A stretch of DNA of 64,000 nucleotides, taken from Tateyamaria sp. ANG-S1 (GTDB lineage: Bacteria; Pseudomonadota; Alphaproteobacteria; Rhodobacterales; Rhodobacteraceae). The position numbers and the translations under genes were made by a program. The stretch is taken from NCBI RefSeq assembly GCF_000814025.1, contig NZ_JWLL01000005.1, positions 310,001-374,000 on the forward strand. Reading direction: 5' to 3'. A model generated the notes under the pieces. It did not search any database. It saw nothing but the letters and a program-made list of their open reading frames with translations, and had not been told where the DNA came from. Below are positions 1-64,000 of this stretch, piece by piece; position 1 is the stretch's first letter, and the number at the start of each line of letters is the position of its first letter.

Positions 1-2
1 CA

Positions 3-749
3 TTAGATTTTCCATCCGGAATGTAGGCAAGCAATGCCCATCGACAGGTTGCGGTACTTGGCATTCTCGAACCCCGCGGCGCGGACCATGGACAGGAATG
101 TCTCCTGATCCGGGAACTTGCGAATGGATTCGACCAGGTACTGGTAGCTGTCGCGGTCATTCGCGATGATCTGGCCCATGCGGGGGATCACGTTGAAACT
201 GTAGAGATCATAGAGCTTTTGCATGCCGTCATTGGGCAATTGGCTGAACTCCAGCACCATCAGGCGGCCGCCGGGTTTCAGGACGCGGTAGGCTTCGTTC
301 AGCGCCTCTTGGGGCCGCGTCACGTTCCGGATGCCAAAGCTGATCGTGTAGACATCAAACGTGTTGTCGTCGAAGGGCAGGGCCATCGCATCGCCGACCA
401 CCCAGTCGAGGCTATCGGACATCTTGTCCGCCTCGGCCCGTTTGCGACCCTCGACCAACATGGGTTCGGTGAGGTCCAGCACGGTGGCATGGCCGTGGCC
501 TGCGCGTTTCAGGAACTTGAAGGAGATGTCGCCGGTGCCGCCTGCCACGTCGAGCAGCTTTTGACCGGCACGTGGAGCCAGCCAATCCATCATCGCCTCT
601 TTCCAGATGCGGTGGATGCCGACGCTCATCACGTCGTTCATAATGTCGTACTTGGAGGCGACGGAGCCGAACACACCCTGCACGCGCCCAGCCTTCTCCT
701 TCTCAGGCACGGTCTCAAACCCGAAATGCGTGGTCTTGTCATCGGTCAT
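3..749 (-). CDS. ubiE: UbiE ubiquinone/menaquinone C-methyltransferase
   Basis: SAM-dependent methyltransferase that adds the ring C-methyl group during ubiquinone synthesis (2-methoxy-6-polyprenyl-benzoquinol step). The 248-residue length is normal for the family. The YDxMND signature is near residues 34-39 and the SAM-binding loop DVAGGTGD is at 67-74, followed by GIRNV and the LEFS stretch typical of UbiE. The stop codon is only two bases from the window edge, so downstream genes (ubiB would be the usual partner) are not visible. It is divergent from mutM with about 90 bp between the starts. Nothing unusual in the coding sequence. Confidence 0.96.
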
Positions 750-842
750 GGGCGGGGGCGTCTTTCTCTTTTGTCAGGCCTTGTTATAGGCCGCCTGCGG
801 GCATACACAACGGGGCCCTTTCGCCGCAGGAGTCTGCGTTCC

Positions 843-1694
843 ATGCCCGAACTGCCCGAAGTTGAGACGGTCCGTCGCGGCCTTGCCCCCACCATGGAAG
901 GGGCCGTGATTGCCCAAGCGGATGTGAACCGGCCCGATCTGCGATGGCCGTTTCCGGTTGGCATGGCAGAGCGGTTGAGCGGGCAGCAGGTGCTAGGGCT
1001 GCGGCGGCGGTCGAAGTATATTTTGGCTGATCTGGCCTCGGGCGAAACGCTGCTGATCCATCTGGGGATGTCGGGACGGATGCTGGTGTCGGGCGACCCG
1101 CTGGGGGTGTTTGTGCATGAGCATCCGGCGCCAGAAAAGCACGATCATGTTGTCCTGCACATGGACAATGGGGCACGGGTTACCTTCAACGATCCGCGTC
1201 GCTTCGGCGCCATGGATCTGTTAGAGACAGCAACAGCGGAACAGCACAAGTTGCTGGCCGTGCTGGGGCCGGAACCCTTGGGCAACGCGTTCAACGAGGA
1301 TCACCTGATCGCCGCCTTCAAGGGCAAGAACACGCCCGTCAAATCCGCGCTGCTGGATCAGAGAATCGTCGCGGGATTGGGCAATATCTATGTCTGTGAG
1401 GCGCTTTTTCGGGCGGGCATCTCGCCCACGCGCAAGGCGGGGCGGATTTCGAAAGCACGGGTGGCAGCACTTGTCCCGATCATTCGCGATGTACTGGCAG
1501 AGGCGATTGAGGCCGGGGGATCGTCCCTGCGCGATTTCCGGCAAGCCGATGGAGAACTTGGATATTTTCAACATCGGTTCGATGTCTACGGGCGCGAGGG
1601 CGAACCCTGTCGCACACCCGGATGTTCGCAAACCGTGGCACGGATCGTGCAGTCGGGGCGGTCGTCTTTCTACTGCAGGTCGTGCCAATCTTGA
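843..1694 (+). CDS. mutM: Formamidopyrimidine-DNA glycosylase (MutM/Fpg)
   Basis: Bifunctional glycosylase/AP lyase that removes 8-oxoguanine and ring-opened purines. The open frame runs far upstream, but the true N-terminus must be MPELPEVET because Pro2 is the catalytic nucleophile and Glu3 the acid; this fixes the start at 843 and gives 283 residues, the family length. The HLGMSGRM block follows, and the protein ends in a zinc finger of the form C-x4-C ... C-x2-C followed by QS. It is divergent from ubiE and followed after about 65 bp by a crotonase gene on the same strand. Product and start are both firm. Confidence 0.96.
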
Positions 1695-1758
1695 CTTGAA
1701 ACGGGGCGCGCGCGTGTTAACCCTGACCCCTTGAACCGCAACTGATGAAAGCGAACCC

Positions 1759-2535
1759 ATGGCCTATGAGACGATCATCGTCGACGTGGAAGACCATATT
1801 GCAAAGGTCACTCTGAACCGGCCGGATGCGCTGAATGCCCTGAACGATCAATTGCTGACCGAACTGTCCGACGCGATGGCGGCGGCCCAGACCAATGACA
1901 AGGTGCGATGCATCGTCATCACCGGGTCGGAAAAGGCGTTCGCTGCCGGGGCCGACATCGCGATGATGAAGGACAAATCCTTTACCGAGGTGTTTTCGGA
2001 GGACCTGTTTGGCCCTGAGACCGACGCCATTGTGCGGGTGCGCAAGCCGGTGATCGCGGCTGTGTCCGGCTACGCGCTGGGCGGGGGCTGCGAGTTGGCG
2101 ATGATGTGTGACTTTATCATTGCGTCAGATACCGCGAAATTCGGCCAGCCCGAGATCAACCTGGGCGTCATGGCCGGGATCGGTGGCACGCAGCGCCTGA
2201 CCCGCGCCGTGGGCAAGGCCAAGGCGATGGATATGAACCTGACCGGCCGCTTCATGGATGCGGAAGAGGCGGAACGCTCGGGCCTCGTCAGCCGCGTGGT
2301 CCCGGCCAAGAAGCTGATGGACGAGGCGATGGCCGCCGCCGAGAAGATCGCCGAGAAGTCGATGATTTCAGTCATGGCGGTGAAGGAGGCCGTCAACCGG
2401 TCCTTTGAAATGCCGCTGCGCGAGGGGCTGCTGTTCGAACGGCGCGTGTTCCATTCGCTGTTCGCGACCGAAGATCAGAAGGAAGGCATGGCGGCCTTCC
2501 TCGACAAGCGCGAGGCGCAGTTCCGCGACAAGTAG
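1759..2535 (+). CDS. Enoyl-CoA hydratase (crotonase family)
   Basis: Predicted to hydrate trans-2-enoyl-CoA to 3-hydroxyacyl-CoA in fatty-acid or related acyl-CoA breakdown. The 258 residues match short-chain enoyl-CoA hydratases. Both catalytic glutamates are present, E112 in GGGCELA and E132 in GQPEINLG, and the oxyanion-hole region reads AGADIAMM near residues 63-70. Presence of both glutamates argues for true hydratase activity rather than another crotonase reaction, but the chain-length preference cannot be read. It follows mutM on the same strand; the functional link, if any, is unclear. Confidence 0.9.
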
Positions 2536-2538
2536 CGG

Positions 2539-2724
2539 TCAGGTCTGGTTCGCGCCGCGCAACTGGCGAATCGTGGCGCGGATCTTGCGCCAGTCTTCCG
2601 CCTCGGCCGAGTTGCCTGCATCCGATGCTGCCCGGGCGTTCTGGGCGGCGTGCGCTTCGGCCTTGTCACCATGGGCGCGATAGAGCGCGCGGGCGTGCTG
2701 AACAGTGGCCATGGGTTGGGTCAT
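2539..2724 (-). CDS. Small conserved-looking hypothetical protein (61 aa)
   Basis: A 61-residue Ala/Arg/Gln-rich, mostly helical soluble protein with no motif I can assign. I accept it because the ATG at 2724 is preceded by a strong ribosome binding site (GGAGGAAGA, about 3 bases upstream). It sits tail-to-tail with the enoyl-CoA hydratase gene, whose stop is 3 bp away. The family is unknown to me and no function should be inferred; a shadow frame on the same strand (2475-2672) was discarded because it lacks a binding site and overlaps the hydratase. Confidence 0.65.
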   Translation of the reverse strand: MTQPMATVQHARALYRAHGDKAEAHAAQNARAASDAGNSAEAEDWRKIRATIRQLRGANQT

Positions 2725-2889
2725 GTCTTCCTCCGTCAGTTTCTCGCTGTGGTTGATTATAGCACATGGCTGCGGCGTTTTGGTGATTCAAGGTCGGTCA
2801 TGGGCTGAGGGCAGTTGACTCTAATCCGCAAACCGCCCATATGCGCGACTTCTGAAACTACCGCACCAACCATTTGGGACGAGATAAGC

Positions 2890-3153
2890 ATGGCAAATTC
2901 GCCTCAGGCCAAGAAGCGGGCCCGTCAAAACGAAAAACGCTTCGCAGTGAACAAGGCGCGTCGCTCGCGCATCCGCACCTACCTGCGCAAAGTCGAAGAG
3001 GCGATCGCCTCGGGTGACAAGGACGCAGCATCGGCCGCACTGAAAGCCGCACAGCCCGAGCTGATGCGCGGTGTGACTAAGGGTGTGTACCACAAGAACA
3101 CGGCATCGCGGAAAATGTCCCGCCTGTCGGCCCGGGTCAAAGCGCTGGGCTAA
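2890..3153 (+). CDS. rpsT: 30S ribosomal protein S20
   Basis: Primary rRNA-binding protein that contacts the 5' domain of 16S rRNA. The start is set at the ATG giving [17 protein letters not shown], the canonical S20 N-terminus; this gives 87 residues, exactly the usual size. The composition is strongly basic with long helices, as expected. A longer in-frame extension upstream is not plausible. It is a single gene followed within about 25 bases by a strong intrinsic terminator. Confidence 0.97.
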
Positions 3154-3175
3154 GGCGCGTTTTTTGCGCAACACC

Positions 3176-3210
3176 AAAGCGTCGCAATTTTGCGGCGCTT
3201 TTTTTGTTTT
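3176..3210 (+). terminator. Intrinsic terminator of rpsT
   Basis: AAAGCGTCGCA pairs with TGCGGCGCTTT (one G-T wobble) around an ATTT loop, followed by a run of T residues. It lies 23 bases after the rpsT stop. Confidence 0.88.
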
Positions 3211-3650
3211 TCCCATGAAAACAAGGCGCGCGCAGATTCTTTTCGGCGGATTCCTGAGTCAAGTTTTACTTTGTCTGGACGGCCTGCTCACGAACTTGCT
3301 ACCCCTGTTCTGCGATTTGGAATCGCCTTGGGGGGACAGGCCAGACGCCGGGCACACATGCTGCGCGTGGCGGGTGGATAGGGGATGACTGAAGCTAGTC
3401 TGATCCGAATTGGAGCATGCGCAACCGCGCCTGCCTGACCTGTCATTTACATTTTGGTGTGCGGACGGCACGTGCGGAAAACCCGGCATAGAGGGGACGG
3501 CGCGCGCCACATCTGTGAATATCCGAACGGATCAAAGCCACGCCGTAGGCAGTGGTCTGGTTTTGGTCGCCCTGAGTTTTGGGACGGGCTGTGCTGGCGG
3601 GCCATCGATCGCCAGTGAAGGAAAATGGCAGAAGGGATGGTTGGACGCGC
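3211..3650 (+). other. Noncoding region upstream of dnaA
   Basis: About 440 bp without a credible gene. It holds three GANTC sites (3249-3253, 3256-3260 and 3320-3324), the recognition sequence of the alphaproteobacterial CcrM methylase, and one DnaA-box-like nonamer on the minus strand (3514-3522, ATATTCACA, one mismatch from TTWTNCACA). I see no clear sigma-70 promoter by eye and no cluster of DnaA boxes, so this is probably the dnaA promoter region rather than the origin. Confidence 0.5.
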
Positions 3651-5015
3651 ATGACACAAGAAAAATGGGGACAGCTGAGACAACGGCTGCTCAAAACGGT
3701 AGGCCAAAATAATTACAAAACATGGATCGAGCCCCTGCAGTTTCGGGGACTGCAAGACGGGATAGCCACCTTTGATGTGCCCACGAACTTCCTGGGCAAC
3801 TATGTCAGCCAGAATTTTTCCGACCTGATCCTGCACGAGCTGAAGTCTGAGGATGACAGCATTCGTCGTCTCAGCTTTGCTGTTGCTGCAAATTCCGGCG
3901 CGCGCCCAAGCGCTGTTGATACGCCTGCGCCGGCTCCCGCAGCACCTGCGACAGTCAAACCCGCGCAATCCGCCCTGACGGCAGCGCCGCTCGACAAGCG
4001 GTTTACCTTTGACAGCTTCGTCGTCGGCAAGCCCAATGAATTGGCCCATGCAGCGGCCAAGCGTGTGGCCGAAGGTGGGCCTGTCACCTTCAACCCGCTT
4101 TTTCTGTACGGTGGCGTAGGCTTGGGTAAAACGCACCTCATGCATGCCATTGCATGGGAATTGCAGACCCGCCGTCCTGACCTGAACGTGCTCTATCTGT
4201 CGGCAGAACAGTTCATGTACCGCTTTGTCCAGGCGCTGCGCGACCGCAAGATGATGGACTTCAAAGAAATGTTCCGGTCTGTCGATGTGCTGATGGTGGA
4301 TGACGTCCAGTTCATCGCGGGCAAGGACAGCACGCAGGAAGAATTCTTTCACACCTTCAACGCGCTTGTGGACCAGAACAAGCAGATCATCATCAGCGCC
4401 GACCGCGCGCCGGGCGAGATCAAGGACCTGGAAGAGCGCGTGAAGTCGCGTCTGCAATGCGGTCTGGTCGTGGACCTGCACCCGACTGACTACGAACTGC
4501 GTCTGGGCATCCTGCAGTCCAAGGTCGAGCAGCAGATGGAGACCTATCCCGATCTGCGCGTCGAGGACGGCGTGCTGGAATTCCTCGCGCACCGCATTTC
4601 GACCAATGTGCGCGTGCTTGAAGGCGCTTTGACCCGTCTGTTCGCATTCGCCTCACTCGTGGGCCGCAAGATCGACATGGATCTGACCCAGGATTGTCTG
4701 GCCGACGTGTTGCGCGCATCGGAACGCAAGATCACCGTCGAGGAGATCCAGCGGAAGGTGTCCGAGCATTACAACATCCGCCTGAGCGACATGATCGGCC
4801 CAAAGCGCCTGCGCGCCTATGCCCGTCCGCGTCAGGTCGCGATGTATCTGGCCAAGCACATGACGTCCCGCAGCCTGCCCGAGATTGGCCGACGTTTTGG
4901 CGGTCGTGACCACACCACTGTCATGCACGGTGTGAAGCGGATCGAAGAGTTGAAACAGTCCGACGGCCAGATCGCCGAGGATCTGGAACTGCTGCGCCGC
5001 GCGCTTGAGGCGTAA
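3651..5015 (+). CDS. dnaA: Chromosomal replication initiator DnaA
   Basis: AAA+ initiator that binds DnaA boxes and melts the origin. The start at 3651 (MTQEKWGQLRQRL) has GAAGGGATGG upstream and gives 454 residues; a longer in-frame extension has no DnaA-like sequence. Domain I is roughly residues 1-75, followed by an Ala/Pro linker near 85-105. The Walker A motif GGVGLGKT is at about 154-161, Walker B VLMVDD near 213, and the domain IV DNA-binding signature GGRDHTTVMHGV near 417. It heads the dnaA-dnaN-recF-gyrB block, but a hairpin terminator follows directly, so dnaN probably has its own promoter. The likely origin is about 46 kb away. Confidence 0.98.
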   Translation: MTQEKWGQLRQRLLKTVGQNNYKTWIEPLQFRGLQDGIATFDVPTNFLGNYVSQNFSDLILHELKSEDDSIRRLSFAVAANSGARPSAVDTPAPAPAAPATVKPAQSALTAAPLDKRFTFDSFVVGKPNELAHAAAKRVAEGGPVTFNPLFLYGGVGLGKTHLMHAIAWELQTRRPDLNVLYLSAEQFMYRFVQALRDRKMMDFKEMFRSVDVLMVDDVQFIAGKDSTQEEFFHTFNALVDQNKQIIISADRAPGEIKDLEERVKSRLQCGLVVDLHPTDYELRLGILQSKVEQQMETYPDLRVEDGVLEFLAHRISTNVRVLEGALTRLFAFASLVGRKIDMDLTQDCLADVLRASERKITVEEIQRKVSEHYNIRLSDMIGPKRLRAYARPRQVAMYLAKHMTSRSLPEIGRRFGGRDHTTVMHGVKRIEELKQSDGQIAEDLELLRRALEA

Positions 5016-5039
5016 ACCTGCCGCAAAAGAATCACAGAG

Positions 5040-5063
5040 GGGCGTCCACAGGGCGCCCTTTTT
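5040..5063 (+). terminator. Intrinsic terminator of dnaA
   Basis: GGGCGTCC and GGGCGCCC form an 8-bp stem (one G-T wobble) with an ACA loop, followed by TTTTT. It lies 24 bases past the dnaA stop. Confidence 0.82.
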
Positions 5064-5108
5064 CGTTTTCCGCAGCGCCCCGTCTTGACGTCGGTGTCTG
5101 CCCGCCCG

Positions 5109-5128
5109 ACAAGCAATAAAATGCTTGT
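5109..5128. promoter_or_regulatory. Inverted repeat in dnaN leader
   Basis: ACAAGCA and TGCTTGT are perfect 7-bp arms around ATAAAA, 56 bp before the dnaN start. It could be an operator or a leader hairpin; no known factor is recognised. Confidence 0.35.
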
Positions 5129-5184
5129 GAAGCGCTGTGGTTGGGCTAGTCTGCCCGTCCCGGACAGAGGTGGGGAGACGGACC

Positions 5185-6303
5185 ATGAAGATCAGTGTCG
5201 AACGCGGTGTGCTGCTGAAAGCGGTGAGCCAGGCCCAGTCCGTGGTCGAGCGTCGCAACACCATCCCGATCCTTGCCAACGTGCTGATTGAGGCCGAGGG
5301 GTCCGACGTGACCTTCCGCGCCACCGACCTGGACATCGAGGTCGTGGACAAGGCCCCGGCACAGGTTGAGCGGGCAGGGGCCACGACTGTCGCCGCCACG
5401 ACCCTGCACGAGATTGTCCGCAAGCTGCCCGATGGCGCGCTTGTCACCCTGACCGCCGACACCGCAGCTGGCCGTTTGACGGTCGAGGCGGGGCGCTCGA
5501 ACTTCTCGCTCGCGACGCTGCCCAAGGAAGATTTTCCGGTCATGGCGTCATCGGAATATGCGTCGAATTTCTCGGTCGAGGCGCCGAAGCTGCGCCGCCT
5601 GTTCGACAAATCGAAATTCGCGATTTCGACGGAAGAGACGCGGTACTACCTGAACGGCGTCTACATGCACATCGCGGATGGCGATGACGGCAAGGCACTG
5701 CGCTGTGTGGCAACTGACGGCCACCGTCTAGCGCGGATCGACAGCGATCTGCCCGAAGGTGCCAGCGACATGCCCGGCGTGATCGTACCCCGCAAAACCG
5801 TGGGCGAGCTGCGCAAGCTGCTGGACGATGACGAGATGAAGATCGCCGTGTCAGTGTCCGAGACGAAGGTGCGCTTTGCCACGCCCGACATCACGCTGAC
5901 ATCGAAGGTGATCGACGGGACGTTCCCCGACTACACGCGCGTCATTCCGGTGGGCAATACCCGCAAGCTGGAAGTGGATGCGTCCGACTTTGCCAAGGCG
6001 GTTGATCGGGTCGCAACCGTGTCGTCCGAACGCTCGCGCGCGGTAAAGTTGCAATTGGATGAGGACCGGCTGGTCCTGTCCGTGAATGCACCCGACAGCG
6101 GCGCCGCCGAGGAAGAACTGGCTGTCGCCTATGGTGACGAACGTTTGGAGATTGGGTTCAACGCAAAGTATCTGCTTGAGATTGCATCCCAGGTAGACCG
6201 CGAAAACGCCGTCTTCATGTTCAACTCTTCGGGCGATCCGACCCTGATGCGCGAAGGCACCGACCAATCGGCGGTCTATGTCGTCATGCCGATGCGCGTC
6301 TAA
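5185..6303 (+). CDS. dnaN: DNA polymerase III beta subunit (sliding clamp)
   Basis: Ring-shaped processivity clamp of the replicative polymerase. The start MKISVERGVLLKAV is preceded by GGGGAG and gives 372 residues, as usual for the clamp. Typical features are RRNTIPILANVL near the N-terminus, ATDLDIE, the FPDYTRVIP stretch in the middle domain and the C-terminal YVVMPMRV. It lies between dnaA and recF, the classical order. A dispersed hairpin repeat starts 8 bases after its stop and could act as a terminator. Confidence 0.98.
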   Translation: MKISVERGVLLKAVSQAQSVVERRNTIPILANVLIEAEGSDVTFRATDLDIEVVDKAPAQVERAGATTVAATTLHEIVRKLPDGALVTLTADTAAGRLTVEAGRSNFSLATLPKEDFPVMASSEYASNFSVEAPKLRRLFDKSKFAISTEETRYYLNGVYMHIADGDDGKALRCVATDGHRLARIDSDLPEGASDMPGVIVPRKTVGELRKLLDDDEMKIAVSVSETKVRFATPDITLTSKVIDGTFPDYTRVIPVGNTRKLEVDASDFAKAVDRVATVSSERSRAVKLQLDEDRLVLSVNAPDSGAAEEELAVAYGDERLEIGFNAKYLLEIASQVDRENAVFMFNSSGDPTLMREGTDQSAVYVVMPMRV

Positions 6304-6310
6304 GATTTCG

Positions 6311-6348
6311 TGCCTCCGGCGGGGATTTTTTTGAAACAGGGAAGGGGG
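6311..6348 (+). repeat. Dispersed hairpin repeat, copy A
   Basis: A short GC-rich hairpin (CCTC ... GGGG) is followed by GGATTTTTTTGAAACAGG and GAAGGG. The 24-base core is shared, apart from one T, with copy B on the minus strand near 25413-25435. The T run makes it resemble a weak terminator for dnaN, while the trailing GGAAGGGGG is the ribosome binding site of recF. Confidence 0.65.
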
Positions 6349-6353
6349 CGGTG

Positions 6354-7454
6354 ATGGCACTGTCCCTTTCTGCTCTGACCCTCTCGCATTTTAGATCGCA
6401 CAAGGTGGCGCGGCTTGAGCTTGACGCACGGCCTGTCGCCATCTTTGGCCCCAATGGTGCGGGCAAGACCAATATCCTTGAGGCCGTGTCCCTGTTTTCA
6501 CCCGGTCGCGGGCTCCGGCGATCCTCGGCCGAGGATATGACCCGCCGCCCCGAAGCCCTTGGCTGGAAGTTGTCGGGTGTTTTGCGGTCTCTGGAACAGG
6601 TGCATGAGGTCGAAACCTGGTCCGAAGCTGGTTCCGCCCGGCAGGTGAAGATTGACGGCAAGACAGCAGCGCAAACGGCGTTGGGACGCATCGCGCGCGT
6701 CCTGTGGCTGATCCCATCCATGGACCGGCTTTGGATCGAAGGGGCAGAGGGGCGGCGGCGGTTTCTGGATCGGATGACATTGTCGTTCATTCCGGACCAT
6801 GCGCAGGTGTCGCTGGATTACGAAAAGGCCATGCGCGAGCGCAACCGACTGCTCAAGGACATGGTGCGGGATGCACATTGGTATGCGGCCTTGGAACAGC
6901 GTATGGCCGAGACGGGGGCAGCCATCCACTCCAATCGATTGCAAGCGTTGGCGGAGTTGGCAGACGCGCAGGCGGGAGCACAGACCGCTTTTCCTACCGC
7001 GGACCTGACGCTGCAACCGGGTGAATTGGGTATGCCGGACAGTGCGGAGGACGTGCGGGCAGCTCTGGCACAGGCGCGCGCGCGTGACCTGGCCGCCGGG
7101 CGCACGCTGATCGGGCCGCATCGTGCGGATTTGTATGGCGTCTATGCAGCCAAGGGTGTTCCCGCAAAGGATTGTTCCACCGGAGAGCAGAAGGCGTTGC
7201 TCGTCTCTTTGATCCTCGCCAACGCGCGGGCCTTGGCGCGGGATTTCGGTGCGCCGCCGCTGTTGTTGCTGGATGAGGTGGCCGCACATCTGGATGCTGA
7301 CCGGCGGGCCGCTCTCTACGATGAGATCTGTGCGCTGGGGGCCCAAGCCTGGATGACAGGCACCGAAACGGCGCTGTTCGACAGTCTGGGCGACCGTGCG
7401 CAATACGTCGAAGTGACGGAAGATGACGGGGTCAGCGCGGTGGCGCGGCACTAG
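6354..7454 (+). CDS. recF: RecF recombination/repair ATPase
   Basis: SMC-like ATPase that helps load RecA at single-strand gaps. I choose the ATG at 6354 rather than the GTG three bases upstream because GGAAGGGGG then has normal spacing; this gives 366 residues. The Walker A motif GPNGAGKTN is near residues 34-42, the ABC-type signature region CSTGEQKALLVSL is near 275, and Walker B LLLLDEVAAHLD follows, all in the family order. It is the third gene of the dnaA-dnaN-recF-gyrB set. Confidence 0.97.
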   Translation: MALSLSALTLSHFRSHKVARLELDARPVAIFGPNGAGKTNILEAVSLFSPGRGLRRSSAEDMTRRPEALGWKLSGVLRSLEQVHEVETWSEAGSARQVKIDGKTAAQTALGRIARVLWLIPSMDRLWIEGAEGRRRFLDRMTLSFIPDHAQVSLDYEKAMRERNRLLKDMVRDAHWYAALEQRMAETGAAIHSNRLQALAELADAQAGAQTAFPTADLTLQPGELGMPDSAEDVRAALAQARARDLAAGRTLIGPHRADLYGVYAAKGVPAKDCSTGEQKALLVSLILANARALARDFGAPPLLLLDEVAAHLDADRRAALYDEICALGAQAWMTGTETALFDSLGDRAQYVEVTEDDGVSAVARH

Positions 7455-7474
7455 CCCCATCCTCCTGTCCCGAC

Positions 7475-7490
7475 ACACAAAATCTTGTGT
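7475..7490. promoter_or_regulatory. Inverted repeat upstream of gyrB promoter
   Basis: ACACAA and TTGTGT are perfect 6-bp arms around AATC, just upstream of the candidate gyrB -35 box. It may be an operator or a weak recF terminator hairpin. Confidence 0.3.
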
Positions 7491-7497
7491 CAGTTGC

Positions 7498-9971
<2,474 letters not shown>

Positions 9972-9977
9972 TCCCAC

Positions 9978-9997
9978 GCCCGGCGGCACCGCCGGGC
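9978..9997 (+). terminator. Hairpin after gyrB
   Basis: GCCCGGCG and CGCCGGGC form a perfect 8-bp stem with a 4-base loop, 7 bases after the stop. There is no T tract, so it is either a weak terminator or an mRNA 3'-end stabiliser. Confidence 0.45.
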
Positions 9998-10093
9998 AGC
10001 GCCGTCACGCCCCCCTGCGGCGGCGCTATCGCACCACCCCGCGTGACGGCCCCGCCCTTTGCGCATCATGTTAGACGTGATCGAGAGCCATTC

Positions 10094-10783
10094 ATGTTTT
10101 CCAAAGAAAAACTCGAATACCGCCAACTGCCCCTGCCGGATCGGCAGGAGTTAAGCGACGCCGAGATGCTGAAACGGGTCGAAGACTTCCGCGACTTCAT
10201 GGCCCAGCGACATACCGTGCGCGACTACTCCACCCGGCCTGTCGCCCAAGAGGTCATTGAAGCCTGCGTCGCCGCCGCCGGTACGGCGCCGTCCGGTGCC
10301 AATCACCAGCCCTGGCATTTCGTGGCGATCAGCGATCCGGCCATCAAACGCCAGATCCGCGAGGCGGCCGAGGAAGAAGAGCGCAAGTTCTACGATGGCG
10401 GCGCCAGCGACGAATGGATCAAGGCGCTGGAACCCATCGGCACCAATGCCGACAAGCCGCATCTTGAGGATGCGCCGTGGCTGATCGTGGTCTTTGCCCA
10501 GCGCTACGGGATGTTTGACGATGGCACGCGGTACAAGAATTACTACGTCCCGGAAAGCGTCGGGATTGCGACAGGCATGCTGCTGACCGCGCTGCATACG
10601 GCAGGGCTGGTGACACTGACGCACACGCCGAACCCGATGAAGTTCCTTGGTGATCTGCTGGACCGACCGGAAAGCGAAAAGGCGACCATGATCATCGCCG
10701 TTGGTCATGCAGCCGAAACGGCCACCGTGCCCGCCGTTGCCAAGATGAAGAAGCCGCTACAGGACATCCTGACAATCCGCTGA
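10094..10783 (+). CDS. Nitroreductase-fold flavoprotein resembling iodotyrosine deiodinase
   Basis: FMN-dependent enzyme of the nitroreductase superfamily, 229 residues from the ATG at 10094. The N-terminal block RHTVRDYSTRPV and AGTAPSGANHQPWHFV (about residues 63-77) match the iodotyrosine deiodinase (IYD) branch better than ordinary nitroreductases. In the active-site lid, Glu96, Tyr100 and Lys121 keep the exact spacing of the Glu157-Tyr161-Lys182 triad that human IYD uses to hold the zwitterion of halotyrosine. The C-terminal half (SVGIATGMLLTALHTAGLVTLT) also resembles IYD. Inference: reductive dehalogenation of halotyrosines or a related substrate. It stands alone after gyrB, so context does not help. 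Confidence 0.8.
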   Translation: MFSKEKLEYRQLPLPDRQELSDAEMLKRVEDFRDFMAQRHTVRDYSTRPVAQEVIEACVAAAGTAPSGANHQPWHFVAISDPAIKRQIREAAEEEERKFYDGGASDEWIKALEPIGTNADKPHLEDAPWLIVVFAQRYGMFDDGTRYKNYYVPESVGIATGMLLTALHTAGLVTLTHTPNPMKFLGDLLDRPESEKATMIIAVGHAAETATVPAVAKMKKPLQDILTIR

Positions 10784-10895
10784 ACCAGGGCGGCATTGTC
10801 TGCAAAATCGCAACAATTTCTTACCTCTGCCCCTTTCTTGCCGCGGATCAGCGTCAAACCCGTTTTGTGTATTTGGTTAATGACGGAGTCACATC

Positions 10896-11381
10896 ATGAC
10901 GTGGCAGGACGAGGTTTTCGTTGAACGCTTAGCGCGCCTTGAAGAGAAACATGTACAGCGCAAGAGCTTGATTTTCAGGCAAAATCGATCTGACGGGACA
11001 GGTTGGGCAATGGATGTCGGCTTTGCCATCTCGCTATTGGCGGCGGGGCTTATCGGGTTCTTTTCCGTTATCCTCGCGCGATATGCGATGTTTCACAGTC
11101 AGGGATTGCCTGACGTCAGCGTGAACCCCAACCTTGTTATGGCCGTCGACGGGTTCTTTGCGTTCTTTATCGCTTTTTTCTGGCTGCGCATGGTGTTCAG
11201 CATGACATCCCGCCTGCATGTCACGGCAAAGCTTGTCGGCATCTCAGCCGCGCTGGTGTGCATGAACATGCTGGTTCATGGGTACCCGCAGATTTTCGAG
11301 CGTGCCTTTTCACCGGAATGGGTAGAGCAGGCGCGCCACGCCAAGGGACCGGGATGGTTGCCGTTTCAAAGCACAGGGTAA
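10896..11381 (+). CDS. Hypothetical three-helix membrane protein
   Basis: A 161-residue protein of no family I recognise. The N-terminal 36 residues are charged and helical (possibly a short coiled coil), followed by three hydrophobic segments at about 41-63, 79-103 and 111-128 and a C-terminal tail of about 30 residues. No catalytic motif is visible. The start is supported by GACGGAG upstream. It is monocistronic, with a perfect 9-bp hairpin after the stop. Confidence 0.75.
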   Translation: MTWQDEVFVERLARLEEKHVQRKSLIFRQNRSDGTGWAMDVGFAISLLAAGLIGFFSVILARYAMFHSQGLPDVSVNPNLVMAVDGFFAFFIAFFWLRMVFSMTSRLHVTAKLVGISAALVCMNMLVHGYPQIFERAFSPEWVEQARHAKGPGWLPFQSTG

Positions 11382-11395
11382 GCTACGGATACCTT

Positions 11396-11427
11396 CCGGG
11401 GTGGTGAGCATGTGTTTGCCACCCCGG
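11396..11427 (+). terminator. Hairpin after membrane protein gene
   Basis: CCGGGGTGG pairs perfectly with CCACCCCGG across a 14-base loop, 14 bases after the stop at 11381. There is no U tract; it may be a factor-assisted terminator. Confidence 0.4.
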
Positions 11428-11539
11428 CTTACGGGGAAAAGCAGGTCAACTTTTTCCTTTGTTTTGGCACCTTTGCTGCACTACGCTCCCGTCCAAGGTC
11501 GCGCAGGGCGACCAAAGTCCAAACGGTGGGAGAGAGAAT

Positions 11540-11881
11540 ATGGGCAAACGTGACGATCTGATCGCGCAATATGCGGATGATCTGAAGAACAAGTGCGGCA
11601 TGACGCCGGACATAGATTTGCTGACCAAGGTGACAATCGGATGCGGTCCGTCGATCTACGACGCCGACGCATCGACAGTGGCGTCCAGCCAGCCGAGCGA
11701 GTTGGAAACGGTCAAGAACAACTTCCTGATCAAGAAGCTGGGCCTTGCGGACGGTCCGAAGTTGGATGAAGCGATTGCGTCGGTCATCGAAACCTACGGC
11801 AAGTCCGAGCGCAACAAGTACCGCGCCGTTGTCTACTACATGCTGACCAAGCACTTCGGCAAAGAGAGCGTCTACGCCTGA
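11540..11881 (+). CDS. DUF2853-type small protein
   Basis: A 113-residue soluble, helical protein resembling the DUF2853 family, whose function is unknown. The start MGKRDDLIAQYADDL is preceded by GGGAGAGAGA. The central segment contains CGPSIYDADAS and the C-terminal part (KSERNKYRAVVYYMLTKHF) is basic/aromatic. There is no signal peptide and no obvious catalytic residue set. It is a single gene with its own strong intrinsic terminator. Confidence 0.8.
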   Translation: MGKRDDLIAQYADDLKNKCGMTPDIDLLTKVTIGCGPSIYDADASTVASSQPSELETVKNNFLIKKLGLADGPKLDEAIASVIETYGKSERNKYRAVVYYMLTKHFGKESVYA

Positions 11882-11910
11882 TTTCTGCGCTTGCAGCGTT
11901 AACGAACCGG

Positions 11911-11941
11911 ACACCCGCTTTAAGCGGGTGTTTCATTTTTT
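11911..11941 (+). terminator. Intrinsic terminator of the DUF2853 gene
   Basis: ACACCCGCT and AGCGGGTGT form a perfect 9-bp stem with a TTA loop, followed by TTCATTTTTT. It lies 29 bases after the stop. Confidence 0.88.
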
Positions 11942-11967
11942 GCTCGAATGAAACGTACTATAAAATG

Positions 11968-12111
11968 GAAATATCTCACCCTCTCTGGTAGTAAGGTGGG
12001 TGATCAGACCAGAAGGTCAGACCCGATATTCAGTTGACTTGCGGTGGCTCGTGGGAGTGTGCACCGGGGTGAAAGGGGGGTTCTGACCGATCCGGGTCAG
12101 AACCCTTTTTT
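11968..12111 (+). ncRNA. Candidate orphan small RNA
   Basis: A stretch of about 140 bp between the DUF2853 terminator and the convergent DUF1761 gene ends in its own very strong plus-strand terminator (12078-12111), although no gene precedes it. A TATAAA box at 11959-11964 could be a -10 element; the -35 is poor. Internally, TCACCC near 11976 can pair with GGGTGA near 11998, and GGTCAGACCC near 12015-12024 mimics the right arm of the terminator, so it could compete for the left arm. No known RNA class was recognised. The RNA is an inference from the promoter/terminator layout. Confidence 0.4.
12078..12111 (+). terminator. Strong intrinsic terminator without an upstream gene
   Basis: GGGTTCTGACC pairs perfectly (11 bp) with GGTCAGAACCC around a 6-base loop and is followed by TTTTTT. 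It abuts the stop of the convergent DUF1761 gene. On the minus strand the hairpin has only a weak T tail, so it mainly serves plus-strand transcription. Confidence 0.88.
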
Positions 12112-12510
12112 CTAGAACAACGTCAGCACCGCACCGATGATAGTGCAACCGAACGTGGCATACCCGCCGTCAATCAGCGCCAGACGGAAGGGCCGCGCGC
12201 CAAAGGCATAGAATGTCGCAATCCACGGGGTGACAAGGAACAGTCCGATCCCAAAGCCGGACACCAGCCCTTCACCAAAGCTGTCAACGCCACTCAGCAC
12301 AAAGACGTGGCGCATCATACCCGCCACCAGGATCGCGCCGACGATGCTTGTGATATAGGGAATTGGATTTGACTGGTTCGCCGGAGCGTCCCCTGCGTCG
12401 TTCAGCGGCACGCCCGAAACGGCCATCCATGGCTTGGCCAGCACGGTGTACCAGATCGCTCCGAACATGAATCCGGCGACGCCCGCCGCCAAAACAGCTA
12501 AAAATCCCAT
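12112..12510 (-). CDS. DUF1761 family membrane protein
   Basis: A 132-residue integral membrane protein with about four hydrophobic segments, starting GFLAVLAAGVAGFMFGAIWYTVLAKPWM. That glycine-rich first helix and the W-Y pair resemble DUF1761 proteins. The function of the family is unknown. GAGGGA lies just upstream of the ATG. It is separated by about 65 bp from the EVE gene on the same strand. Confidence 0.8.
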   Translation of the reverse strand: MGFLAVLAAGVAGFMFGAIWYTVLAKPWMAVSGVPLNDAGDAPANQSNPIPYITSIVGAILVAGMMRHVFVLSGVDSFGEGLVSGFGIGLFLVTPWIATFYAFGARPFRLALIDGGYATFGCTIIGAVLTLF

Positions 12511-12575
12511 TTGTCCCTCATTCGTTGGCTATTTATGCCAACAGGTTGCCAGACGATGGGAAAAATCCAAAGCGT

Positions 12576-12995
12576 TTAAGGGTCTACGCCCGCCATTTCA
12601 CACACGACGGCCCATTCGGCGTCAGTCACCGGCTGCACCGACAGGCGAGAGTTGCGGATCAGAGCCATCTCTTCCAGCCGAGGATCCGCCTTGACCATCT
12701 CAAGCGTGACCGGTGTCTGCACAGGACCAATCGCCTTGATATCCACACATTCCCAGCGCGCGTCGTCGATCGTGCTATCCGGATGCGCCTCGGCGATCAC
12801 CTCAACAATGCCGACCACCGCCTTTTCGGTCTGCGAGTGGTAAAAGAAACCCCGGTCCCCCACCTTCATCTCGCGCATGAAGTTGCGGGCCTGGTAGTTG
12901 CGGACGCCATCCCATTCTTCGCCCGCGTCGCCCTTGGCCACCTGCTGGTCCCAGCTCCAGGTCGACGGCTCGGATTTGAACAGCCAGTACCTCAT
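12576..12995 (-). CDS. EVE domain protein
   Basis: A single EVE (PUA-like) domain of 139 residues, beginning MRYWLFKSEPSTWSW, the family signature, followed by WDGVRNYQARNFMREMKVGD and FFYHSQ. EVE domains bind modified or non-standard nucleobases; the substrate here is unknown. The start at 12995 overlaps the stop of the upstream YciI gene by 4 bases (ATGA), which favours it over a longer form starting at 13016. It is the last gene of the tsaD-gpsA-yciI-EVE run, so a link to tRNA modification is possible but not shown. Confidence 0.88.
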   Translation of the reverse strand: MRYWLFKSEPSTWSWDQQVAKGDAGEEWDGVRNYQARNFMREMKVGDRGFFYHSQTEKAVVGIVEVIAEAHPDSTIDDARWECVDIKAIGPVQTPVTLEMVKADPRLEEMALIRNSRLSVQPVTDAEWAVVCEMAGVDP

Positions 12996-13267
12996 GCCCC
13001 GATCACCTGTTTCCACGCCTTGATCTGCACGTCGCGAAACAGGCCCGCCTTGGCGTAGGGATCATTATCTGCCCAGCTTTGGGCGGCCTCCATATCGGCC
13101 ACATCCAGTACGATCAGCGATCCACAGGGATTGCCTTCGCCATCCAGGAAAGGCCCCGCCTGTTTCACGACGCCCGTGCTGTCGAGATACTCCAGATGCG
13201 CCGGTCGATTCTCCATCCGGACATCCAGCGCGCCCTCTTTGTCAAAGGCCATCAGGGCAAAAAGCAT
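12992..13267 (-). CDS. YciI-like protein
   Basis: A 91-residue protein with the dimeric ferredoxin-like YciI fold: ALMAFDKEGALDVR near the N-terminus, RPAHLEYL (the conserved His), GPFLDGEGNPCGSL, and ending WADNDPYAKAGLF. Family members are proposed to have small-molecule lyase or hydrolase roles, but the reaction here is unknown. The gene begins 1 bp after the gpsA stop and overlaps the EVE gene, indicating one operon. Confidence 0.88.
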   Translation of the reverse strand: MLFALMAFDKEGALDVRMENRPAHLEYLDSTGVVKQAGPFLDGEGNPCGSLIVLDVADMEAAQSWADNDPYAKAGLFRDVQIKAWKQVIGA

Positions 13268-13268
13268 G

Positions 13269-14216
13269 TCATTCCTCCTTCAGCGGGCGGGCCATCAAAC
13301 GGGCCATCGCACCGGGTACATTCACCTTGTCATCCACCAGATCCGCGACCGTGGCGCAAATGGGCAGGTCCAGACCGTGCTTGGCGGCGACACCGCGCAA
13401 AGCCCGCGCCGTCCCGGCCCCTTCGACCGTAATGGCCGCATCAAATTCCGTTCCCGCGCCAAGGGCAAGACCCAGACGGTAGTTGCGCGACTTGTCCGAG
13501 GTGCAGGTGAGCGTCAGGTCGCCCAATCCGCTCAACCCCATCAACGTCTCGGGCTGCGCGCCCAGCGCCACGGCAACGCGCTGCATCTCCGCAAATCCTC
13601 GGGTGAGCAGAGCGGCGCGTGCGCTGTCACCCAGACCCGCGCCCATGACGGCACCGCACCCGATAGCGATGACATTCTTCAGCGCACCACCCAGTTCTGC
13701 CCCGATCACGTCCGACGCGCGGTAGAGGCGCAGTTTTGGCGTAGAAAGCTGTGTTTGCAGCGTTTCGGCAACCTGGCGGTCAGCGCAGGCCAGTGTCAGG
13801 GCCGTCGGCAATCCGCGCGCGATGTCGTCGGCAAAGCTTGGACCGGTCAGCGCCGCAACATGGCGCGCACCAGCCAGTATCGAGGTCGGTCCGACCCCGG
13901 TTGTCACTTCAATACCCTTGCAGCAGGCAACTGCGATATGGCCCGACAGGTCGAGGTCGGCAGAAAACACGCGTAGCCTCTGTGTAGGCACTGCAAACAA
14001 GAGCGTATCACAGCCCAAAACAGTCTCTAACTCGGCCGAAACGGTGATTTCATCTGGCAAATCGACGCCCGGCAGTCGATGCGAATTCTGTCGGGTGTCT
14101 CGCATGGCAGCGGTATGTTCCGGGTTGCGCGCCCACAAAGTCACCGGCCCTTTTGACGCCAGCGCGACCGCCAACGCCGTGCCGAACGCGCCTGCGCCGA
14201 TCACAGCAACGCTCAC
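13269..14216 (-). CDS. gpsA: Glycerol-3-phosphate dehydrogenase [NAD(P)+]
   Basis: Reduces dihydroxyacetone phosphate to sn-glycerol 3-phosphate for phospholipid synthesis. The 315 residues begin with the Rossmann loop [12 protein letters not shown]; the CCKGIE lysine motif and [16 protein letters not shown] are in place, followed by [16 protein letters not shown] and GLGDLTLTC. Its start overlaps the tsaD stop by 4 bases, so translation is probably coupled. The tsaD-gpsA pairing is common in Rhodobacteraceae. Confidence 0.96.
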
Positions 14217-15307
14217 GCCTTGGCCCCTTTCTTGCCCGACCCGAGCATCGCCGCGCTTTTCGTATCAAGCGGCATACGCGGACGCGCCGACAGGTCCATA
14301 CCATCCGGGTGCCGGTAGGGCATCTGTTCAATGGCTGCCGCCGCGATCATCGCGGCATTGTCCGTACACAGCGCCAGAGGCGGGGCGTTGAAAGCGACAT
14401 GTGCTTCGGCACAAACAGTCTCTAACAAAGCGCGAATGGTCATATTTGCCGCCACACCACCCGCCACACAAAGTGTCGGTTGCGCGGGTGCAAGGTCGAG
14501 ATAGGCGGCCAACGCCCGCCGTGTCTTGCCCGCCAGACTGTCTGCGACCGCCGCCTGAAACGACGCTGCCAAATCCGCCTGATCCTGCACCGTCAAACCC
14601 GCTTGGCCCGCGACGATATCATCCCGCGCACGCAGCACCGCTGTCTTCAACCCGGAAAAGCTCAGATCGCAGCCGGGTTTGTTGGCAAGCGGACGCGGAA
14701 ATGCAAAACGGGCCGGATCACCGTCACGGGCCGCAGCCTCGACCGCTGGGCCGCCCGGCTGACCCAACCCGATCAGCCGCGCGACCTTGTCAAAGGCTTC
14801 GCCGGGCGCGTCGTCAATGGTGCCGCCAAGGCGTGTGAAATCATCGGGCCCATGCGCCAACAGAAACTGACAGTGCCCGCCCGACACCAGAAGCATCAGG
14901 TAGGAGAAGGGAATGCCATCGGACAACCGCGGCGTCAGCGCGTGCCCCGCAAGGTGGTTGATCCCGTAAAGCGGCTTACCAGTCGCGGCGGACAGCCCCT
15001 TGGCCGTCATCACACCCGCAACAACGCCACCGATCAGGCCCGGACCGCAAGTGGCCGCGATGGCGTCAATATCCGCCAGCGAAACGCCCGCCTGCTCCAG
15101 CGCACCGGCGACACTGACATCCAAGCGCTCGGCATGGGCGCGGGCGGCGATCTCGGGCACCACACCACCGAAGTCGGCGTGCAGCTCGGATTGACCGAAC
15201 ACCACCGACGACAGGACTGTCATGTCACCCGGCACGCCACGCACCACAGCCGCTGCGGTGTCATCGCAGCTGCTTTCGATCCCCAGAACTGTCACGGCTT
15301 GCGTCAT
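14213..15307 (-). CDS. tsaD: TsaD, tRNA t6A threonylcarbamoyltransferase
   Basis: Catalytic subunit that transfers threonylcarbamoyl to A37 of ANN-decoding tRNAs. The start at 15307 gives [18 protein letters not shown], the canonical TsaD N-terminus (364 residues); the longer frame is spurious. The metal-binding histidines are in ARAHAER and NHLAGHAL, and the nucleotide loop includes LLVSGGHCQ and the FSGLKTA motif. Its partner tsaE lies about 15 kb away in this window. It is divergent from hemD with a 47-bp gap. Confidence 0.97.
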
Positions 15308-15354
15308 GGCCCATCCGTTGCACCAAAGGCGCGTGCGGGGTAACAGCATAAGCC

Positions 15355-16062
15355 GTGGCGAACAATGCACCTCTCTCTCCGGTCACTCTGTTGATGACCC
15401 GCCCGCTGGCCGCATCGCAGCGGTTCGTGGATGAGATGCCGGACGATCTGGCGGTCAGGGTCACCCCCGTGTTCAGCCCCCTTCTGCGGATCGAACCAGT
15501 CGATCATACGCCGCGGCTCGCACCGGATGCGGCGGCAATCTTCACGTCATCAAACGGTGTGCGATATGCTCCCGACGGCGCAGGGCGCACGGCCTATTGC
15601 GTGGGCGCCCGCACGACGGCTCAGGCAAGTGCACATGGATGGGCCGCGCAAATGGCAGGGCAGGACGCGGATGCGCTGGTCGCGCAAATTTCGGGACATC
15701 CTCCCGACCATCAACTTATTCATATTCGCGGACGTCACACGCGCGGCCACATTGCCGGGCGTTTATCCAAGGCGGGCCACACCGTGACAGATGCGATTGT
15801 CTACGATCAGGTGCCGCAACCGCTCAACAAAGTGGCACAGGACGTCTTGATCGCGGGTGACGCGACGATTGTCCCCCTTTTCTCTCCCCGCACGGCTATG
15901 GAATTTGTCAAACAGGCGCCACGGACCACATGCCTACACGTGATCGCGCTAAGCGCGGCGGTCGCCAAAGCGGCGCACCCGCTGGACGTGCAAAGCGTGG
16001 CTGACCGCCCGGATGCGGACGCGATGTATGACGCAATCCGGTGGGCCATCAGTTCGGGTTGA
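15355..16062 (+). CDS. hemD: Uroporphyrinogen-III synthase
   Basis: Closes hydroxymethylbilane to uroporphyrinogen III in tetrapyrrole synthesis. The 235-residue form uses a GTG start at 15355; the ATG 39 bases downstream would remove most of the first beta strand (TLLMTRP), so the GTG is preferred. HemD is poorly conserved, but [37 protein letters not shown] and the C-terminal ADRPDADAM are typical. The adjacent mic60-hemY pair is the standard alphaproteobacterial arrangement and supports the call. Confidence 0.9.
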
Positions 16063-16132
16063 GGGGCGCGTGGGCGCGCTGTAGAGTTTAAAGCGGTGTA
16101 AAACCGCACGGAAGAATCGGAAGGGGAGTTCC

Positions 16133-17344
16133 TTGGCCAAACGCAAAAGTCCGGAAAAGGGGCCCCAGAAAGACACGGCAGCCGACAATACTGACGCTGC
16201 TGACCCGAAGAAGATCGAAGAGGCGACACAAGGTACGGACCTGACGCCCGATGTCGCAGCGACCGAAGCGGTCGACCTTGAAGCCGAGGACGTCGATCCG
16301 AAAACTGCAACCGACGACGCCAAAGATCAGGACGAACTGATAGTCCAAGCTGAGCCTGAGCCTGAGCCTGAAAATGTGGTTGCGCCACCGCCGCCGCAAC
16401 CCCAACCGGAACGCAGGAGCGCCTTGCCGCTTGTCTTTGCGGGCGTGATCACCGCGCTGGCTGGTTTCATTGCAGGGCGGACCGACATCCTCGACCCGAT
16501 CTTTCCACCGCGCGCGACGGCTGATCCGGAACTGGTCGCGGAACTGAACAACACCGTTGCCGACCTGAGCGCGCAACTGAATGAAGCAACCTCTGACATC
16601 TCTCTGCTGCGCACCCAAGTGCAGGACCAGAGCGGTGCCGCCCCAACCGACCTTGGACCGCTGGAACAGCAGATCGCCGATCTGACGGGTCGCATTGATG
16701 CGCTTGCGGACCGTCCGGCCACGGGGGCGGTCGTACCGGATGAAGCCATTGATGCCGCACTTGCAGACCTGCGCGGAACAGCAGCGGCGCAACAGGAAGA
16801 GATTGACCGCCTGCTCTCTGATGCCCGGCTTGCCCGCGAAAACGCCGATGCTGCCGCCTCGGCCACGCTAGCGCGCGCTGCGATGAACCGGGTGATGGCT
16901 GCCGTAGACAATGGCGGACCCTTTGCTGCCCCACTGGGCGATCTGCAGCAGGCTGGTGTGTCGGACATTCCCGAGGTTCTGCGCACAACCTCCGCAGACG
17001 GGGTTCAACCGCTGTCTGCACTGCAGGCCAGCATCCCCGATGCCGCACGCGATGCACTTTCAGCAGCGCGGCAGGCGGATGGGTCCGGCGGGCTCGGTGC
17101 CTTTTTTGAACGGCAACTTGGCACGCGGTCGATCCTGCCCCAGGAAGGATCAGACCCCGACGCCGTGCTGTCCCGTATCGAAGCAGCCACGCGCGACGGA
17201 CGTCTGGGCGATGCGCTAGCAGAAACAGACGCGCTGCCCGACGCAGCGAAAGCGGCCCTCGGGCCGTGGTTGGAACAGGCGCAACTGCGTCACGACGCGG
17301 TCACGGCCGCAAACGCATTGGCGCAACGCCTGTCGGCACTCTAA
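16133..17344 (+). CDS. Mitofilin/Mic60-like inner membrane protein
   Basis: Bacterial homologue of mitochondrial Mic60, a membrane-shaping protein. It starts with TTG; AAGGGGAG 4-5 bases upstream makes this choice clear. The acidic, low-complexity cytoplasmic N-terminus (about 95 residues, with an EPEPEPE repeat and poly-Pro) is followed by one transmembrane helix at about 97-115, then a long predicted coiled coil (about 125-270) and a helical C-terminal region corresponding to the mitofilin domain. The position between hemD and hemY is the known alphaproteobacterial context. The 403-residue length is in the usual range. Confidence 0.85.
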   Translation: MAKRKSPEKGPQKDTAADNTDAADPKKIEEATQGTDLTPDVAATEAVDLEAEDVDPKTATDDAKDQDELIVQAEPEPEPENVVAPPPPQPQPERRSALPLVFAGVITALAGFIAGRTDILDPIFPPRATADPELVAELNNTVADLSAQLNEATSDISLLRTQVQDQSGAAPTDLGPLEQQIADLTGRIDALADRPATGAVVPDEAIDAALADLRGTAAAQQEEIDRLLSDARLARENADAAASATLARAAMNRVMAAVDNGGPFAAPLGDLQQAGVSDIPEVLRTTSADGVQPLSALQASIPDAARDALSAARQADGSGGLGAFFERQLGTRSILPQEGSDPDAVLSRIEAATRDGRLGDALAETDALPDAAKAALGPWLEQAQLRHDAVTAANALAQRLSAL

Positions 17345-17355
17345 AGGGGCCCGTT

Positions 17356-18828
17356 ATGATCTGGTCATTGGTAAAAATCATCATCTTCGTGGTCGCCGTG
17401 GCGGCCCTGGCCCTTGGCGCTGGCTGGCTTCTGGAAAGCGAGGGCGGCATTCAGATCGTCGTAGCAGGCAAGGAGTACACGCTTGGGCCGCTGCAATCGG
17501 TCATCGCACTGGTGGCGCTGGTCTTTGCGGTCTGGGTCTTGCTCAAGCTGCTCGGCCTCGTCATCGCCGTCTGGCACTTCCTGAACGGCGACGACACGGC
17601 CATCTCGCGCTTCTTCGAACGCCGGAAATATGCCAAGGGGTTCGATGCGCTCGCCGAAGGGATGATGGCGCTCGCCTCGGGTGAGGCGCGTACGGCGCTG
17701 GCCAAGGCGGAAAAGGCGGATCGCTACCTCGACCGCCCGGAACTGACCAACCTGCTGACAGCCCAAGCCGCCGAGATGGCCGGCGACCGTAAAAAGGCGG
17801 AAGAAACCTACCGCAAGCTGGTGACGAACGACGCGACACGATTTGTCGGTGTGCGGGGCATCATGAAGCAGAAGCTGGCGGACGGGGACACCGATACGGC
17901 CTTGCAACTGGCGGAAAAGGCTTTCGCCATCAAGCCGAAGCACGAAGAAACGCAAGACATCCTGCTCAAGCTGCAAGCGGACAAAGAGGACTGGACCGGT
18001 GCCCGCGCCACGCTGAGCGCCAAGCTGAAACATGGCAACCTGCCGCGCGACGTGCACAAGCGCCGCGACGCTGTGCTTGCGCTGAGCGAAGCACGCAAGG
18101 TGCTGGAAGAGGATGAAACGATCGAGGCGCGCGAGGCTGCGATTGAGGCGAACCGCCTGTCCCCTGATCTGATCCCGGCAGCGGTCATGGCCGCACAGGG
18201 TTATATCGAAAAGGGCCAGAAACGCTACGCCACCCGCGTTCTGAAAAAGGCATGGGATGCCCAGCCGCACCCCGATCTTGCCGCCGCATATGCCGAGATT
18301 GAGCCGAAGGAGACATCGACGGACCGGCTCAAGCGGTTCACGGCGCTGACCAAGACCAAGGCAGAGCACCCGGAAACCAAGATGCTGCTCAGCGAGCTGC
18401 ACATCGCGGCCGAGGATTTCCCGGCAGCCCGTCGTGCACTTGGCGATCTGGCGGAGACCGATCCAACCACACGGTCACTGACGCTGATGGCCGCGATTGA
18501 ACGGGGCGAGGGCGCAAGCGATGCTGTCGTGCAGGGCTGGTTGGCACGGGCTGTGACAGCACCGCGCGGCCCGCAATGGGTGTGCGACAACTGCCAGAAC
18601 ATCATGCCCGCATGGGCGCCAACCTGCAGCAATTGCAGCGCCTTTGACACTCTGACATGGAAGCGGCCACCGAACGCGGAACTCAGCCTGCCCGGCGGAA
18701 GTGAGATGCTGCCCCTGCTGGTCGGGGGCCCCGAGCAGTCCAAGGATGACACCGAGGTCGCCGTTGTCCAAGATGCAGATGTGATCGAAGCCGAGGATAT
18801 GGGCAACCCAACGGTCAAGAACAGTTGA
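17356..18828 (+). CDS. hemY: HemY-like TPR membrane protein with C-terminal zinc ribbon
   Basis: Alphaproteobacterial HemY-type protein (the TPR protein of the hem cluster, not protoporphyrinogen oxidase). Two transmembrane helices at about 5-26 and 44-72 form the HemY_N region; the rest is tetratricopeptide-like helices rich in Ala, Lys and Glu. Near residues 410-430 a four-cysteine ribbon (CDNC ... CSNC) is followed by WKRP. The start at 17356 lies 11 bp after the mic60 stop with AAAGGGG upstream. The precise role is unsettled; the context suggests assembly or quality control of tetrapyrrole enzymes or envelope machinery. Confidence 0.88.
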   Translation: MIWSLVKIIIFVVAVAALALGAGWLLESEGGIQIVVAGKEYTLGPLQSVIALVALVFAVWVLLKLLGLVIAVWHFLNGDDTAISRFFERRKYAKGFDALAEGMMALASGEARTALAKAEKADRYLDRPELTNLLTAQAAEMAGDRKKAEETYRKLVTNDATRFVGVRGIMKQKLADGDTDTALQLAEKAFAIKPKHEETQDILLKLQADKEDWTGARATLSAKLKHGNLPRDVHKRRDAVLALSEARKVLEEDETIEAREAAIEANRLSPDLIPAAVMAAQGYIEKGQKRYATRVLKKAWDAQPHPDLAAAYAEIEPKETSTDRLKRFTALTKTKAEHPETKMLLSELHIAAEDFPAARRALGDLAETDPTTRSLTLMAAIERGEGASDAVVQGWLARAVTAPRGPQWVCDNCQNIMPAWAPTCSNCSAFDTLTWKRPPNAELSLPGGSEMLPLLVGGPEQSKDDTEVAVVQDADVIEAEDMGNPTVKNS

Positions 18829-18969
18829 TTTTACAGGCTCTGCCTATTGTCATTGGGCAACGTTTTGGGCGATTGACCGCCCGTAAAAGAAATATTTGTG
18901 TGTGCTACCGCCATTTCCGGATAGACCATTTTCAAACATGATGCCGTGACCGGCTCAGAGGGACAGATC

Positions 18970-20082
18970 GTGCAAAATCCATTTCGCTTTCTCGCGTCTT
19001 TAGGTCTTATTTTCATTCTCGCAGCCTGCTCTTTGCCCCGTGGCGCCGCCATCGAAGGCGAGGTCATCCGCAATCAGAACAACGAGGATGCAGCATTCTC
19101 GGTTGTTCCGATCACCCGCGAAAATGTCGCCCAACTGGCCACATGGCCTGCAACCGGTTGGGAAGGGCACTATCACTGGTTCACGCGCAACCCCGGCCCC
19201 AAGTCCAACGTCATCCGCCCTGGTGATGCCATTGACCTGGTCATTTGGGACAACCAGGAAAACTCGCTTCTGACAGGTACTGCACAACAGAACGTGGCAC
19301 TGGAGGGCATTATAGTGTCCCCCAGCGGTTCTATCTTTGTGCCCTACATCGACGAGGTGCGTGTAAGTGGGTCCACGCCAGATGCCGCACGGCGCGGCAT
19401 TGAAGAACAATTGCGCTCGGTCATACCGGATCCTCAGGTGCAGTTAGCTGTCACGTCGGGACCGGACAACTCGGTTGATGCCGTTGGCGGCTTCAATGCC
19501 CCCGGTACCTATCCACTGCCGAACCGCAACTACTCGATCCTCAGCCTCATTTCCACGGCCGGAGGCATCACGCCCACACTTGAAAACCCACTGGTACGGG
19601 TAATTCGTGGTGGTCAATCCTTTGGTATCCGCGCCGGCGATCTGTTTAAGCAGCCGTCCGCCAACGTCATTCTGCGCGGCGGCGACCAGATCATCGTCGA
19701 AGAAGACGAACGCTACTTTGTTGCCCTCGGCGCGACCGGTACGGAGACCATCGTGCCGTTCACACAAGAACGCATCAATGCGGTCGAGGCGCTTGCACTG
19801 GTCAACGGCCTCAATGAGTCCCGCGGCAATCCCAAGGGCGTCTTGATCCTGCGCGATTACACGCGCCAGGATCTGCGCGCCGACGGCTCGGGACCGACCA
19901 AGACGCAAGTGGTCTTTGCCATTGATCTGACATCGGCAGATTCGCTCTTTGCCGCACGCAAGTTCAACATCAATCCCGGCGATCTTGTCTTGGCGACGGA
20001 AAGCCCGGTCAGCTCGGTCCGCACCATCTTCGGCCTGATCGGATCGGTTGTCGGCGTGGGCAACTCTCTCAGCGGCAACTAA
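18970..20082 (+). CDS. Polysaccharide export (Wza-type) outer-membrane lipoprotein
   Basis: Periplasmic/outer-membrane polysaccharide export protein of 370 residues. I place the start at GTG 18970 because AGAGGGA lies 6 bases upstream and the product then opens with a short lipoprotein signal (lipobox LAAC, Cys20). The next part contains the export domain around RPGDAIDLVIWDNQE and SPSGSIFVPYIDEVRVSG, followed by SLBB-like domains (GTYPLPNRNYSILSLISTAGG). There is no polysaccharide cluster around it, so it may serve a polymer made elsewhere. It has its own terminator facing ahcY. Confidence 0.88.
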   Translation: MQNPFRFLASLGLIFILAACSLPRGAAIEGEVIRNQNNEDAAFSVVPITRENVAQLATWPATGWEGHYHWFTRNPGPKSNVIRPGDAIDLVIWDNQENSLLTGTAQQNVALEGIIVSPSGSIFVPYIDEVRVSGSTPDAARRGIEEQLRSVIPDPQVQLAVTSGPDNSVDAVGGFNAPGTYPLPNRNYSILSLISTAGGITPTLENPLVRVIRGGQSFGIRAGDLFKQPSANVILRGGDQIIVEEDERYFVALGATGTETIVPFTQERINAVEALALVNGLNESRGNPKGVLILRDYTRQDLRADGSGPTKTQVVFAIDLTSADSLFAARKFNINPGDLVLATESPVSSVRTIFGLIGSVVGVGNSLSGN

Positions 20083-20106
20083 AAAGGCCGCGCAACAGCG
20101 CGGCCC
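20081..20106 (-). terminator. Minus-strand terminator of ahcY
   Basis: Read on the minus strand, GGCCGCGC and GCGCGGCC form an 8-bp stem followed by TTTTTAG. It lies beyond the ahcY stop, directly against the stop of the convergent export gene. Confidence 0.85.
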
Positions 20107-20120
20107 TTCGCAATGATATT

Positions 20121-20145
20121 GGGCGGGGTCATCCCCGCCCTTTTT
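20121..20145 (+). terminator. Plus-strand terminator of the export lipoprotein gene
   Basis: GGGCGGGG and CCCCGCCC with a TCAT loop, followed by TTTTT, lie right before the ahcY stop. The two convergent genes thus have swapped-position terminators. Confidence 0.88.
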
Positions 20146-20147
20146 GC

Positions 20148-21533
20148 TTAGTAGCGGTAGTGTTCCGGCTTGAACGGACCCTCGGGGGCGACACCGATAT
20201 AGGCCGCCTGTTCCGGGTCCATCTGCGTCAGCTTCACACCGATGCGGTCGAGATGCAGGCGCGCCACCTTCTCATCCAAGTGCTTGGGCAGGATGTAGAC
20301 GTCGTTCTGGTAATGCTCGTTCCGGGTCCACAGCTCGATCTGCGCCAGCACCTGGTTGGTGAACGACGCCGACATCACGAAGGATGGGTGGCCCGTGGCA
20401 TTGCCCAGGTTCAGCAGACGCCCTTCGGACAGCAGGATGATGCGATTGCCCGAAGGCATCTCGATCATGTCCACTTGTTCCTTGATGTTGGTCCACTTGT
20501 GGTTCTTCAGGCTTGCGACCTGGATCTCGTTATCGAAGTGACCGATGTTACCGACGATGGCCATGTCCTTCATCTCGCGCATATGCTCGATGCGGATCAC
20601 ATCCTTGTTGCCGGTGGTGGTGATGAAGATATCGGCATCCAGGTTCTCTTCCAGAAGCACAACCTCAAACCCGTCCATCGCCGCCTGCAGTGCACAGATT
20701 GGATCAACCTCGGTTACCTTTACGCGCGCGCCCGCGCCACGCAGGCTGGCAGCGGACCCTTTGCCCACATCACCGTAGCCCATCACAACGGCAACCTTGC
20801 CCGCCATCATGGTGTCGGTGGCACGGCGGATACCGTCAACCAGCGATTCCTTGCAGCCGTACTTGTTGTCGAACTTCGACTTGGTAACGCTGTCGTTCAC
20901 GTTGATGGCAGGGAAGGGCAGCTGCCCGTTCTTCACCAACTCATACAGACGGTGCACGCCGGTTGTTGTCTCTTCGGACACGCCCTTGATCTGGTCGCGC
21001 ATCTTGGTGAACCAGCCGGGGCTCTGCTCCATCCGCTTGGCGATCTGTGCCTTGATCACCGCTTCTTCCTCGGAGGTCGGCACAGGGATAATCTCCTCCC
21101 CGGCTTCGGCGCGCGCACCCAGCAGGATGTACAGCGTCGCATCGCCCCCATCGTCCAGGATCATGTTCGGACCATCAGCAAACTGGAACGACTTGTCGAG
21201 GTAATCCCAATGCTCTTCCAGCGACTGCCCCTTGATGGCAAACACAGGCACGCCACCCGCTGCAATCGCTGCCGCCGCGTGGTCCTGAGTGGAGAAGATG
21301 TTGCACGACGCCCAGCGCACATCCGCGCCCAGCGCCACCAGCGTTTCAATCAGAACCGCGGTCTGGATCGTCATGTGAAGCGATCCGACAATACGGGCAC
21401 CGGCCAACGGCTTGCTCTCACCATATTCCGCACGGCAGGCCATCAGCCCCGGCATTTCAGTCTCGGCGATATCCAGTTCCTTGCGGCCGTAGTCAGCTAG
21501 GCCAATGTCCTTGACGATGTAATCCTGCGACAT
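20148..21533 (-). CDS. ahcY: S-adenosylhomocysteine hydrolase
   Basis: NAD-dependent enzyme splitting S-adenosylhomocysteine into adenosine and homocysteine, keeping methylation reactions running. The 461 residues include the N-terminal [16 protein letters not shown], substrate-binding [14 protein letters not shown] and DDGGDATL, the NAD loop [10 protein letters not shown] and the C-terminal [10 protein letters not shown]. The leader before the ATG (about 85 bp) was inspected for an SAH riboswitch and none was seen. Confidence 0.98.
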
Positions 21534-21618
21534 CCGTTTGTCCTTTCAAATCGGGTTGCCGCGCAGATATCACCGACCCCCGTCAGGAGCAATCACCGCA
21601 GCATCGCGCCTGTCGGTG

Positions 21619-21990
21619 TCAGGATGCGTCAGATGTCAGCAGGTCAAGAAAGGCAAGCGCTTCGGCAGGTGCCGCATTCCCCTGCTCGCGCAGAAGCTGC
21701 TCGAAGGCGACGATTGGATCGTCATTCGGCACCCAATCCTCACCCTGGCTGATAACGCAGGCCCGGTCATCTGCGCCAAGCTGCATCAGCGTCCAGGTGC
21801 CGGTCGCTTCTGACGCCCAAAGCTGCTGGTCAGCCGCCCAAGCACCCGGGACAGGCGTCTCGCCATACCAGTCGATCAGCGCTGCTTCCATCTCTGCCGC
21901 CTCCATACAAACCGGAGATGCGAGTGCCGCCGTCGCTGTGGCAAGGGGTACAAGTGTCGTCAGAACCAGGGTTTTAAGTGCGTGTTGCAT
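21619..21990 (-). CDS. Exported hypothetical protein
   Basis: A 123-residue protein with a clear signal peptide (MQHALKTLVLTTLVPLATA, cleavage near ALA-SPV) and a small acidic, Trp-rich mature domain with two cysteines. I recognise no family. The start is placed at 21990 because it yields the signal peptide, although no strong ribosome binding site precedes it; a longer GTG-initiated form from 22026 is possible. It is on the ahcY strand, 85 bp upstream of it, and could be co-transcribed. Confidence 0.68.
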   Translation of the reverse strand: MQHALKTLVLTTLVPLATATAALASPVCMEAAEMEAALIDWYGETPVPGAWAADQQLWASEATGTWTLMQLGADDRACVISQGEDWVPNDDPIVAFEQLLREQGNAAPAEALAFLDLLTSDAS

Positions 21991-22085
21991 GTCTGAACAA
22001 CGTGCAATCGATGATTCAGTTCCCACACAATTGCTTCCCCACCTCGCACGGCTGCGCTAGGACACGGAACAGACCGGAGGCATAG

Positions 22086-22682
22086 ATGGCAAAACAACCC
22101 CGTGCATGGCAGCGCATGCTGTCGGGCCGCAGGCTCGATCTGCTGGACCCGACCCCTATGGATATCGAGATCGAGGACATCGCCCACGGCCTCGCCTTCG
22201 TCGCGCGCTGGAACGGGCAGACAGCAGGGGACTACGCCTATTCCGTGGCCGAGCATTCCCTGTTGGTAGAGACGCTTTTTGGCCGGATCGCACCCAATGC
22301 GCCCGCGAAATGGAAGCTGGCCGCGCTGCTGCATGACGCACCGGAATACGTGATCGGCGACATGATTTCACCGGTCAAGGCTGCGGTCGGACCAGACTAT
22401 AAATTGCTCGACGAACGGCTGGAGGCGGCAGTCCACATTCGCTTCGGCCTGCCTGCCAAGGTGCCACAAACCATCAAACGGCAGATCAAGAAAGCCGACC
22501 GGATCAGCGCCTGGATGGAAGCCACGCAGATCGCCGGATTCACGGAAGCGGAGGCAAGCAAGTTCTTCGGCAAACCCGACGCCACCCTGACCGACGGGCT
22601 GCAAATCGTGCTCCGCCCCCCGGTCGAAACCCGCAATGCCTTCACCGCCCGCCATGCCAGCCTGCTGGAGAGTTGCACATGA
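22086..22682 (+). CDS. HD-domain phosphohydrolase (YfbR-like)
   Basis: A 198-residue HD-domain protein likely acting on nucleotides (YfbR-type 5'-nucleotidase is the nearest idea). Metal-binding residues are visible as the His of SVAEHSLLVE, the HD pair of LLHDAPEYVIGD and the Asp of KKADRIS. ATG 22086 is preceded by GGAGG. The stop overlaps the start of the GNAT gene (ATGA). The substrate cannot be read from the sequence. Confidence 0.85.
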   Translation: MAKQPRAWQRMLSGRRLDLLDPTPMDIEIEDIAHGLAFVARWNGQTAGDYAYSVAEHSLLVETLFGRIAPNAPAKWKLAALLHDAPEYVIGDMISPVKAAVGPDYKLLDERLEAAVHIRFGLPAKVPQTIKRQIKKADRISAWMEATQIAGFTEAEASKFFGKPDATLTDGLQIVLRPPVETRNAFTARHASLLESCT

Positions 22683-23164
22683 TCCACGTCCGCCCCGCCA
22701 TCGCACTTGATGCACCCTCAATGGCATCCCTTCTGAACGCCATCATCGACAAGGGCGGAACCACAGCGCTGACCAAAAAGGTGTCCGGCAGCGACCTCGC
22801 CGACTGGATGGCCGCCAATGACGGGCGCGCAGCCTGGCATGTCGCCGTGAACGAGGGCGAACAGGTCGTGGGCTTCCAGTGGATCGAAAGCACGGACGCC
22901 CTCCCACCCGAAGCGGCAGACATCGCAACCTTCGTCCAGATGGGCCAGACCGGCCTTGGTATCGGCTCCAAGCTGTTCGATGCGACGCGCAAGGCGGCCA
23001 AGGACATCGGCTATGTCTGGATCAACGCCAACATCCGCGCCGACAACGAGGGTGGGCTGATCTACTACCAGTCGCGCGGCTTTCAGGACTATGGCCGGAT
23101 CGAGGGATACGAGATGGGCAACGGTCAGGTCGTGGACAAAATCCTCAAGCGCTACGATCTTTAG
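22679..23164 (+). CDS. GNAT-family N-acetyltransferase
   Basis: A 161-residue acetyl-CoA dependent acyltransferase. The acetyl-CoA loop region reads QTGLGIGSKLFDATRKAA, and the C-terminal beta bulge NANIRADNEGGLIYYQSRGF is typical of GNAT enzymes. The ATG at 22679 is chosen over a TTG two codons upstream because it forms an ATGA overlap with the HD gene and has GGAG before it. Translation is coupled to the HD hydrolase; the substrate is unknown. Confidence 0.87.
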   Translation: MIHVRPAIALDAPSMASLLNAIIDKGGTTALTKKVSGSDLADWMAANDGRAAWHVAVNEGEQVVGFQWIESTDALPPEAADIATFVQMGQTGLGIGSKLFDATRKAAKDIGYVWINANIRADNEGGLIYYQSRGFQDYGRIEGYEMGNGQVVDKILKRYDL

Positions 23165-23233
23165 CGTCGGTACATCCGAAACTACTCACACAGGCCGGGC
23201 TAACCCACCCGCCTCTTGCGACCGTCCGCGCCC

Positions 23234-24475
23234 TTACTCCGCTGACGCAGCGTTGCCATGTGCCTGCATCAACAGCTCGATTGGATCGCGGTAACCACTC
23301 AGCGCGTCCCTCTTGTACATCTTGCGCAGATCCAGCGCGGCAAGCTGAGCCGCAGCTCCGATTGCAGGCTGGCCCCAAAGCTCCGCTATCACATCCAGTA
23401 TCGCCCCCGCACTCCGCACTTGTTTGGGCAACACACGAACAGAACTCAATCGTTCCGCGGCTCGCAGCGCATTGGACAATTGCTCGTGCTGCATGGGCAA
23501 GGCCAAAACCGGTATCCCTGACAGCACAGCAAGCGAAAGGGTGCCAGCCTGCCCCGCACACAGGACCATCCGACTGCGATGCACGATCTGATCCGGTGAC
23601 AGCGGCGCTGACAGGGCAGACAAACGCGGATTGCGCGCTAGATCCGCGGCCATATCGGGGGACATTCCGGGTGCCACAAGCAAGGCTTTGAATGGCAGCC
23701 GACGCAAGGCATCGCGGATTGCGGGCTCCGCCAACTCATTGGTCGAGAAATAGATGAAGATCTCACCCCCAGCCTCTCGCTTCAGCGGTGGCAGCGACGC
23801 AAACGGCAGGGCAAGGGGTCGGTCGCGGGCATCAGCATAAGGATCCCACGCAGACACACCATGCGGCAGGGACAAATCGGCGGCATAAACCTCGGGAAGG
23901 TGCGCCAGCGACGAAAGCCCAAGTGGCCCAAGTGTCGTATTCACGCAGTCGAGGATTGGTTTCTCTTGCGGCCCTGGCTCGTCAGGCACCGGATCATGCA
24001 AGGCGGCCTGTTCGGGCGTAAGCACTTCGGGAAAGCAAGTCAGCGTCGCAGGCGGCAGCCCAAAGGCTGCACCAACTGCGACGGTTGGAATGCCCTGCGC
24101 CCGCGCGGCCAGCAGCGCCGTTGGTGCATAATCCGCCACAACAAGCACGGGCCGCACCGCGCGTATCGCTTCTGACCACCAATCGAATTGTGCCTTCAGG
24201 ATTTTGGGGTCGGCATAGCCCCGGTTGCGCAACCAGACTGCCCAGGTGAACGCGCCTGCCGGTGGCTGCCCGGGTAGTCGGTACAGCACGGCACCGCGAT
24301 CCACCTGATTGCAAACCGGGGTCAGCACATCGGCATTTTTAAGTTCGGGTATGATCGCACGGTAGGCATAACTTGTGCCCAAAGCGCGCGCGACCGTTGC
24401 CAGGGTTGTGACATGCCCCCGACCTTCGCCCGTTTCGCAACACAGCAACACACAAGGTAATGGAACACCCGTCAC
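23234..24475 (-). CDS. Glycosyltransferase-like protein (GT-B, UGT/MurG style)
   Basis: A 413-residue protein with two Rossmann-like halves. The N-terminal half begins CCETGEGRGHVTTLATVARAL, resembling the first loop of GT-B glycosyltransferases, and contains VLVVADYAPTALLAARAQGIP. The C-terminal half has VLCAGQAGTLSLAVLSGIPVLALPMQHEQLSNALRA, which matches the nucleotide-sugar binding region of UGT-like enzymes. It uses a GTG start at 24475 with a weak binding site. Donor and acceptor are unknown. It lies downstream of the exported proline-tailed protein on the same strand. Confidence 0.75.
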   Translation of the reverse strand: MTGVPLPCVLLCCETGEGRGHVTTLATVARALGTSYAYRAIIPELKNADVLTPVCNQVDRGAVLYRLPGQPPAGAFTWAVWLRNRGYADPKILKAQFDWWSEAIRAVRPVLVVADYAPTALLAARAQGIPTVAVGAAFGLPPATLTCFPEVLTPEQAALHDPVPDEPGPQEKPILDCVNTTLGPLGLSSLAHLPEVYAADLSLPHGVSAWDPYADARDRPLALPFASLPPLKREAGGEIFIYFSTNELAEPAIRDALRRLPFKALLVAPGMSPDMAADLARNPRLSALSAPLSPDQIVHRSRMVLCAGQAGTLSLAVLSGIPVLALPMQHEQLSNALRAAERLSSVRVLPKQVRSAGAILDVIAELWGQPAIGAAAQLAALDLRKMYKRDALSGYRDPIELLMQAHGNAASAE

Positions 24476-24563
24476 GCCGAAGGCCTATGTCGATGCCTTG
24501 CGCCCGCCGACCAGCGCGCCGCACGCACGAAAAACGGTTCGGCGCGCGGCGACCAAGACGTTC

Positions 24564-25043
24564 TCAGAACATGTATGGGCTTGGACCCGGGCTCGGAATT
24601 GGAGCCGGAGTGGGAATTGGCGTGGGCGCCGGAGTAGAAACCGGCGTTGTCGGGGGCACGGGAGCGGGAGCAGGCGCAGGCGCCACAGCGGCGTCCTCCG
24701 TATCCACGAAACCCGCACCGATGCCAAAGTCCAGATCCCTCCCTCCAAAGGGAAGGCCAAGATCCGCGCCCACGTACCAGTCGTCTCCCAGATACGCGAG
24801 CCCGACAGTTCCACGCCAGCTCTGGCTTTGGAACATATAGTCAAGGCCAATGGAAGCCGCGGCGCTATCCTCTTCATCGTCGGAGAATATTCTCACGCCG
24901 ATGCCCGTCTCCACAGTGCCGTTGCCGAAGCTGAACGACAGACCAATACCAAGCGACGGATCAGCAACCGCAGGTGCTGTCAAAAGCGCTGGAATGGCGC
25001 AGGTCATAGAAAGCCATTGCACCTTCTTCTTAAATTTTTGCAT
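24564..25043 (-). CDS. Exported beta-strand protein with proline-rich C-terminal tail
   Basis: A 159-residue secreted protein of unknown family. ATG 25043 has GAGGT 7 bases upstream, and the first 30 residues form a signal peptide ending ALLTAPAVA. The mature part consists of short alternating Gly/aromatic strands (GIGLSFSFGNG, TVGLAYLGDDWYVGADLGLPFGG) resembling a small outer-membrane barrel or part of one, followed by about 40 residues of Pro/Ala/Thr/Ser repeats, ending YMF. The tail makes it look like a cell-wall-spanning or linker segment. No motif gives a function. Confidence 0.7.
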   Translation of the reverse strand: MQKFKKKVQWLSMTCAIPALLTAPAVADPSLGIGLSFSFGNGTVETGIGVRIFSDDEEDSAAASIGLDYMFQSQSWRGTVGLAYLGDDWYVGADLGLPFGGRDLDFGIGAGFVDTEDAAVAPAPAPAPVPPTTPVSTPAPTPIPTPAPIPSPGPSPYMF

Positions 25044-25303
25044 AACAAATACCTCAAAAATTGGTAGTTTATTGAAACGCAAGTTCGCCATACCTGTCAA
25101 CAATGGGCTGATTTCACCTGTCTGCCGTAGCGGTCGAAGCGTTTTGTTGATGAAATGATAAGCTGAGAAGCCAACACCACCTGAACCACCGTGCGCCGGA
25201 GTGATACCGCTCCAAACGGTAAGGTTTAGACCAAGCGAGGCAGACCCGCCGGCCACCTCAAATGCCCGGAATGCTTAACAAATTCTTACCCCACCCTCAC
25301 GAT

Positions 25304-25345
25304 GGGGGTGTACGGATGGTGCACAGGGGGTGCACGGGGGGTGAC
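25304..25345. repeat. Imperfect 11-bp phased repeats
   Basis: TGTAC/TGCAC cores occur at 25309, 25320 and 25331 with exact 11-bp spacing, and a degenerate TGAC at 25342, mostly preceded by GGGGG. The helical phasing suggests protein binding on one DNA face. Confidence 0.6.
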
Positions 25346-25412
25346 AGGCCGGAATCGAACCCCAGATTTCAAAAATTGAAAACTATTGGATGGGCTGAAC
25401 GCGCAGGTCCAA

Positions 25413-25448
25413 CCCTTCCCTGTTTCAAAAAATCCTCGGGGGGAGGCG
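25413..25448 (-). repeat. Dispersed hairpin repeat, copy B
   Basis: On the minus strand, CCTC ... GAGG is followed by ATTTTTTGAAACAGGGAAGGG, matching copy A at 6311-6348. The short stem is kept in both copies although one base differs (T-G in A, T-A in B). It lies downstream of regA and may help terminate it. Confidence 0.65.
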
Positions 25449-25457
25449 CGCCGCGCC

Positions 25458-25476
25458 GGGGGGCAGACAGCCCCCC
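25458..25476 (-). terminator. Hairpin after regA
   Basis: GGGGGGC and GCCCCCC form a perfect stem around a 5-base loop, 10 bases past the regA stop; the T run of repeat copy B follows about 25 bases later. It may form a composite terminator. Confidence 0.45.
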
Positions 25477-25485
25477 TCTGACCTC

Positions 25486-26040
25486 TCAGCGAGGCGAGCG
25501 TTTCGCCAGAATGCGCTGCAACGTCCGGCGGTGCATGTTCAGCCGCCGCGCCGTCTCCGACACGTTGCGATCGCACAGTTCATAGACGCGCTGGATGTGT
25601 TCCCAACGCACCCGGTCGGCGCTCATCGGGTTCTCCGGGGGTGGAGGCAGGTCATCGCCCGTAGCCAACAGCGCGTTGGTGATGTCGGTCGCATCCGCGG
25701 GCTTCGACAGGTAGTCGGTCGCCCCGATTTTGACTGCGGCAACGGCGGTCGCGATGGCACCGTAACCGGTCAAAACCACCACACGCGCATCGGGCCGCTT
25801 GTCGCGCAAAACCTCGACCACGTCCAATCCGTTGCCGTCTTCCAGTCGCAGATCAACCACGGCGTAGGCCGGGGGACGGGCTGTGGCGATGGCCTTGCCC
25901 GCGGTCACGCTGTCGGCGGTTTCAATCTCGAATCCGCGCTTTTCCATCGCCTTGGCCAGCCGCCGCAGAAAGGGTTCGTCGTCGTCAACCAACAAGAGCG
26001 ATTTGTCCGCGCCCAAGTCCCGCATTGCCGCTTCGGCCAT
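25486..26040 (-). CDS. regA: RegA (PrrA/ActR) redox response regulator
   Basis: Response regulator of the RegB/RegA redox system, which controls respiration, carbon and nitrogen fixation and, where present, photosynthesis genes. The start at 26040 gives 184 residues, the classical RegA size. The receiver domain shows LLLVDDDEPF, phospho-acceptor Asp63 (VVDLRLEDGNG), VVLTGYG and the lysine in YLSKPAD. A proline hinge (LPPPPEN) leads to a Fis-type HTH with NVSETARRLNMHRRTLQR. It follows senC on the minus strand with an 84-bp gap; regB is divergent. Confidence 0.96.
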   Translation of the reverse strand: MAEAAMRDLGADKSLLLVDDDEPFLRRLAKAMEKRGFEIETADSVTAGKAIATARPPAYAVVDLRLEDGNGLDVVEVLRDKRPDARVVVLTGYGAIATAVAAVKIGATDYLSKPADATDITNALLATGDDLPPPPENPMSADRVRWEHIQRVYELCDRNVSETARRLNMHRRTLQRILAKRSPR

Positions 26041-26124
26041 CGAATTCTCCAGTTCCCGCTTATTTTTCTGGCTGAAGCGGAATATGGCGCGTGCAACCAG
26101 CGGGGTCAAATTTTTCCGGCAATA

Positions 26125-26745
26125 TCAGGCGTTTTCTACAAAGCATGCAACACGATCCGCCATCGTTTCTGCCGTGATGTCACGGCGGAAAAACTCAACG
26201 AATCCATGCTCTGGCATCACGAGATAGGTAAAGGTCGAGTGGTCGACGAGGTAGAACTCGTCCGACTTGTCATGGGCCTTGTAGTAGGTGCGGTAGGTCT
26301 TGCTTGCCGCGTCCGTCTGTTCCAATGACCCGGTCAGGCCGATCATCTTTTCATGCAGGTTATAGGCGAAGTCGCCAACAATCTCGGGCGTATCGCGTTC
26401 CGGATCGACGGTGATGAAGATCGGCGTGACTGACATGCCGCGCTCAGCCAGAACATCGACGGCCTCGGCGTTGCGGGCTGTGTCCAGCGGACAAACATCC
26501 GGGCAGAAGGTGTAGCCGAAATAGATCAGGCTCGGCTCGGTGATCACATCCTGATCCGTCACCGTCTGCCCTTCGGCGTTGACCAGTTCGAACGGGCCGC
26601 CAATTCCGTTGCCATCGCCCGCGATTTGCGTGGAATTGCACTGTGCGAACTGCCCGTCTTCACCCCCCGACTGCGTGACCCACCAGATCCCGCCAAGAAA
26701 AAGGGCAGCGACAAGGGCGGCAACGGGTGCGATGATGCGGGTCAT
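26125..26745 (-). CDS. senC: SenC/PrrC, SCO1-type copper chaperone
   Basis: Membrane-anchored SCO1/SenC protein that helps deliver copper to cytochrome oxidase and modulates RegB signalling. The 206 residues have an N-terminal membrane anchor (about 5-25), a thioredoxin fold with the copper-binding CPDVC motif and the distant His in VDHSTFTYL. The gene is divergent from regB, with a 75-bp gap holding a perfect palindrome, and is followed by regA. This is the conserved order for the Rhodobacteraceae redox cluster. Confidence 0.95.
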   Translation of the reverse strand: MTRIIAPVAALVAALFLGGIWWVTQSGGEDGQFAQCNSTQIAGDGNGIGGPFELVNAEGQTVTDQDVITEPSLIYFGYTFCPDVCPLDTARNAEAVDVLAERGMSVTPIFITVDPERDTPEIVGDFAYNLHEKMIGLTGSLEQTDAASKTYRTYYKAHDKSDEFYLVDHSTFTYLVMPEHGFVEFFRRDITAETMADRVACFVENA

Positions 26746-26758
26746 GTGAGGGCTCCGG

Positions 26759-26777
26759 GCTAGGGTTGTACCCTAGC
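26759..26777. promoter_or_regulatory. Perfect palindrome between senC and regB
   Basis: GCTAGGGT and ACCCTAGC are perfect 8-bp arms around TGT, 14 bp upstream of the senC start and 44 bp from the regB start. Its position in a 75-bp divergent promoter suggests an operator; I recognise no factor for it. Confidence 0.5.
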
Positions 26778-26820
26778 TAACAATCCATTGACCGAGTTCA
26801 ATAAGCGAAGAAGTGACACA

Positions 26821-28218
26821 ATGGCGCAACCTGACTTTGGCCTGCTGACCGGCCAGCAAAGATCGAACTGGATTCGCCTGCGCACGATGATCCTGCTGCG
26901 TTGGGTTGCCATCGTGGGCCAGCTCGTGGCGCTGACGGTCGCGCAGCGGTTCTACGGCCTGCAACTGGAATTGGGTCTATGCTACCTTGCCGTTGGTGTT
27001 TCGGTGATCGGCAACCTGATCGCCATCTTTGTCTTTCCCGAAAACAAGCGCCTGAACGAAGGCGAGAACCTCATGATGGTCCTCTTCGACGTCCTACAAT
27101 TGGGCTTCCTTCTGTTCCTGACCGGGGGTCTTCACAATCCGTTTGCGCTGTTGCTGCTTGGGCCCGTCACCATCTCGGCTGCGGTGCTGACGACGCGGTC
27201 GACCCTACTGGTGGGCGCGACGGCCATTGTGATCGTGACGATCCTGTCTGAATACCATCTGCCCCTGCGCACGCAGCAGGGGTTCATCCTGCGCATCCCG
27301 GATCTGTTTGTGTTCGGCAACTGGATCGCGCTGGTCATCGCGATCTGCTTCATCGGTCTTTATTCCCGCAGGGTGACGTCCGAGATTCATTCGATGTCTG
27401 ACGCCCTGTCCGCCACGCAGCTTGCCCTGTCACGTGAACAAAAGCTCACCGATCTGGGCGGCGTTGTCGCCGCCGCTGCGCACGAGTTGGGCACGCCACT
27501 GGCGACGATCAAGCTAACCAGTGCGGAGTTGATCGAAGAACTGGATAACCGACCCGAGTTGAAGGAAGATGCTGCATTGATCCGGGAACAGGCCGACCGG
27601 TGTCGCGACATCCTGCGCGACATGGGCCGGGCCGGTAAGGATGACCTGCACCTGCGCCAAGCGCCCTTGATGACTGTCGTGCAGGAGGCGGCGGAACCGC
27701 ACACGCATCGCGGCAAGGCAGTACAATACACCCACGACCCCGATGCCGGGGACGAGATCGATCAACCCGCCATCTTGCGCCAGCCCGAGATCATTCACGG
27801 GCTGCGCAATCTTGTGCAAAACGCCGTGGACTTCGCCCGCTCCACTGTCTGGATCGAGGCGCATTGGACCGATACCGAAATCACGATCCGGATCATGGAT
27901 GACGGACGAGGGTTCCCGCCGCAGCTTCTGGGCCGCATTGGCGATCCGTTTGTTCGACGGCGCAAAACCTCGACCGAACGGGCCCAGCGCCCCGAATACG
28001 AGGGCATGGGGTTGGGACTGTTCATCGCCAAAACGCTATTGGAAAGATCAGGCGCCGAACTGACCTTTGCCAACGGTGCTGACCCTTACGGTGCCTGGGC
28101 GCCGAATGACACACATGTCGGCGCGATCGTAGAGGTGAAGTGGCCGCGTGAGACCGTCGATGCCCGGCACGGTAAGAACGCGGTGGCAGTGGGTCGGAAC
28201 GAGCCTATTCGCACCTGA
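26821..28218 (+). CDS. regB: RegB (PrrB/ActS) redox sensor histidine kinase
   Basis: Membrane sensor kinase that phosphorylates RegA in response to the quinone pool. The start at 26821 gives 465 residues with about six membrane helices before residue 185. The fully conserved quinone-binding box GGLHNPF is at about 102-108, the phospho-accepting His221 lies in AAAAHELGTPLATIK, and the redox-active cysteine is Cys261 in ADRCRDIL. The HATPase domain ends with DDGRGFP and GMGLGLFIAKTLLE. All hallmark residues are present, so it should be a working redox sensor. Confidence 0.97.
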   Translation: MAQPDFGLLTGQQRSNWIRLRTMILLRWVAIVGQLVALTVAQRFYGLQLELGLCYLAVGVSVIGNLIAIFVFPENKRLNEGENLMMVLFDVLQLGFLLFLTGGLHNPFALLLLGPVTISAAVLTTRSTLLVGATAIVIVTILSEYHLPLRTQQGFILRIPDLFVFGNWIALVIAICFIGLYSRRVTSEIHSMSDALSATQLALSREQKLTDLGGVVAAAAHELGTPLATIKLTSAELIEELDNRPELKEDAALIREQADRCRDILRDMGRAGKDDLHLRQAPLMTVVQEAAEPHTHRGKAVQYTHDPDAGDEIDQPAILRQPEIIHGLRNLVQNAVDFARSTVWIEAHWTDTEITIRIMDDGRGFPPQLLGRIGDPFVRRRKTSTERAQRPEYEGMGLGLFIAKTLLERSGAELTFANGADPYGAWAPNDTHVGAIVEVKWPRETVDARHGKNAVAVGRNEPIRT

Positions 28219-28244
28219 CGTCCGGCCGCTTTTTGAAACATCTG

Positions 28245-28259
28245 TTAAGGCTGCGTTAA
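28245..28259. promoter_or_regulatory. Full CtrA-binding box upstream of divL
   Basis: TTAAGGCTGCGTTAA is an exact TTAA-N7-TTAA, the CtrA consensus, 44 bp before the divL start. GATACT 12 bases downstream (28272-28277) could be the -10 element, placing the box over the -35 region as in CtrA-activated promoters. Confidence 0.65.
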
Positions 28260-28303
28260 CCATCCTTACCTGATACTGCACGCGGGTGGCGAAAGGTCGC
28301 GTG

Positions 28304-29824
28304 ATGGCAATCGTGGAACTGATTGTAGTGGTTGGCTCTGCCCTGTGCGCGGCAGCGGTCGGGCTTGTGCTTTTGCGGCGCACGGAATTGCCCGCCACGT
28401 CGCCGACACCTCCGGATACCGGCAGCATGAGCCTTTTGTTTGAAGGTGTCGATCTTCACCACGCGACACCCGAGGCCGAAATGACACTGCAACGGCACGG
28501 TGGGAAAACCGATTGGCAGGCCCTGCAAAGCGGTCTTGGCGCACGATTTCCAAGGCTGCCAGGCCAGGAGGATCTGCCGGACACAGGCACGCTCACACTG
28601 CAAGCCACCAAACAGGATGACGCCGCTGTTCTGCGCCTGCACCGGGAGGCGGACATGACGCGGGTCGAGATACAGGACGACACGCCAGCGGATCCGACAA
28701 CACAGCACAAGCTGAGCGTGTTGCAATTCGAATTGGACACCTTGCGGTTGGCCGCAACCGAGGCACCCTATCCGATATGGTTGGTCGACGATGCCAAGAA
28801 AATCTGCTGGCGCAATTCGGCTTACATGTCGTTGCAGGCCGCGGTGCATGGCAATGACGACGACGCGCTGACCGAAGTCTTCCACTTCACGCCAAATGAT
28901 GTGACCGGCAAGACGTCGGTGCGCGTCCCGGTCAAGATGGACCGCAATGGCACAACGGAATGGTACAACGTCACCGCAACCGAAGCGGGCGCTTCTACAG
29001 TGTTTCACGCCGTAGACATCAACGCAGTCATTCACGCCGAGGTGGCCCAGCGCAATTTCGTGCAGACGCTGGCCAAGACTTTTGCCCAGCTTTCCATCGG
29101 GCTGGCAATTTTTGATCGCAACGGACAGCTTGCCCTGTTCAACCCCGCCCTGGTCGACTTGACGTCACTGCCAGCGGAATTCCTAAGCGGGCGTCCGGAT
29201 ATGTTGTCGTTCTTTGATCGGCTGCGCGACAATCGCGTCATGCCGGAGCCCAAGAATTATGGCTCATGGCGGCACGAAATCTCGGAGATGATCAATGCCG
29301 CGTCCCATGGCAGCTATCATGAGACGTGGAACCTGGACACTGGGCACACCTACCGAGTGAGCGGGCGACCACACCCGGACGGCGCCATTGCGTTTTTGAT
29401 CGAGGATATCACTGCCGAAATCTCCCTGACCCGCAACTTCCGTGCGGAGCTGGAGTTGGGGCAATCCCTAATGGACACATTCGAAGACGCTTTGGTCGTG
29501 TTTTCGTCTGCCGGTGTGCTGACTTTCTGCAATGCCGCTTATCGTGACATGTGGAAGCTTGATCCCGACAAAAGCTTTGCAGATGTAACAATCGTCGACA
29601 GCTTGCGCGCATGGCAGGAAAAGTGCGCACCTGACCCGGCCTGGGGCGACATACGGGACTACGTTATGAAATGCGGCGAACGCGCAGCCTGGGATGTGGA
29701 TTTAAAGCATCAGGACGCGGGACAGATCAGGGCGCAGGTCTCACCCATTGCATCTGGTGCGACCTTGATCAGGTTCACGGCCTGCGAACACATTCTGGCA
29801 AGCCCGATCACCGAAATGACCTGA
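28304..29824 (+). CDS. divL: DivL-type PAS protein lacking a kinase domain
   Basis: A 506-residue membrane-anchored PAS protein. ATG 28304 follows GAAAGG; an N-terminal helix spans residues 4-24. PAS-like segments lie at roughly 140-240, 255-370 and 390-490 (for example LAIFDRNGQLALFNPALVDLT and LVVFSSAGVLTFCNAAYRDMW). No HisKA or HATPase domain follows. The position directly before tsaE-amgK-murU-addB-addA matches the divL locus of other alphaproteobacteria, and kinase-less DivL homologues are known in Rhodobacter, where DivL acts in the CckA-ChpT-CtrA relay. The full CtrA box upstream supports this assignment. Confidence 0.75.
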   Translation: MAIVELIVVVGSALCAAAVGLVLLRRTELPATSPTPPDTGSMSLLFEGVDLHHATPEAEMTLQRHGGKTDWQALQSGLGARFPRLPGQEDLPDTGTLTLQATKQDDAAVLRLHREADMTRVEIQDDTPADPTTQHKLSVLQFELDTLRLAATEAPYPIWLVDDAKKICWRNSAYMSLQAAVHGNDDDALTEVFHFTPNDVTGKTSVRVPVKMDRNGTTEWYNVTATEAGASTVFHAVDINAVIHAEVAQRNFVQTLAKTFAQLSIGLAIFDRNGQLALFNPALVDLTSLPAEFLSGRPDMLSFFDRLRDNRVMPEPKNYGSWRHEISEMINAASHGSYHETWNLDTGHTYRVSGRPHPDGAIAFLIEDITAEISLTRNFRAELELGQSLMDTFEDALVVFSSAGVLTFCNAAYRDMWKLDPDKSFADVTIVDSLRAWQEKCAPDPAWGDIRDYVMKCGERAAWDVDLKHQDAGQIRAQVSPIASGATLIRFTACEHILASPITEMT

Positions 29825-29868
29825 CCATTCCAACTTGCAGCAGCGGGCAATGGCGGTAGGTTGACCGC

Positions 29869-30342
29869 ATGACGACCGCCCCCCTGATCCTGCACTGGCT
29901 GACCGAGGATGACACCGCGCGCGCTGCGCGTGCGATCGGAGAAGATCTGCGTCCCGGTGACGTTCTGTTGCTTGAGGGCGATGTCGGGGCGGGCAAAACC
30001 CATTTCGCGCGTGCTTTGATCAAGTCCGTTCTGCTTCAGGTGGAAGACGTACCTTCACCCACATTTACGCTCGTGCAGATCTATGACACCAAGCATGGGC
30101 CGCTGTGGCATACGGACCTGTACAGGATTTCCTCAGACACCGAGATTGACGAGTTGGGCTTGTTTGACGCTTTTGAGACGGCGATCTGCCTGGTCGAATG
30201 GCCAGATCGACTGGGTACAATGATGCCAGCAGATGCGCTGAACATCCATATCGATGCGCAGGGCGATGCCCGGTCCGCGCGTTTGTCGTGGACAGACACG
30301 CGCTGGGCGGAGCGCTTAAGCAAGGTGGCGCACAATGTCTGA
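29869..30342 (+). CDS. tsaE: TsaE, tRNA t6A synthesis ATPase
   Basis: P-loop ATPase that regulates the TsaB-TsaD complex in t6A37 formation. The 157 residues include Walker A EGDVGAGKTHFAR (about 38-50), the switch-like PSPTFTLVQIY and the HTDLYRI and LVEWPDRLG motifs of the family. The last 8 bases overlap the start of amgK, so the genes are translationally linked. TsaD is encoded elsewhere in the window (14.2-15.3 kb). Confidence 0.96.
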   Translation: MTTAPLILHWLTEDDTARAARAIGEDLRPGDVLLLEGDVGAGKTHFARALIKSVLLQVEDVPSPTFTLVQIYDTKHGPLWHTDLYRISSDTEIDELGLFDAFETAICLVEWPDRLGTMMPADALNIHIDAQGDARSARLSWTDTRWAERLSKVAHNV

Positions 30343-31354
30343 TCGTGCCGAACTCAAGGGTCACTTTTTGGCGGAAGCTGGCTGGGGCGAAGCGCCAAGA
30401 GTACTGGTCGCCGGTGATGCGTCAAACCGGAAATATGAAAGGCTATCCCTCAACGGACGTTCGCGCATTCTCATGGACGCGCCGCCAGAGAAGGGGGAGG
30501 ATGTCCGTCCGTTTGTAGATGTAACGAACCAGCTGCGCGATGTGGGACTGTCGGCACCTGAGATATTCGCGCAGGATGCCGAGCACGGGTTTTTGTTGAT
30601 CGAAGATCTGGGTGACGACCTGTTCGCACGCTTGATCAAAGCGCAGCCATCGCTGGAAACGCCTTTGTATGAGGCTGCAACGGATGTCCTCTTGCATCTG
30701 CATCGCGCGGCAACGCCCAACCTGCCGCGCTACGATGCCAAGGTGATGACCGACTTCGCCTGCTTGGCCTTCGACTGGTACCAGCGCGGCGCAACCGGGT
30801 CGGTTGACGCGAGCGCCCGCAGCGCCTTTGCCGCAGCGATGGAGGAGGCACTGTCACCGCTTGATGCAGCGACACCTGTTTTAATCCAACGGGACTATCA
30901 CGCGGAAAACCTGATCTGGCTACCTGACCGCCACGGCGTGCAACGGGTGGGTTTGCTGGATTATCAGGACGCGATGCTGGGGTATCCAGCCTATGATTTG
31001 GTTTCGGTGCTGCAGGACGCGCGGCGCGATGTATCGGTAGAGGTCCACCGCGCCATGCTGGACAGGTACATCGCCAAAACAGGCGTGGACGCTGCCGCGT
31101 TTGGCGATGCATATGCGCTGCTTGGTCTGCAACGCAATTTGCGCATTCTCGGGGTCTTTGCCCGCCTTTCACTCGCCTATGGGAAACCGCACTATGTTGA
31201 CCTTATCCCCCGGGTCTGGGGTCATATCATAACCAATCTGGCGCACCCGAGTGCATGTCATCTGACCGAATTCATCAAAGTGCATCTGCCCGAACCAACC
31301 CAAGACATTCTTGAAAGCCTAAAGGCCCAATGCAAAACGATTCCCCTGCCATAA
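30335..31354 (+). CDS. amgK: AmgK, anomeric MurNAc/GlcNAc kinase
   Basis: Aminoglycoside-phosphotransferase-fold sugar kinase (339 residues) that makes MurNAc alpha-1-phosphate in the MurU peptidoglycan recycling route. Kinase-fold motifs are LIEDLGDD, the catalytic loop IQRDYHAENLIW and the metal-binding GLLDYQDAMLGYPAYDLVS. The start overlaps tsaE by 8 bases and the 3' end overlaps murU, its pathway partner, which is strong context support. The route recycles cell-wall sugars while bypassing part of de novo UDP-MurNAc synthesis and can lower fosfomycin sensitivity. Confidence 0.92.
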   Translation: MSDRAELKGHFLAEAGWGEAPRVLVAGDASNRKYERLSLNGRSRILMDAPPEKGEDVRPFVDVTNQLRDVGLSAPEIFAQDAEHGFLLIEDLGDDLFARLIKAQPSLETPLYEAATDVLLHLHRAATPNLPRYDAKVMTDFACLAFDWYQRGATGSVDASARSAFAAAMEEALSPLDAATPVLIQRDYHAENLIWLPDRHGVQRVGLLDYQDAMLGYPAYDLVSVLQDARRDVSVEVHRAMLDRYIAKTGVDAAAFGDAYALLGLQRNLRILGVFARLSLAYGKPHYVDLIPRVWGHIITNLAHPSACHLTEFIKVHLPEPTQDILESLKAQCKTIPLP

Positions 31355-32022
31355 TGATCTTTGCCGCGGGGTTCGGGACGCGCATGGGGCACCTGACCAA
31401 ACAGCAACCAAAACCATTGATCAAGGTCGCGGGCATGCCTCTGATCGACCGGGCGCTCGGGCTTATGTCAGACATCGCACCACCGCGGACAGTGGTCAAT
31501 CTGCACTACCTTCCCGATATGCTTGAGGCGCATCTGCAAGACCGGCCCGTCATCACTGTCCGGGAAGAACCGGACATACTCGAAACAGGGGGTGGGCTGC
31601 GCAACGCGCTACCGCTGCTGAACAGCGATCCGGTTCTGACACTCAATCCCGATGTCATCTGGATCGGACAAAACCCACTGCAGGTTGCGCTTGACGCATG
31701 GGACCCGGCGGACATGGACGCACTGCTGGTTTGCATTCCGGAAACGCGCGTACATGGGCGGGATGAGGGCGGCGACTTTCACATTGATGACGGCGGCAAG
31801 CTGCATCGGGGCGGCGATCTGGTCTATGGTGGCGTGCAGATCATGAAGACAGCGCGCCTGCACGATGTACAGCAGCCAGCCTTTTCCCTGAATGTCGTTT
31901 GGAACGAGATGGCCAAAGATGGGCGGTTGCACGGCGTGATCCATCCCGGCCACTGGTGTGATGTGGGGCGTCCCGACGGGATCGGCATTGCCGAAGACAT
32001 GCTACGGCAACACCATGTTTGA
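31330..32022 (+). CDS. murU: MurU, MurNAc-1-phosphate uridylyltransferase
   Basis: Nucleotidyltransferase that turns MurNAc alpha-1-phosphate into UDP-MurNAc, the step after AmgK. The 230 residues begin with the sugar-nucleotide signature IFAAGFGTRMGHLTKQQPKPLI. EETGGGLRNAL-type metal/substrate loops and NPDVIWIG follow. The ATG at 31330 is inside amgK (25-base overlap); a second ATG at 31354 forms a TAATG with the amgK stop, but it would remove part of the first strand and has no binding site. It overlaps addB by 8 bases. Confidence 0.93.
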   Translation: MQNDSPAIMIFAAGFGTRMGHLTKQQPKPLIKVAGMPLIDRALGLMSDIAPPRTVVNLHYLPDMLEAHLQDRPVITVREEPDILETGGGLRNALPLLNSDPVLTLNPDVIWIGQNPLQVALDAWDPADMDALLVCIPETRVHGRDEGGDFHIDDGGKLHRGGDLVYGGVQIMKTARLHDVQQPAFSLNVVWNEMAKDGRLHGVIHPGHWCDVGRPDGIGIAEDMLRQHHV

Positions 32023-34966
32023 GCCAATCGGTACAGCACGGCTGTTCGGATGCGCCCCCGGCGTGGACTTTCCGCTGGCGGTGGTGCGCGGGCTCGAAGA
32101 TCGGTTTGCCACCGCACCGCCAGAGGCGTGGGCCCACGTGACAATTCTGGTCAACACGACCCGCATGGCCCGCCGCCTGCGGGCCCTGTTTGACGAAGGG
32201 CCCGCGCGTCTGTTGCCGCGCATCCGCATGATCACGCAGCTTGACGATCTGTATCCGCACGCACCGATGCCCCCAGCCGCGACACCCCTGCGGCGACGTC
32301 TGGAGCTGGCGCAACTGATCAAAACGCTGATTGAAAACCAGCCCGAGCTCGCCCCAGATGCGGGACCGTTCGATCTGGCCGACAGTCTGGCCACGCTGCT
32401 TGACGAAATGCAGGGCGAAGGCGTGAGCGCCGAGGATATCGCGGACCTCGATGTCTCGGATCAGTCGGGGCACTGGGCGCGAGCGCAGAAATTCATCGCC
32501 ATCGCACAAGAGTATATCGACGACAGCCAGAGCGCGCCGGACCCCGAAGCGCGGCAGCGCGATACGGTTCTACGGCTTGCTGAACACTGGACTGACACCC
32601 CGCCCCGCGATCCGATCCTGATTGTTGGCTCCACCGGGTCACGCGGTACGACGCTGCGCCTGATGGAAGCTGTCGCAAGCTTGCCGCAAGGTGCTGTGAT
32701 CCTGCCCGGCCTAGATGAGCACATGCCGCGCCATGTCTGGGACACTCTGACAGACAACAAGACCGCCGAGGACCATCCGCAATACCGCTTCCTTCGCTTG
32801 TGCGAGGCGCTGGAACTGCACCCGTCTGATGTGGGCCGCTGGACAGACCTGCCGCCTGCATCGGACACGCGCAACGCCCTTGTTTCTCTGGCCCTGCGTC
32901 CGGCACCCGTTACAGATGCGTGGCGGGAGGAGGGACCGAAGCTTGCGCATCTTGATAATGCAACGAACGCAATCACCTTGGTCGAGGCGGACACCCCCCG
33001 CGCCGAAGCCATCGCCATCGCGATGCGACTGCGCCAGGCCGCAGAAGACGGGCAAAAGGCGGCCCTGATCACACCAGACCGGATGCTGACCCGGCAAGTC
33101 ACTGCCGCACTAGACAGGTGGGACATCGTGCCGGATGACAGCGCGGGAACACCGTTGCATCTGTCCCCGCCCGGGCGATTCCTGCGTCATGTTGCGGGCC
33201 TCTTTCAGACACCCCTTGATGCCGAGGCGCTGCTGACGCTCCTCAAACATCCGTTGACTCACTCCGGCATCAACCGCAACCTTCACCAACTGAACACGCA
33301 GCGTCTTGAGCTACGAATGCGCAAGGATGGGCTGCCCTATCCCGAAGCCGACAGCCTGAAACGCTGCGCTGCCAGGGCGACACGACAGGTCGAGGAAATC
33401 ACACCCTGGGCCGATTGGGTCGCGGAACTGATGTGCGAGTGTGAAACGCCCGGGCTGCTATCGCTTGAGGCTTGGGTGATGCGGCACCGTGCGCTGGCAG
33501 AAGCATTGGCGAGCGGTCTGGATGGCACAGATGCGGGCGAGCTTTGGCAGAAAAAAGCGGGGCAAGCCGCGCGCAAGGTGATGGATGGTCTGGCCGAGGC
33601 CTCACCGCATGGCGGTGAGATGTCAGCACGTGACTATGCCGGTTTGGTTGCCACCGCGCTGCGGCAAGGCGACGATGTGCGCGATCGCGACACACCACAT
33701 CCGAACATCATGATCTGGGGCACTCTGGAGGCACGGGTACAGGGCGCTGACCTCGTGATCCTTGCCGGCCTCAACGACGGGACGTGGCCCGAAGCACCTG
33801 CGCCTGACCCGTGGCTGAACCGCAAGATGCGTTTCGACGCCGGTTTGTTACTGCCCGAACGACGGATCGGCCTATCTGCACACGACTTCCAGCAGGCCAT
33901 CGCCGCACCAGAGGTGTGGCTGACCCGCTCCATTCGATCCGATGATGCCGAAACAGTGCCGTCCCGCTGGATGAATAGGCTGCGCAACCTGTTGAAGGGG
34001 CTTGTCGCGTCGGGCCATCCCGACCATTGGGCAGTGATGCGCGCGCGGGGGGATCATTGGCTTGCTTTGGCCCGGCAACTGGACACGGCCCCTGACGTAT
34101 CAAAGGCACATCGTCCTTCGCCCTGTCCGCCCGTTTCGGCCCGCCCGCTCCGTCTGACGGTGACAGAAATACAGACACTCATTCGCGATCCCTACGCGAT
34201 CTACGCCAAACACGTGCTGCGATTGCGCGCGCTCCGGCCCTTGGTCCAGACGCCGGACGCGCTGTTGCGCGGGATTCTATCGCACGATGTGATGGAACGC
34301 TTCGTACGCGAGACGTTGGACAGCGCAAACGCGCTCACACCCGATACGTTGATGCAGCACGCACGCTATATCCTGAACCGTGACGTCCCCTGGCCCGCAG
34401 CCCGCGCGCTGTGGCTTGCCCGATTTGAACGCGCCGCCGACTGGATTGTCGAGACAGAAAAGGTGCGCCAGATGCTGGCCACGCCGACCCTGTTCGAAAA
34501 GGAAGCCATCGGGAAGCTGACACTGCCCGCCATCCGCACCGAGTTGGAGGGCCGCGCCGACCGGATTGATGTGGACGATAGCGGCGCAGTGATCCTGTAC
34601 GACTACAAGACCGGATCGCCCCCGACCAAGGATCAACAGAAACACTTCGACAAACAGCTGCTGATCGAGGCGGCTATGGTAGAGCAAGGTGGCTTTGCCG
34701 CGCTTGGTCCCCGTCCGGTTCGCGCCGCGCAGTTCATCGGCATGGGCGGCACGCCCAAGATTGAAGACGCGCCGCTGGATGCGGAACCACCGCAGCAGGT
34801 TCTGGCGGATTTGGTTGGTCTGCTCAGCGCATATCTGGAAGGGGACAAGGGTTACACCTCGCGCCGCGCGCTGTACGAGGATCGGGAGGCGCGCGACTAT
34901 GACCAGCTTGCGCGGTTCGGTGAGTGGGATGTCACGCAGGACCCGATGCCAGAGGTGCTGATATGA
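32015..34966 (+). CDS. addB: AddB, helicase-nuclease subunit for double-strand break repair
   Basis: Second subunit of the AddAB (RecBCD-equivalent) complex that resects DNA ends and loads RecA. The start at 32015 (MFEPIGTARLFGCAPGVDF) overlaps murU by 8 bases and gives 983 residues, typical for alphaproteobacterial AddB. The N-terminal half is a degenerate helicase region; LVILAGLNDGTWPEAP is a recognisable motif, and the C-terminal RecB-like nuclease has GRADRID and ILYDYKTGSPP (PD-(D/E)xK type). The stop overlaps the addA start (ATGA). Confidence 0.95.
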   Translation: MFEPIGTARLFGCAPGVDFPLAVVRGLEDRFATAPPEAWAHVTILVNTTRMARRLRALFDEGPARLLPRIRMITQLDDLYPHAPMPPAATPLRRRLELAQLIKTLIENQPELAPDAGPFDLADSLATLLDEMQGEGVSAEDIADLDVSDQSGHWARAQKFIAIAQEYIDDSQSAPDPEARQRDTVLRLAEHWTDTPPRDPILIVGSTGSRGTTLRLMEAVASLPQGAVILPGLDEHMPRHVWDTLTDNKTAEDHPQYRFLRLCEALELHPSDVGRWTDLPPASDTRNALVSLALRPAPVTDAWREEGPKLAHLDNATNAITLVEADTPRAEAIAIAMRLRQAAEDGQKAALITPDRMLTRQVTAALDRWDIVPDDSAGTPLHLSPPGRFLRHVAGLFQTPLDAEALLTLLKHPLTHSGINRNLHQLNTQRLELRMRKDGLPYPEADSLKRCAARATRQVEEITPWADWVAELMCECETPGLLSLEAWVMRHRALAEALASGLDGTDAGELWQKKAGQAARKVMDGLAEASPHGGEMSARDYAGLVATALRQGDDVRDRDTPHPNIMIWGTLEARVQGADLVILAGLNDGTWPEAPAPDPWLNRKMRFDAGLLLPERRIGLSAHDFQQAIAAPEVWLTRSIRSDDAETVPSRWMNRLRNLLKGLVASGHPDHWAVMRARGDHWLALARQLDTAPDVSKAHRPSPCPPVSARPLRLTVTEIQTLIRDPYAIYAKHVLRLRALRPLVQTPDALLRGILSHDVMERFVRETLDSANALTPDTLMQHARYILNRDVPWPAARALWLARFERAADWIVETEKVRQMLATPTLFEKEAIGKLTLPAIRTELEGRADRIDVDDSGAVILYDYKTGSPPTKDQQKHFDKQLLIEAAMVEQGGFAALGPRPVRAAQFIGMGGTPKIEDAPLDAEPPQQVLADLVGLLSAYLEGDKGYTSRRALYEDREARDYDQLARFGEWDVTQDPMPEVLI

Positions 34967-37900
34967 CAGCACCGTTCAGTGACGCAACCCTGCGCCAGCA
35001 GGAGGCTGCGCAGCCCATGCAATCAACCTGGCTGTCGGCCAATGCGGGGTCGGGTAAGACCCGAGTGCTGACCGACCGTGTGGCGCGTTTGCTGCTGGAA
35101 GATGTGGAACCGCAGCACATCCTGTGCCTAACCTACACCAAGGCCGCCGCGTCCGAGATGCAGAACCGCCTGTTCCAGCGCCTCGGGGCGTGGGCCATGC
35201 TGGATGACGACGCCCTGCGCAAAGAGTTGGCCGAACTTGGTCTGCCGCAGGCGCCTTCGGCCGAAGGCTTGCGTCAGGCCCGCACTCTTTTTGCCCGTGC
35301 TATCGAAACCCCGGGCGGCCTGAAAATCCAGACTATCCACTCGTTCTGTGCCTCTCTCCTCAGGCGTTTTCCGTTAGAGGCTGGCGTAAGTCCCCAGTTC
35401 ACAGAAATCGAAGACCGCGCCGCTGACCTGTTGCGTGCAGAGCTTGTCGATCAGATGGCGGATGGCCCGGATGCGGATGCGCTGGCGGGCATCGCAGGGC
35501 AGTACAAGGGCGAAGACTTTCTGTCCCTGACCAGAGAAATCGTGAGTGGCGACGGCTACCGCGACCTGTCGCTGGGCGACGCGCTGGAGCTGTTGGGTCA
35601 TCCCCGCGATCTGACGCATGACCGCCTTGTCAGCATGACATTTGCCCCGGGCGACTGGGACATGTTGCAAGAGCTGCTGCCAATCTTGGCGACGCAAGGC
35701 GCGACAGATAAGGGCGTCGGTGAAACCCTTGGCGAGATCGCGGCGCTTGACGCTGCTAGCCTGTCCATCGCTGAGGCTGCCTTTCTGACGCAGGCAGGCA
35801 CGCGCAAGAAGCGGTTTCCGACCAAGGCAACCCAGGCACAGGCCGCGCATCTTTTGCCGCAACTTGATGCGCTGATCGAGCGTGTGGAGGCCGCGCGCGA
35901 AGCGCGTCTGGCACTTGAAGCGGCAAAGCACACCGTGGCGTTGCACCGTTTCGCGCGTCGTTTTTCTGACCTCTACACCGAGGCAAAGAAGCGACGTGGA
36001 TGGCTGGACTTCGATGACCTGATCCAGAAGGCACAGCAACTGCTCAGCGATGATCGGGTTGCGGCATGGGTGCTGTATCGGCTTGACGGAGGGATCGACC
36101 ATATTCTGGTGGACGAGGCGCAGGACACCAGCCCCCTGCAATGGGACGTGATCCGCCGCCTGGCCGAAGAGTTTTCCAGCGGTGAGGGCGCGCGCGCGGA
36201 TGTCACACGCACCATTTTCGTGGTCGGGGACAAGAAGCAGTCGATCTATTCCTTCCAGGGCGCTGACCCGCGTGAATTCGACCGGATGCAGGCTGAATTC
36301 GGCTCTAAACTGGGCGAATCCGGTCAAAAGCTTTGGGATCGAAGTCTCGATTTCTCGTTCCGGTCATCGCCAGCGATCCTAAATCTGGTCGACAGGGTTT
36401 TTCAGAACGAGTTGGACGCAGGCTTTGCCGGTGGGGCGCACATCGCCTTCAACACCGATCTGCCGGGCCGTGTTGACCTTTGGCCGTTGGTCCCGAAGCC
36501 GGAAAAGACAACTGAACGCGACTGGTTTGATCCGGTGGATCGACGCAGCCCCGAACACCAATTTCGAACGCTCGCCATGGCGGTGGCCGGACAGATCAAG
36601 CAGATGCTGGATGACAAGGTGCTGATCCCGCACAAGGACGGTGCCCGGCCGATCCAGCCGCGCGATGTCCTGATCCTGGTGCAACGGCGGGGCGGCATCT
36701 TTCCCGACATCATCCGCGCCTGCAAAGAGCTGAACCTGCCCATCGCGGGCGCGGATCGGTTGAAGGTTGGCGCAGAAACAGCTGTGCGCGACCTGGCTGC
36801 GCTGCTGGCCTTTCTGGCAACCCCCGAAGACAGCTTGTCCCTTGCCACTGCCCTGCGTTCACCGCTGTTCGGTTGGTCTGAACAAGACCTGTTTACGCTG
36901 GCGCACCACCGTACCGAAGATGAACTTTGGCGCGCCTTGCGAACGAAGACCGACACTTATTCCGAAACAGTCTCTGTCCTGCGAGATTTGCGCAATAACG
37001 TGGATTTCCTGCGGCCTTACGATCTGATCGAGCGCATTTTGACCCGGCACCGCGGACGGCAACACATGCTGGCCCGACTGGGCGCAGAAGCAGAGGACGG
37101 GATTAACGCGCTGCTATCCCAAGCCCTGTCATACGAGCGCAATGAGGTGCCCAGCCTGACGGGTTTCCTGACCTGGATGGAAACTGACGATCTAGAGGTA
37201 AAACGCCAGATCGACAGTGCATCGAACCAGATCCGGGTGATGACCGTCCACGGCTCCAAAGGGCTGGAAGCGCCTGTTGTGATCCTGCCGGAATGCGGCA
37301 AGCGGGATGTTCAAATTCGCGACACCATTGTCGAGATGGACGAAACCCCGGTTTGGAAAATGCCATCCGGCCAGCTTCCGGAACAACTGTCGGCCCGGTT
37401 GGACGACATGAAATCCGCCCAGCACGAAGAGTCCCTAAGGTTGCTCTATGTGGCTCTAACACGGGCCGAGAAGTGGCTGATCATTGGTGCGGCCGGTGAG
37501 TTGAGCAAGGACGGCAGCGATTGGCACCAGCGCGTGCAGGCCGGGATGGAGGACATCGGGGCGACAGCCATCGACACGCCCACCGGACCGGGGTTGCGCG
37601 TGGAACATGGTAACTGGTCCTTGGCAGCACAACAGGATCACGACCCTGATGACGCTCCAAAGCCGCAGATGCCCACGCATTTCAACAATGTCGCACCAAG
37701 GCCCGCAGTTGAGATGGAAACGGTATCTCCATCCAACCTTGGGGGGCCCAAGGCACTTCCGGGTGACGGGCTGGACGAAGAGACGGCCAAGATGTTTGGT
37801 ACCCTCGTGCATGCTCTGCTTGAAGGACAAAACAAAGGCGCGCGTGCACTGGCGGCATCCGATTTAAGCGCAGCTTTGAAAGCCGAAGCTGAGATGCAAG

Positions 37901-38280
37901 CTGAACGGGTTTTGTCCGATCCCGACCTTGGGTGGCTGTTTGCTGATGGTGTCCTCGCCGAAGTGCCCGTTACAGCGCCCATGGGCAGCATGCGCATGCA
38001 CGGGACAATTGACCGGCTGCATATCACGCCGTCGACCATTCACATCGTCGATTTCAAGACCAATCGCGCTGTCCCAAGGCAACCGGATCAGATACCAGAG
38101 GGCGTGCTACGTCAGATGGGCGCCTATGCACATGCAATCGCTCAGATTTACCCGGATCGCGACATTCAACTCAGCGTCCTTTGGACACACACAGGCACCC
38201 TGATGTCTGTTCCCCACGATATCGTGACAGAGGCGTTGCAGCGCACTCAATATCTTGACGATATGTCGGGGGATACCTAG
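34963..38280 (+). CDS. addA: AddA, helicase-nuclease subunit
   Basis: UvrD/Rep-type helicase and nuclease of the AddAB complex, 1105 residues. Walker A is [17 protein letters not shown] near residue 30; helicase motifs [63 protein letters not shown] and [12 protein letters not shown] follow in order. The C-terminal nuclease contains GTIDRLHI and [12 protein letters not shown]. It directly follows addB with a 4-base overlap and is followed by trxA after 38 bp. Confidence 0.97.
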
Positions 38281-38318
38281 TTTGCCACCCTACGCTTGAG
38301 CCTGGCAGGAGAACTCAT

Positions 38319-38639
38319 ATGGCAACCGTGGCAGTCACTGACGCGACTTTCGACGCCGAAGTCAAAAATTCCGATGTCCCCGTCGTGGTGGACTTCTGGG
38401 CCGAATGGTGCGGCCCGTGCAAGCAGATCGGCCCCGCTCTGGAAGAGCTGTCGTCCGAGATGGAAGGCAAGGTCAAGATCGCTAAGGTCAATGTGGACGA
38501 GAACCCGAACTCGCCCGCACAAATGGGCGTACGTGGCATCCCAGCCCTGTTCATCTTCAAGAACGGCGAAGTAATCTCGAACCGCGCAGGCGCGGCCCCC
38601 AAGGCGGCACTCCAAAGCTGGATCGAAGAGAGCATCTAA
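38319..38639 (+). CDS. trxA: Thioredoxin 1
   Basis: General protein disulfide reductase, 106 residues. The active site WCGPC is in [17 protein letters not shown], and the cis-proline loop reads [14 protein letters not shown]. The ATG has AGGAG 7 bases upstream. It closes the divL-to-trxA gene string. Confidence 0.97.
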
Positions 38640-38648
38640 GAATTCCAA

Positions 38649-38671
38649 GGGCATCCGCAGCGCGGGTGCCC
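38649..38671. terminator. Hairpin between convergent trxA and capsule-type gene
   Basis: GGGCATCCGC and GCGGGTGCCC form a 10-bp stem (one wobble) with an AGC loop. It lacks a T tract on either strand, but lies exactly between two stop codons and may serve both. Confidence 0.5.
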
Positions 38672-39583
38672 CTACTCAACCGGCCAACCCGCGGTCTTCA
38701 GCTTGGCGGCAATCTTGGCTTCGGCACTTTCATGGCCAGCATTGACCGCCATGTGCTGCCACACCCACCAGATATATGCGGCATAGTTCGGGCGATGCGT
38801 ATGCACTTTGCGAAACGCATCCGCGTCTTGGCCATCCAGCACGAGATGATGAAAATCCGCCTTGCCGAATAGGATCGCGGGCTTGCCAAAGAACATCGCA
38901 TCGAACGCAACGCTTGAGTTCATGGTGACAACGAAAGAACAACGCGGGAGCAGCGTGTCTCGACCCCCGGCTTGCACAGTAAGATCCGTGTCAGCTGCCG
39001 CCATCTGTTCCAGTGCCGCCAGTTCCGCTTGGCTGTAGTTCTCCTTTGGATGCAACGTCGCGATGATCTTGTGCCTGGGGCAAGCCGCACGCACCTGTGC
39101 CAGCATTTCAAGTGGAGTGCAGGATTGAAATGACCGGTGATCCAATAGCCGTCCCTGCAGCGGGACGTAAACAAACCCGTCATCCTCAACGTGCCCAAGC
39201 AGCGGCCCGGCAATCCGCTTCTGCCAGAAGCCAAAGAAGCGCTGCGCCTCTTTTTCAGGGCAGGTTGAGACATCAAAGTCAGCCTGCGCCACATCCCATT
39301 CCCATCGTTTGTCCGACTTTTGAATTTGCCAGAACGGGTAGTGGTAGACCCGGCGGAAGGTCACGGCCCGGTCGTTGGGTGGGGGTGTCATCTGGCACAG
39401 GGCATATCCACGTCGCGTGGTCGCCTTGAGCCGTTCCGCCAATGTGTTCGGATGAAACAACACATCAAATCCGGATGCGTGCAGAACTGACGTGACTTTG
39501 GTGATAAAGTTGTGCTCTCCGGCCTGTGCCCGCCGTCGGGTGCCATCATCCAGATAGAAACGCGCGCGTTTGGGGTGGGCCAT
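38672..39583 (-). CDS. Capsule polysaccharide biosynthesis-like protein
   Basis: A 303-residue protein of uncertain family. The stretch FVYVPLQGRLLDHRSFQSCTPLEMLAQVRAACP with IIATLHPKENYSQAEL, and TMNSSVAFDAMFFGKPAILFG, resembles the GT-B-like C-terminal region of KpsS/LipB-type capsule (beta-Kdo) transferases. The N-terminus is short, so it may be a single-domain relative. No other capsule gene is nearby, although an export lipoprotein is encoded near 19 kb. It is divergent from hslV. Confidence 0.55.
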   Translation of the reverse strand: MAHPKRARFYLDDGTRRRAQAGEHNFITKVTSVLHASGFDVLFHPNTLAERLKATTRRGYALCQMTPPPNDRAVTFRRVYHYPFWQIQKSDKRWEWDVAQADFDVSTCPEKEAQRFFGFWQKRIAGPLLGHVEDDGFVYVPLQGRLLDHRSFQSCTPLEMLAQVRAACPRHKIIATLHPKENYSQAELAALEQMAAADTDLTVQAGGRDTLLPRCSFVVTMNSSVAFDAMFFGKPAILFGKADFHHLVLDGQDADAFRKVHTHRPNYAAYIWWVWQHMAVNAGHESAEAKIAAKLKTAGWPVE

Positions 39584-39624
39584 GGCCGCACCCTAGGCGT
39601 GCGGATGCGCATCGGCAACCGGCC

Positions 39625-39653
39625 CTTGCCCGTCTTGCAACAGCCCGCCATAC
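39625..39653 (+). promoter_or_regulatory. Candidate heat-shock (RpoH) promoter of hslV
   Basis: CTTG at 39625-39628 and CCATAC at 39648-39653 are 19 bases apart, close to the sigma-32 pattern, and lie 28 bases before hslV. HslVU is a classical RpoH target. Judged by eye. Confidence 0.35.
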
Positions 39654-39680
39654 ATCTTCCAACTGAACAAGGAGAGCGAC

Positions 39681-40238
39681 ATGGCCAGCTCAGACTTCCC
39701 CGGATGGCACGGGACCACAATCATCGGTGTGAAAAAGGGCGGCGAGGTCGTGATTGCCGGGGATGGCCAGGTGTCATTGGGTCAGACCGTAATCAAAGGC
39801 ACCGCTCGCAAGGTCCGGCGGCTCAGCCCTGGCGGATATGACGTCGTCGCAGGGTTTGCCGGATCCACGGCAGATGCGTTCACTTTACTCGAACGGCTTG
39901 AGGCCAAGCTGGAAGCCACACCCGGTCAACTCGCCCGCGCCAGCGTCGAATTGGCCAAGGATTGGCGCACAGATAAATACCTGCAAAAGCTCGAAGCGAT
40001 GCTGATCGTATCAGATGGCGCGGACATGTTCGTCATCACCGGCGCGGGTGACGTGTTGGAGCCTGAACATGATGTGACGGCGATCGGATCGGGCGGCAAC
40101 TACGCCTTGGCCGCTGCGCGCGGGATGATGGACAGCGAACGCGATGCCGAAGCCGTGGCCCGCGACGCCATGCAAATCGCGGCAGATATTTGCGTCTACA
40201 CCAACGGCAACCTGACGGTGGAGAAGATCAGCAAATGA
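39681..40238 (+). CDS. hslV: HslV protease subunit (ClpQ)
   Basis: Threonine protease of the HslVU proteasome-like complex, 185 residues. The N-terminus carries an 11-residue propeptide before the catalytic threonine ([11 protein letters not shown], Thr12 by comparison with E. coli HslV), as seen in other alphaproteobacteria. [23 protein letters not shown] and [17 protein letters not shown] are diagnostic. AGGAGAG... wording aside, GGAGAGCGAC directly precedes the ATG as binding site. The next gene is an aldo/keto reductase overlapping by 4 bases, with hslU only after it. Confidence 0.96.
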
Positions 40239-41272
40239 CCGACATGACCTATACCCGCATGGGCAACAGCGGTCTGATTGTCAGTCGCATGTGCTTTGGC
40301 ACAATGACCTTCAACGCCGGTTCTGAATGGATCCCCGGAGTAGCAAAGGTTGGCCAAAAAGCCGCGACAGAGATGGTGGATCATGCGCTGGACGCCGGAG
40401 TGAACTTCTTTGACACGGCCGATGGGTACTCCAACGGAGAGTCCGAAGTCATTCTGGGAAAAGCCTTGGGCAAGCGCCGGAACGAAGCGGTGGTCTGCAC
40501 CAAACTGGGGTTCCGTCAGTCAGACCAGATCAGTGACGCAGGTCTGAGCCGCACGCATGTTCTGAAGCAGATCGACAGCAGCTTGGGGCGCATGGGTATG
40601 GACCATATCGACCTGCTGGTGCTGCACAAAACCGACTTCACGACGCCGATGGAAGAAACGCTCGCCGCCCTGCAGACGGCGATTGATCATGGCAAGGTGC
40701 GCTATGTCGGCGTGTCCAACTGGCCTGCATGGCAGATGGCCCGCGCAGTGCAGTATCAGCGCGATCATCGCATGGCGTCTTTTGTGGCGGGGCAGTATCT
40801 TTACAACCTCGTCGCCCGCGACATCGAACAGGACGTACTGCCCATGATGACCGAAATGGGCGGTGGGCTGATGGCATGGTCACCGCTTGCAGGTGGACTG
40901 TTGTCCGGCAAGTACGACCCAGAAAAGCTGGAGGATGGCGAAGGACGGCTGAGCGAAGGCGGCGATTTTCTGGGCATCGACACAGCCACCGCGCGCAAGA
41001 TGATTGAAACGCTGGGCGAGATTGCCAAGGCGCATGATGCGCACCCTGCGACTGTCGCGTTGGCGTGGCTTTTGGCGCAGGATCGCAGTCACAACGTGAT
41101 CTTTGGCGCATCAAAGATAAGCCATATGGACGCCGCCCTTGCTGCGCCGGGTCTAAACCTGACATCGGATGAACGGACGGCATTGTCGGACATCGCCCCA
41201 CCGGCCAAGCGCTATCCCCATTGGTTCGATACGATGATGAAGGATGAGGTGCATTCCAACAGTCTGAGCTGA
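40235..41272 (+). CDS. Aldo/keto reductase inserted between hslV and hslU
   Basis: NADPH-dependent oxidoreductase with a TIM-barrel fold, 345 residues. The catalytic tetrad is visible as Asp and Tyr in [12 protein letters not shown], Lys in VVCTKLGF and His in [20 protein letters not shown] and the [12 protein letters not shown] loop match the AKR family of YajO/Gcy type enzymes. The start at 40235 forms an ATGA overlap with hslV. The substrate is unknown. Its place inside the hslVU pair suggests co-expression under protein stress. Confidence 0.88.
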
Positions 41273-41330
41273 TCATCGAATTGCCCAACAGTCGTTGCGT
41301 TTCGGCTGATTTCGCATAGGTAAGGCGGGA

Positions 41331-41345
41331 CATTTGTAACAAATG
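41331..41345. promoter_or_regulatory. Short palindrome in the hslU leader
   Basis: CATTTGTAACAAATG is a perfect 7-bp inverted repeat around one base, 8 bp before the hslU GTG. It may be an operator or an RNA hairpin close to the start site. Confidence 0.35.
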
Positions 41346-41353
41346 AGCCGCTT

Positions 41354-42661
41354 GTGACTGACTTGACCCCCCGCGAAATCGTCTCGGAACTTGATCGTTT
41401 CATCATTGGACAAAAGGACGCCAAGCGCGCCGTGGCCGTGGCGCTGCGCAACCGTTGGCGCCGCAAGCAATTGGGCGATGATCTACGGGACGAGGTTTAT
41501 CCCAAGAACATCCTGATGATTGGCCCCACTGGCGTGGGCAAGACCGAGATCAGCCGCCGTTTGGCCAAGCTGGCACGTGCGCCATTCCTCAAGGTTGAGG
41601 CAACCAAGTTTACCGAGGTCGGCTATGTCGGTCGCGATGTGGAACAGATCATTCGCGATCTGGTCGATGCCGCCATCGCGCAGACGCGCGATCATATGCG
41701 CGAAGATGTGAAAGCAAACGCGCACAAGGCCGCAGAAGACCGCGTGATCGAAGCCATCGCTGGAACAGATGCACGCGATGGCACGCGGGAGATGTTTCGT
41801 AAGAAGCTGAAGGCGGGCGAACTGGATGACACCGTGATCGAGCTGGAAGTGGCGGATACCAGCAACCCGTTCCCGACCATGGACATCCCCGGCCAACCAG
41901 GCAGCGGCATGGGCATGATGAACCTTGGCGATATCTTTGGCAAAGCGCTGGGCGGACGTACCGTGCGCAAGAAGCTGACCGTCGCGCAAAGCTACGAGGT
42001 TCTGATCGGGGAAGAAGCCGACAAGCTGCTGGACGACGAAACGGTAACGAAGACAGCTTTGGAAGCCGTTCAAGAGAACGGAATCGTCTTTCTGGACGAG
42101 ATCGACAAGGTCTGCGCACGCTCCGACGCACGCGGTGCGGATGTCAGCCGCGAAGGTGTGCAACGCGATCTGCTGCCCCTGATCGAAGGTACAACCGTCA
42201 GCACCAAGCACGGTCCGGTCAAGACGGACCACATCCTGTTCATCGCATCCGGTGCCTTCCACATCGCGAAGCCCTCTGACCTGCTGCCGGAATTGCAGGG
42301 GCGCTTGCCCATTCGGGTTGAATTGCGGGATCTGACAGAAGACGATTTTGTCCGCATTCTTGATGAAACGGACAACGCGCTGACCCTGCAGTACACCGCG
42401 CTTATGAAAACCGAAGAGGTCACCGTGACCTTTGAGCCGGAAGGCATCCGTGCCCTCGCCCGCATCGCAGCTGATGTGAACAAAAGCGTCGAAAATATCG
42501 GTGCGCGTCGGCTCTACACGGTGATGGAACGTGTCTTCGAAGAGTTGTCATTCACGGCACCAGATCGGGCAGGGGACAGCATTACGGTTGATGCAGGTTT
42601 TGTCGAAACGCATCTCGGCGAACTTGCGCGATCAACCGATGTGAGCCGGTACGTCCTATAG
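41354..42661 (+). CDS. hslU: HslU ATPase subunit (ClpY)
   Basis: AAA+ unfoldase of HslVU, 435 residues, starting with GTG (the normal [17 protein letters not shown]-terminus). Walker A is [17 protein letters not shown], Walker [14 protein letters not shown], and the gating GYVGRD loop is in [12 protein letters not shown]. The C-terminus ends SRYVL, consistent with the docking tail that inserts into HslV. It is separated from hslV by the aldo/keto reductase gene and has an 81-bp leader. Confidence 0.97.
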
Positions 42662-42715
42662 CCGTTTGCCCAGCGCTCGGGTACATCCGGGTTATTGAAC
42701 GTATACGGGTTTGAC

Positions 42716-43816
42716 ATGCGCGCAATACTATTGGTTCTTGTCCTTGCGCTTGCATCTTGTAGCGACAGAACGGCGGCGCCCGTGATTCCAGCGGCTTTGG
42801 ACATCGGCACGAACCGTGACGTCTTTATCGGTACGACGCGCGGGATTAACGATGCCGGTGAATATGGGATCGGGCGATCAGCGTCGCTGAACCTGTTGCA
42901 AGCGACCATCTCGCTCCCACCGGGGCGTGCGCTGGGGACAGTGTCTGATGGGCAAGAGCGTCCAAAGCTAGGCCGCGACTTTGTCATGGCCGGTCTTGAT
43001 CGGTTCAGATCAGACCAGGGTTTCCGCGCAGCGCTTGAGGCCGACATACGGTCGCAACCCACTGATCAACGCGAAGTGACGCTGTTTGTTCACGGGTTCA
43101 ACAACAGCTTCAGTGATTCCGCCTTTCGCCTGGCTCAATTGGCGGAAGACCTTGAAATCCCCGGAACACATGTCGCCTATTCCTGGCCCAGCCGGGGCAA
43201 CCCGTTGGGGTATGAGTACGACCGCGACAGCGCGCTGTTCGCACGGGATGGATTGGCGGACATGCTGCGATTGATCCGATCTGCAGGGCAGCCGGACATC
43301 ATTCTGGTCGCACATTCGATGGGCAGCGCGCTGGTGATGGAAACTCTGCGCCAGCTTGAAATAGCAGACCCCGGATGGACCGGTCGCAACATAAGCGCCG
43401 TGATCCTGCTGTCACCGGACATCAATGTCGATGTGTTCCGCAGTCAGTTCTCGCGCATCAAGACGGCACCCGATCCCTTTGTGGTGATGGTGTCGCGCAA
43501 GGATGCCATCCTGCGCGTATCCTCACGCCTGCGTGGAGAACGATCGCAACTCGGGAACATCCAAAACGCAGACTCGGTCGCCGATTTGCCAATCACTGTC
43601 GTGGATGTCACTGCCTTCACAGACCGAAGATCAGGTAACCATTTTGTTGCCGGGGGATCGCCCGCACTGATCCAACTTCTGCGGCGATCGTCCGACCTCG
43701 ACCGTGAGTTCTTGCGTGGGCGACCCGGCACCGTTTTGACGATCCCCGGCGCACGCCGTGTCCGGGCACCGGTGCGCGTTACAAACAACGACATCATTCC
43801 TGGTGAGTCCCGGTGA
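42716..43816 (+). CDS. Lipoprotein alpha/beta hydrolase (DUF900 type)
   Basis: A 366-residue alpha/beta hydrolase fold protein related to COG4782/DUF900. The N-terminus is a lipoprotein signal (MRAILLVLVLALASC, Cys15). The catalytic serine sits in VAHSMGSAL, preceded by the oxyanion-region HGFNNSF and YSWPSRGNPLGY; HFVAG near the C-terminus may hold the catalytic His. The substrate is unknown (an ester or lipid is likely). It ends 8 bp from the convergent smr gene. Confidence 0.85.
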   Translation: MRAILLVLVLALASCSDRTAAPVIPAALDIGTNRDVFIGTTRGINDAGEYGIGRSASLNLLQATISLPPGRALGTVSDGQERPKLGRDFVMAGLDRFRSDQGFRAALEADIRSQPTDQREVTLFVHGFNNSFSDSAFRLAQLAEDLEIPGTHVAYSWPSRGNPLGYEYDRDSALFARDGLADMLRLIRSAGQPDIILVAHSMGSALVMETLRQLEIADPGWTGRNISAVILLSPDINVDVFRSQFSRIKTAPDPFVVMVSRKDAILRVSSRLRGERSQLGNIQNADSVADLPITVVDVTAFTDRRSGNHFVAGGSPALIQLLRRSSDLDREFLRGRPGTVLTIPGARRVRAPVRVTNNDIIPGESR

Positions 43817-43824
43817 CAGGCGCA

Positions 43825-44415
43825 CTACCGTTGTCGGCGTAGATAGACATAGTAAGCGCCGCCGCCACCATGCTTTACGTTGGCCTGACTCACCTGCAAC
43901 ACAGCCGAAGACAAGGGCGGCATCGATAGCCATTGAGGCACCTGATGCCGCAACACACCAAACCGAACCGGGATTGGCCCATCGTCATCGCGATGCTTAC
44001 CTTTGCCCGTAACCACAAGAACCAAACGTTTGCCCTGCCCATGGGCTGACAGGATGAAGCGGGTCAAAGCAGGGTGCGCCCGGTCAATGGTCATCCCGTG
44101 CAGATCAAGCTTGCCTTCTGGCTTGAGCTTGCCGCGCCTCATCTGGGTGAACGCCTTGCGATCCATCTGGACGGGTTGCGCGGCAACCTGATCGACAATG
44201 GACGGGGACAGATTCACCGACGTTTTCGGACCAGAAGTACGCGACGTCTGACGAGCAGGCGCAACTTCAAAAGTCGGTCTGGAACGAGGGGAGGGTGGCG
44301 GTGTCGTAACGAAATCATCCGGATGGAACGGCTTTTCAGGATGAAGGCGTTCGGTCTTGTCGGCCACCCGTCGCCAAAGATCCTCTTCCTCCGGCCGCAA
44401 CTCGCGACGTGTCAT
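43825..44415 (-). CDS. Smr-domain protein
   Basis: A 196-residue protein: a basic, proline-rich and poorly structured first 90 residues, followed by a C-terminal Smr domain with LDLHGMTIDRAHPAL, VVTGKG and HGGGGAYYVYLRR. Smr domains act as nucleases or nucleic-acid binders in MutS2 and related proteins; recent work links stand-alone bacterial members to mRNA cleavage on ribosomes. It overlaps the mltA stop by 4 bases and is the last gene of the tim44-mltA-smr operon. Confidence 0.87.
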   Translation of the reverse strand: MTRRELRPEEEDLWRRVADKTERLHPEKPFHPDDFVTTPPPSPRSRPTFEVAPARQTSRTSGPKTSVNLSPSIVDQVAAQPVQMDRKAFTQMRRGKLKPEGKLDLHGMTIDRAHPALTRFILSAHGQGKRLVLVVTGKGKHRDDDGPIPVRFGVLRHQVPQWLSMPPLSSAVLQVSQANVKHGGGGAYYVYLRRQR

Positions 44416-45467
44416 ATCGCACCCTCTGGCAGCAGGGCATAGGCGCGCTGGATCGGCATCAGCACCATCATTTTACCTGGATCACGCAAGCGACCGGCGG
44501 CGCGGCCCGCATCATCGCCCGTGCCGTAAAACACATCGGCGCGTTGTGCGCCCTTGATCGCTGACCCGGTATCCTGCGCGATCATCAAGCGACGGAGCGG
44601 ATCGGCCCCATCCTTTTCGATCCAGACCGGCGCGCCAAGAGGCACGAACTTTGGATCAACGGCGATGGACCGCAGTGTTGTGATGGACCTGTTCATGGCT
44701 CCCAGTGGCCCACGCTCGGCGGGCACTTCGCTGACTTCGCGAAAGAAGACATAGGACGGGTTGTGATACAGCAACTCTTTTCCGACAACGGGATTACGCT
44801 GGACATAGTTCCGGATGACCTGAGCGCTGACCTGATGCGCGGCGTAGGTCCCACGCCGCACAAGCTCTGCGCCGATAGAACGGTATTCGTGGCCGTTGAA
44901 GCCGCTATAACCAACACGGATCATCTGTCCGTTCGGCAAGCGGATCCGACCTGAGCCCTGAATTTGCAGAAAGAATAATTCCACCGGATCATCGACCCAG
45001 GCAATTTCCAGACCTCTGCCCTGCATAAACGGGCCCTCAAGAATCTGACGGCGCGTCAACCAGGGGCGAATGGTGCGCGCTTCGGGCGGCATAGCGTAAA
45101 CCGGGTAACGGTAGCGCGCACTGCGACGCAGCGCGCCGTCCAACTCCGGCTCAAAATAGCCTGTAAACAAGGCTGGCTGGCCGTCTTCGATCAGGACCGG
45201 GCGAAAGAACAGCTCGAAAAAGGCGCGCGCATCGGGAACGTCACCGGCCAAGGCACACAAGGATGTCCAATCGGGATCATCCATATCCTGACAGGTATTC
45301 CTAAACGTTGTCAGCGCTGCAGCGTGATCGTCCTGCGCCCACCCATCAAGGGATGTAAAATCAAGGACAGTGTATTTGATATCCGACGCCGCAGCTGCCA
45401 TGACCCAGAATGTGGCGCAGATAAAAGATGCGCAAAACCGGGCTATGCGTCGGTTGACACAAGTACC
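44412..45467 (-). CDS. mltA: MltA lytic murein transglycosylase
   Basis: Cleaves the MurNAc-GlcNAc bond of peptidoglycan to give 1,6-anhydro ends, feeding the recycling pathway that AmgK/MurU serve here. MltA motifs are LFTGYFEPELDGA, FFLQIQGSGRI, GYSGFNGHEYRSIGAEL and the 3D-domain MIAQDTGSAIKGAQRADVFYGTG with its catalytic Asp. The start is uncertain: TTG 45467 gives a plausible signal peptide (351 residues), while ATG 45509 lies deeper inside tim44. The operon is tim44-mltA-smr. Confidence 0.87.
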   Translation of the reverse strand, partial: GTCVNRRIARFCASFICATFWVMAAAASDIKYTVLDFTSLDGWAQDDHAAALTTFRNTCQDMDDPDWTSLCALAGDVPDARAFFELFFRPVLIEDGQPALFTGYFEPELDGALRRSARYRYPVYAMPPEARTIRPWLTRRQILEGPFMQGRGLEIAWVDDPVELFFLQIQGSGRIRLPNGQMIRVGYSGFNGHEYRSIGAELVRRGTYAAHQVSAQVIRNYVQRNPVVGKELLYHNPSYVFFREVSEVPAERGPLGAMNRSITTLRSIAVDPKFVPLGAPVWIEKDGADPLRRLMIAQDTGSAIKGAQRADVFYGTGDDAGRAAGRLRDPGKMMVLMPIQRAYALLPEGAI

Positions 45468-46102
45468 CAATTCGGATCGTCCGCACCCATCGTTCGGGAG
45501 AAGGCCCATGTGTCTTTCTGCCGCTTCACCTCAGTCAGGCTACCTTCTACGATATCTCCGCCCTGATCGCGAACAGCAGATTTCAGTTCTGCGACAAAGC
45601 GGATCGTCAACTCGCCCTCGCTGGTGGCTGGATCAAAGGTCGCGTCCATCAGTTTGAGTTCGCGGACACCCACGAACTCCGCTTCGATGGTCAGGCCCTG
45701 ATCTTCGCGGGCGGCAACACCATCAACAAAGGATTCGTATATCTCTTCGGACAGGAACGGCTCGATCTCTGCGAGGTTGCCGTTCTCGTAACCCATCACG
45801 ATCATCTCATATGCACCGCGCGCGCCGCCCAGAAACTCTGCCACATGAAATGACGGTTCAACGCGCTTCATCTCTGCCAGTGCCTTGGCTGCATCACTGT
45901 CCTCTTCCACGTGGTCAGTGATATCAAGGTCAGGGCCGCCTTCGATCACCTCCAGATCCGGGCGGTTCAACCGGTCATTCGCCTGTTTAGGCACCGGCGG
46001 CTGTTCAAACCCTTCGCGTGTCCCCAGCACGTTTTTCAGGCGCAAGATCAGGAAAACAGCGATGCCTGCAAGCACCAGCAACTGGATAAGCGGAGAGTTC
46101 AT
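45443..46102 (-). CDS. Tim44-domain protein
   Basis: A 219-residue inner-membrane protein with an N-terminal anchor (LIQLLVLAGIAVFLILRL) and a C-terminal Tim44-like domain of about 150 residues that begins AEFLGGARGAYEMIVMGYENG. It is a bacterial relative of the mitochondrial Tim44 translocase subunit (the Caulobacter homologue is known as TimA), but the bacterial role is unsettled. The final bases overlap mltA. It is divergent from fxsA with 115 bp between the starts. Confidence 0.9.
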   Translation of the reverse strand: MNSPLIQLLVLAGIAVFLILRLKNVLGTREGFEQPPVPKQANDRLNRPDLEVIEGGPDLDITDHVEEDSDAAKALAEMKRVEPSFHVAEFLGGARGAYEMIVMGYENGNLAEIEPFLSEEIYESFVDGVAAREDQGLTIEAEFVGVRELKLMDATFDPATSEGELTIRFVAELKSAVRDQGGDIVEGSLTEVKRQKDTWAFSRTMGADDPNWVLVSTDA

Positions 46103-46217
46103 TCAATCCTCGTCGTTCGGGGTCGGGTGGCGATTGCGCCGTCGGTCACTTATGTAGGTGCACGGGGGACGCAAGTCCACTGTACGGCCCCTTGTGTAAA
46201 ACGAAAGGATTGCTCGA

Positions 46218-46685
46218 ATGTGGCTGTTTCTGGCCTTTCTTCTGGTTCCGCTGATCGAGATTGCCCTGTTCATTCAGATCGGAGGGGCGATTGGTCTTGG
46301 CTGGACCCTGCTGATTGTCGTCATCACCGCCGTTCTGGGCACGATGCTGGTCCGAGCGCAGGGGATGCAGGCGCTTGGTCAGGTGAAATCCTCGTTCAAC
46401 CAGATGCGTGATCCGAGCGAAGCGCTGGCTCATGGTGCGATGATCCTGTTTTCAGGCGCATTGTTGCTGACCCCCGGTTTTTTCACAGATGCCGTCGGCT
46501 TTGCACTTCTGGTGCCAGCGGTTCGGCTGGCCGTTTTCCACTGGGCAAAGTCCCGCGTCAAAGTCACAACTTTTACAACGCAAACCGCCCATCAGCGGGA
46601 CCCGAACATCGTTGATGGTGAGTACACCGAGGTTGATCCAGACCAACGTGAGGTTCGTGGCCCGTCGGGCTGGACCAAGCATTGA
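46218..46685 (+). CDS. fxsA: FxsA family membrane protein
   Basis: A 155-residue inner-membrane protein. The N-terminal LVPLIEIALFIQIGG, VVITAVLGTMLVRAQGMQALG and the ALLLTPGFFTDAVGFALLVPAVR stretch are diagnostic for FxsA. In E. coli, overproduction interferes with phage-exclusion protein PifA; the normal role is unknown. The C-terminus is polar and cytoplasmic. secB follows after 62 bp. Confidence 0.92.
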   Translation: MWLFLAFLLVPLIEIALFIQIGGAIGLGWTLLIVVITAVLGTMLVRAQGMQALGQVKSSFNQMRDPSEALAHGAMILFSGALLLTPGFFTDAVGFALLVPAVRLAVFHWAKSRVKVTTFTTQTAHQRDPNIVDGEYTEVDPDQREVRGPSGWTKH

Positions 46686-46747
46686 GGCCAGAGGACCAAG
46701 CTGTTACCAAGCCTGCAACCTTTTATTTGCCTCGGAGAGAGAAACAG

Positions 46748-47233
46748 ATGGCCGAAGAACAAGCCACGCAGCCCGCCGCACCGCAGATGCGCGTGCTGGG
46801 CCAATACATTCGCGACATGTCATTTGAAAATATCGTGTCCCAAAAGGGCGCAGCACCGGATGTGCAGCCCGATGTCCAAGTGCAAGTGAACCTGGATGCC
46901 AAGAAGCGCGCGCAGGAAAACCAGTACGAAAGCACGATCAAACTGAATGTTACGTCCAAGGCCAAGGAGGGCGACAGCGTCCTGTTCGTGCTGGAGATCG
47001 AATATGTCGGCATGTTCCACATCGAAAACGTACCAGATGAGCAGATGCACCCCTTTCTGCTGATCGAATGCCCGCGCATGATCTTCCCCTTCCTGCGCCG
47101 CGTTGTCAGCGACGTCACGCGCGACGGTGGCTTCCCGCCGTTAAACCTGGAAAATATTGATTTCGTATCGCTGTACCGCAACGAAATCGCGCGCCGTCAG
47201 AAGGAGGCAGCGCCGTCAGAAACCATCAACTAA
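46748..47233 (+). CDS. secB: Protein-export chaperone SecB
   Basis: Tetrameric chaperone keeping preproteins unfolded for SecA. The start at 46748 is preceded by GGAGAG and gives 161 residues. SecB signatures are LGQYIRDMSFENI, the VFVLEIEYVGMFHIENV strand and the C-terminal CPRMIFPFLRRVVSDVTRDGGFPPLNLE. The acidic C-terminus fits SecA binding. It sits opposite dnaQ across a bidirectional terminator, as in other alphaproteobacteria near the origin. Confidence 0.97.
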   Translation: MAEEQATQPAAPQMRVLGQYIRDMSFENIVSQKGAAPDVQPDVQVQVNLDAKKRAQENQYESTIKLNVTSKAKEGDSVLFVLEIEYVGMFHIENVPDEQMHPFLLIECPRMIFPFLRRVVSDVTRDGGFPPLNLENIDFVSLYRNEIARRQKEAAPSETIN

Positions 47234-47252
47234 GCGGTTTTACAGTCCAAGC

Positions 47253-47282
47253 AAAAGCCCGGTGTTCGCACCGGGCTTTTTC
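47253..47282. terminator. Bidirectional terminator between secB and dnaQ
   Basis: AAAAGCCCGGTG and CACCGGGCTTTT flank a TTCG loop, with T runs on both strands. It ends exactly at the dnaQ stop and lies 20 bases past secB. Confidence 0.9.
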
Positions 47283-47967
47283 ATTTGGACCAGAGCGTCT
47301 GATCCCCAAGCTTTTCGACAAATGCGGCGTGTGCATTGGCTTCTTCAGCCGTGATGCGGTTTGGTAATGCGCGCGGGCGGGGTGGAGGCGACCATGCTTC
47401 GACCTCAACAGCGTTGCTGGTGCCGCTGTTACTGGTGGACAGTCCGAAGTCAGGCTGACGACCCCCAATCAGCTCAAGATAGACCTCCGCCAGGATTTCA
47501 CTATCAAGCAAAGCGCCGTGCAACGTCCGCGCCGAGTTGTCGATGCCGAAACGGCGGCACAAAGCATCCAGAGACGCTGGTGAACCCGGAAACCTGCGGC
47601 GCGCGATGTCGAGCGTGTCGATCGCACGGTCAAACGGAATTTGCGGCAGACCCATCCATTTCAACTCGGCGTTCAAAAACTTCATGTCGAAGGCCGCGTT
47701 GTGGATCACCAGCTTTGCGTCGCCAATGAAATCTACGAACTTTTGGCCCAATTCTGCGAACTTTGGTTTGCCGCGCAGAAAGTCATCGCCAAGCCCGTGC
47801 ACCTCGAACGCTTCCTGTGGCATGGACCGTTCAGGGTCGATGTATTCGTGAAACACGTTGCTCGTCGGGACGTGGCCGATCAGCTCAATCGCCCCGATCT
47901 CGACGATCCGATCCCCGCTTTCGGGATCAAAGCCTGTCGTTTCTGTATCGAGGACGATTTCACGCAT
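47281..47967 (-). CDS. dnaQ: DNA polymerase III epsilon subunit (proofreading exonuclease)
   Basis: 3'-5' exonuclease of the replicative polymerase. The start MREIVLDTETTGFDP (47967) gives 228 residues. The DEDDh residues are in ExoI LDTETTG, ExoII VIHNAAFDMKFLN and ExoIII HGALLDSEILAEV. The C-terminal tail (about 55 residues) is Pro/Ser-rich and should bind the alpha subunit. It overlaps coaE by 8 bases, in the run maf-aroE-coaE-dnaQ leaving the origin leftward. Confidence 0.96.
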   Translation of the reverse strand: MREIVLDTETTGFDPESGDRIVEIGAIELIGHVPTSNVFHEYIDPERSMPQEAFEVHGLGDDFLRGKPKFAELGQKFVDFIGDAKLVIHNAAFDMKFLNAELKWMGLPQIPFDRAIDTLDIARRRFPGSPASLDALCRRFGIDNSARTLHGALLDSEILAEVYLELIGGRQPDFGLSTSNSGTSNAVEVEAWSPPPRPRALPNRITAEEANAHAAFVEKLGDQTLWSK

Positions 47968-48553
47968 CTTTGAGCCTGCTTCTGATCTGCTGAACCACAG
48001 AATGAACCTGCGCGCGGGCATGTTCAACCGTATCGGTTTCGATGACAAAATCCGCGCGGGCACATTTATCTGCGCTTGGCATCTGCTTGGCGAGGATCGC
48101 TTCGAACTGTGCCTCTGTCATGGAACCCCTCGCCAGAACACGGGCGCGTTGGGTTTTGGCATCAACATGGACAACAGCAACCGCGTCCATGGCTGCATCG
48201 CCACCGGTTTCAAACAAAAGCGGGATGTCAAAAACGATGATGTCCGCGATGGTCTCGGCTATGAACGCGGCCCGGTCTTTTGTGACGAGCGGGTGCACAA
48301 TCGCCTCGATCCGTTTGAGGGCCGACGGATCCCCGGAAATGATCGAGCGCAGTGCGTCACGGGATACGGCACCGTTGATTACGGCATCAGGAAAATGCGC
48401 TTGCATAGGTGCAACCGCCGCACCACCCACATCATACAACTGGTGCACTGCGGCATCGGCGTCCCACAAGGCGCACCCTTCCTCGACAAACATCGCGGCC
48501 GTGGTCGATTTTCCCGTGCCGATAGAGCCGGTCAGGCCAAGCTTGAATGTCAT
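47960..48553 (-). CDS. coaE: Dephospho-CoA kinase
   Basis: Last step of CoA synthesis, phosphorylating dephospho-CoA. The 197 residues begin with the P-loop GLTGSIGTGKSTTA; WDADAAVHQLY, HPLVTKD and IPLLFETGGD are typical family motifs. It overlaps aroE (4 bases) and dnaQ (8 bases), so the genes form one operon. Confidence 0.95.
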   Translation of the reverse strand: MTFKLGLTGSIGTGKSTTAAMFVEEGCALWDADAAVHQLYDVGGAAVAPMQAHFPDAVINGAVSRDALRSIISGDPSALKRIEAIVHPLVTKDRAAFIAETIADIIVFDIPLLFETGGDAAMDAVAVVHVDAKTQRARVLARGSMTEAQFEAILAKQMPSADKCARADFVIETDTVEHARAQVHSVVQQIRSRLKDA

Positions 48554-49380
48554 CGCAAAGCGGCCGCACGTGTGGCGCTGTCAACGACGGGGCGACGGCC
48601 GAACCAACGCTCAAACGCTGGAACCGCCTGATGCAACAGCATTCCGAGACCGTCGACGGTGACGCATCCCTTAGCCTCCGCCGCGGCGAGAAGATCGGTC
48701 TTTAGCGGGGTATAGACAAGATCGGTCACTACCGTACCGGCGCGTAGGCCGTCGAGCGGTACGCGCATTGCCGGTTTACCAATCATGCCGAGGGATGTCG
48801 TGTTCACGATCAAAGCGGAATCTTCGAGGATATTTCCCGCCTGGACCCAATCAACAACCGATACCTTCTTGCCGAAATCATCGGCCAGTTTTTCCGCGCG
48901 CACACGGGTGCGGTTGGTCAAAAGGATTTCAGGCACACCGGCATCAAGAAGGGATGCAATCACCGCCCGTGCCGCACCGCCGGACCCAATAACGGTCGCA
49001 GGACCGGACTGAGGTGCCCAGTCAGGCGCACCTGCCTTAAGGTTTTCTATGAACCCGTACCCATCTGTATTATCAGCGTGGATCTGTCCGTCCTTGCGAA
49101 AGATCAGCGTATTCGCCGCCCCAATCAGTGTGGCCCGATCGGTGACAAGATCGGCCAGTTCGAGAGCGGCTTCCTTGTGCGGAATCGTGATGTTCACACC
49201 AACGAACCCGGCTTTGGGCAAAGTGCGCAGTACCGTCTCAAGGTCCTGGGCGGCGACATCCATGGGGATGTAGTCGCCTTTCAACCCCAGCGTCTTGAGC
49301 CAATGTCGATGCAGTTGCGGAGACTTGGAATGTGCTATGGGCGTTCCGATGACACCCGCCAAAGGAATTTTGTCGCTCAT
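48550..49380 (-). CDS. aroE: Shikimate dehydrogenase
   Basis: NADPH-dependent reduction of 3-dehydroshikimate in aromatic amino-acid synthesis. The 276 residues include shikimate-binding SKSPQLHRHWL, the catalytic Lys in NITIPHKEAAL, the Asp in DNTDGYGFIE, the NADP loop GSGGAARAVI and the C-terminal GLGMLLHQAVPAFERWFG. The gene is 16 bp downstream of maf on the same strand. Confidence 0.96.
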   Translation of the reverse strand: MSDKIPLAGVIGTPIAHSKSPQLHRHWLKTLGLKGDYIPMDVAAQDLETVLRTLPKAGFVGVNITIPHKEAALELADLVTDRATLIGAANTLIFRKDGQIHADNTDGYGFIENLKAGAPDWAPQSGPATVIGSGGAARAVIASLLDAGVPEILLTNRTRVRAEKLADDFGKKVSVVDWVQAGNILEDSALIVNTTSLGMIGKPAMRVPLDGLRAGTVVTDLVYTPLKTDLLAAAEAKGCVTVDGLGMLLHQAVPAFERWFGRRPVVDSATRAAALR

Positions 49381-49396
49381 CCGTACCCGCCTTCGA

Positions 49397-49996
49397 TTAT
49401 CCGTCGATCACTCCGCGCAGCGTCAGGAAAGCAAGCAGTTCCAGCAGCGGCATCCCAAGAACGTTGAAATAGTCCCCTTCGATGCTGTGAAACAGGCGTA
49501 CCCCCTCAGCCTCTAGCTGATATGCGCCAACTGAGTGCCGGATGTCATCCCAATTTCTGGTAATGTAGTCATTCAGGTAAGTGTCGGACACATTCCGCAT
49601 CCGCAGACGAACCTGACCGACATGGCGCCAGATCGGCTTGCCCTCATGATAAATCACGGCCGCAGACAGGAGCATATGCCGCTCACCGCGCATGGCGCGC
49701 AGTTGTTCGGCTGCATCCGATTGATCGCGGGGCTTTGACAGAATACCGCCGTCGAAGGCAAGAACCTGATCACAACCAATGACCATGGCATCTGGTACTT
49801 TGTCGGCGATCTTGCGCGCCTTCATCTCGGCCAAAGCATCGGCGATGTCCCGGGGCGGGGCGGCTTCGGCCAAAAGCGATTGCTTTATTGCATCCTCGTC
49901 CACGCGGGGCGCTTTGACTTCAAAGGATACGCCTGCATTGCGCAGCAGTTGCGCGCGGATTGTCGAGCCGGACGCAAGGATGATGGGGGTGGTCAT
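49397..49996 (-). CDS. maf: Maf family nucleotide pyrophosphatase
   Basis: House-cleaning nucleotide pyrophosphatase, 199 residues from the ATG at 49996. The N-terminal ILASGSTIRAQLLRNAG (with T-I in place of the usual S-P-R), PRVDEDAIK, GCDQVLAFDGGILSKPRD and the C-terminal GDYFNVLGMPLLELL define the family. The base choice cannot be set from sequence. Its Shine-Dalgarno sequence AGGGA lies inside a perfect 9-bp hairpin, so translation may be controlled. It is the first leftward gene from the origin region. Confidence 0.94.
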   Translation of the reverse strand: MTTPIILASGSTIRAQLLRNAGVSFEVKAPRVDEDAIKQSLLAEAAPPRDIADALAEMKARKIADKVPDAMVIGCDQVLAFDGGILSKPRDQSDAAEQLRAMRGERHMLLSAAVIYHEGKPIWRHVGQVRLRMRNVSDTYLNDYITRNWDDIRHSVGAYQLEAEGVRLFHSIEGDYFNVLGMPLLELLAFLTLRGVIDG

Positions 49997-50004
49997 GTGG
50001 ATAT
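49996..50004 (-). promoter_or_regulatory. DnaA box-like site 1
   Basis: ATATCCACA on the minus strand differs from TTATCCACA by one base. It overlaps the maf start codon. Confidence 0.45.
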
Positions 50005-50023
50005 CCCTGTGTGTCACAGGGAT
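50003..50023 (-). promoter_or_regulatory. Hairpin enclosing the maf ribosome binding site
   Basis: ATCCCTGTG and CACAGGGAT are perfect 9-bp arms around 3 bases. In the maf mRNA the second arm contains the AGGGA ribosome binding site, only 6 bases from the AUG. Confidence 0.55.
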
Positions 50024-50178
50024 GGAAGTGCGGGATCAAAGCGGTGAAGGCAAGATAGTTCAGCCCGAACCAAGCATTGTCCGCGAGTTTGAAGATCACT
50101 GCCAACGTTTCGTCCCGGGTGAGCAAGGACAAGTTACATCGTGGGGAGAAACAGGGATTTCATTGTTTTCACACACTC

Positions 50179-50187
50179 TTATCCACA
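50179..50187 (+). promoter_or_regulatory. DnaA box 2 (perfect)
   Basis: TTATCCACA, an exact match to the consensus high-affinity DnaA box, located 23 bases before the first AT-rich tract. Confidence 0.85.
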
Positions 50188-50284
50188 TTTATCATCAGTA
50201 TAGGATTTCCGTAAGTATATGTTTTTATTTATATTTATAACATCATCCACCGTCCAATGAACAAATCAGGTAAACGTATCAACC

Positions 50285-50293
50285 TGTGTGTAA
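50285..50293 (-). promoter_or_regulatory. DnaA box-like site 3 (weak)
   Basis: TTACACACA on the minus strand fits TTWTNCACA with one mismatch (position 4). Lies between the two AT-rich tracts. Confidence 0.35.
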
Positions 50294-50310
50294 GGCGTAG
50301 GGTAAGGGGA

Positions 50311-50319
50311 TAATCCACA
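50311..50319 (+). promoter_or_regulatory. DnaA box 4 (one mismatch)
   Basis: TAATCCACA differs from the consensus TTATCCACA at one base and lies 26 bases before the second AT-rich tract. Confidence 0.55.
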
Positions 50320-50408
50320 GAACGCGACGCCCCTACCAAATCATCATCTCTTTTCTTTCTTATATTTATTTATAAGGGTAGCGCAGAACGACTTGAGCAG
50401 GCGAAGAC

Positions 50409-50855
50409 ATGGATTTCATCATCTCACTCTATCCGTGGATCAAGGCGTTTCACATCATGGCTGTCATCGCGTGGATGGCTGCGTTGTTCTACCTGCCTCG
50501 GCTGTACGTCTACCACACAGAAAGTGTTGGTCTTGAGGGAGAGACCCATGCCTTGTTCCAGACGATGGAGTACAAGCTGCTGAAGGTCATCATGAACCCA
50601 GCGATGATTGCAACATGGGTTTTTGGGCTGCTGCTTGCTTCAATTCCTGGTGTGATCGATTGGGGTGCCGTTTGGCCCTGGACGAAGCTGATTGGCATTC
50701 TTGCCATGTCCGGTTTTCACGGATGGCTCGGCAAGCAGCGCAAGGCATTCGCCGCCGGTGGACCGGTAAAGACGGGTCGCCAATACCGGATGATGAATGA
50801 GGTTCCAACGCTTTTGATGGTTCTGATTGTCTTGTCGGTGGTCGTGAAGTTCTGA
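50409..50855 (+). CDS. hemJ: Protoporphyrinogen IX oxidase HemJ
   Basis: Membrane enzyme oxidising protoporphyrinogen IX to protoporphyrin IX, the HemG/HemY-independent type common in alphaproteobacteria. The 148 residues form four transmembrane helices, with the conserved block KAFHIMAVIAWMAALFYLPRLYVYH holding the two key histidines and the C-terminal RMMNEVPTLLM. It is the first rightward gene from the origin region; in related genomes a hem gene is also found beside the origin. Confidence 0.95.
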   Translation: MDFIISLYPWIKAFHIMAVIAWMAALFYLPRLYVYHTESVGLEGETHALFQTMEYKLLKVIMNPAMIATWVFGLLLASIPGVIDWGAVWPWTKLIGILAMSGFHGWLGKQRKAFAAGGPVKTGRQYRMMNEVPTLLMVLIVLSVVVKF

Positions 50856-50978
50856 TTTCATTGACTCCACGGGTTCCAGCACCTATGTGCTGCCTCGCAC
50901 CCCGTCCGGGGATCGCACACAGCTATAACAATTGACTGGACGCGCACCGCTGTACAACGGCGGGCCAAGAGTATTCCC

Positions 50979-52250
50979 ATGACCGCAGAACGCCTCGCCC
51001 TTGCTGACCTCAAGGCGCAAAGCCCCAAAGACCTCCTTGCCATGGCAGAGGAGCTGGAGATCGAAAACGCCTCGACCATGCGGAAGGGTGAGATGATGTT
51101 CCAGATCCTGCGCGAACGCGCGGATGAGGGGTGGGAGATTTCCGGTGACGGTGTGCTTGAGGTTCTGCAGGACGGGTTTGGCTTCCTGCGTTCGCCCGAG
51201 GCGAATTATCTGCCGGGCCCCGATGACATCTATGTTTCGCCCGAGATGATCCGGCAGTATTCGCTGCGGACCGGTGATACCATCGAGGGTGTGATCAAAG
51301 CGCCCGACGACAATGAACGCTATTTTGCCCTTACCAACGCGACGAAGATCAATTTTGAAGAGCCGGAAAAGGCAAAGCACAAGATTGCCTTTGATAACCT
51401 GACGCCGCTTTATCCCGACGAGCGTTTGACGCTTGAGAAGAAGGACCCGACGACCAAGGATCGGTCTGCACGTATCATCGACCTTGTGGCCCCTATCGGG
51501 AAAGGGCAGCGGTCCCTGATCATGGCGCCGCCGCGGACGGGTAAGACAGTGCTCTTGCAAAATATCGCATCCAGCATCGAGGAAAACCATCCTGAGTGCT
51601 ATCTGATCGTTCTGTTGATCGACGAGCGGCCGGAAGAGGTGACCGACATGCAGCGGTCTGTTCGGGGCGAGGTTGTGAGCTCGACCTTCGATGAACCGGC
51701 GACGCGCCACGTGGCTGTGTCTGAAATGGTGATCGAAAAAGCCAAACGGCTGGTCGAGCATAAACGAGATGTTGTTATCTTACTAGATTCGATCACAAGA
51801 CTTGGTAGGGCGTTCAACACTGTGGTCCCATCCTCGGGCAAGGTTTTGACCGGTGGTGTGGATGCCAATGCTCTGCAGCGTCCCAAGCGGTTCTTCGGTG
51901 CGGCCCGCAACATTGAAGAAGGCGGATCGCTTACTATCATCGCGACGGGTCTGATCGAGACGGGCAGCCGGATGGATGAGGTGATCTTTGAAGAATTCAA
52001 AGGCACTGGTAACTCGGAAATCGTGCTGGATCGTAAGATCGCGGATAAGCGCGTGTTCCCGGCTATCGACATCCTCAAGTCCGGTACACGGAAAGAGGAT
52101 TTGTTGGTCGACAAGACAGACCTCGCGAAAACCTTCGTGCTGCGCCGGATCCTTAATCCGATGGGGACCACCGATGCCATTGAGTTCCTGATTTCGAAGT
52201 TGAAACAGACGAAGACAAACAGCGAGTTCTTCGATTCCATGAACACCTGA
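50979..52250 (+). CDS. rho: Transcription termination factor Rho
   Basis: Hexameric RNA helicase for factor-dependent termination. The 423 residues contain the N-terminal Rho domain ([20 protein letters not shown]), the cold-shock RNA-binding domain with [22 protein letters not shown], Walker [15 protein letters not shown], Walker [15 protein letters not shown] and the Q/R loops. It precedes mnmE by 22 bp in the conserved origin-to-parB order. Many genes here lack U-rich terminators, so Rho should matter. Confidence 0.98.
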
Positions 52251-52272
52251 TCCATTCGCCGGAGGAAGAGGG

Positions 52273-53556
52273 ATGGATACAATCTTTGCCCTCGCCACGG
52301 CGCAGGGGCGTGCCGGTGTCGCCGTTGTCCGTATATCCGGAGCGGCGGCGAAGGCAGTCGCCACGCAGCTTTGCTCTGACCTTCCAGCGTCTCGGGGCAT
52401 GGCTACGCGGATTCTGCGCCGTTCAGACGGTCAGGTTCTGGATCATGCGCTGGTCCTTGTCTTTGACGCGCCACGCAGCTTTACCGGCGAAGATGTGGTT
52501 GAGCTTCATCTGCATGGCAGTATCGCTGTCGTGTCCGCCGTTTTGAGAGAGCTTTCCAAAACAGACGCTCGGCTAGCGGAACCAGGGGAGTTCACACGGC
52601 GCGCCCTGGAAAACAACAAGATGGATTTGGCGCAAGTCGAAGGCTTGGGCGATCTGATTGAGGCAGAGACCGAAGCGCAACGGCTACAAGCGCTGCGCAC
52701 GGTTTCCGGCGAGCTTGGGCAACGGATTGAAGTCTGGCGCAGCCTTTTGATTCGTGCTGCTGCATTGATTGAAGTGACAATCGACTTTGCGGACGAGGAT
52801 GTTCCGGTTGATGTCACGCCAGAAGTGCTGGATCTCTTGAAGCAGGTTACCGAAGACGTTGATGATCAGCTGCAAGGTTTTGCGTCCGCTGAAAGGATCA
52901 GGACGGGCTTCGAGGTTGCCATTGTAGGTGCGCCAAACGCTGGTAAATCCACACTCCTGAACACTTTGGCAAAACGCGATGCAGCGATCACGTCCGATAT
53001 CGCTGGCACGACGCGGGATGTCATTGAAGTGCGGATGGATCTTGGCGGTTTGCCGGTGACGCTTCTTGATACGGCTGGCTTGCGTGATACGGGTGACAGG
53101 CTGGAGGCAGAAGGGATTGCGCGCGCATTTTCGCGCGCGAAGGACGCTGACTTGCGTGTTTTTCTGATTGAACCCGGGGAAGACTTGGGTGTTCTTGTTC
53201 AAGACGGCGATGTGGTGCGTGCACCAAAGGCGGATATCAGGAGGGACGCAGTGCCTTCCGTATCTGGGCTTAGCGGCCATGGTGTTGATACTTTGGTCAA
53301 GGAAGTGACTCAGGCACTTTTGAGCCGCAGTCAGTCCGCTGGCCTGGCCACACACGAACGGCATCGATCGGCGATGGAGAATGCCTTGAGTGATTTATCG
53401 TCGGCGTCTGTGCTGGTTGCGGCAGGTCCGGATCAGTACGAAATTGCTGCAGACCAAATGCGCATCGCGATTCGCTCTTTGGAAGCTGTCGTCGGGCGTG
53501 TAGACGTAGAAAACCTTTTGGACGAAATCTTTTCCAGCTTTTGCCTGGGTAAGTGA
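52273..53556 (+). CDS. mnmE: tRNA modification GTPase MnmE (TrmE)
   Basis: GTPase that with MnmG installs the cmnm5 group on wobble uridine. It has GGAGGAAGAG before the ATG; 427 residues. The tetrahydrofolate-binding N-domain begins [22 protein letters not shown], the G domain has [12 protein letters not shown] and DIAGTTRD with [10 protein letters not shown], and the C-terminus ends in the CLGK motif (C-x-G-K). The NKxD element is not obvious, the sequence around [12 protein letters not shown] being divergent. The stop overlaps the mnmG start (TGATG). Confidence 0.96.
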
Positions 53557-55430
53557 TGGGAGTGTTTCACGTGAAACATTTTGACGTCATCGTTATCGGC
53601 GGCGGTCACGCTGGAACCGAAGCGGCACATGCTTCGGCCCGCATGGGTGTTTCCACGGCTTTGGTCACAATGAAGCGCTCGGGCATTGGGGTTATGTCCT
53701 GCAATCCCGCAATTGGTGGTTTGGGCAAAGGGCATCTAGTTCGAGAAATTGATGCTATGGATGGAGTCATGGGACGGGTCGCTGATGCTTCCGGCATCCA
53801 GTTCCGCTTGTTGAACCGTCGTAAGGGTCCGGCTGTTCAAGGTCCGCGTACACAATCTGATCGTACCGTCTATCAGGCGACTATGTTGAAGCTGACCGAG
53901 TCGGCGCCTAACCTGACAGTCATCGAAGGCGAGGTCGTTGATTTTCGGATGAACGGTAAAGACGTCGCTGGCGTTGTGCTGAGTGATGGTAGTGAAATTC
54001 CATCGTCGGCGGTTATTTTGACAACAGGCACATTTCTTCGCGGTGTCATTCATATCGGCGATATGTCCTATTCCGGTGGACGTATTGGGGATGACGCATC
54101 GGTCCCGCTTGCTGATCGTTTGGATGGTTTTGGATTGCCGATGGGTCGGTTGAAAACCGGGACGCCGCCCAGGTTGGACGGTAGAACGATCAACTGGGAC
54201 ATTTTAGAGGAACAAGAAGCGGACGAAGAGCCAAGTCTGTTTTCCTTCCTGTCCAAGTCAGCGCCGCTGCCGCAGGTCGCCTGCGGTATCACCCATACCA
54301 ACAGTAGGACTCACGACATCATTCGCCAGAACCTCGATAGGTCTGCCATGTATGGGGGGCACATAGAGGGTGTCGGGCCAAGGTATTGTCCGTCTATCGA
54401 AGACAAAATCGTTCGCTTTGCGGATAAAGACAGCCATCAGGTTTTTCTTGAGCCTGAAGGTCTGAATGACGATACGATCTACCCTAATGGTATTTCCACA
54501 TCTTTGCCTGCAGACGTCCAACTGCAATACGTGCATTCCATTGTGGGTCTGGAGCGTGCCGAAATTCTGCAGCCGGGCTACGCTATCGAATATGACTACA
54601 TTGACCCACGCGCTCTGAACGCAAGTTTGGCGTTGCGTGGGGTGAACGGCCTTTTCCTTGCTGGGCAAATCAACGGTACAACCGGATATGAAGAGGCTGC
54701 TGCGCAAGGTTTGGTTGCTGGTCTGAATGCTGCCAGTGCTGTGTTGGACGGTGATCCGGTGCATTTTCGCCGTGACGAGAGCTATATCGGCGTGATGATT
54801 GATGATCTGACGACTCGCGGTGTTTCCGAGCCGTATAGAATGTTCACATCACGTGCAGAGTTTCGATTGTCCTTGCGCGCAGATAATGCTGATCAACGGC
54901 TGACAGAGTTTGGGTGCCAGATCGGTTGCGTGAGTGATGAAAGATTTTCGCTGTTCGATCAGAAGCGGGAAAAGCTGTCGGGCCTGCGTAGGCAACTCGA
55001 CGCGGTTCAGTTCACGCCCAAAGAGATCGCAGCGCGTGGCGTTCGCATAAATCAGGATGGGACAAAGAGAACACCGTTTCAGCTTTTGGCTTTTCCGGAT
55101 GTTACGTTTGCGCAGATCGCTGATCTGGTTCCTGAAGCAAAGGGCTACGCGCCGGACATTCAAGAGCAGATAGCCCGTGATGCCTTGTACGCCAACTACA
55201 TTGCGCGGCAGCGCAAGGATATTGAAAAACTGCGTAAGGATGAGCAGCTGAAGATCCCGGCTGGCTTCGATTACTCAGAAATTTCAGGTCTCTCCTCTGA
55301 GCTGAAGTCGAAGCTTTCCACGGTTGCACCGGTGGACCTGGCGCAAGCTGGGCGTATCGACGGAATGACGCCAGCGGCACTTGCCCTCATTCTTGGGCGG
55401 ATTCGACTGCTTGAAAAGAAATCTGCATGA
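53556..55430 (+). CDS. mnmG: MnmG (GidA) tRNA uridine modification enzyme
   Basis: FAD-dependent partner of MnmE. The start at 53556 overlaps the mnmE stop by one base and gives 624 residues; a GTG three bases upstream is possible. The FAD loop is [19 protein letters not shown], followed by [34 protein letters not shown] and [20 protein letters not shown]. The codons for FHVKH near the N-terminus lie on a perfect parS site, explaining that motif. It is translationally coupled to rsmG. Confidence 0.97.
53563..53578. other. parS site 1 (ParB-binding)
   Basis: TGTTTCACGTGAAACA, a perfect 16-bp palindrome and the consensus bacterial parS. It lies inside the 5' end of mnmG, about 3.4 kb from the putative origin and 3.3 kb from parB. 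Confidence 0.95.
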
Positions 55431-56038
55431 TCAGAGTTCCTGATTGGCTGCCATACGATGTTTCACGTGAAACATTGGAGAAGTTGCATGCTTACTCTGC
55501 GCTAATCCATAAGTGGAATCCCAGAATCAACTTGGTTGCACGATCAACACTTCAGGATTTGGAAGACAGACACATCTGGGACAGTGCCCAAGTGTATATA
55601 GATCGGGATGGCGGCTGGGTTGATTTCGGCAGCGGAGGTGGCCTGCCAGGTGTTGTTGTTGCAATCCTTGCTGACGGGTTCGGCGATGATCTTTCGGTGA
55701 CGCTCGTTGAAAGCGATCAAAGGAAGGCGGCCTTTTTGCGCACTTGCGCACGAGAGCTGGAAATTCCCATGAAGGTCATCGCCAGCCGCGTTGAAAGTAT
55801 TGCTGCGCTGAACGCTTACACAATATCTGCGCGTGCTCTGGCACCGCTTGATATGTTGCTTGGTTTTGCCGATCACCATTTGGCGGCGGACGGACTTTGC
55901 GTCTTTCAAAAGGGCGAACAGTGGCGACGTGAAATTGCCGATGCCGAAAGAAACTGGCGGTTTTCATACGAAGTGATGCACAGTAAAACCAAAAGCGAAG
56001 CAGTCGTCCTGCAAATCAAGGATATCCAGCGTGTCTGA
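55427..56038 (+). CDS. rsmG: 16S rRNA m7G527 methyltransferase RsmG (GidB)
   Basis: SAM-dependent methyltransferase acting on G527 of 16S rRNA; loss gives low-level streptomycin resistance in other bacteria. The 203 residues carry [22 protein letters not shown], the SAM loop [15 protein letters not shown] and the [11 protein letters not shown] motif. The DVSRET residues near the N-terminus are encoded by the second parS site. Overlaps: 4 bases with mnmG and 8 with parA. Confidence 0.96.
55459..55474. other. parS site 2 (ParB-binding)
   Basis: A second exact TGTTTCACGTGAAACA, inside the 5' part of rsmG, 1,896 bp (start to start) from parS site 1 and 1.4 kb before parB. Confidence 0.95.
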
Positions 56039-56840
56039 CCCCACGCGGCCGCCAGGGCCCAAAATCATCTCTGTCGCCAATCAAAAGGGTGGTGTGGGCA
56101 AAACCACAACAACCATCAACCTTGCCGCAGCATTGGTTGAGTTGGGAAACAGGGTTCTCGTTGTCGATTTGGACCCTCAAGGCAATGCATCCACTGGTTT
56201 GGGCATCGAAATGGATGATCGCGAGCGTACGACTTATGATCTGTTGCTTGAGGATGTTGCGCTAGAGGATGTGATCCTCGCGACGGATATCGAAGATCTT
56301 GCGATTGTGCCAGCGACCGTTGACCTTAGCTCGGCCGATATTGAGCTTATTTCAAACGAAAGGCGTAGCTTTTTGCTGCATGATGCTTTGCGGCAGACTG
56401 ACATAGACGCCTATGAGTTTGACTTCGTTTTAATCGATTGCCCGCCGTCGCTGAACCTTTTGACGGTCAATGCGATGATCGCATCGCATTCCATATTGGT
56501 GCCGCTTCAAAGTGAATTCTTTGCGCTTGAGGGCCTGTCGCAGTTGATGCTGACCGTCCGGGAGGTTCGGCAAACCGGCAATCCCAATTTGCGGATCGAA
56601 GGTGTCGTGCTGACAATGCACGATGCGCGTAACAATCTGAGCCAACAGGTTGAGCAGGACGCGCGTGATAATCTTGGGGACATTGTGTTCAAGACGCGGA
56701 TACCGCGCAACGTGCGAGTAAGTGAAGCGCCGTCGTTCGCGCTTCCGGTTCTTTCGTATGATAGCATGTCCAAGGGCGCAATCGCCTATCGTGACCTGGC
56801 CAAAGAACTGGTCGCCAACAATGCAGCAGTGGGGGCCTAA
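56031..56840 (+). CDS. parA: Chromosome-partitioning ATPase ParA
   Basis: Walker-type ATPase that moves ParB-parS complexes. It starts with GTG at 56031, overlapping rsmG by 8 bases, and has 269 residues. The deviant Walker A NQKGGVGKTTTTINLA (both lysines present), VVDLDPQGNAST and DFVLIDCPPSLNLLT are canonical. The absence of a long N-terminal DNA-binding domain marks it as the chromosomal (type Ia Soj-like) form. Confidence 0.97.
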   Translation: MSDPTRPPGPKIISVANQKGGVGKTTTTINLAAALVELGNRVLVVDLDPQGNASTGLGIEMDDRERTTYDLLLEDVALEDVILATDIEDLAIVPATVDLSSADIELISNERRSFLLHDALRQTDIDAYEFDFVLIDCPPSLNLLTVNAMIASHSILVPLQSEFFALEGLSQLMLTVREVRQTGNPNLRIEGVVLTMHDARNNLSQQVEQDARDNLGDIVFKTRIPRNVRVSEAPSFALPVLSYDSMSKGAIAYRDLAKELVANNAAVGA

Positions 56841-56841
56841 C

Positions 56842-57735
56842 ATGGCGAACAATGACAAGAAACGAGGGCTGGGCCGGGGTCTCTCTGCTCTCATGGCGGA
56901 TGTGAACGAGCCAGCGCCGCAAGCTGCCTCCGCAGGCGGGGCTGGCGAACAGCAGATTCCGATCGAAAAGATAAAGCCGAACCCGAACCAGCCGCGCCGC
57001 CAATTTGAAGCTGCTCCATTGGAGGACCTCGTTGCGTCGATCAAGGAAAAGGGAGTCTTACAGCCTTTGATCGTGCGCCCATTGGGCGAAGGATTCGAGA
57101 TCGTCGCCGGTGAACGCCGCTGGCGCGCTGCGCAGCAAGCGCAACTTCACGAACTTCCGGTGCTCGTGCGTGATTTCACGGACACTGAGGTTCTTGAGGT
57201 CGCCATTATTGAAAACATCCAACGCGCTGATCTGAACCCAATGGAAGAGGCTGCGGGCTACCGGCAACTGATGGATCGTTTCGGTCATACCCAAGAGAAG
57301 ATGGCTGAGGCTTTGGGTAAGTCCCGCAGTCACATCGCCAATCTGCTGCGCCTTCTGCAATTGCCAGACTCGATCCAGAGCTTTGTCATGGATGGGGCAC
57401 TAAGTGCGGGCCACGCGCGTGCGTTGATTACTGCGGCCGATCCGCTGGCGCTCGCCAAAACGGTCATTGTCGACGGTTTGTCGGTTCGCGCAACCGAAGC
57501 ACTGGTTAAGAAAGAGGGCGAAGGATCTGGAAACAAGAATTTTACTGGATTGTCTAAGCCCAAGGTCGTTGAAAAGGATGCGGACACCAGAGCGCTGGAA
57601 GATGACTTGTCTGCGGCCACAGGCGTGAAAGTGTCGTTGACGCATAAACCGGATGGTGAGTCCGGTACTTTGACCCTGCAGTACAAGACGTTGGATCAAC
57701 TTGATGATCTGTGTCGTAGGTTGAGCACAAGCTAG
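56842..57735 (+). CDS. parB: Chromosome-partitioning protein ParB
   Basis: CTP-dependent clamp that loads at parS and spreads. The start MANNDKKRGLGRGLSALMAD is 1 bp after the parA stop with GGGGG upstream; 297 residues. The basic N-terminal GLGRGLSAL tail is the ParA-activating segment, followed by NPNQPRRQF, the CTP-binding GERRWRAAQ box, ENIQRADLNPMEEA and an HTH (QEKMAEALGKSRSHIANLLRLL). Its stop TAG shares the palindrome CTAG with the stop of convergent hemW. Confidence 0.97.
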   Translation: MANNDKKRGLGRGLSALMADVNEPAPQAASAGGAGEQQIPIEKIKPNPNQPRRQFEAAPLEDLVASIKEKGVLQPLIVRPLGEGFEIVAGERRWRAAQQAQLHELPVLVRDFTDTEVLEVAIIENIQRADLNPMEEAAGYRQLMDRFGHTQEKMAEALGKSRSHIANLLRLLQLPDSIQSFVMDGALSAGHARALITAADPLALAKTVIVDGLSVRATEALVKKEGEGSGNKNFTGLSKPKVVEKDADTRALEDDLSAATGVKVSLTHKPDGESGTLTLQYKTLDQLDDLCRRLSTS

Positions 57736-58877
57736 TCGGTCAACAGGGATCGAAGAACCCCGTTCAATAGGCTAAACCCTTGATTTGAAACGGATAATCT
57801 TTGATCCGCGACATGGACTAAGCTCATGTCTTTCAGCTCTTGCAGCTTTTCGTGGGGAAGGACGTGACCTGCGATCTTCTCAAATCGCCTTATGTCGATG
57901 CCTTCGACCAGGCGAAGACCCATCATGATGTATTCGACGGATTGGTCAGATTCTGAAAGAGCTTCCCGAGTTTCCCGATTGTCGCCTATGAGCCACGCTG
58001 CTGGCATCCGTTGCTGTTCGGTTGCGATACGGCTGCCGTTTAGGGTCAGACGCCCGTGCGCACCCGGTCCAATTCCTGCGTAGTCTCCATAGCGCCAGTA
58101 GATCAGATTGTGCCGGGATTCCGCGCCATCCTTTGCGTGGTTGGACACTTCGTACCGCGGCATATTGTGGGACGTGCAAACGTCTTGGGTCAGAGCGTAC
58201 ATATCTGCAGACAGATCATCATCCGGCAGTCCGCCCAGCTTCCCCCGTTTGTACCGATCTCCAAAGGCAGTGCCTGGCTCAACCGTAAGTTGGTACAGGG
58301 ACACATGGTCCAGATCGAGTGACAGCGCTTGTTTGAGTTCTGCTTCCCATTGCGCCAGGGATTGATTTTGGCGCCCATACATCAGATCGAAGCTCACGCG
58401 ATCAAATACGGAACGTGCGATGTCGAATGCGGCGAGGCCTTCGGCCGCCGTATGAAGGCGGCCCAAAGCGCGTAAGTCGGAGTCGTCGAGCGCCTGAATA
58501 CCCATCGACACGCGGTTGACGCCAGCCGATCGGAAGGCTGCAAATTTGTCCGCTTCTACGGATGTTGGGTTGGCTTCGAGCGTAACTTCGACGTCATTGG
58601 CCATCGGCCATGTCCTTGCTGCGGTGTTCAACACAGCCTCGACCGTTGATGGTTCCATCAGACTTGGCGTGCCGCCGCCGAAAAAGATTGAGCGCAAGAC
58701 ACGTCCAGAGGTAAGTGCACCGACGCGCTGAATCTCAGAAACAAACGCGGTACGCCATGCTTCGTGATGGACAGTTCGAGTGACGTGACTGTTGAAGTCG
58801 CAGTAGGGGCATTTGGCGGCACAAAAAGGCCAGTGGATGTACAGTCCAAAACCACCTGCTTCCCAATCCTCAGCCAA
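57732..58877 (-). CDS. hemW: HemW-like radical SAM heme chaperone
   Basis: Radical SAM protein of 381 residues, related to HemN but more likely a heme chaperone (HemW) than coproporphyrinogen oxidase. The 4Fe-4S motif is CAAKCPYC in YIHWPFCAAKCPYCDF, followed by FFGGGTPSLM, VTLEANP, NRVSMGIQALDD and the YQLTVEPGTAF block. Such proteins are often annotated as oxygen-independent coproporphyrinogen III oxidase; the short N-terminus without the extra HemN residues favours HemW. It overlaps rdgB by 8 bases. Confidence 0.92.
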   Translation of the reverse strand: MAEDWEAGGFGLYIHWPFCAAKCPYCDFNSHVTRTVHHEAWRTAFVSEIQRVGALTSGRVLRSIFFGGGTPSLMEPSTVEAVLNTAARTWPMANDVEVTLEANPTSVEADKFAAFRSAGVNRVSMGIQALDDSDLRALGRLHTAAEGLAAFDIARSVFDRVSFDLMYGRQNQSLAQWEAELKQALSLDLDHVSLYQLTVEPGTAFGDRYKRGKLGGLPDDDLSADMYALTQDVCTSHNMPRYEVSNHAKDGAESRHNLIYWRYGDYAGIGPGAHGRLTLNGSRIATEQQRMPAAWLIGDNRETREALSESDQSVEYIMMGLRLVEGIDIRRFEKIAGHVLPHEKLQELKDMSLVHVADQRLSVSNQGFSLLNGVLRSLLTD

Positions 58878-59481
58878 AGCAACCCGCTATCAGTTTCTTA
58901 AAGCTGTCCGCCCGGTGGCTGATCGCATTTTTCTCGTCCGCTGACATTTCGGCAAATGTGCGTTCGTGTCCCAACGGTTGGAACATCGGGTCATATCCAT
59001 GACCCAGCTTTCCGCGCACCGGCCAGACCAACGTGCCTTCGACCGTTCCGGCAAAGATTTCTTCGTGGCCGTCGGGCCAGGCCAGCACAAGCGTTGAACA
59101 GAAACGCGCCGTCCATGGCTGGGCGGCTTTGCGATCCTGTAATTCAGAGTGCGTGCGTGTCATCGCCAACATGAAATCGCGCCCATTCGGCGTTTCGGCC
59201 CAATCGGCGGTGTAGACGCCAGGTGCGCCATCCAGCCCATCCACCTCAATCCCGGAATCATCGGCAAGGGCAGGGAGGCCGGTTGCTTCTACCGCCGCCC
59301 GCGCCTTGATGCGTGCATTGCCGACAAAGGTGGTTTCTGTTTCTTCTGGCTCGCCCAGGTTCATTTCCTTTGCGCCGACCACACTCACACGAAAGGGATG
59401 GAACAATTGCTCCATCTCTTCCAGCTTGCCCGCGTTGTGCGTGGCGACCAGGATGCGATCCTCTTCGAACCGGCGTGTCAT
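58870..59481 (-). CDS. rdgB: RdgB/HAM1 non-canonical purine NTP pyrophosphatase
   Basis: Removes ITP, dITP and XTP from the nucleotide pool. The 203 residues include the N-terminal [61 protein letters not shown] and HRADSFKKL, all in the family order. It overlaps rph by 4 bases and hemW by 8, giving an operon rph-rdgB-hemW. Confidence 0.95.
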
Positions 59482-60191
59482 TCGGCAGCGCTTTGTTGCA
59501 GGGCGATCAGCTCGCCAACGCCCTTGTCCGCCAGATCCATCAGGGCATTCATTTGATCACGCGAGAATGTGGCGCCTTCTGCACTCATCTGCACTTCGAT
59601 CAACTGTTTGTCGCCGGTCATGATGAAATTCCCGTCGACACCCGCGTCGCTGTCTTCGGGGTAGTCGAGGTCCAGCACCGGTTGGCCTGCGTAAATGCCG
59701 CAGCTTACTGCAGCGACGGGAGAGATCAGTGGATCGGTGATGACGTCACCTGCTTTCATCAGCTTGTTCACTGCCAGACGCAGTGCGACCCAGCCACCCG
59801 TGATGGACGCGCAGCGCGTTCCGCCATCGGCTTGCAGCACGTCGCAATCGACGGTGATTTGACGCTCACCCAACGCGACCCGGTCAACACCCGCACGGAG
59901 CGACCGGCCGATCAGACGCTGGATTTCAACTGTCCGCCCGCCTTGTTTGCCTGAGGCTGCCTCGCGCCGCATGCGCGTGTTGGTCGCGCGCGGCAGCATC
60001 CCGTATTCCGCCGTCACCCAACCGAGGCCGGAGCCCTTAATAAATGGCGGCACCCGATCCTCGATCGTTGCGGTACACAGGACATGGGTGTCACCCACTT
60101 TGATCAGTGCCGATCCTTCGGCGTGTTTGGTAAAGCCTGTTTCGATTGAAACAGACCGCATTTCGCTCAGTTCTCGACCGGAGGGGCGCAT
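59478..60191 (-). CDS. rph: Ribonuclease PH
   Basis: Phosphorolytic 3' exoribonuclease that trims tRNA precursors. The start [17 protein letters not shown] at 60191 gives 237 residues, the usual size. [49 protein letters not shown] and the phosphate-binding [19 protein letters not shown] are typical. It is divergent from hrcA with a 99-bp gap, where no CIRCE element is seen. Confidence 0.96.
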
Positions 60192-60254
60192 ATGATGTCC
60201 TTTTGAGTGTGTGCATCGGGGATAGCCTTGCGCCCGGCCCAAGGGCAACCCCGA

Positions 60255-60284
60255 TTGACCTTTGTTTTCTCAGGTCTTTAATAC
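60255..60284 (+). promoter_or_regulatory. Candidate hrcA promoter (leaderless transcript)
   Basis: TTGACC and TAATAC are separated by 18 bases; a normal start point would fall at about 60290-60292, i.e. on the hrcA ATG. No separate ribosome binding site is present. Confidence 0.4.
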
Positions 60285-60290
60285 CTAGGG

Positions 60291-61361
60291 ATGACCGACA
60301 CGCAGAAATTGCTGGACGAGATGAACGACCGCTCGCGCGAGGTGTTTCGGCGGGTGGTCGAGGGGTATCTGAGTTCGGGTGACCCTGTTGGTTCCCGTAC
60401 GCTGACGCGGGATTTCAGTGAAAAGGTCAGCGCAGCTACGATCCGCAACGTGATGCAGGACCTTGAGTTCATGGGCCTGCTTGACAGCCCGCACGTGAGT
60501 GCTGGGCGGATACCGACGCAGCTTGGGTTGCGCATGTTCGTCGATGGCTTGCTGGAAGTTGGCGTGCCTGACGAATCCGATCGCGAAAAGATCGACGCGA
60601 CACTTGGGACCAATGAACGGGATGTCACTGGACTGCTGGATCGTGTCGGATCGGCTTTGTCCGGTGTGACGCAAGGCGCGTCATTGGTGTTGACGCCTAA
60701 ACATGAGGCAGCGATCAAGCATCTGGATTTTGTCCCCTTGGGCCCGGAACAGGCGCTGGTGGTTCTGGTCTTTGCCGATGGGCATGTGGAGAACCGGCTT
60801 TTTCAACCGCCGCCGGGCCAAACGCCGTCGTCCATGCGGGAGGCCGCGAACTTCCTGAACGCCATGATCGAAGGGCGCACGCTGAGCGAAGTGAAAACGA
60901 TCATGCAGCGCGATATTTCCGAACGCCGGCAAGAAATTGATTCGCTTGCTCAAGCGCTTGTCGAAAGCGGTTTGGCGTCTTGGGAGGGTGAAGGAGACAC
61001 GCCCGAGCGGCTGATTGTCCGTGGGCGGTCAAACCTTCTGGCCGAGTCGACCGAAGCTGAGGATCTGGATCGCATTCGGTCCCTTTTTGACGACCTTGAG
61101 CGCAAGCGCGACATTGCCGAATTCCTGGACCTGACCCAGGATGGCGATGGTGTGCGCATTTTTATTGGCTCAGAGAACAAACTTTTCTCACTTTCGGGTT
61201 CCTCTTTGGTTGTTTCCCCATATATGAACGCGGATCGAAAGATTATCGGAGCGGTGGGGGTCATCGGGCCCACCCGGCTTAATTATGGCCGGATCGTTCC
61301 GATTGTGGATTACACAGCCCAGCTGGTCGGGCGGATGCTGACGGACCGCAACGAAAGGTGA
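60291..61361 (+). CDS. hrcA: Heat-inducible transcription repressor HrcA
   Basis: Repressor that binds CIRCE elements before groESL and similar heat-shock genes. The 356 residues carry an N-terminal winged helix (RSREVFRRVVEGYLSSGDPVGSRTLTR) and a GAF-like C-terminal domain. A second ATG at 60321 would also give an HrcA N-terminus. The hrcA-grpE pairing is common; grpE starts 3 bp after its stop. No CIRCE is seen upstream, so autoregulation is not evident here. Confidence 0.95.
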   Translation: MTDTQKLLDEMNDRSREVFRRVVEGYLSSGDPVGSRTLTRDFSEKVSAATIRNVMQDLEFMGLLDSPHVSAGRIPTQLGLRMFVDGLLEVGVPDESDREKIDATLGTNERDVTGLLDRVGSALSGVTQGASLVLTPKHEAAIKHLDFVPLGPEQALVVLVFADGHVENRLFQPPPGQTPSSMREAANFLNAMIEGRTLSEVKTIMQRDISERRQEIDSLAQALVESGLASWEGEGDTPERLIVRGRSNLLAESTEAEDLDRIRSLFDDLERKRDIAEFLDLTQDGDGVRIFIGSENKLFSLSGSSLVVSPYMNADRKIIGAVGVIGPTRLNYGRIVPIVDYTAQLVGRMLTDRNER

Positions 61362-61364
61362 CAC

Positions 61365-61928
61365 ATGGCTGAGCCGAAGAACGACGAATTCCTCGATGAC
61401 ATCGATATGGCCGAGGAAGAAGTCTATGCCGATGAGATGGCGGAAATTGATGATGAGGCGCTGGAACTTGACCAGTTGCGTGCTGAACGGGACGAGTTGA
61501 AAGACCGCTTCATGCGCGCGCTGGCTGATGCCGAGAATGCGCGTAAGCGGTCTGAGAAAGACCGTCGCGAGGCGGAGAATTATGGCGGCTCCAAGCTGGC
61601 CCGTGACATGCTGCCCGTCTATGACAACATGAAACGCGCACTCGAATCCGCGACGGATGAACAGCGTGAGATCTCGGCTGCATTGCTGGAAGGTGTCGAG
61701 CTGACGATGCGCGAACTGCTGAACGTGTTCAAGAAACACGGGATCGAGCGGATTTCGCCGGAAGTTGGTGACACCTTTGATCCCCAGCACCACCAGGCCA
61801 TGTTTGAGGCACCTGTACCTGGAACCAAGGCAGGCGAGATCATTCAGGTGTCTGCCGAAGGATTTATGCTGCACGATCGCTTGCTGCGTCCCGCTCAGGT
61901 TGGCGTGTCATCAACACCTGCAAGCTAG
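61365..61928 (+). CDS. grpE: GrpE nucleotide exchange factor
   Basis: Exchange factor for DnaK. 187 residues with an acidic N-terminus, a long helix (ALELDQLRAERDELKDRFMRALADAENARKR), and the conserved beta domain PEVGDTFDPQHHQAMFEAPVPG ending LRPAQVGVSS. It is 3 bp behind hrcA with GAAAGG as binding site, and is followed by a hairpin terminator overlapping the mutS stop. dnaK is not in the window. Confidence 0.96.
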   Translation: MAEPKNDEFLDDIDMAEEEVYADEMAEIDDEALELDQLRAERDELKDRFMRALADAENARKRSEKDRREAENYGGSKLARDMLPVYDNMKRALESATDEQREISAALLEGVELTMRELLNVFKKHGIERISPEVGDTFDPQHHQAMFEAPVPGTKAGEIIQVSAEGFMLHDRLLRPAQVGVSSTPAS

Positions 61929-61958
61929 GGCTTTTGAATATCTGAAGAACAATGAAGG

Positions 61959-61984
61959 CGCGGTCAGGATTTGACCGCGTCTTT
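61959..61984 (+). terminator. Terminator between grpE and mutS
   Basis: CGCGGTCA and TGACCGCG form an 8-bp stem around GGATT with a weak TCTTT tail. The stem overlaps the mutS stop codon, so the two convergent genes share it. Confidence 0.6.
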
Positions 61985-64000
61985 CAGTTTGTAGATCAGA
62001 TCGAGCGCCTCGCGAGGCGTGAGTTCGTCGGGATGGATCGACTCAACCATCTCTAACACGGGCGATTTTTCGATTTTCACCGGTTGCGGCGGTGGTGCCG
62101 CCGAGAATAGCGGCAGATCATCGATCAGCGTCTTTTGTGTGGCGCCGCCTTCGCGCTCGCCGGATTCCAATGCGTCCAGTACGACCCGCGCGCGGGCAAT
62201 AACCGCGGGTGGTAGGCCCGCCAATTGCGCCACTTGCACGCCATAGGATCGGTCCGCTGCGCCGCGTTTGACCTCGTGGAGGAAAATGACCTCGCCATCC
62301 CATTCCTTGACCGACACAGTGGCGTTTTCCACTCCGTCCAACTTGCCTGCCAGCGCCGTCATCTCGTGATAATGCGTGGCAAAAAGCGCGCGGGACTTGT
62401 TCACATCATGCAGGTGTTCAAGCGTGGCCCAGGCGATGGACAGTCCGTCATAGGTTGCCGTGCCGCGCCCGATTTCGTCGAGGATCACCAGCGCGCGATC
62501 ATCGGCCTGGTTAAGAATGGCCGCCGTCTCGACCATTTCGACCATAAAGGTCGACCGTCCGCGTGCCAGATCGTCGGACGCACCAACACGGCTAAAAATC
62601 TGGCTGACGAGCCCGATATGCGCTGACTGTGCGGGAACGAAACTGCCCATTTGCGCGAGGATTGCGATGAGCGCGTTCTGACGCAGGAAGGTCGACTTAC
62701 CCGACATGTTCGGCCCTGTCAGAAGCCAAACCGCCGCACCATCTTCTGCGTTCAGTTCGCAATCATTGGCAATGAAAGGTGAACCACCTTGCTTGGATAG
62801 TGCGTGTTCAACAACAGGATGCCGGCCGCCTGCAATTTCAAATGTGCGAGACGTATCGAGGTTGGGTTTGGTCCAATTCTGGGCCGTAGCCAGCGTGGCC
62901 AAGCCGGTGGCCAGATCAATCTCGGCCAAGGCATTTGCCGTTTGACTGATCTGGGCTGCGTTGTCCAAAACTAGCGTTTTCAGGCTTTCATAGAGACGCT
63001 TTTCGATTTCAAGCGCCCTGCCACCAGCATTCAGGATGCGCGTTTCCAGGTCTGACAGTTCCACGGTCGTGAACCTAATCTGATTGGCCGTCGTCTGCCG
63101 GTGAATAAAGGTTTCGTTCAGCGGCGCGGACATCATCTTGTCCGCATGGGTCGCTGTGACTTCGATGAAGTAGCCGAGCACATTGTTGTGCTTGATCTTT
63201 AAGGATTGAACGCCGGCTTGGGCGGCGTAGTCCTGTTGCATCTTGGCGATGACTGATCGCCCCTCGTCCCGCAATTGCCGCGCTTCGTCCAAGTCGGCAT
63301 CGCATCCGGTCGCGATGAACCCGCCATCGCGTGCGAGCAGTGGCGGATCGGCAACCAGATCATTTTCCAAACGCTCAATGAGGTCTGCATGTCCGGCGAG
63401 ATCCCGGTAAGCACGCACCAGCAATTCAGGCAAATCGTCAGGTTGCGTGTCGAACAGCGCCTGTGCTTGACCCAATCCGTTGCGCAAAGCGGCCAGATCA
63501 CGCGGCCCGCCCCGATCGAGAGACAGCCGTGACAATGCGCGATCCATATCCGGGACACGTTTGAGTGCCTCTCGGATAGCGCGTGCAAATTCAGCGTTCT
63601 CGGTGCTGTAATCTACGGCATTCAAACGATCTGAAACCGTCTCTAACACGCGCGAAGGCGAGGAAAGCCGCCGTTCCAGCAGCCTTGCACCTGCTGCGGT
63701 GACGGTCTGGTCGATCACTGACAGAAGCGATCCGTTGCGCCCACCTGACAGCGCGGATGTCAGTTCAAGATTGCGGCGCGTGGCGGCATCGATCTGCACG
63801 GTGCGCGCTTGAACCTCCTGCCGAGGTGGGCGGAGGAGGGGCAGTTTGCCCTTTTGCGTGATCTTAAGATACTCGACCAGCGCACCCATGGCGCCAACCT
63901 CGGCCCGTGAAAACGTACCGAACGCGTCGAGTGTTTGCACATTGAACAGCGTCCCAACGCGGTCGGCACCCGCAGTGCTGTCGAACGCCGCGCCTCCAAG
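61964..64000 (-). CDS. mutS: DNA mismatch repair protein MutS (5' part outside window)
   Basis: Mismatch recognition ATPase. The open frame continues to the last base of the window, reading LGGAAFDSTAGADRVGTLFN upstream of the first possible internal start, so the N-terminal mismatch-binding domain (about 200 or more residues with the Phe-x-Glu motif) lies beyond the edge. About 678 residues are visible. Walker A is GPNMSGKSTFLRQNA, the ABC signature region STFMVEMVETA, Walker B ALVILDEIGRGTATYDGLSIAW and the H-loop ATHYHEMT. It is a genuine gene cut by the window boundary, not a truncation. Confidence 0.97.
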   Translation of the reverse strand, partial: LGGAAFDSTAGADRVGTLFNVQTLDAFGTFSRAEVGAMGALVEYLKITQKGKLPLLRPPRQEVQARTVQIDAATRRNLELTSALSGGRNGSLLSVIDQTVTAAGARLLERRLSSPSRVLETVSDRLNAVDYSTENAEFARAIREALKRVPDMDRALSRLSLDRGGPRDLAALRNGLGQAQALFDTQPDDLPELLVRAYRDLAGHADLIERLENDLVADPPLLARDGGFIATGCDADLDEARQLRDEGRSVIAKMQQDYAAQAGVQSLKIKHNNVLGYFIEVTATHADKMMSAPLNETFIHRQTTANQIRFTTVELSDLETRILNAGGRALEIEKRLYESLKTLVLDNAAQISQTANALAEIDLATGLATLATAQNWTKPNLDTSRTFEIAGGRHPVVEHALSKQGGSPFIANDCELNAEDGAAVWLLTGPNMSGKSTFLRQNALIAILAQMGSFVPAQSAHIGLVSQIFSRVGASDDLARGRSTFMVEMVETAAILNQADDRALVILDEIGRGTATYDGLSIAWATLEHLHDVNKSRALFATHYHEMTALAGKLDGVENATVSVKEWDGEVIFLHEVKRGAADRSYGVQVAQLAGLPPAVIARARVVLDALESGEREGGATQKTLIDDLPLFSAAPPPQPVKIEKSPVLEMVESIHPDELTPREALDLIYKLKDAVKS

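Follow-up and report, generated by a model that had tools for sequence, protein, structure and literature searches.

The maf-hemJ intergenic gap as the probable replication origin of the main chromosome of Tateyamaria sp. ANG-S1, distant from dnaA

Described origins and gene organization of the locus

According to DoriC, Rhodobacteraceae have a conserved position of oriC next to maf, as stated in a passage on Ketogulonicigenium vulgare (PMC4793288). A family-wide study assigns oriC in 101 Rhodobacteraceae and names proximity of parAB and a local low G+C among the criteria (PMC6699656). A recent marker-frequency study, whose organisms include Cereibacter sphaeroides and three Paracoccus, warns that some DoriC origins are wrong (PMC13342612). 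In Caulobacter the neighbours of the origin are hemE and COG1806 (Brassinga et al., as cited in a passage of PMC1914354). The Sphingopyxis oriC, defined by comparison, consists of conserved intergenic DnaA boxes and a putative unwinding element and adjoins hemE (PMC4741004). A literature search pairing hemJ with oriC found nothing.

The window, i.e., the whole stretch of 64,000 nucleotides that was analysed, corresponds to positions 310001-374000 of contig C28 (806 kb) in the source genome (G000), a draft of 4.43 Mb in 32 contigs. The candidate origin is the 412-bp gap between maf and hemJ (window 49,997-50,408), which is separated from the dnaA stop codon, to its left, by 45.0 kb. The main features, in window coordinates, are:

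3579-5015, plus strand (C28:313,579 on): dnaA; true start unrefined
49397-49996, minus strand: maf (PF02545, Pfam match), left neighbour of the gap
49997-50408, no strand: candidate oriC, the maf-hemJ gap, proposed from its box cluster, A+T content, instability and conservation in relatives
50409-50855, plus strand: hemJ (UPF0093, PF03653, Pfam match), right neighbour of the gap
53563-53578, no strand: parS, exact 16-base palindrome at the mnmG start, from a motif scan
55459-55474, no strand: parS, exact, near the rsmG start, from a motif scan
56031-57735, plus strand: parA and parB (AAA_31; ParB_N, HTH_ParB), from domain matches; exact starts unrefined

We take the UPF0093/PF03653 protein beside the gap to be HemJ. 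Transcription diverges from the gap, with maf on the minus and hemJ on the plus strand, as the first-pass annotation of this DNA had read it; its placement of a dnaA-dnaN-recF-gyrB block far to the left also holds for dnaA, dnaN, a PF02463 protein (RecF/RecN/SMC-type) and gyrB. An open reading frame of 153 codons on the plus strand (49779-50240), antisense to maf and reaching into the gap, was taken as spurious. The genes to the left are maf, aroE, coaE, a dnaQ-like exonuclease gene, secB and an FxsA gene, and those to the right are hemJ, rho, mnmE, mnmG, rsmG, parA and parB. Apart from the FxsA gene they form an outer frame that is presumably the same around the Caulobacter origin. The flanking gene order had been equated with that around the Caulobacter origin; this presumably holds for the outer frame, while the inner neighbours hemE and COG1806 are gone: hemE is located on another contig (C1:192522), and a search of the whole genome gave no match to COG1806 (PF03618), although the control search does find the Caulobacter protein.

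The two exact parS sites are the only ones on the 806 kb of C28, and both lie 3-5 kb right of the gap. Both palindromes fall within coding sequence, where the proteins read FHVKH (mnmG start) and VSRET (rsmG start).

Compared with the maf-adjacent origins of Rhodobacteraceae, the locus has the same position beside maf, DnaA boxes, a locally low G+C and parAB nearby; nothing essential differs, although the raw G-C skew minimum is 53 kb off here. An oriC at maf-hemJ is thus a correct and ordinary annotation and the usual arrangement in Rhodobacteraceae, ordinary because oriC beside maf has already been called typical of the family (PMC4793288, in the passage mentioned above). With the Caulobacter crescentus Cori/Rickettsia type (hemE-ori-COG1806) the locus shares DnaA boxes and an AT-rich region, but here hemE has moved, COG1806 was not found in the genome and the gap contains no CtrA site, TTAA or GANTC. 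The resemblance to the Sphingopyxis origin lies in the conserved intergenic boxes and the putative unwinding element, both recognized by comparison, whereas the neighbouring hemE is not shared.

DnaA boxes and AT-rich tracts

The G+C content of the gap is 0.439, versus 0.604 for contig C28. The elements recognized in it are given below with their mean majority in an alignment of 97 loci projected on the window:

49996-50004, minus strand: DnaA box A, ATATCCACA, one mismatch, one base in common with the maf ATG; mean majority 0.83
50179-50187, plus strand: DnaA box B, TTATCCACA, exact consensus; mean majority 0.75
50187-50246, no strand: AT tract 1, the 60 bp of lowest stability on C28 and a candidate unwinding region; mean majority 0.51
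50190-50202, plus strand: weak candidate for an IHF-like site, loose WATCAN5WTR
50284-50292, minus strand: degenerate DnaA box with two mismatches, read from the letters; the family consensus shows a box in this position; mean majority 0.70
50311-50319, plus strand: DnaA box C, TAATCCACA; mean majority 0.81
50331-50349, plus strand: element lying between box C and the T-rich tract, conserved in the family with a consensus near CCCTACAAAATCATCATC; mean majority 0.77
50350-50376, plus strand: AT tract 2, T-rich, candidate unwinding region; mean majority 0.65

The boxes that had been called earlier, namely an exact one at 50179, two with one mismatch at 50311 and 49996, and a weaker one (placed here at 50284-50292), are correctly located. 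The total of 8 near-boxes in the window does not exceed chance (shuffle mean 6.9, with 39 of 100 shuffles reaching 8); this count was dropped as evidence, and clustering was used instead. Three near-boxes, one of them exact, occur within a 324-bp span of the gap, whereas the density on C28 (81 near-boxes in 806 kb) corresponds to 0.043 expected per 430 bp; the Poisson probability of at least three is about 1.3e-5, for a place picked beforehand by the earlier reader. The gap is moreover the top-scoring 450-bp box window of C28 (score 4 versus 2 for the next best), and box B is one of four exact boxes on the contig. Around dnaA (C28:312,001-316,000) there are no near-boxes.

Both AT-rich tracts reported at first reading are present and are backed by a duplex stability scan of C28. 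The best 60 bp of the gap (from 50187) and its best 100 bp (from 50147) are less stable than any other of the approximately 806,000 places on the contig, and 17 places are less stable than the best 40 bp of the right tract (from 50337).

Caulobacter Cori carries GANTC sites. The gap has none, and no CtrA site (TTAA-N7-TTAA), nor even a single TTAA, occurs in 49990-50420; CtrA control of the maf-hemJ origin was rejected for lack of CtrA sites. The only IHF match in the gap is the loose one at 50190, strict matches being absent from it. With neither CtrA sites nor TTAA nor GANTC, and with a loose IHF match, the gap gives no indication of CtrA control as in Caulobacter. Among the 97 family gaps, TTAA-N7-TTAA is present in eight (1.0 expected over all) and the strict IHF form in 12 (2.8 expected).

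Conservation among relatives

The family survey covered 120 genomes. Matches to hemJ were found in 114 of them (95 strong matches were used and 19 weak ones dropped) and were absent from six; for maf, 114 of the 116 matching genomes gave strong matches and were used, second weaker copies being dropped. The places of dnaA were used in 76 of the 120 genomes; in the other 44, judged by eye, dnaA is off the hemJ contig or a strong hemJ match is lacking. The two genes flanking the gap are on one contig in 90 of 95 genomes and are divergent in all 90, separated by 341-603 bp (median 414) in 81 genomes and by 1.2-2.3 kb in nine. In the 42 genomes where dnaA shares the contig with hemJ, the direct distance between the two is 21-503 kb in 36; the contigs of the remaining six begin at or near dnaA, and the distance round the circle is not part of this range. 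The closest HemJ among the best 80 relatives is that of Tateyamaria omphalii (89% identity).

Two loci have arrangements that look like older steps towards the maf-hemJ form. Rhodobacteraceae bacterium NBU2976 (L118:864-2993) has the Caulobacter order, with maf, COG1806, a gap with five near-boxes, hemE and hemJ, and in Rubricella aquisinus (L114:1187-2995) maf and COG1806 are followed by a gap with one exact and one near-box and then by hemJ. In six Paracoccus loci (L119, L126, L137, L141, L142 and L148) maf is missing from the fetched stretch, and near-boxes are found upstream of hemJ in all six; in these Paracoccus the origin has apparently kept its place beside hemJ.

For the comparison of sequences, 97 mutually related loci with gaps of 346-483 bp were counted, the one described here included. 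They were left from 110 loci after dropping nine without a maf match (the six Paracoccus and three with hemJ at a contig end) and four with gaps of 1.2-2.1 kb. The 97 gaps (41,119 bp) contain 290 near-boxes, 64 of them exact, versus 11.2 and 0.33 in order-1 shuffles; their flanking sequence (483,072 bp) has 80, none of them exact. At least one near-box is present in 95 of the gaps and at least two in 89, two gaps having none. By comparison, the 450 bp upstream of dnaA hold no near-box in 27 loci, our own among them (30 loci were fetched, and three whose contig starts at dnaA were left out).

A profile of 95 relatives, built with the window and Tateyamaria excluded and extending 30 bases into maf and 20 into hemJ, recovered the gap on C28 with an E-value of 1.3e-47; its sole other match on the contig is weak and lies inside the gap. 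The conservation is concentrated in the elements: boxes A, B and C, the degenerate box and the CCCTAC...ATCATCATC element (mean majority 0.77) stand above the spacers between them (0.25-0.42), and box B, although exact, is less well kept than box A at the maf start and box C near hemJ. Tateyamaria omphalii has unchanged boxes A and C, one difference in the element, a few in the T-rich tract and an altered box B. With up to three mismatches, a best match to CTACAAAATCATCATC was obtained in 47 of 97 gaps, against one of 97 shuffles. The pattern CTACAANATCATCATC, tried as a class-wide marker, was rejected: 200 of 289 genomes match it with at most one mismatch, and since nearly all of the matches listed have one mismatch and are scattered over the genomes, it is uninformative on its own. 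The instability is positioned as well. The least stable 30 bp lie 30-60 bp upstream of hemJ in 52 of 97 loci and 150-210 bp upstream in 40, and the two family-wide stability minima, about 40 and 180 bp upstream of hemJ, coincide with the positions of tracts 2 and 1.

Nucleotide skew, alternative explanations and proposed function

Skew of the source genome was computed on C28 alone, one contig of the 32-contig draft. The raw cumulative G-C skew has its minimum at C28:306,988, 6.6 kb left of dnaA and 53 kb left of the gap, and KOPS-like polarity has its minimum on C28 at 306,558, near dnaA. The best two-segment G-C change point is C28:359,851 (window 49,851), but the optimum is broad, spanning 304,827-455,499 at a tolerance of 2%. 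The cumulative T-A and keto minima are at C28:359,785 (window 49,785), 212 bp left of the gap. After strand correction (four-fold sites, gene strand as covariate), the T-A and keto change points lie at C28:359,000. Against this position the dnaA site (314,000) is worse by 40 (T-A) and 17 (keto) log units, and 307,000 by 40 and 11, respectively. Strand-corrected G-C alone is best at 452,000, with 307,000 at 5.5 and 360,000 at 6.5 log units below the best. The bootstrap ranges are 352,000-360,000 for T-A and 308,000-452,000 for G-C and keto.

A G-C skew minimum away from the gap had been named at first reading as evidence against this placement. On C28 the raw G-C minimum is indeed near dnaA, while the T-A and keto measures, raw as well as strand-corrected, are at the gap. 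The skew support for oriC at the gap is not clean, and raw G-C skew as sole locator was discarded, as it disagrees with the other measures on C28.

Skew was also sampled in 20-kb stretches in four relatives with a distant dnaA. In G012 the G-C minimum (1,160-1,180 kb) adjoins hemJ (1,181.5 kb), dnaA being at 1,397 kb, 216 kb off, but T-A is lowest around 1,090-1,150 kb, away from hemJ. In G078 the G-C minimum (641-661 kb) is likewise at hemJ (661 kb), with dnaA at 895.5 kb, 234 kb off; a point at 454 kb is nearly as low in G-C, and T-A has no turn at the gap. The G-C minimum of G048 (80-100 kb, with a nearly equal low 161 kb to the left of dnaA) is followed by hemJ 23 kb further (123 kb), and the T-A minimum of this genome is at 20-40 kb. 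Finally, in G085 the G-C minimum (approximately 2.36-2.38 Mb) fits neither hemJ (2.736 Mb) nor dnaA (2.233 Mb), and this genome, where the two are 503 kb apart, was abandoned as a decisive case. G-C skew thus turns close to maf-hemJ in two of the four relatives, loosely in one and without fit in one.

These data bear on the possibility that replication starts beside dnaA, or somewhere within the 53 kb between, and that the gap is just a DnaA-bound regulatory site. It agrees with the minima of raw G-C skew and KOPS-like polarity, which fall near 307 kb and not far from dnaA (313.6 kb), and strand-corrected G-C alone fails to separate 307 from 360 kb. We nevertheless consider such a location very improbable, given that neither C28:312,001-316,000 nor the upstream regions of dnaA in 27 loci have a near-box, that T-A and keto skew oppose an origin at dnaA, and that in G012 and G078 the G-C skew turns at maf-hemJ with dnaA more than 200 kb away. 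The gap could also be a divergent maf/hemJ promoter region, where DnaA acts as a transcription factor without initiating replication; in its favour are the divergent orientation of the two genes and the overlap of one box with the start of maf. A promoter, however, needs less than what is found, namely a fixed length, several boxes, two positioned minima of low stability and a T-A/keto turn, and near-boxes upstream of hemJ persist in all six Paracoccus loci whose fetched stretch lacks maf. We regard this reading, too, as very improbable.

To judge from the sequence, then, the maf-hemJ gap is very probably the oriC of the main chromosome, away from dnaA. The first-pass annotation had put oriC here rather than by default beside dnaA, and this placement is supported by box clustering, conservation in the family, instability, parS with parAB, and T-A and keto skew. 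In the proposed working of the origin, DnaA made from the distant dnaA gene would bind boxes A, B and C and the weaker sites of the gap, and the resulting filament could melt one or both AT tracts (50187-50246 and 50337-50376). After helicase loading two forks would leave, one through maf towards dnaA and the other through hemJ, and ParB bound to the parS pair 3-5 kb right of the gap would pull the new origins apart.

We lean towards the T-rich tract beside box C and the ATCATCATC element as the putative melting site, because sequence is kept there (0.65-0.77 versus 0.51 in tract 1); in the source genome, however, the lower duplex stability is that of tract 1, so that either tract may melt. 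A more far-reaching proposal, which we regard as rather doubtful, is that the right-hand module (degenerate box, box C, CCCTACAAAATCATCATC and the T-rich tract; 50284-50376) is a basal unwinding element specific to Rhodobacteraceae, with an (ATC)3 repeat replacing the DnaA-trio, and would form the functional core instead of the exact box. Read by eye, the (ATC)3 repeat does not seem to fit the DnaA-trio consensus. Searches of the literature by topic gave no description of the right-hand conserved element.

Setting the replication zero point 45 kb from dnaA affects how gene dosage, strand bias and growth rates derived from coverage are read in the family. Some family genomes are rotated to start at dnaA, a contig beginning within approximately 360 bases of this gene in 8 of 120. 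The family alignment offers a testable map of the origin.

Two close pairs of exact boxes elsewhere in the genome (C29:317,687/317,763 and C23:776,982/777,654) were considered as rival origins and set aside; the genes near them code for a PF03372 protein of exonuclease III type and an HD-domain protein, and for a protein of sarcosine-oxidase type (PF17806, PF01571). The two boxes of the C29 pair (C29:317687-317771; L210:5687-5771) are 76 bp apart and lie upstream of the exonuclease III-type gene (PF03372), beside a 172-aa frame of GDGVEMFSTSSAPTA-type repeats without a Pfam match (L210:5873-6391). Among 30 exonuclease III-type loci, our own included, eight have at least two near-boxes within 400 bp upstream, with a spacing of 75-76 bp in five of the eight; contig ends truncate a few of the loci, and in those the inspected place may be off. 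The regions upstream of the exonuclease III-type genes contain 10 exact boxes, versus two in the remaining approximately 98 kb. The C29 pair is possibly a DnaA-titrating or DnaA-regulated site.
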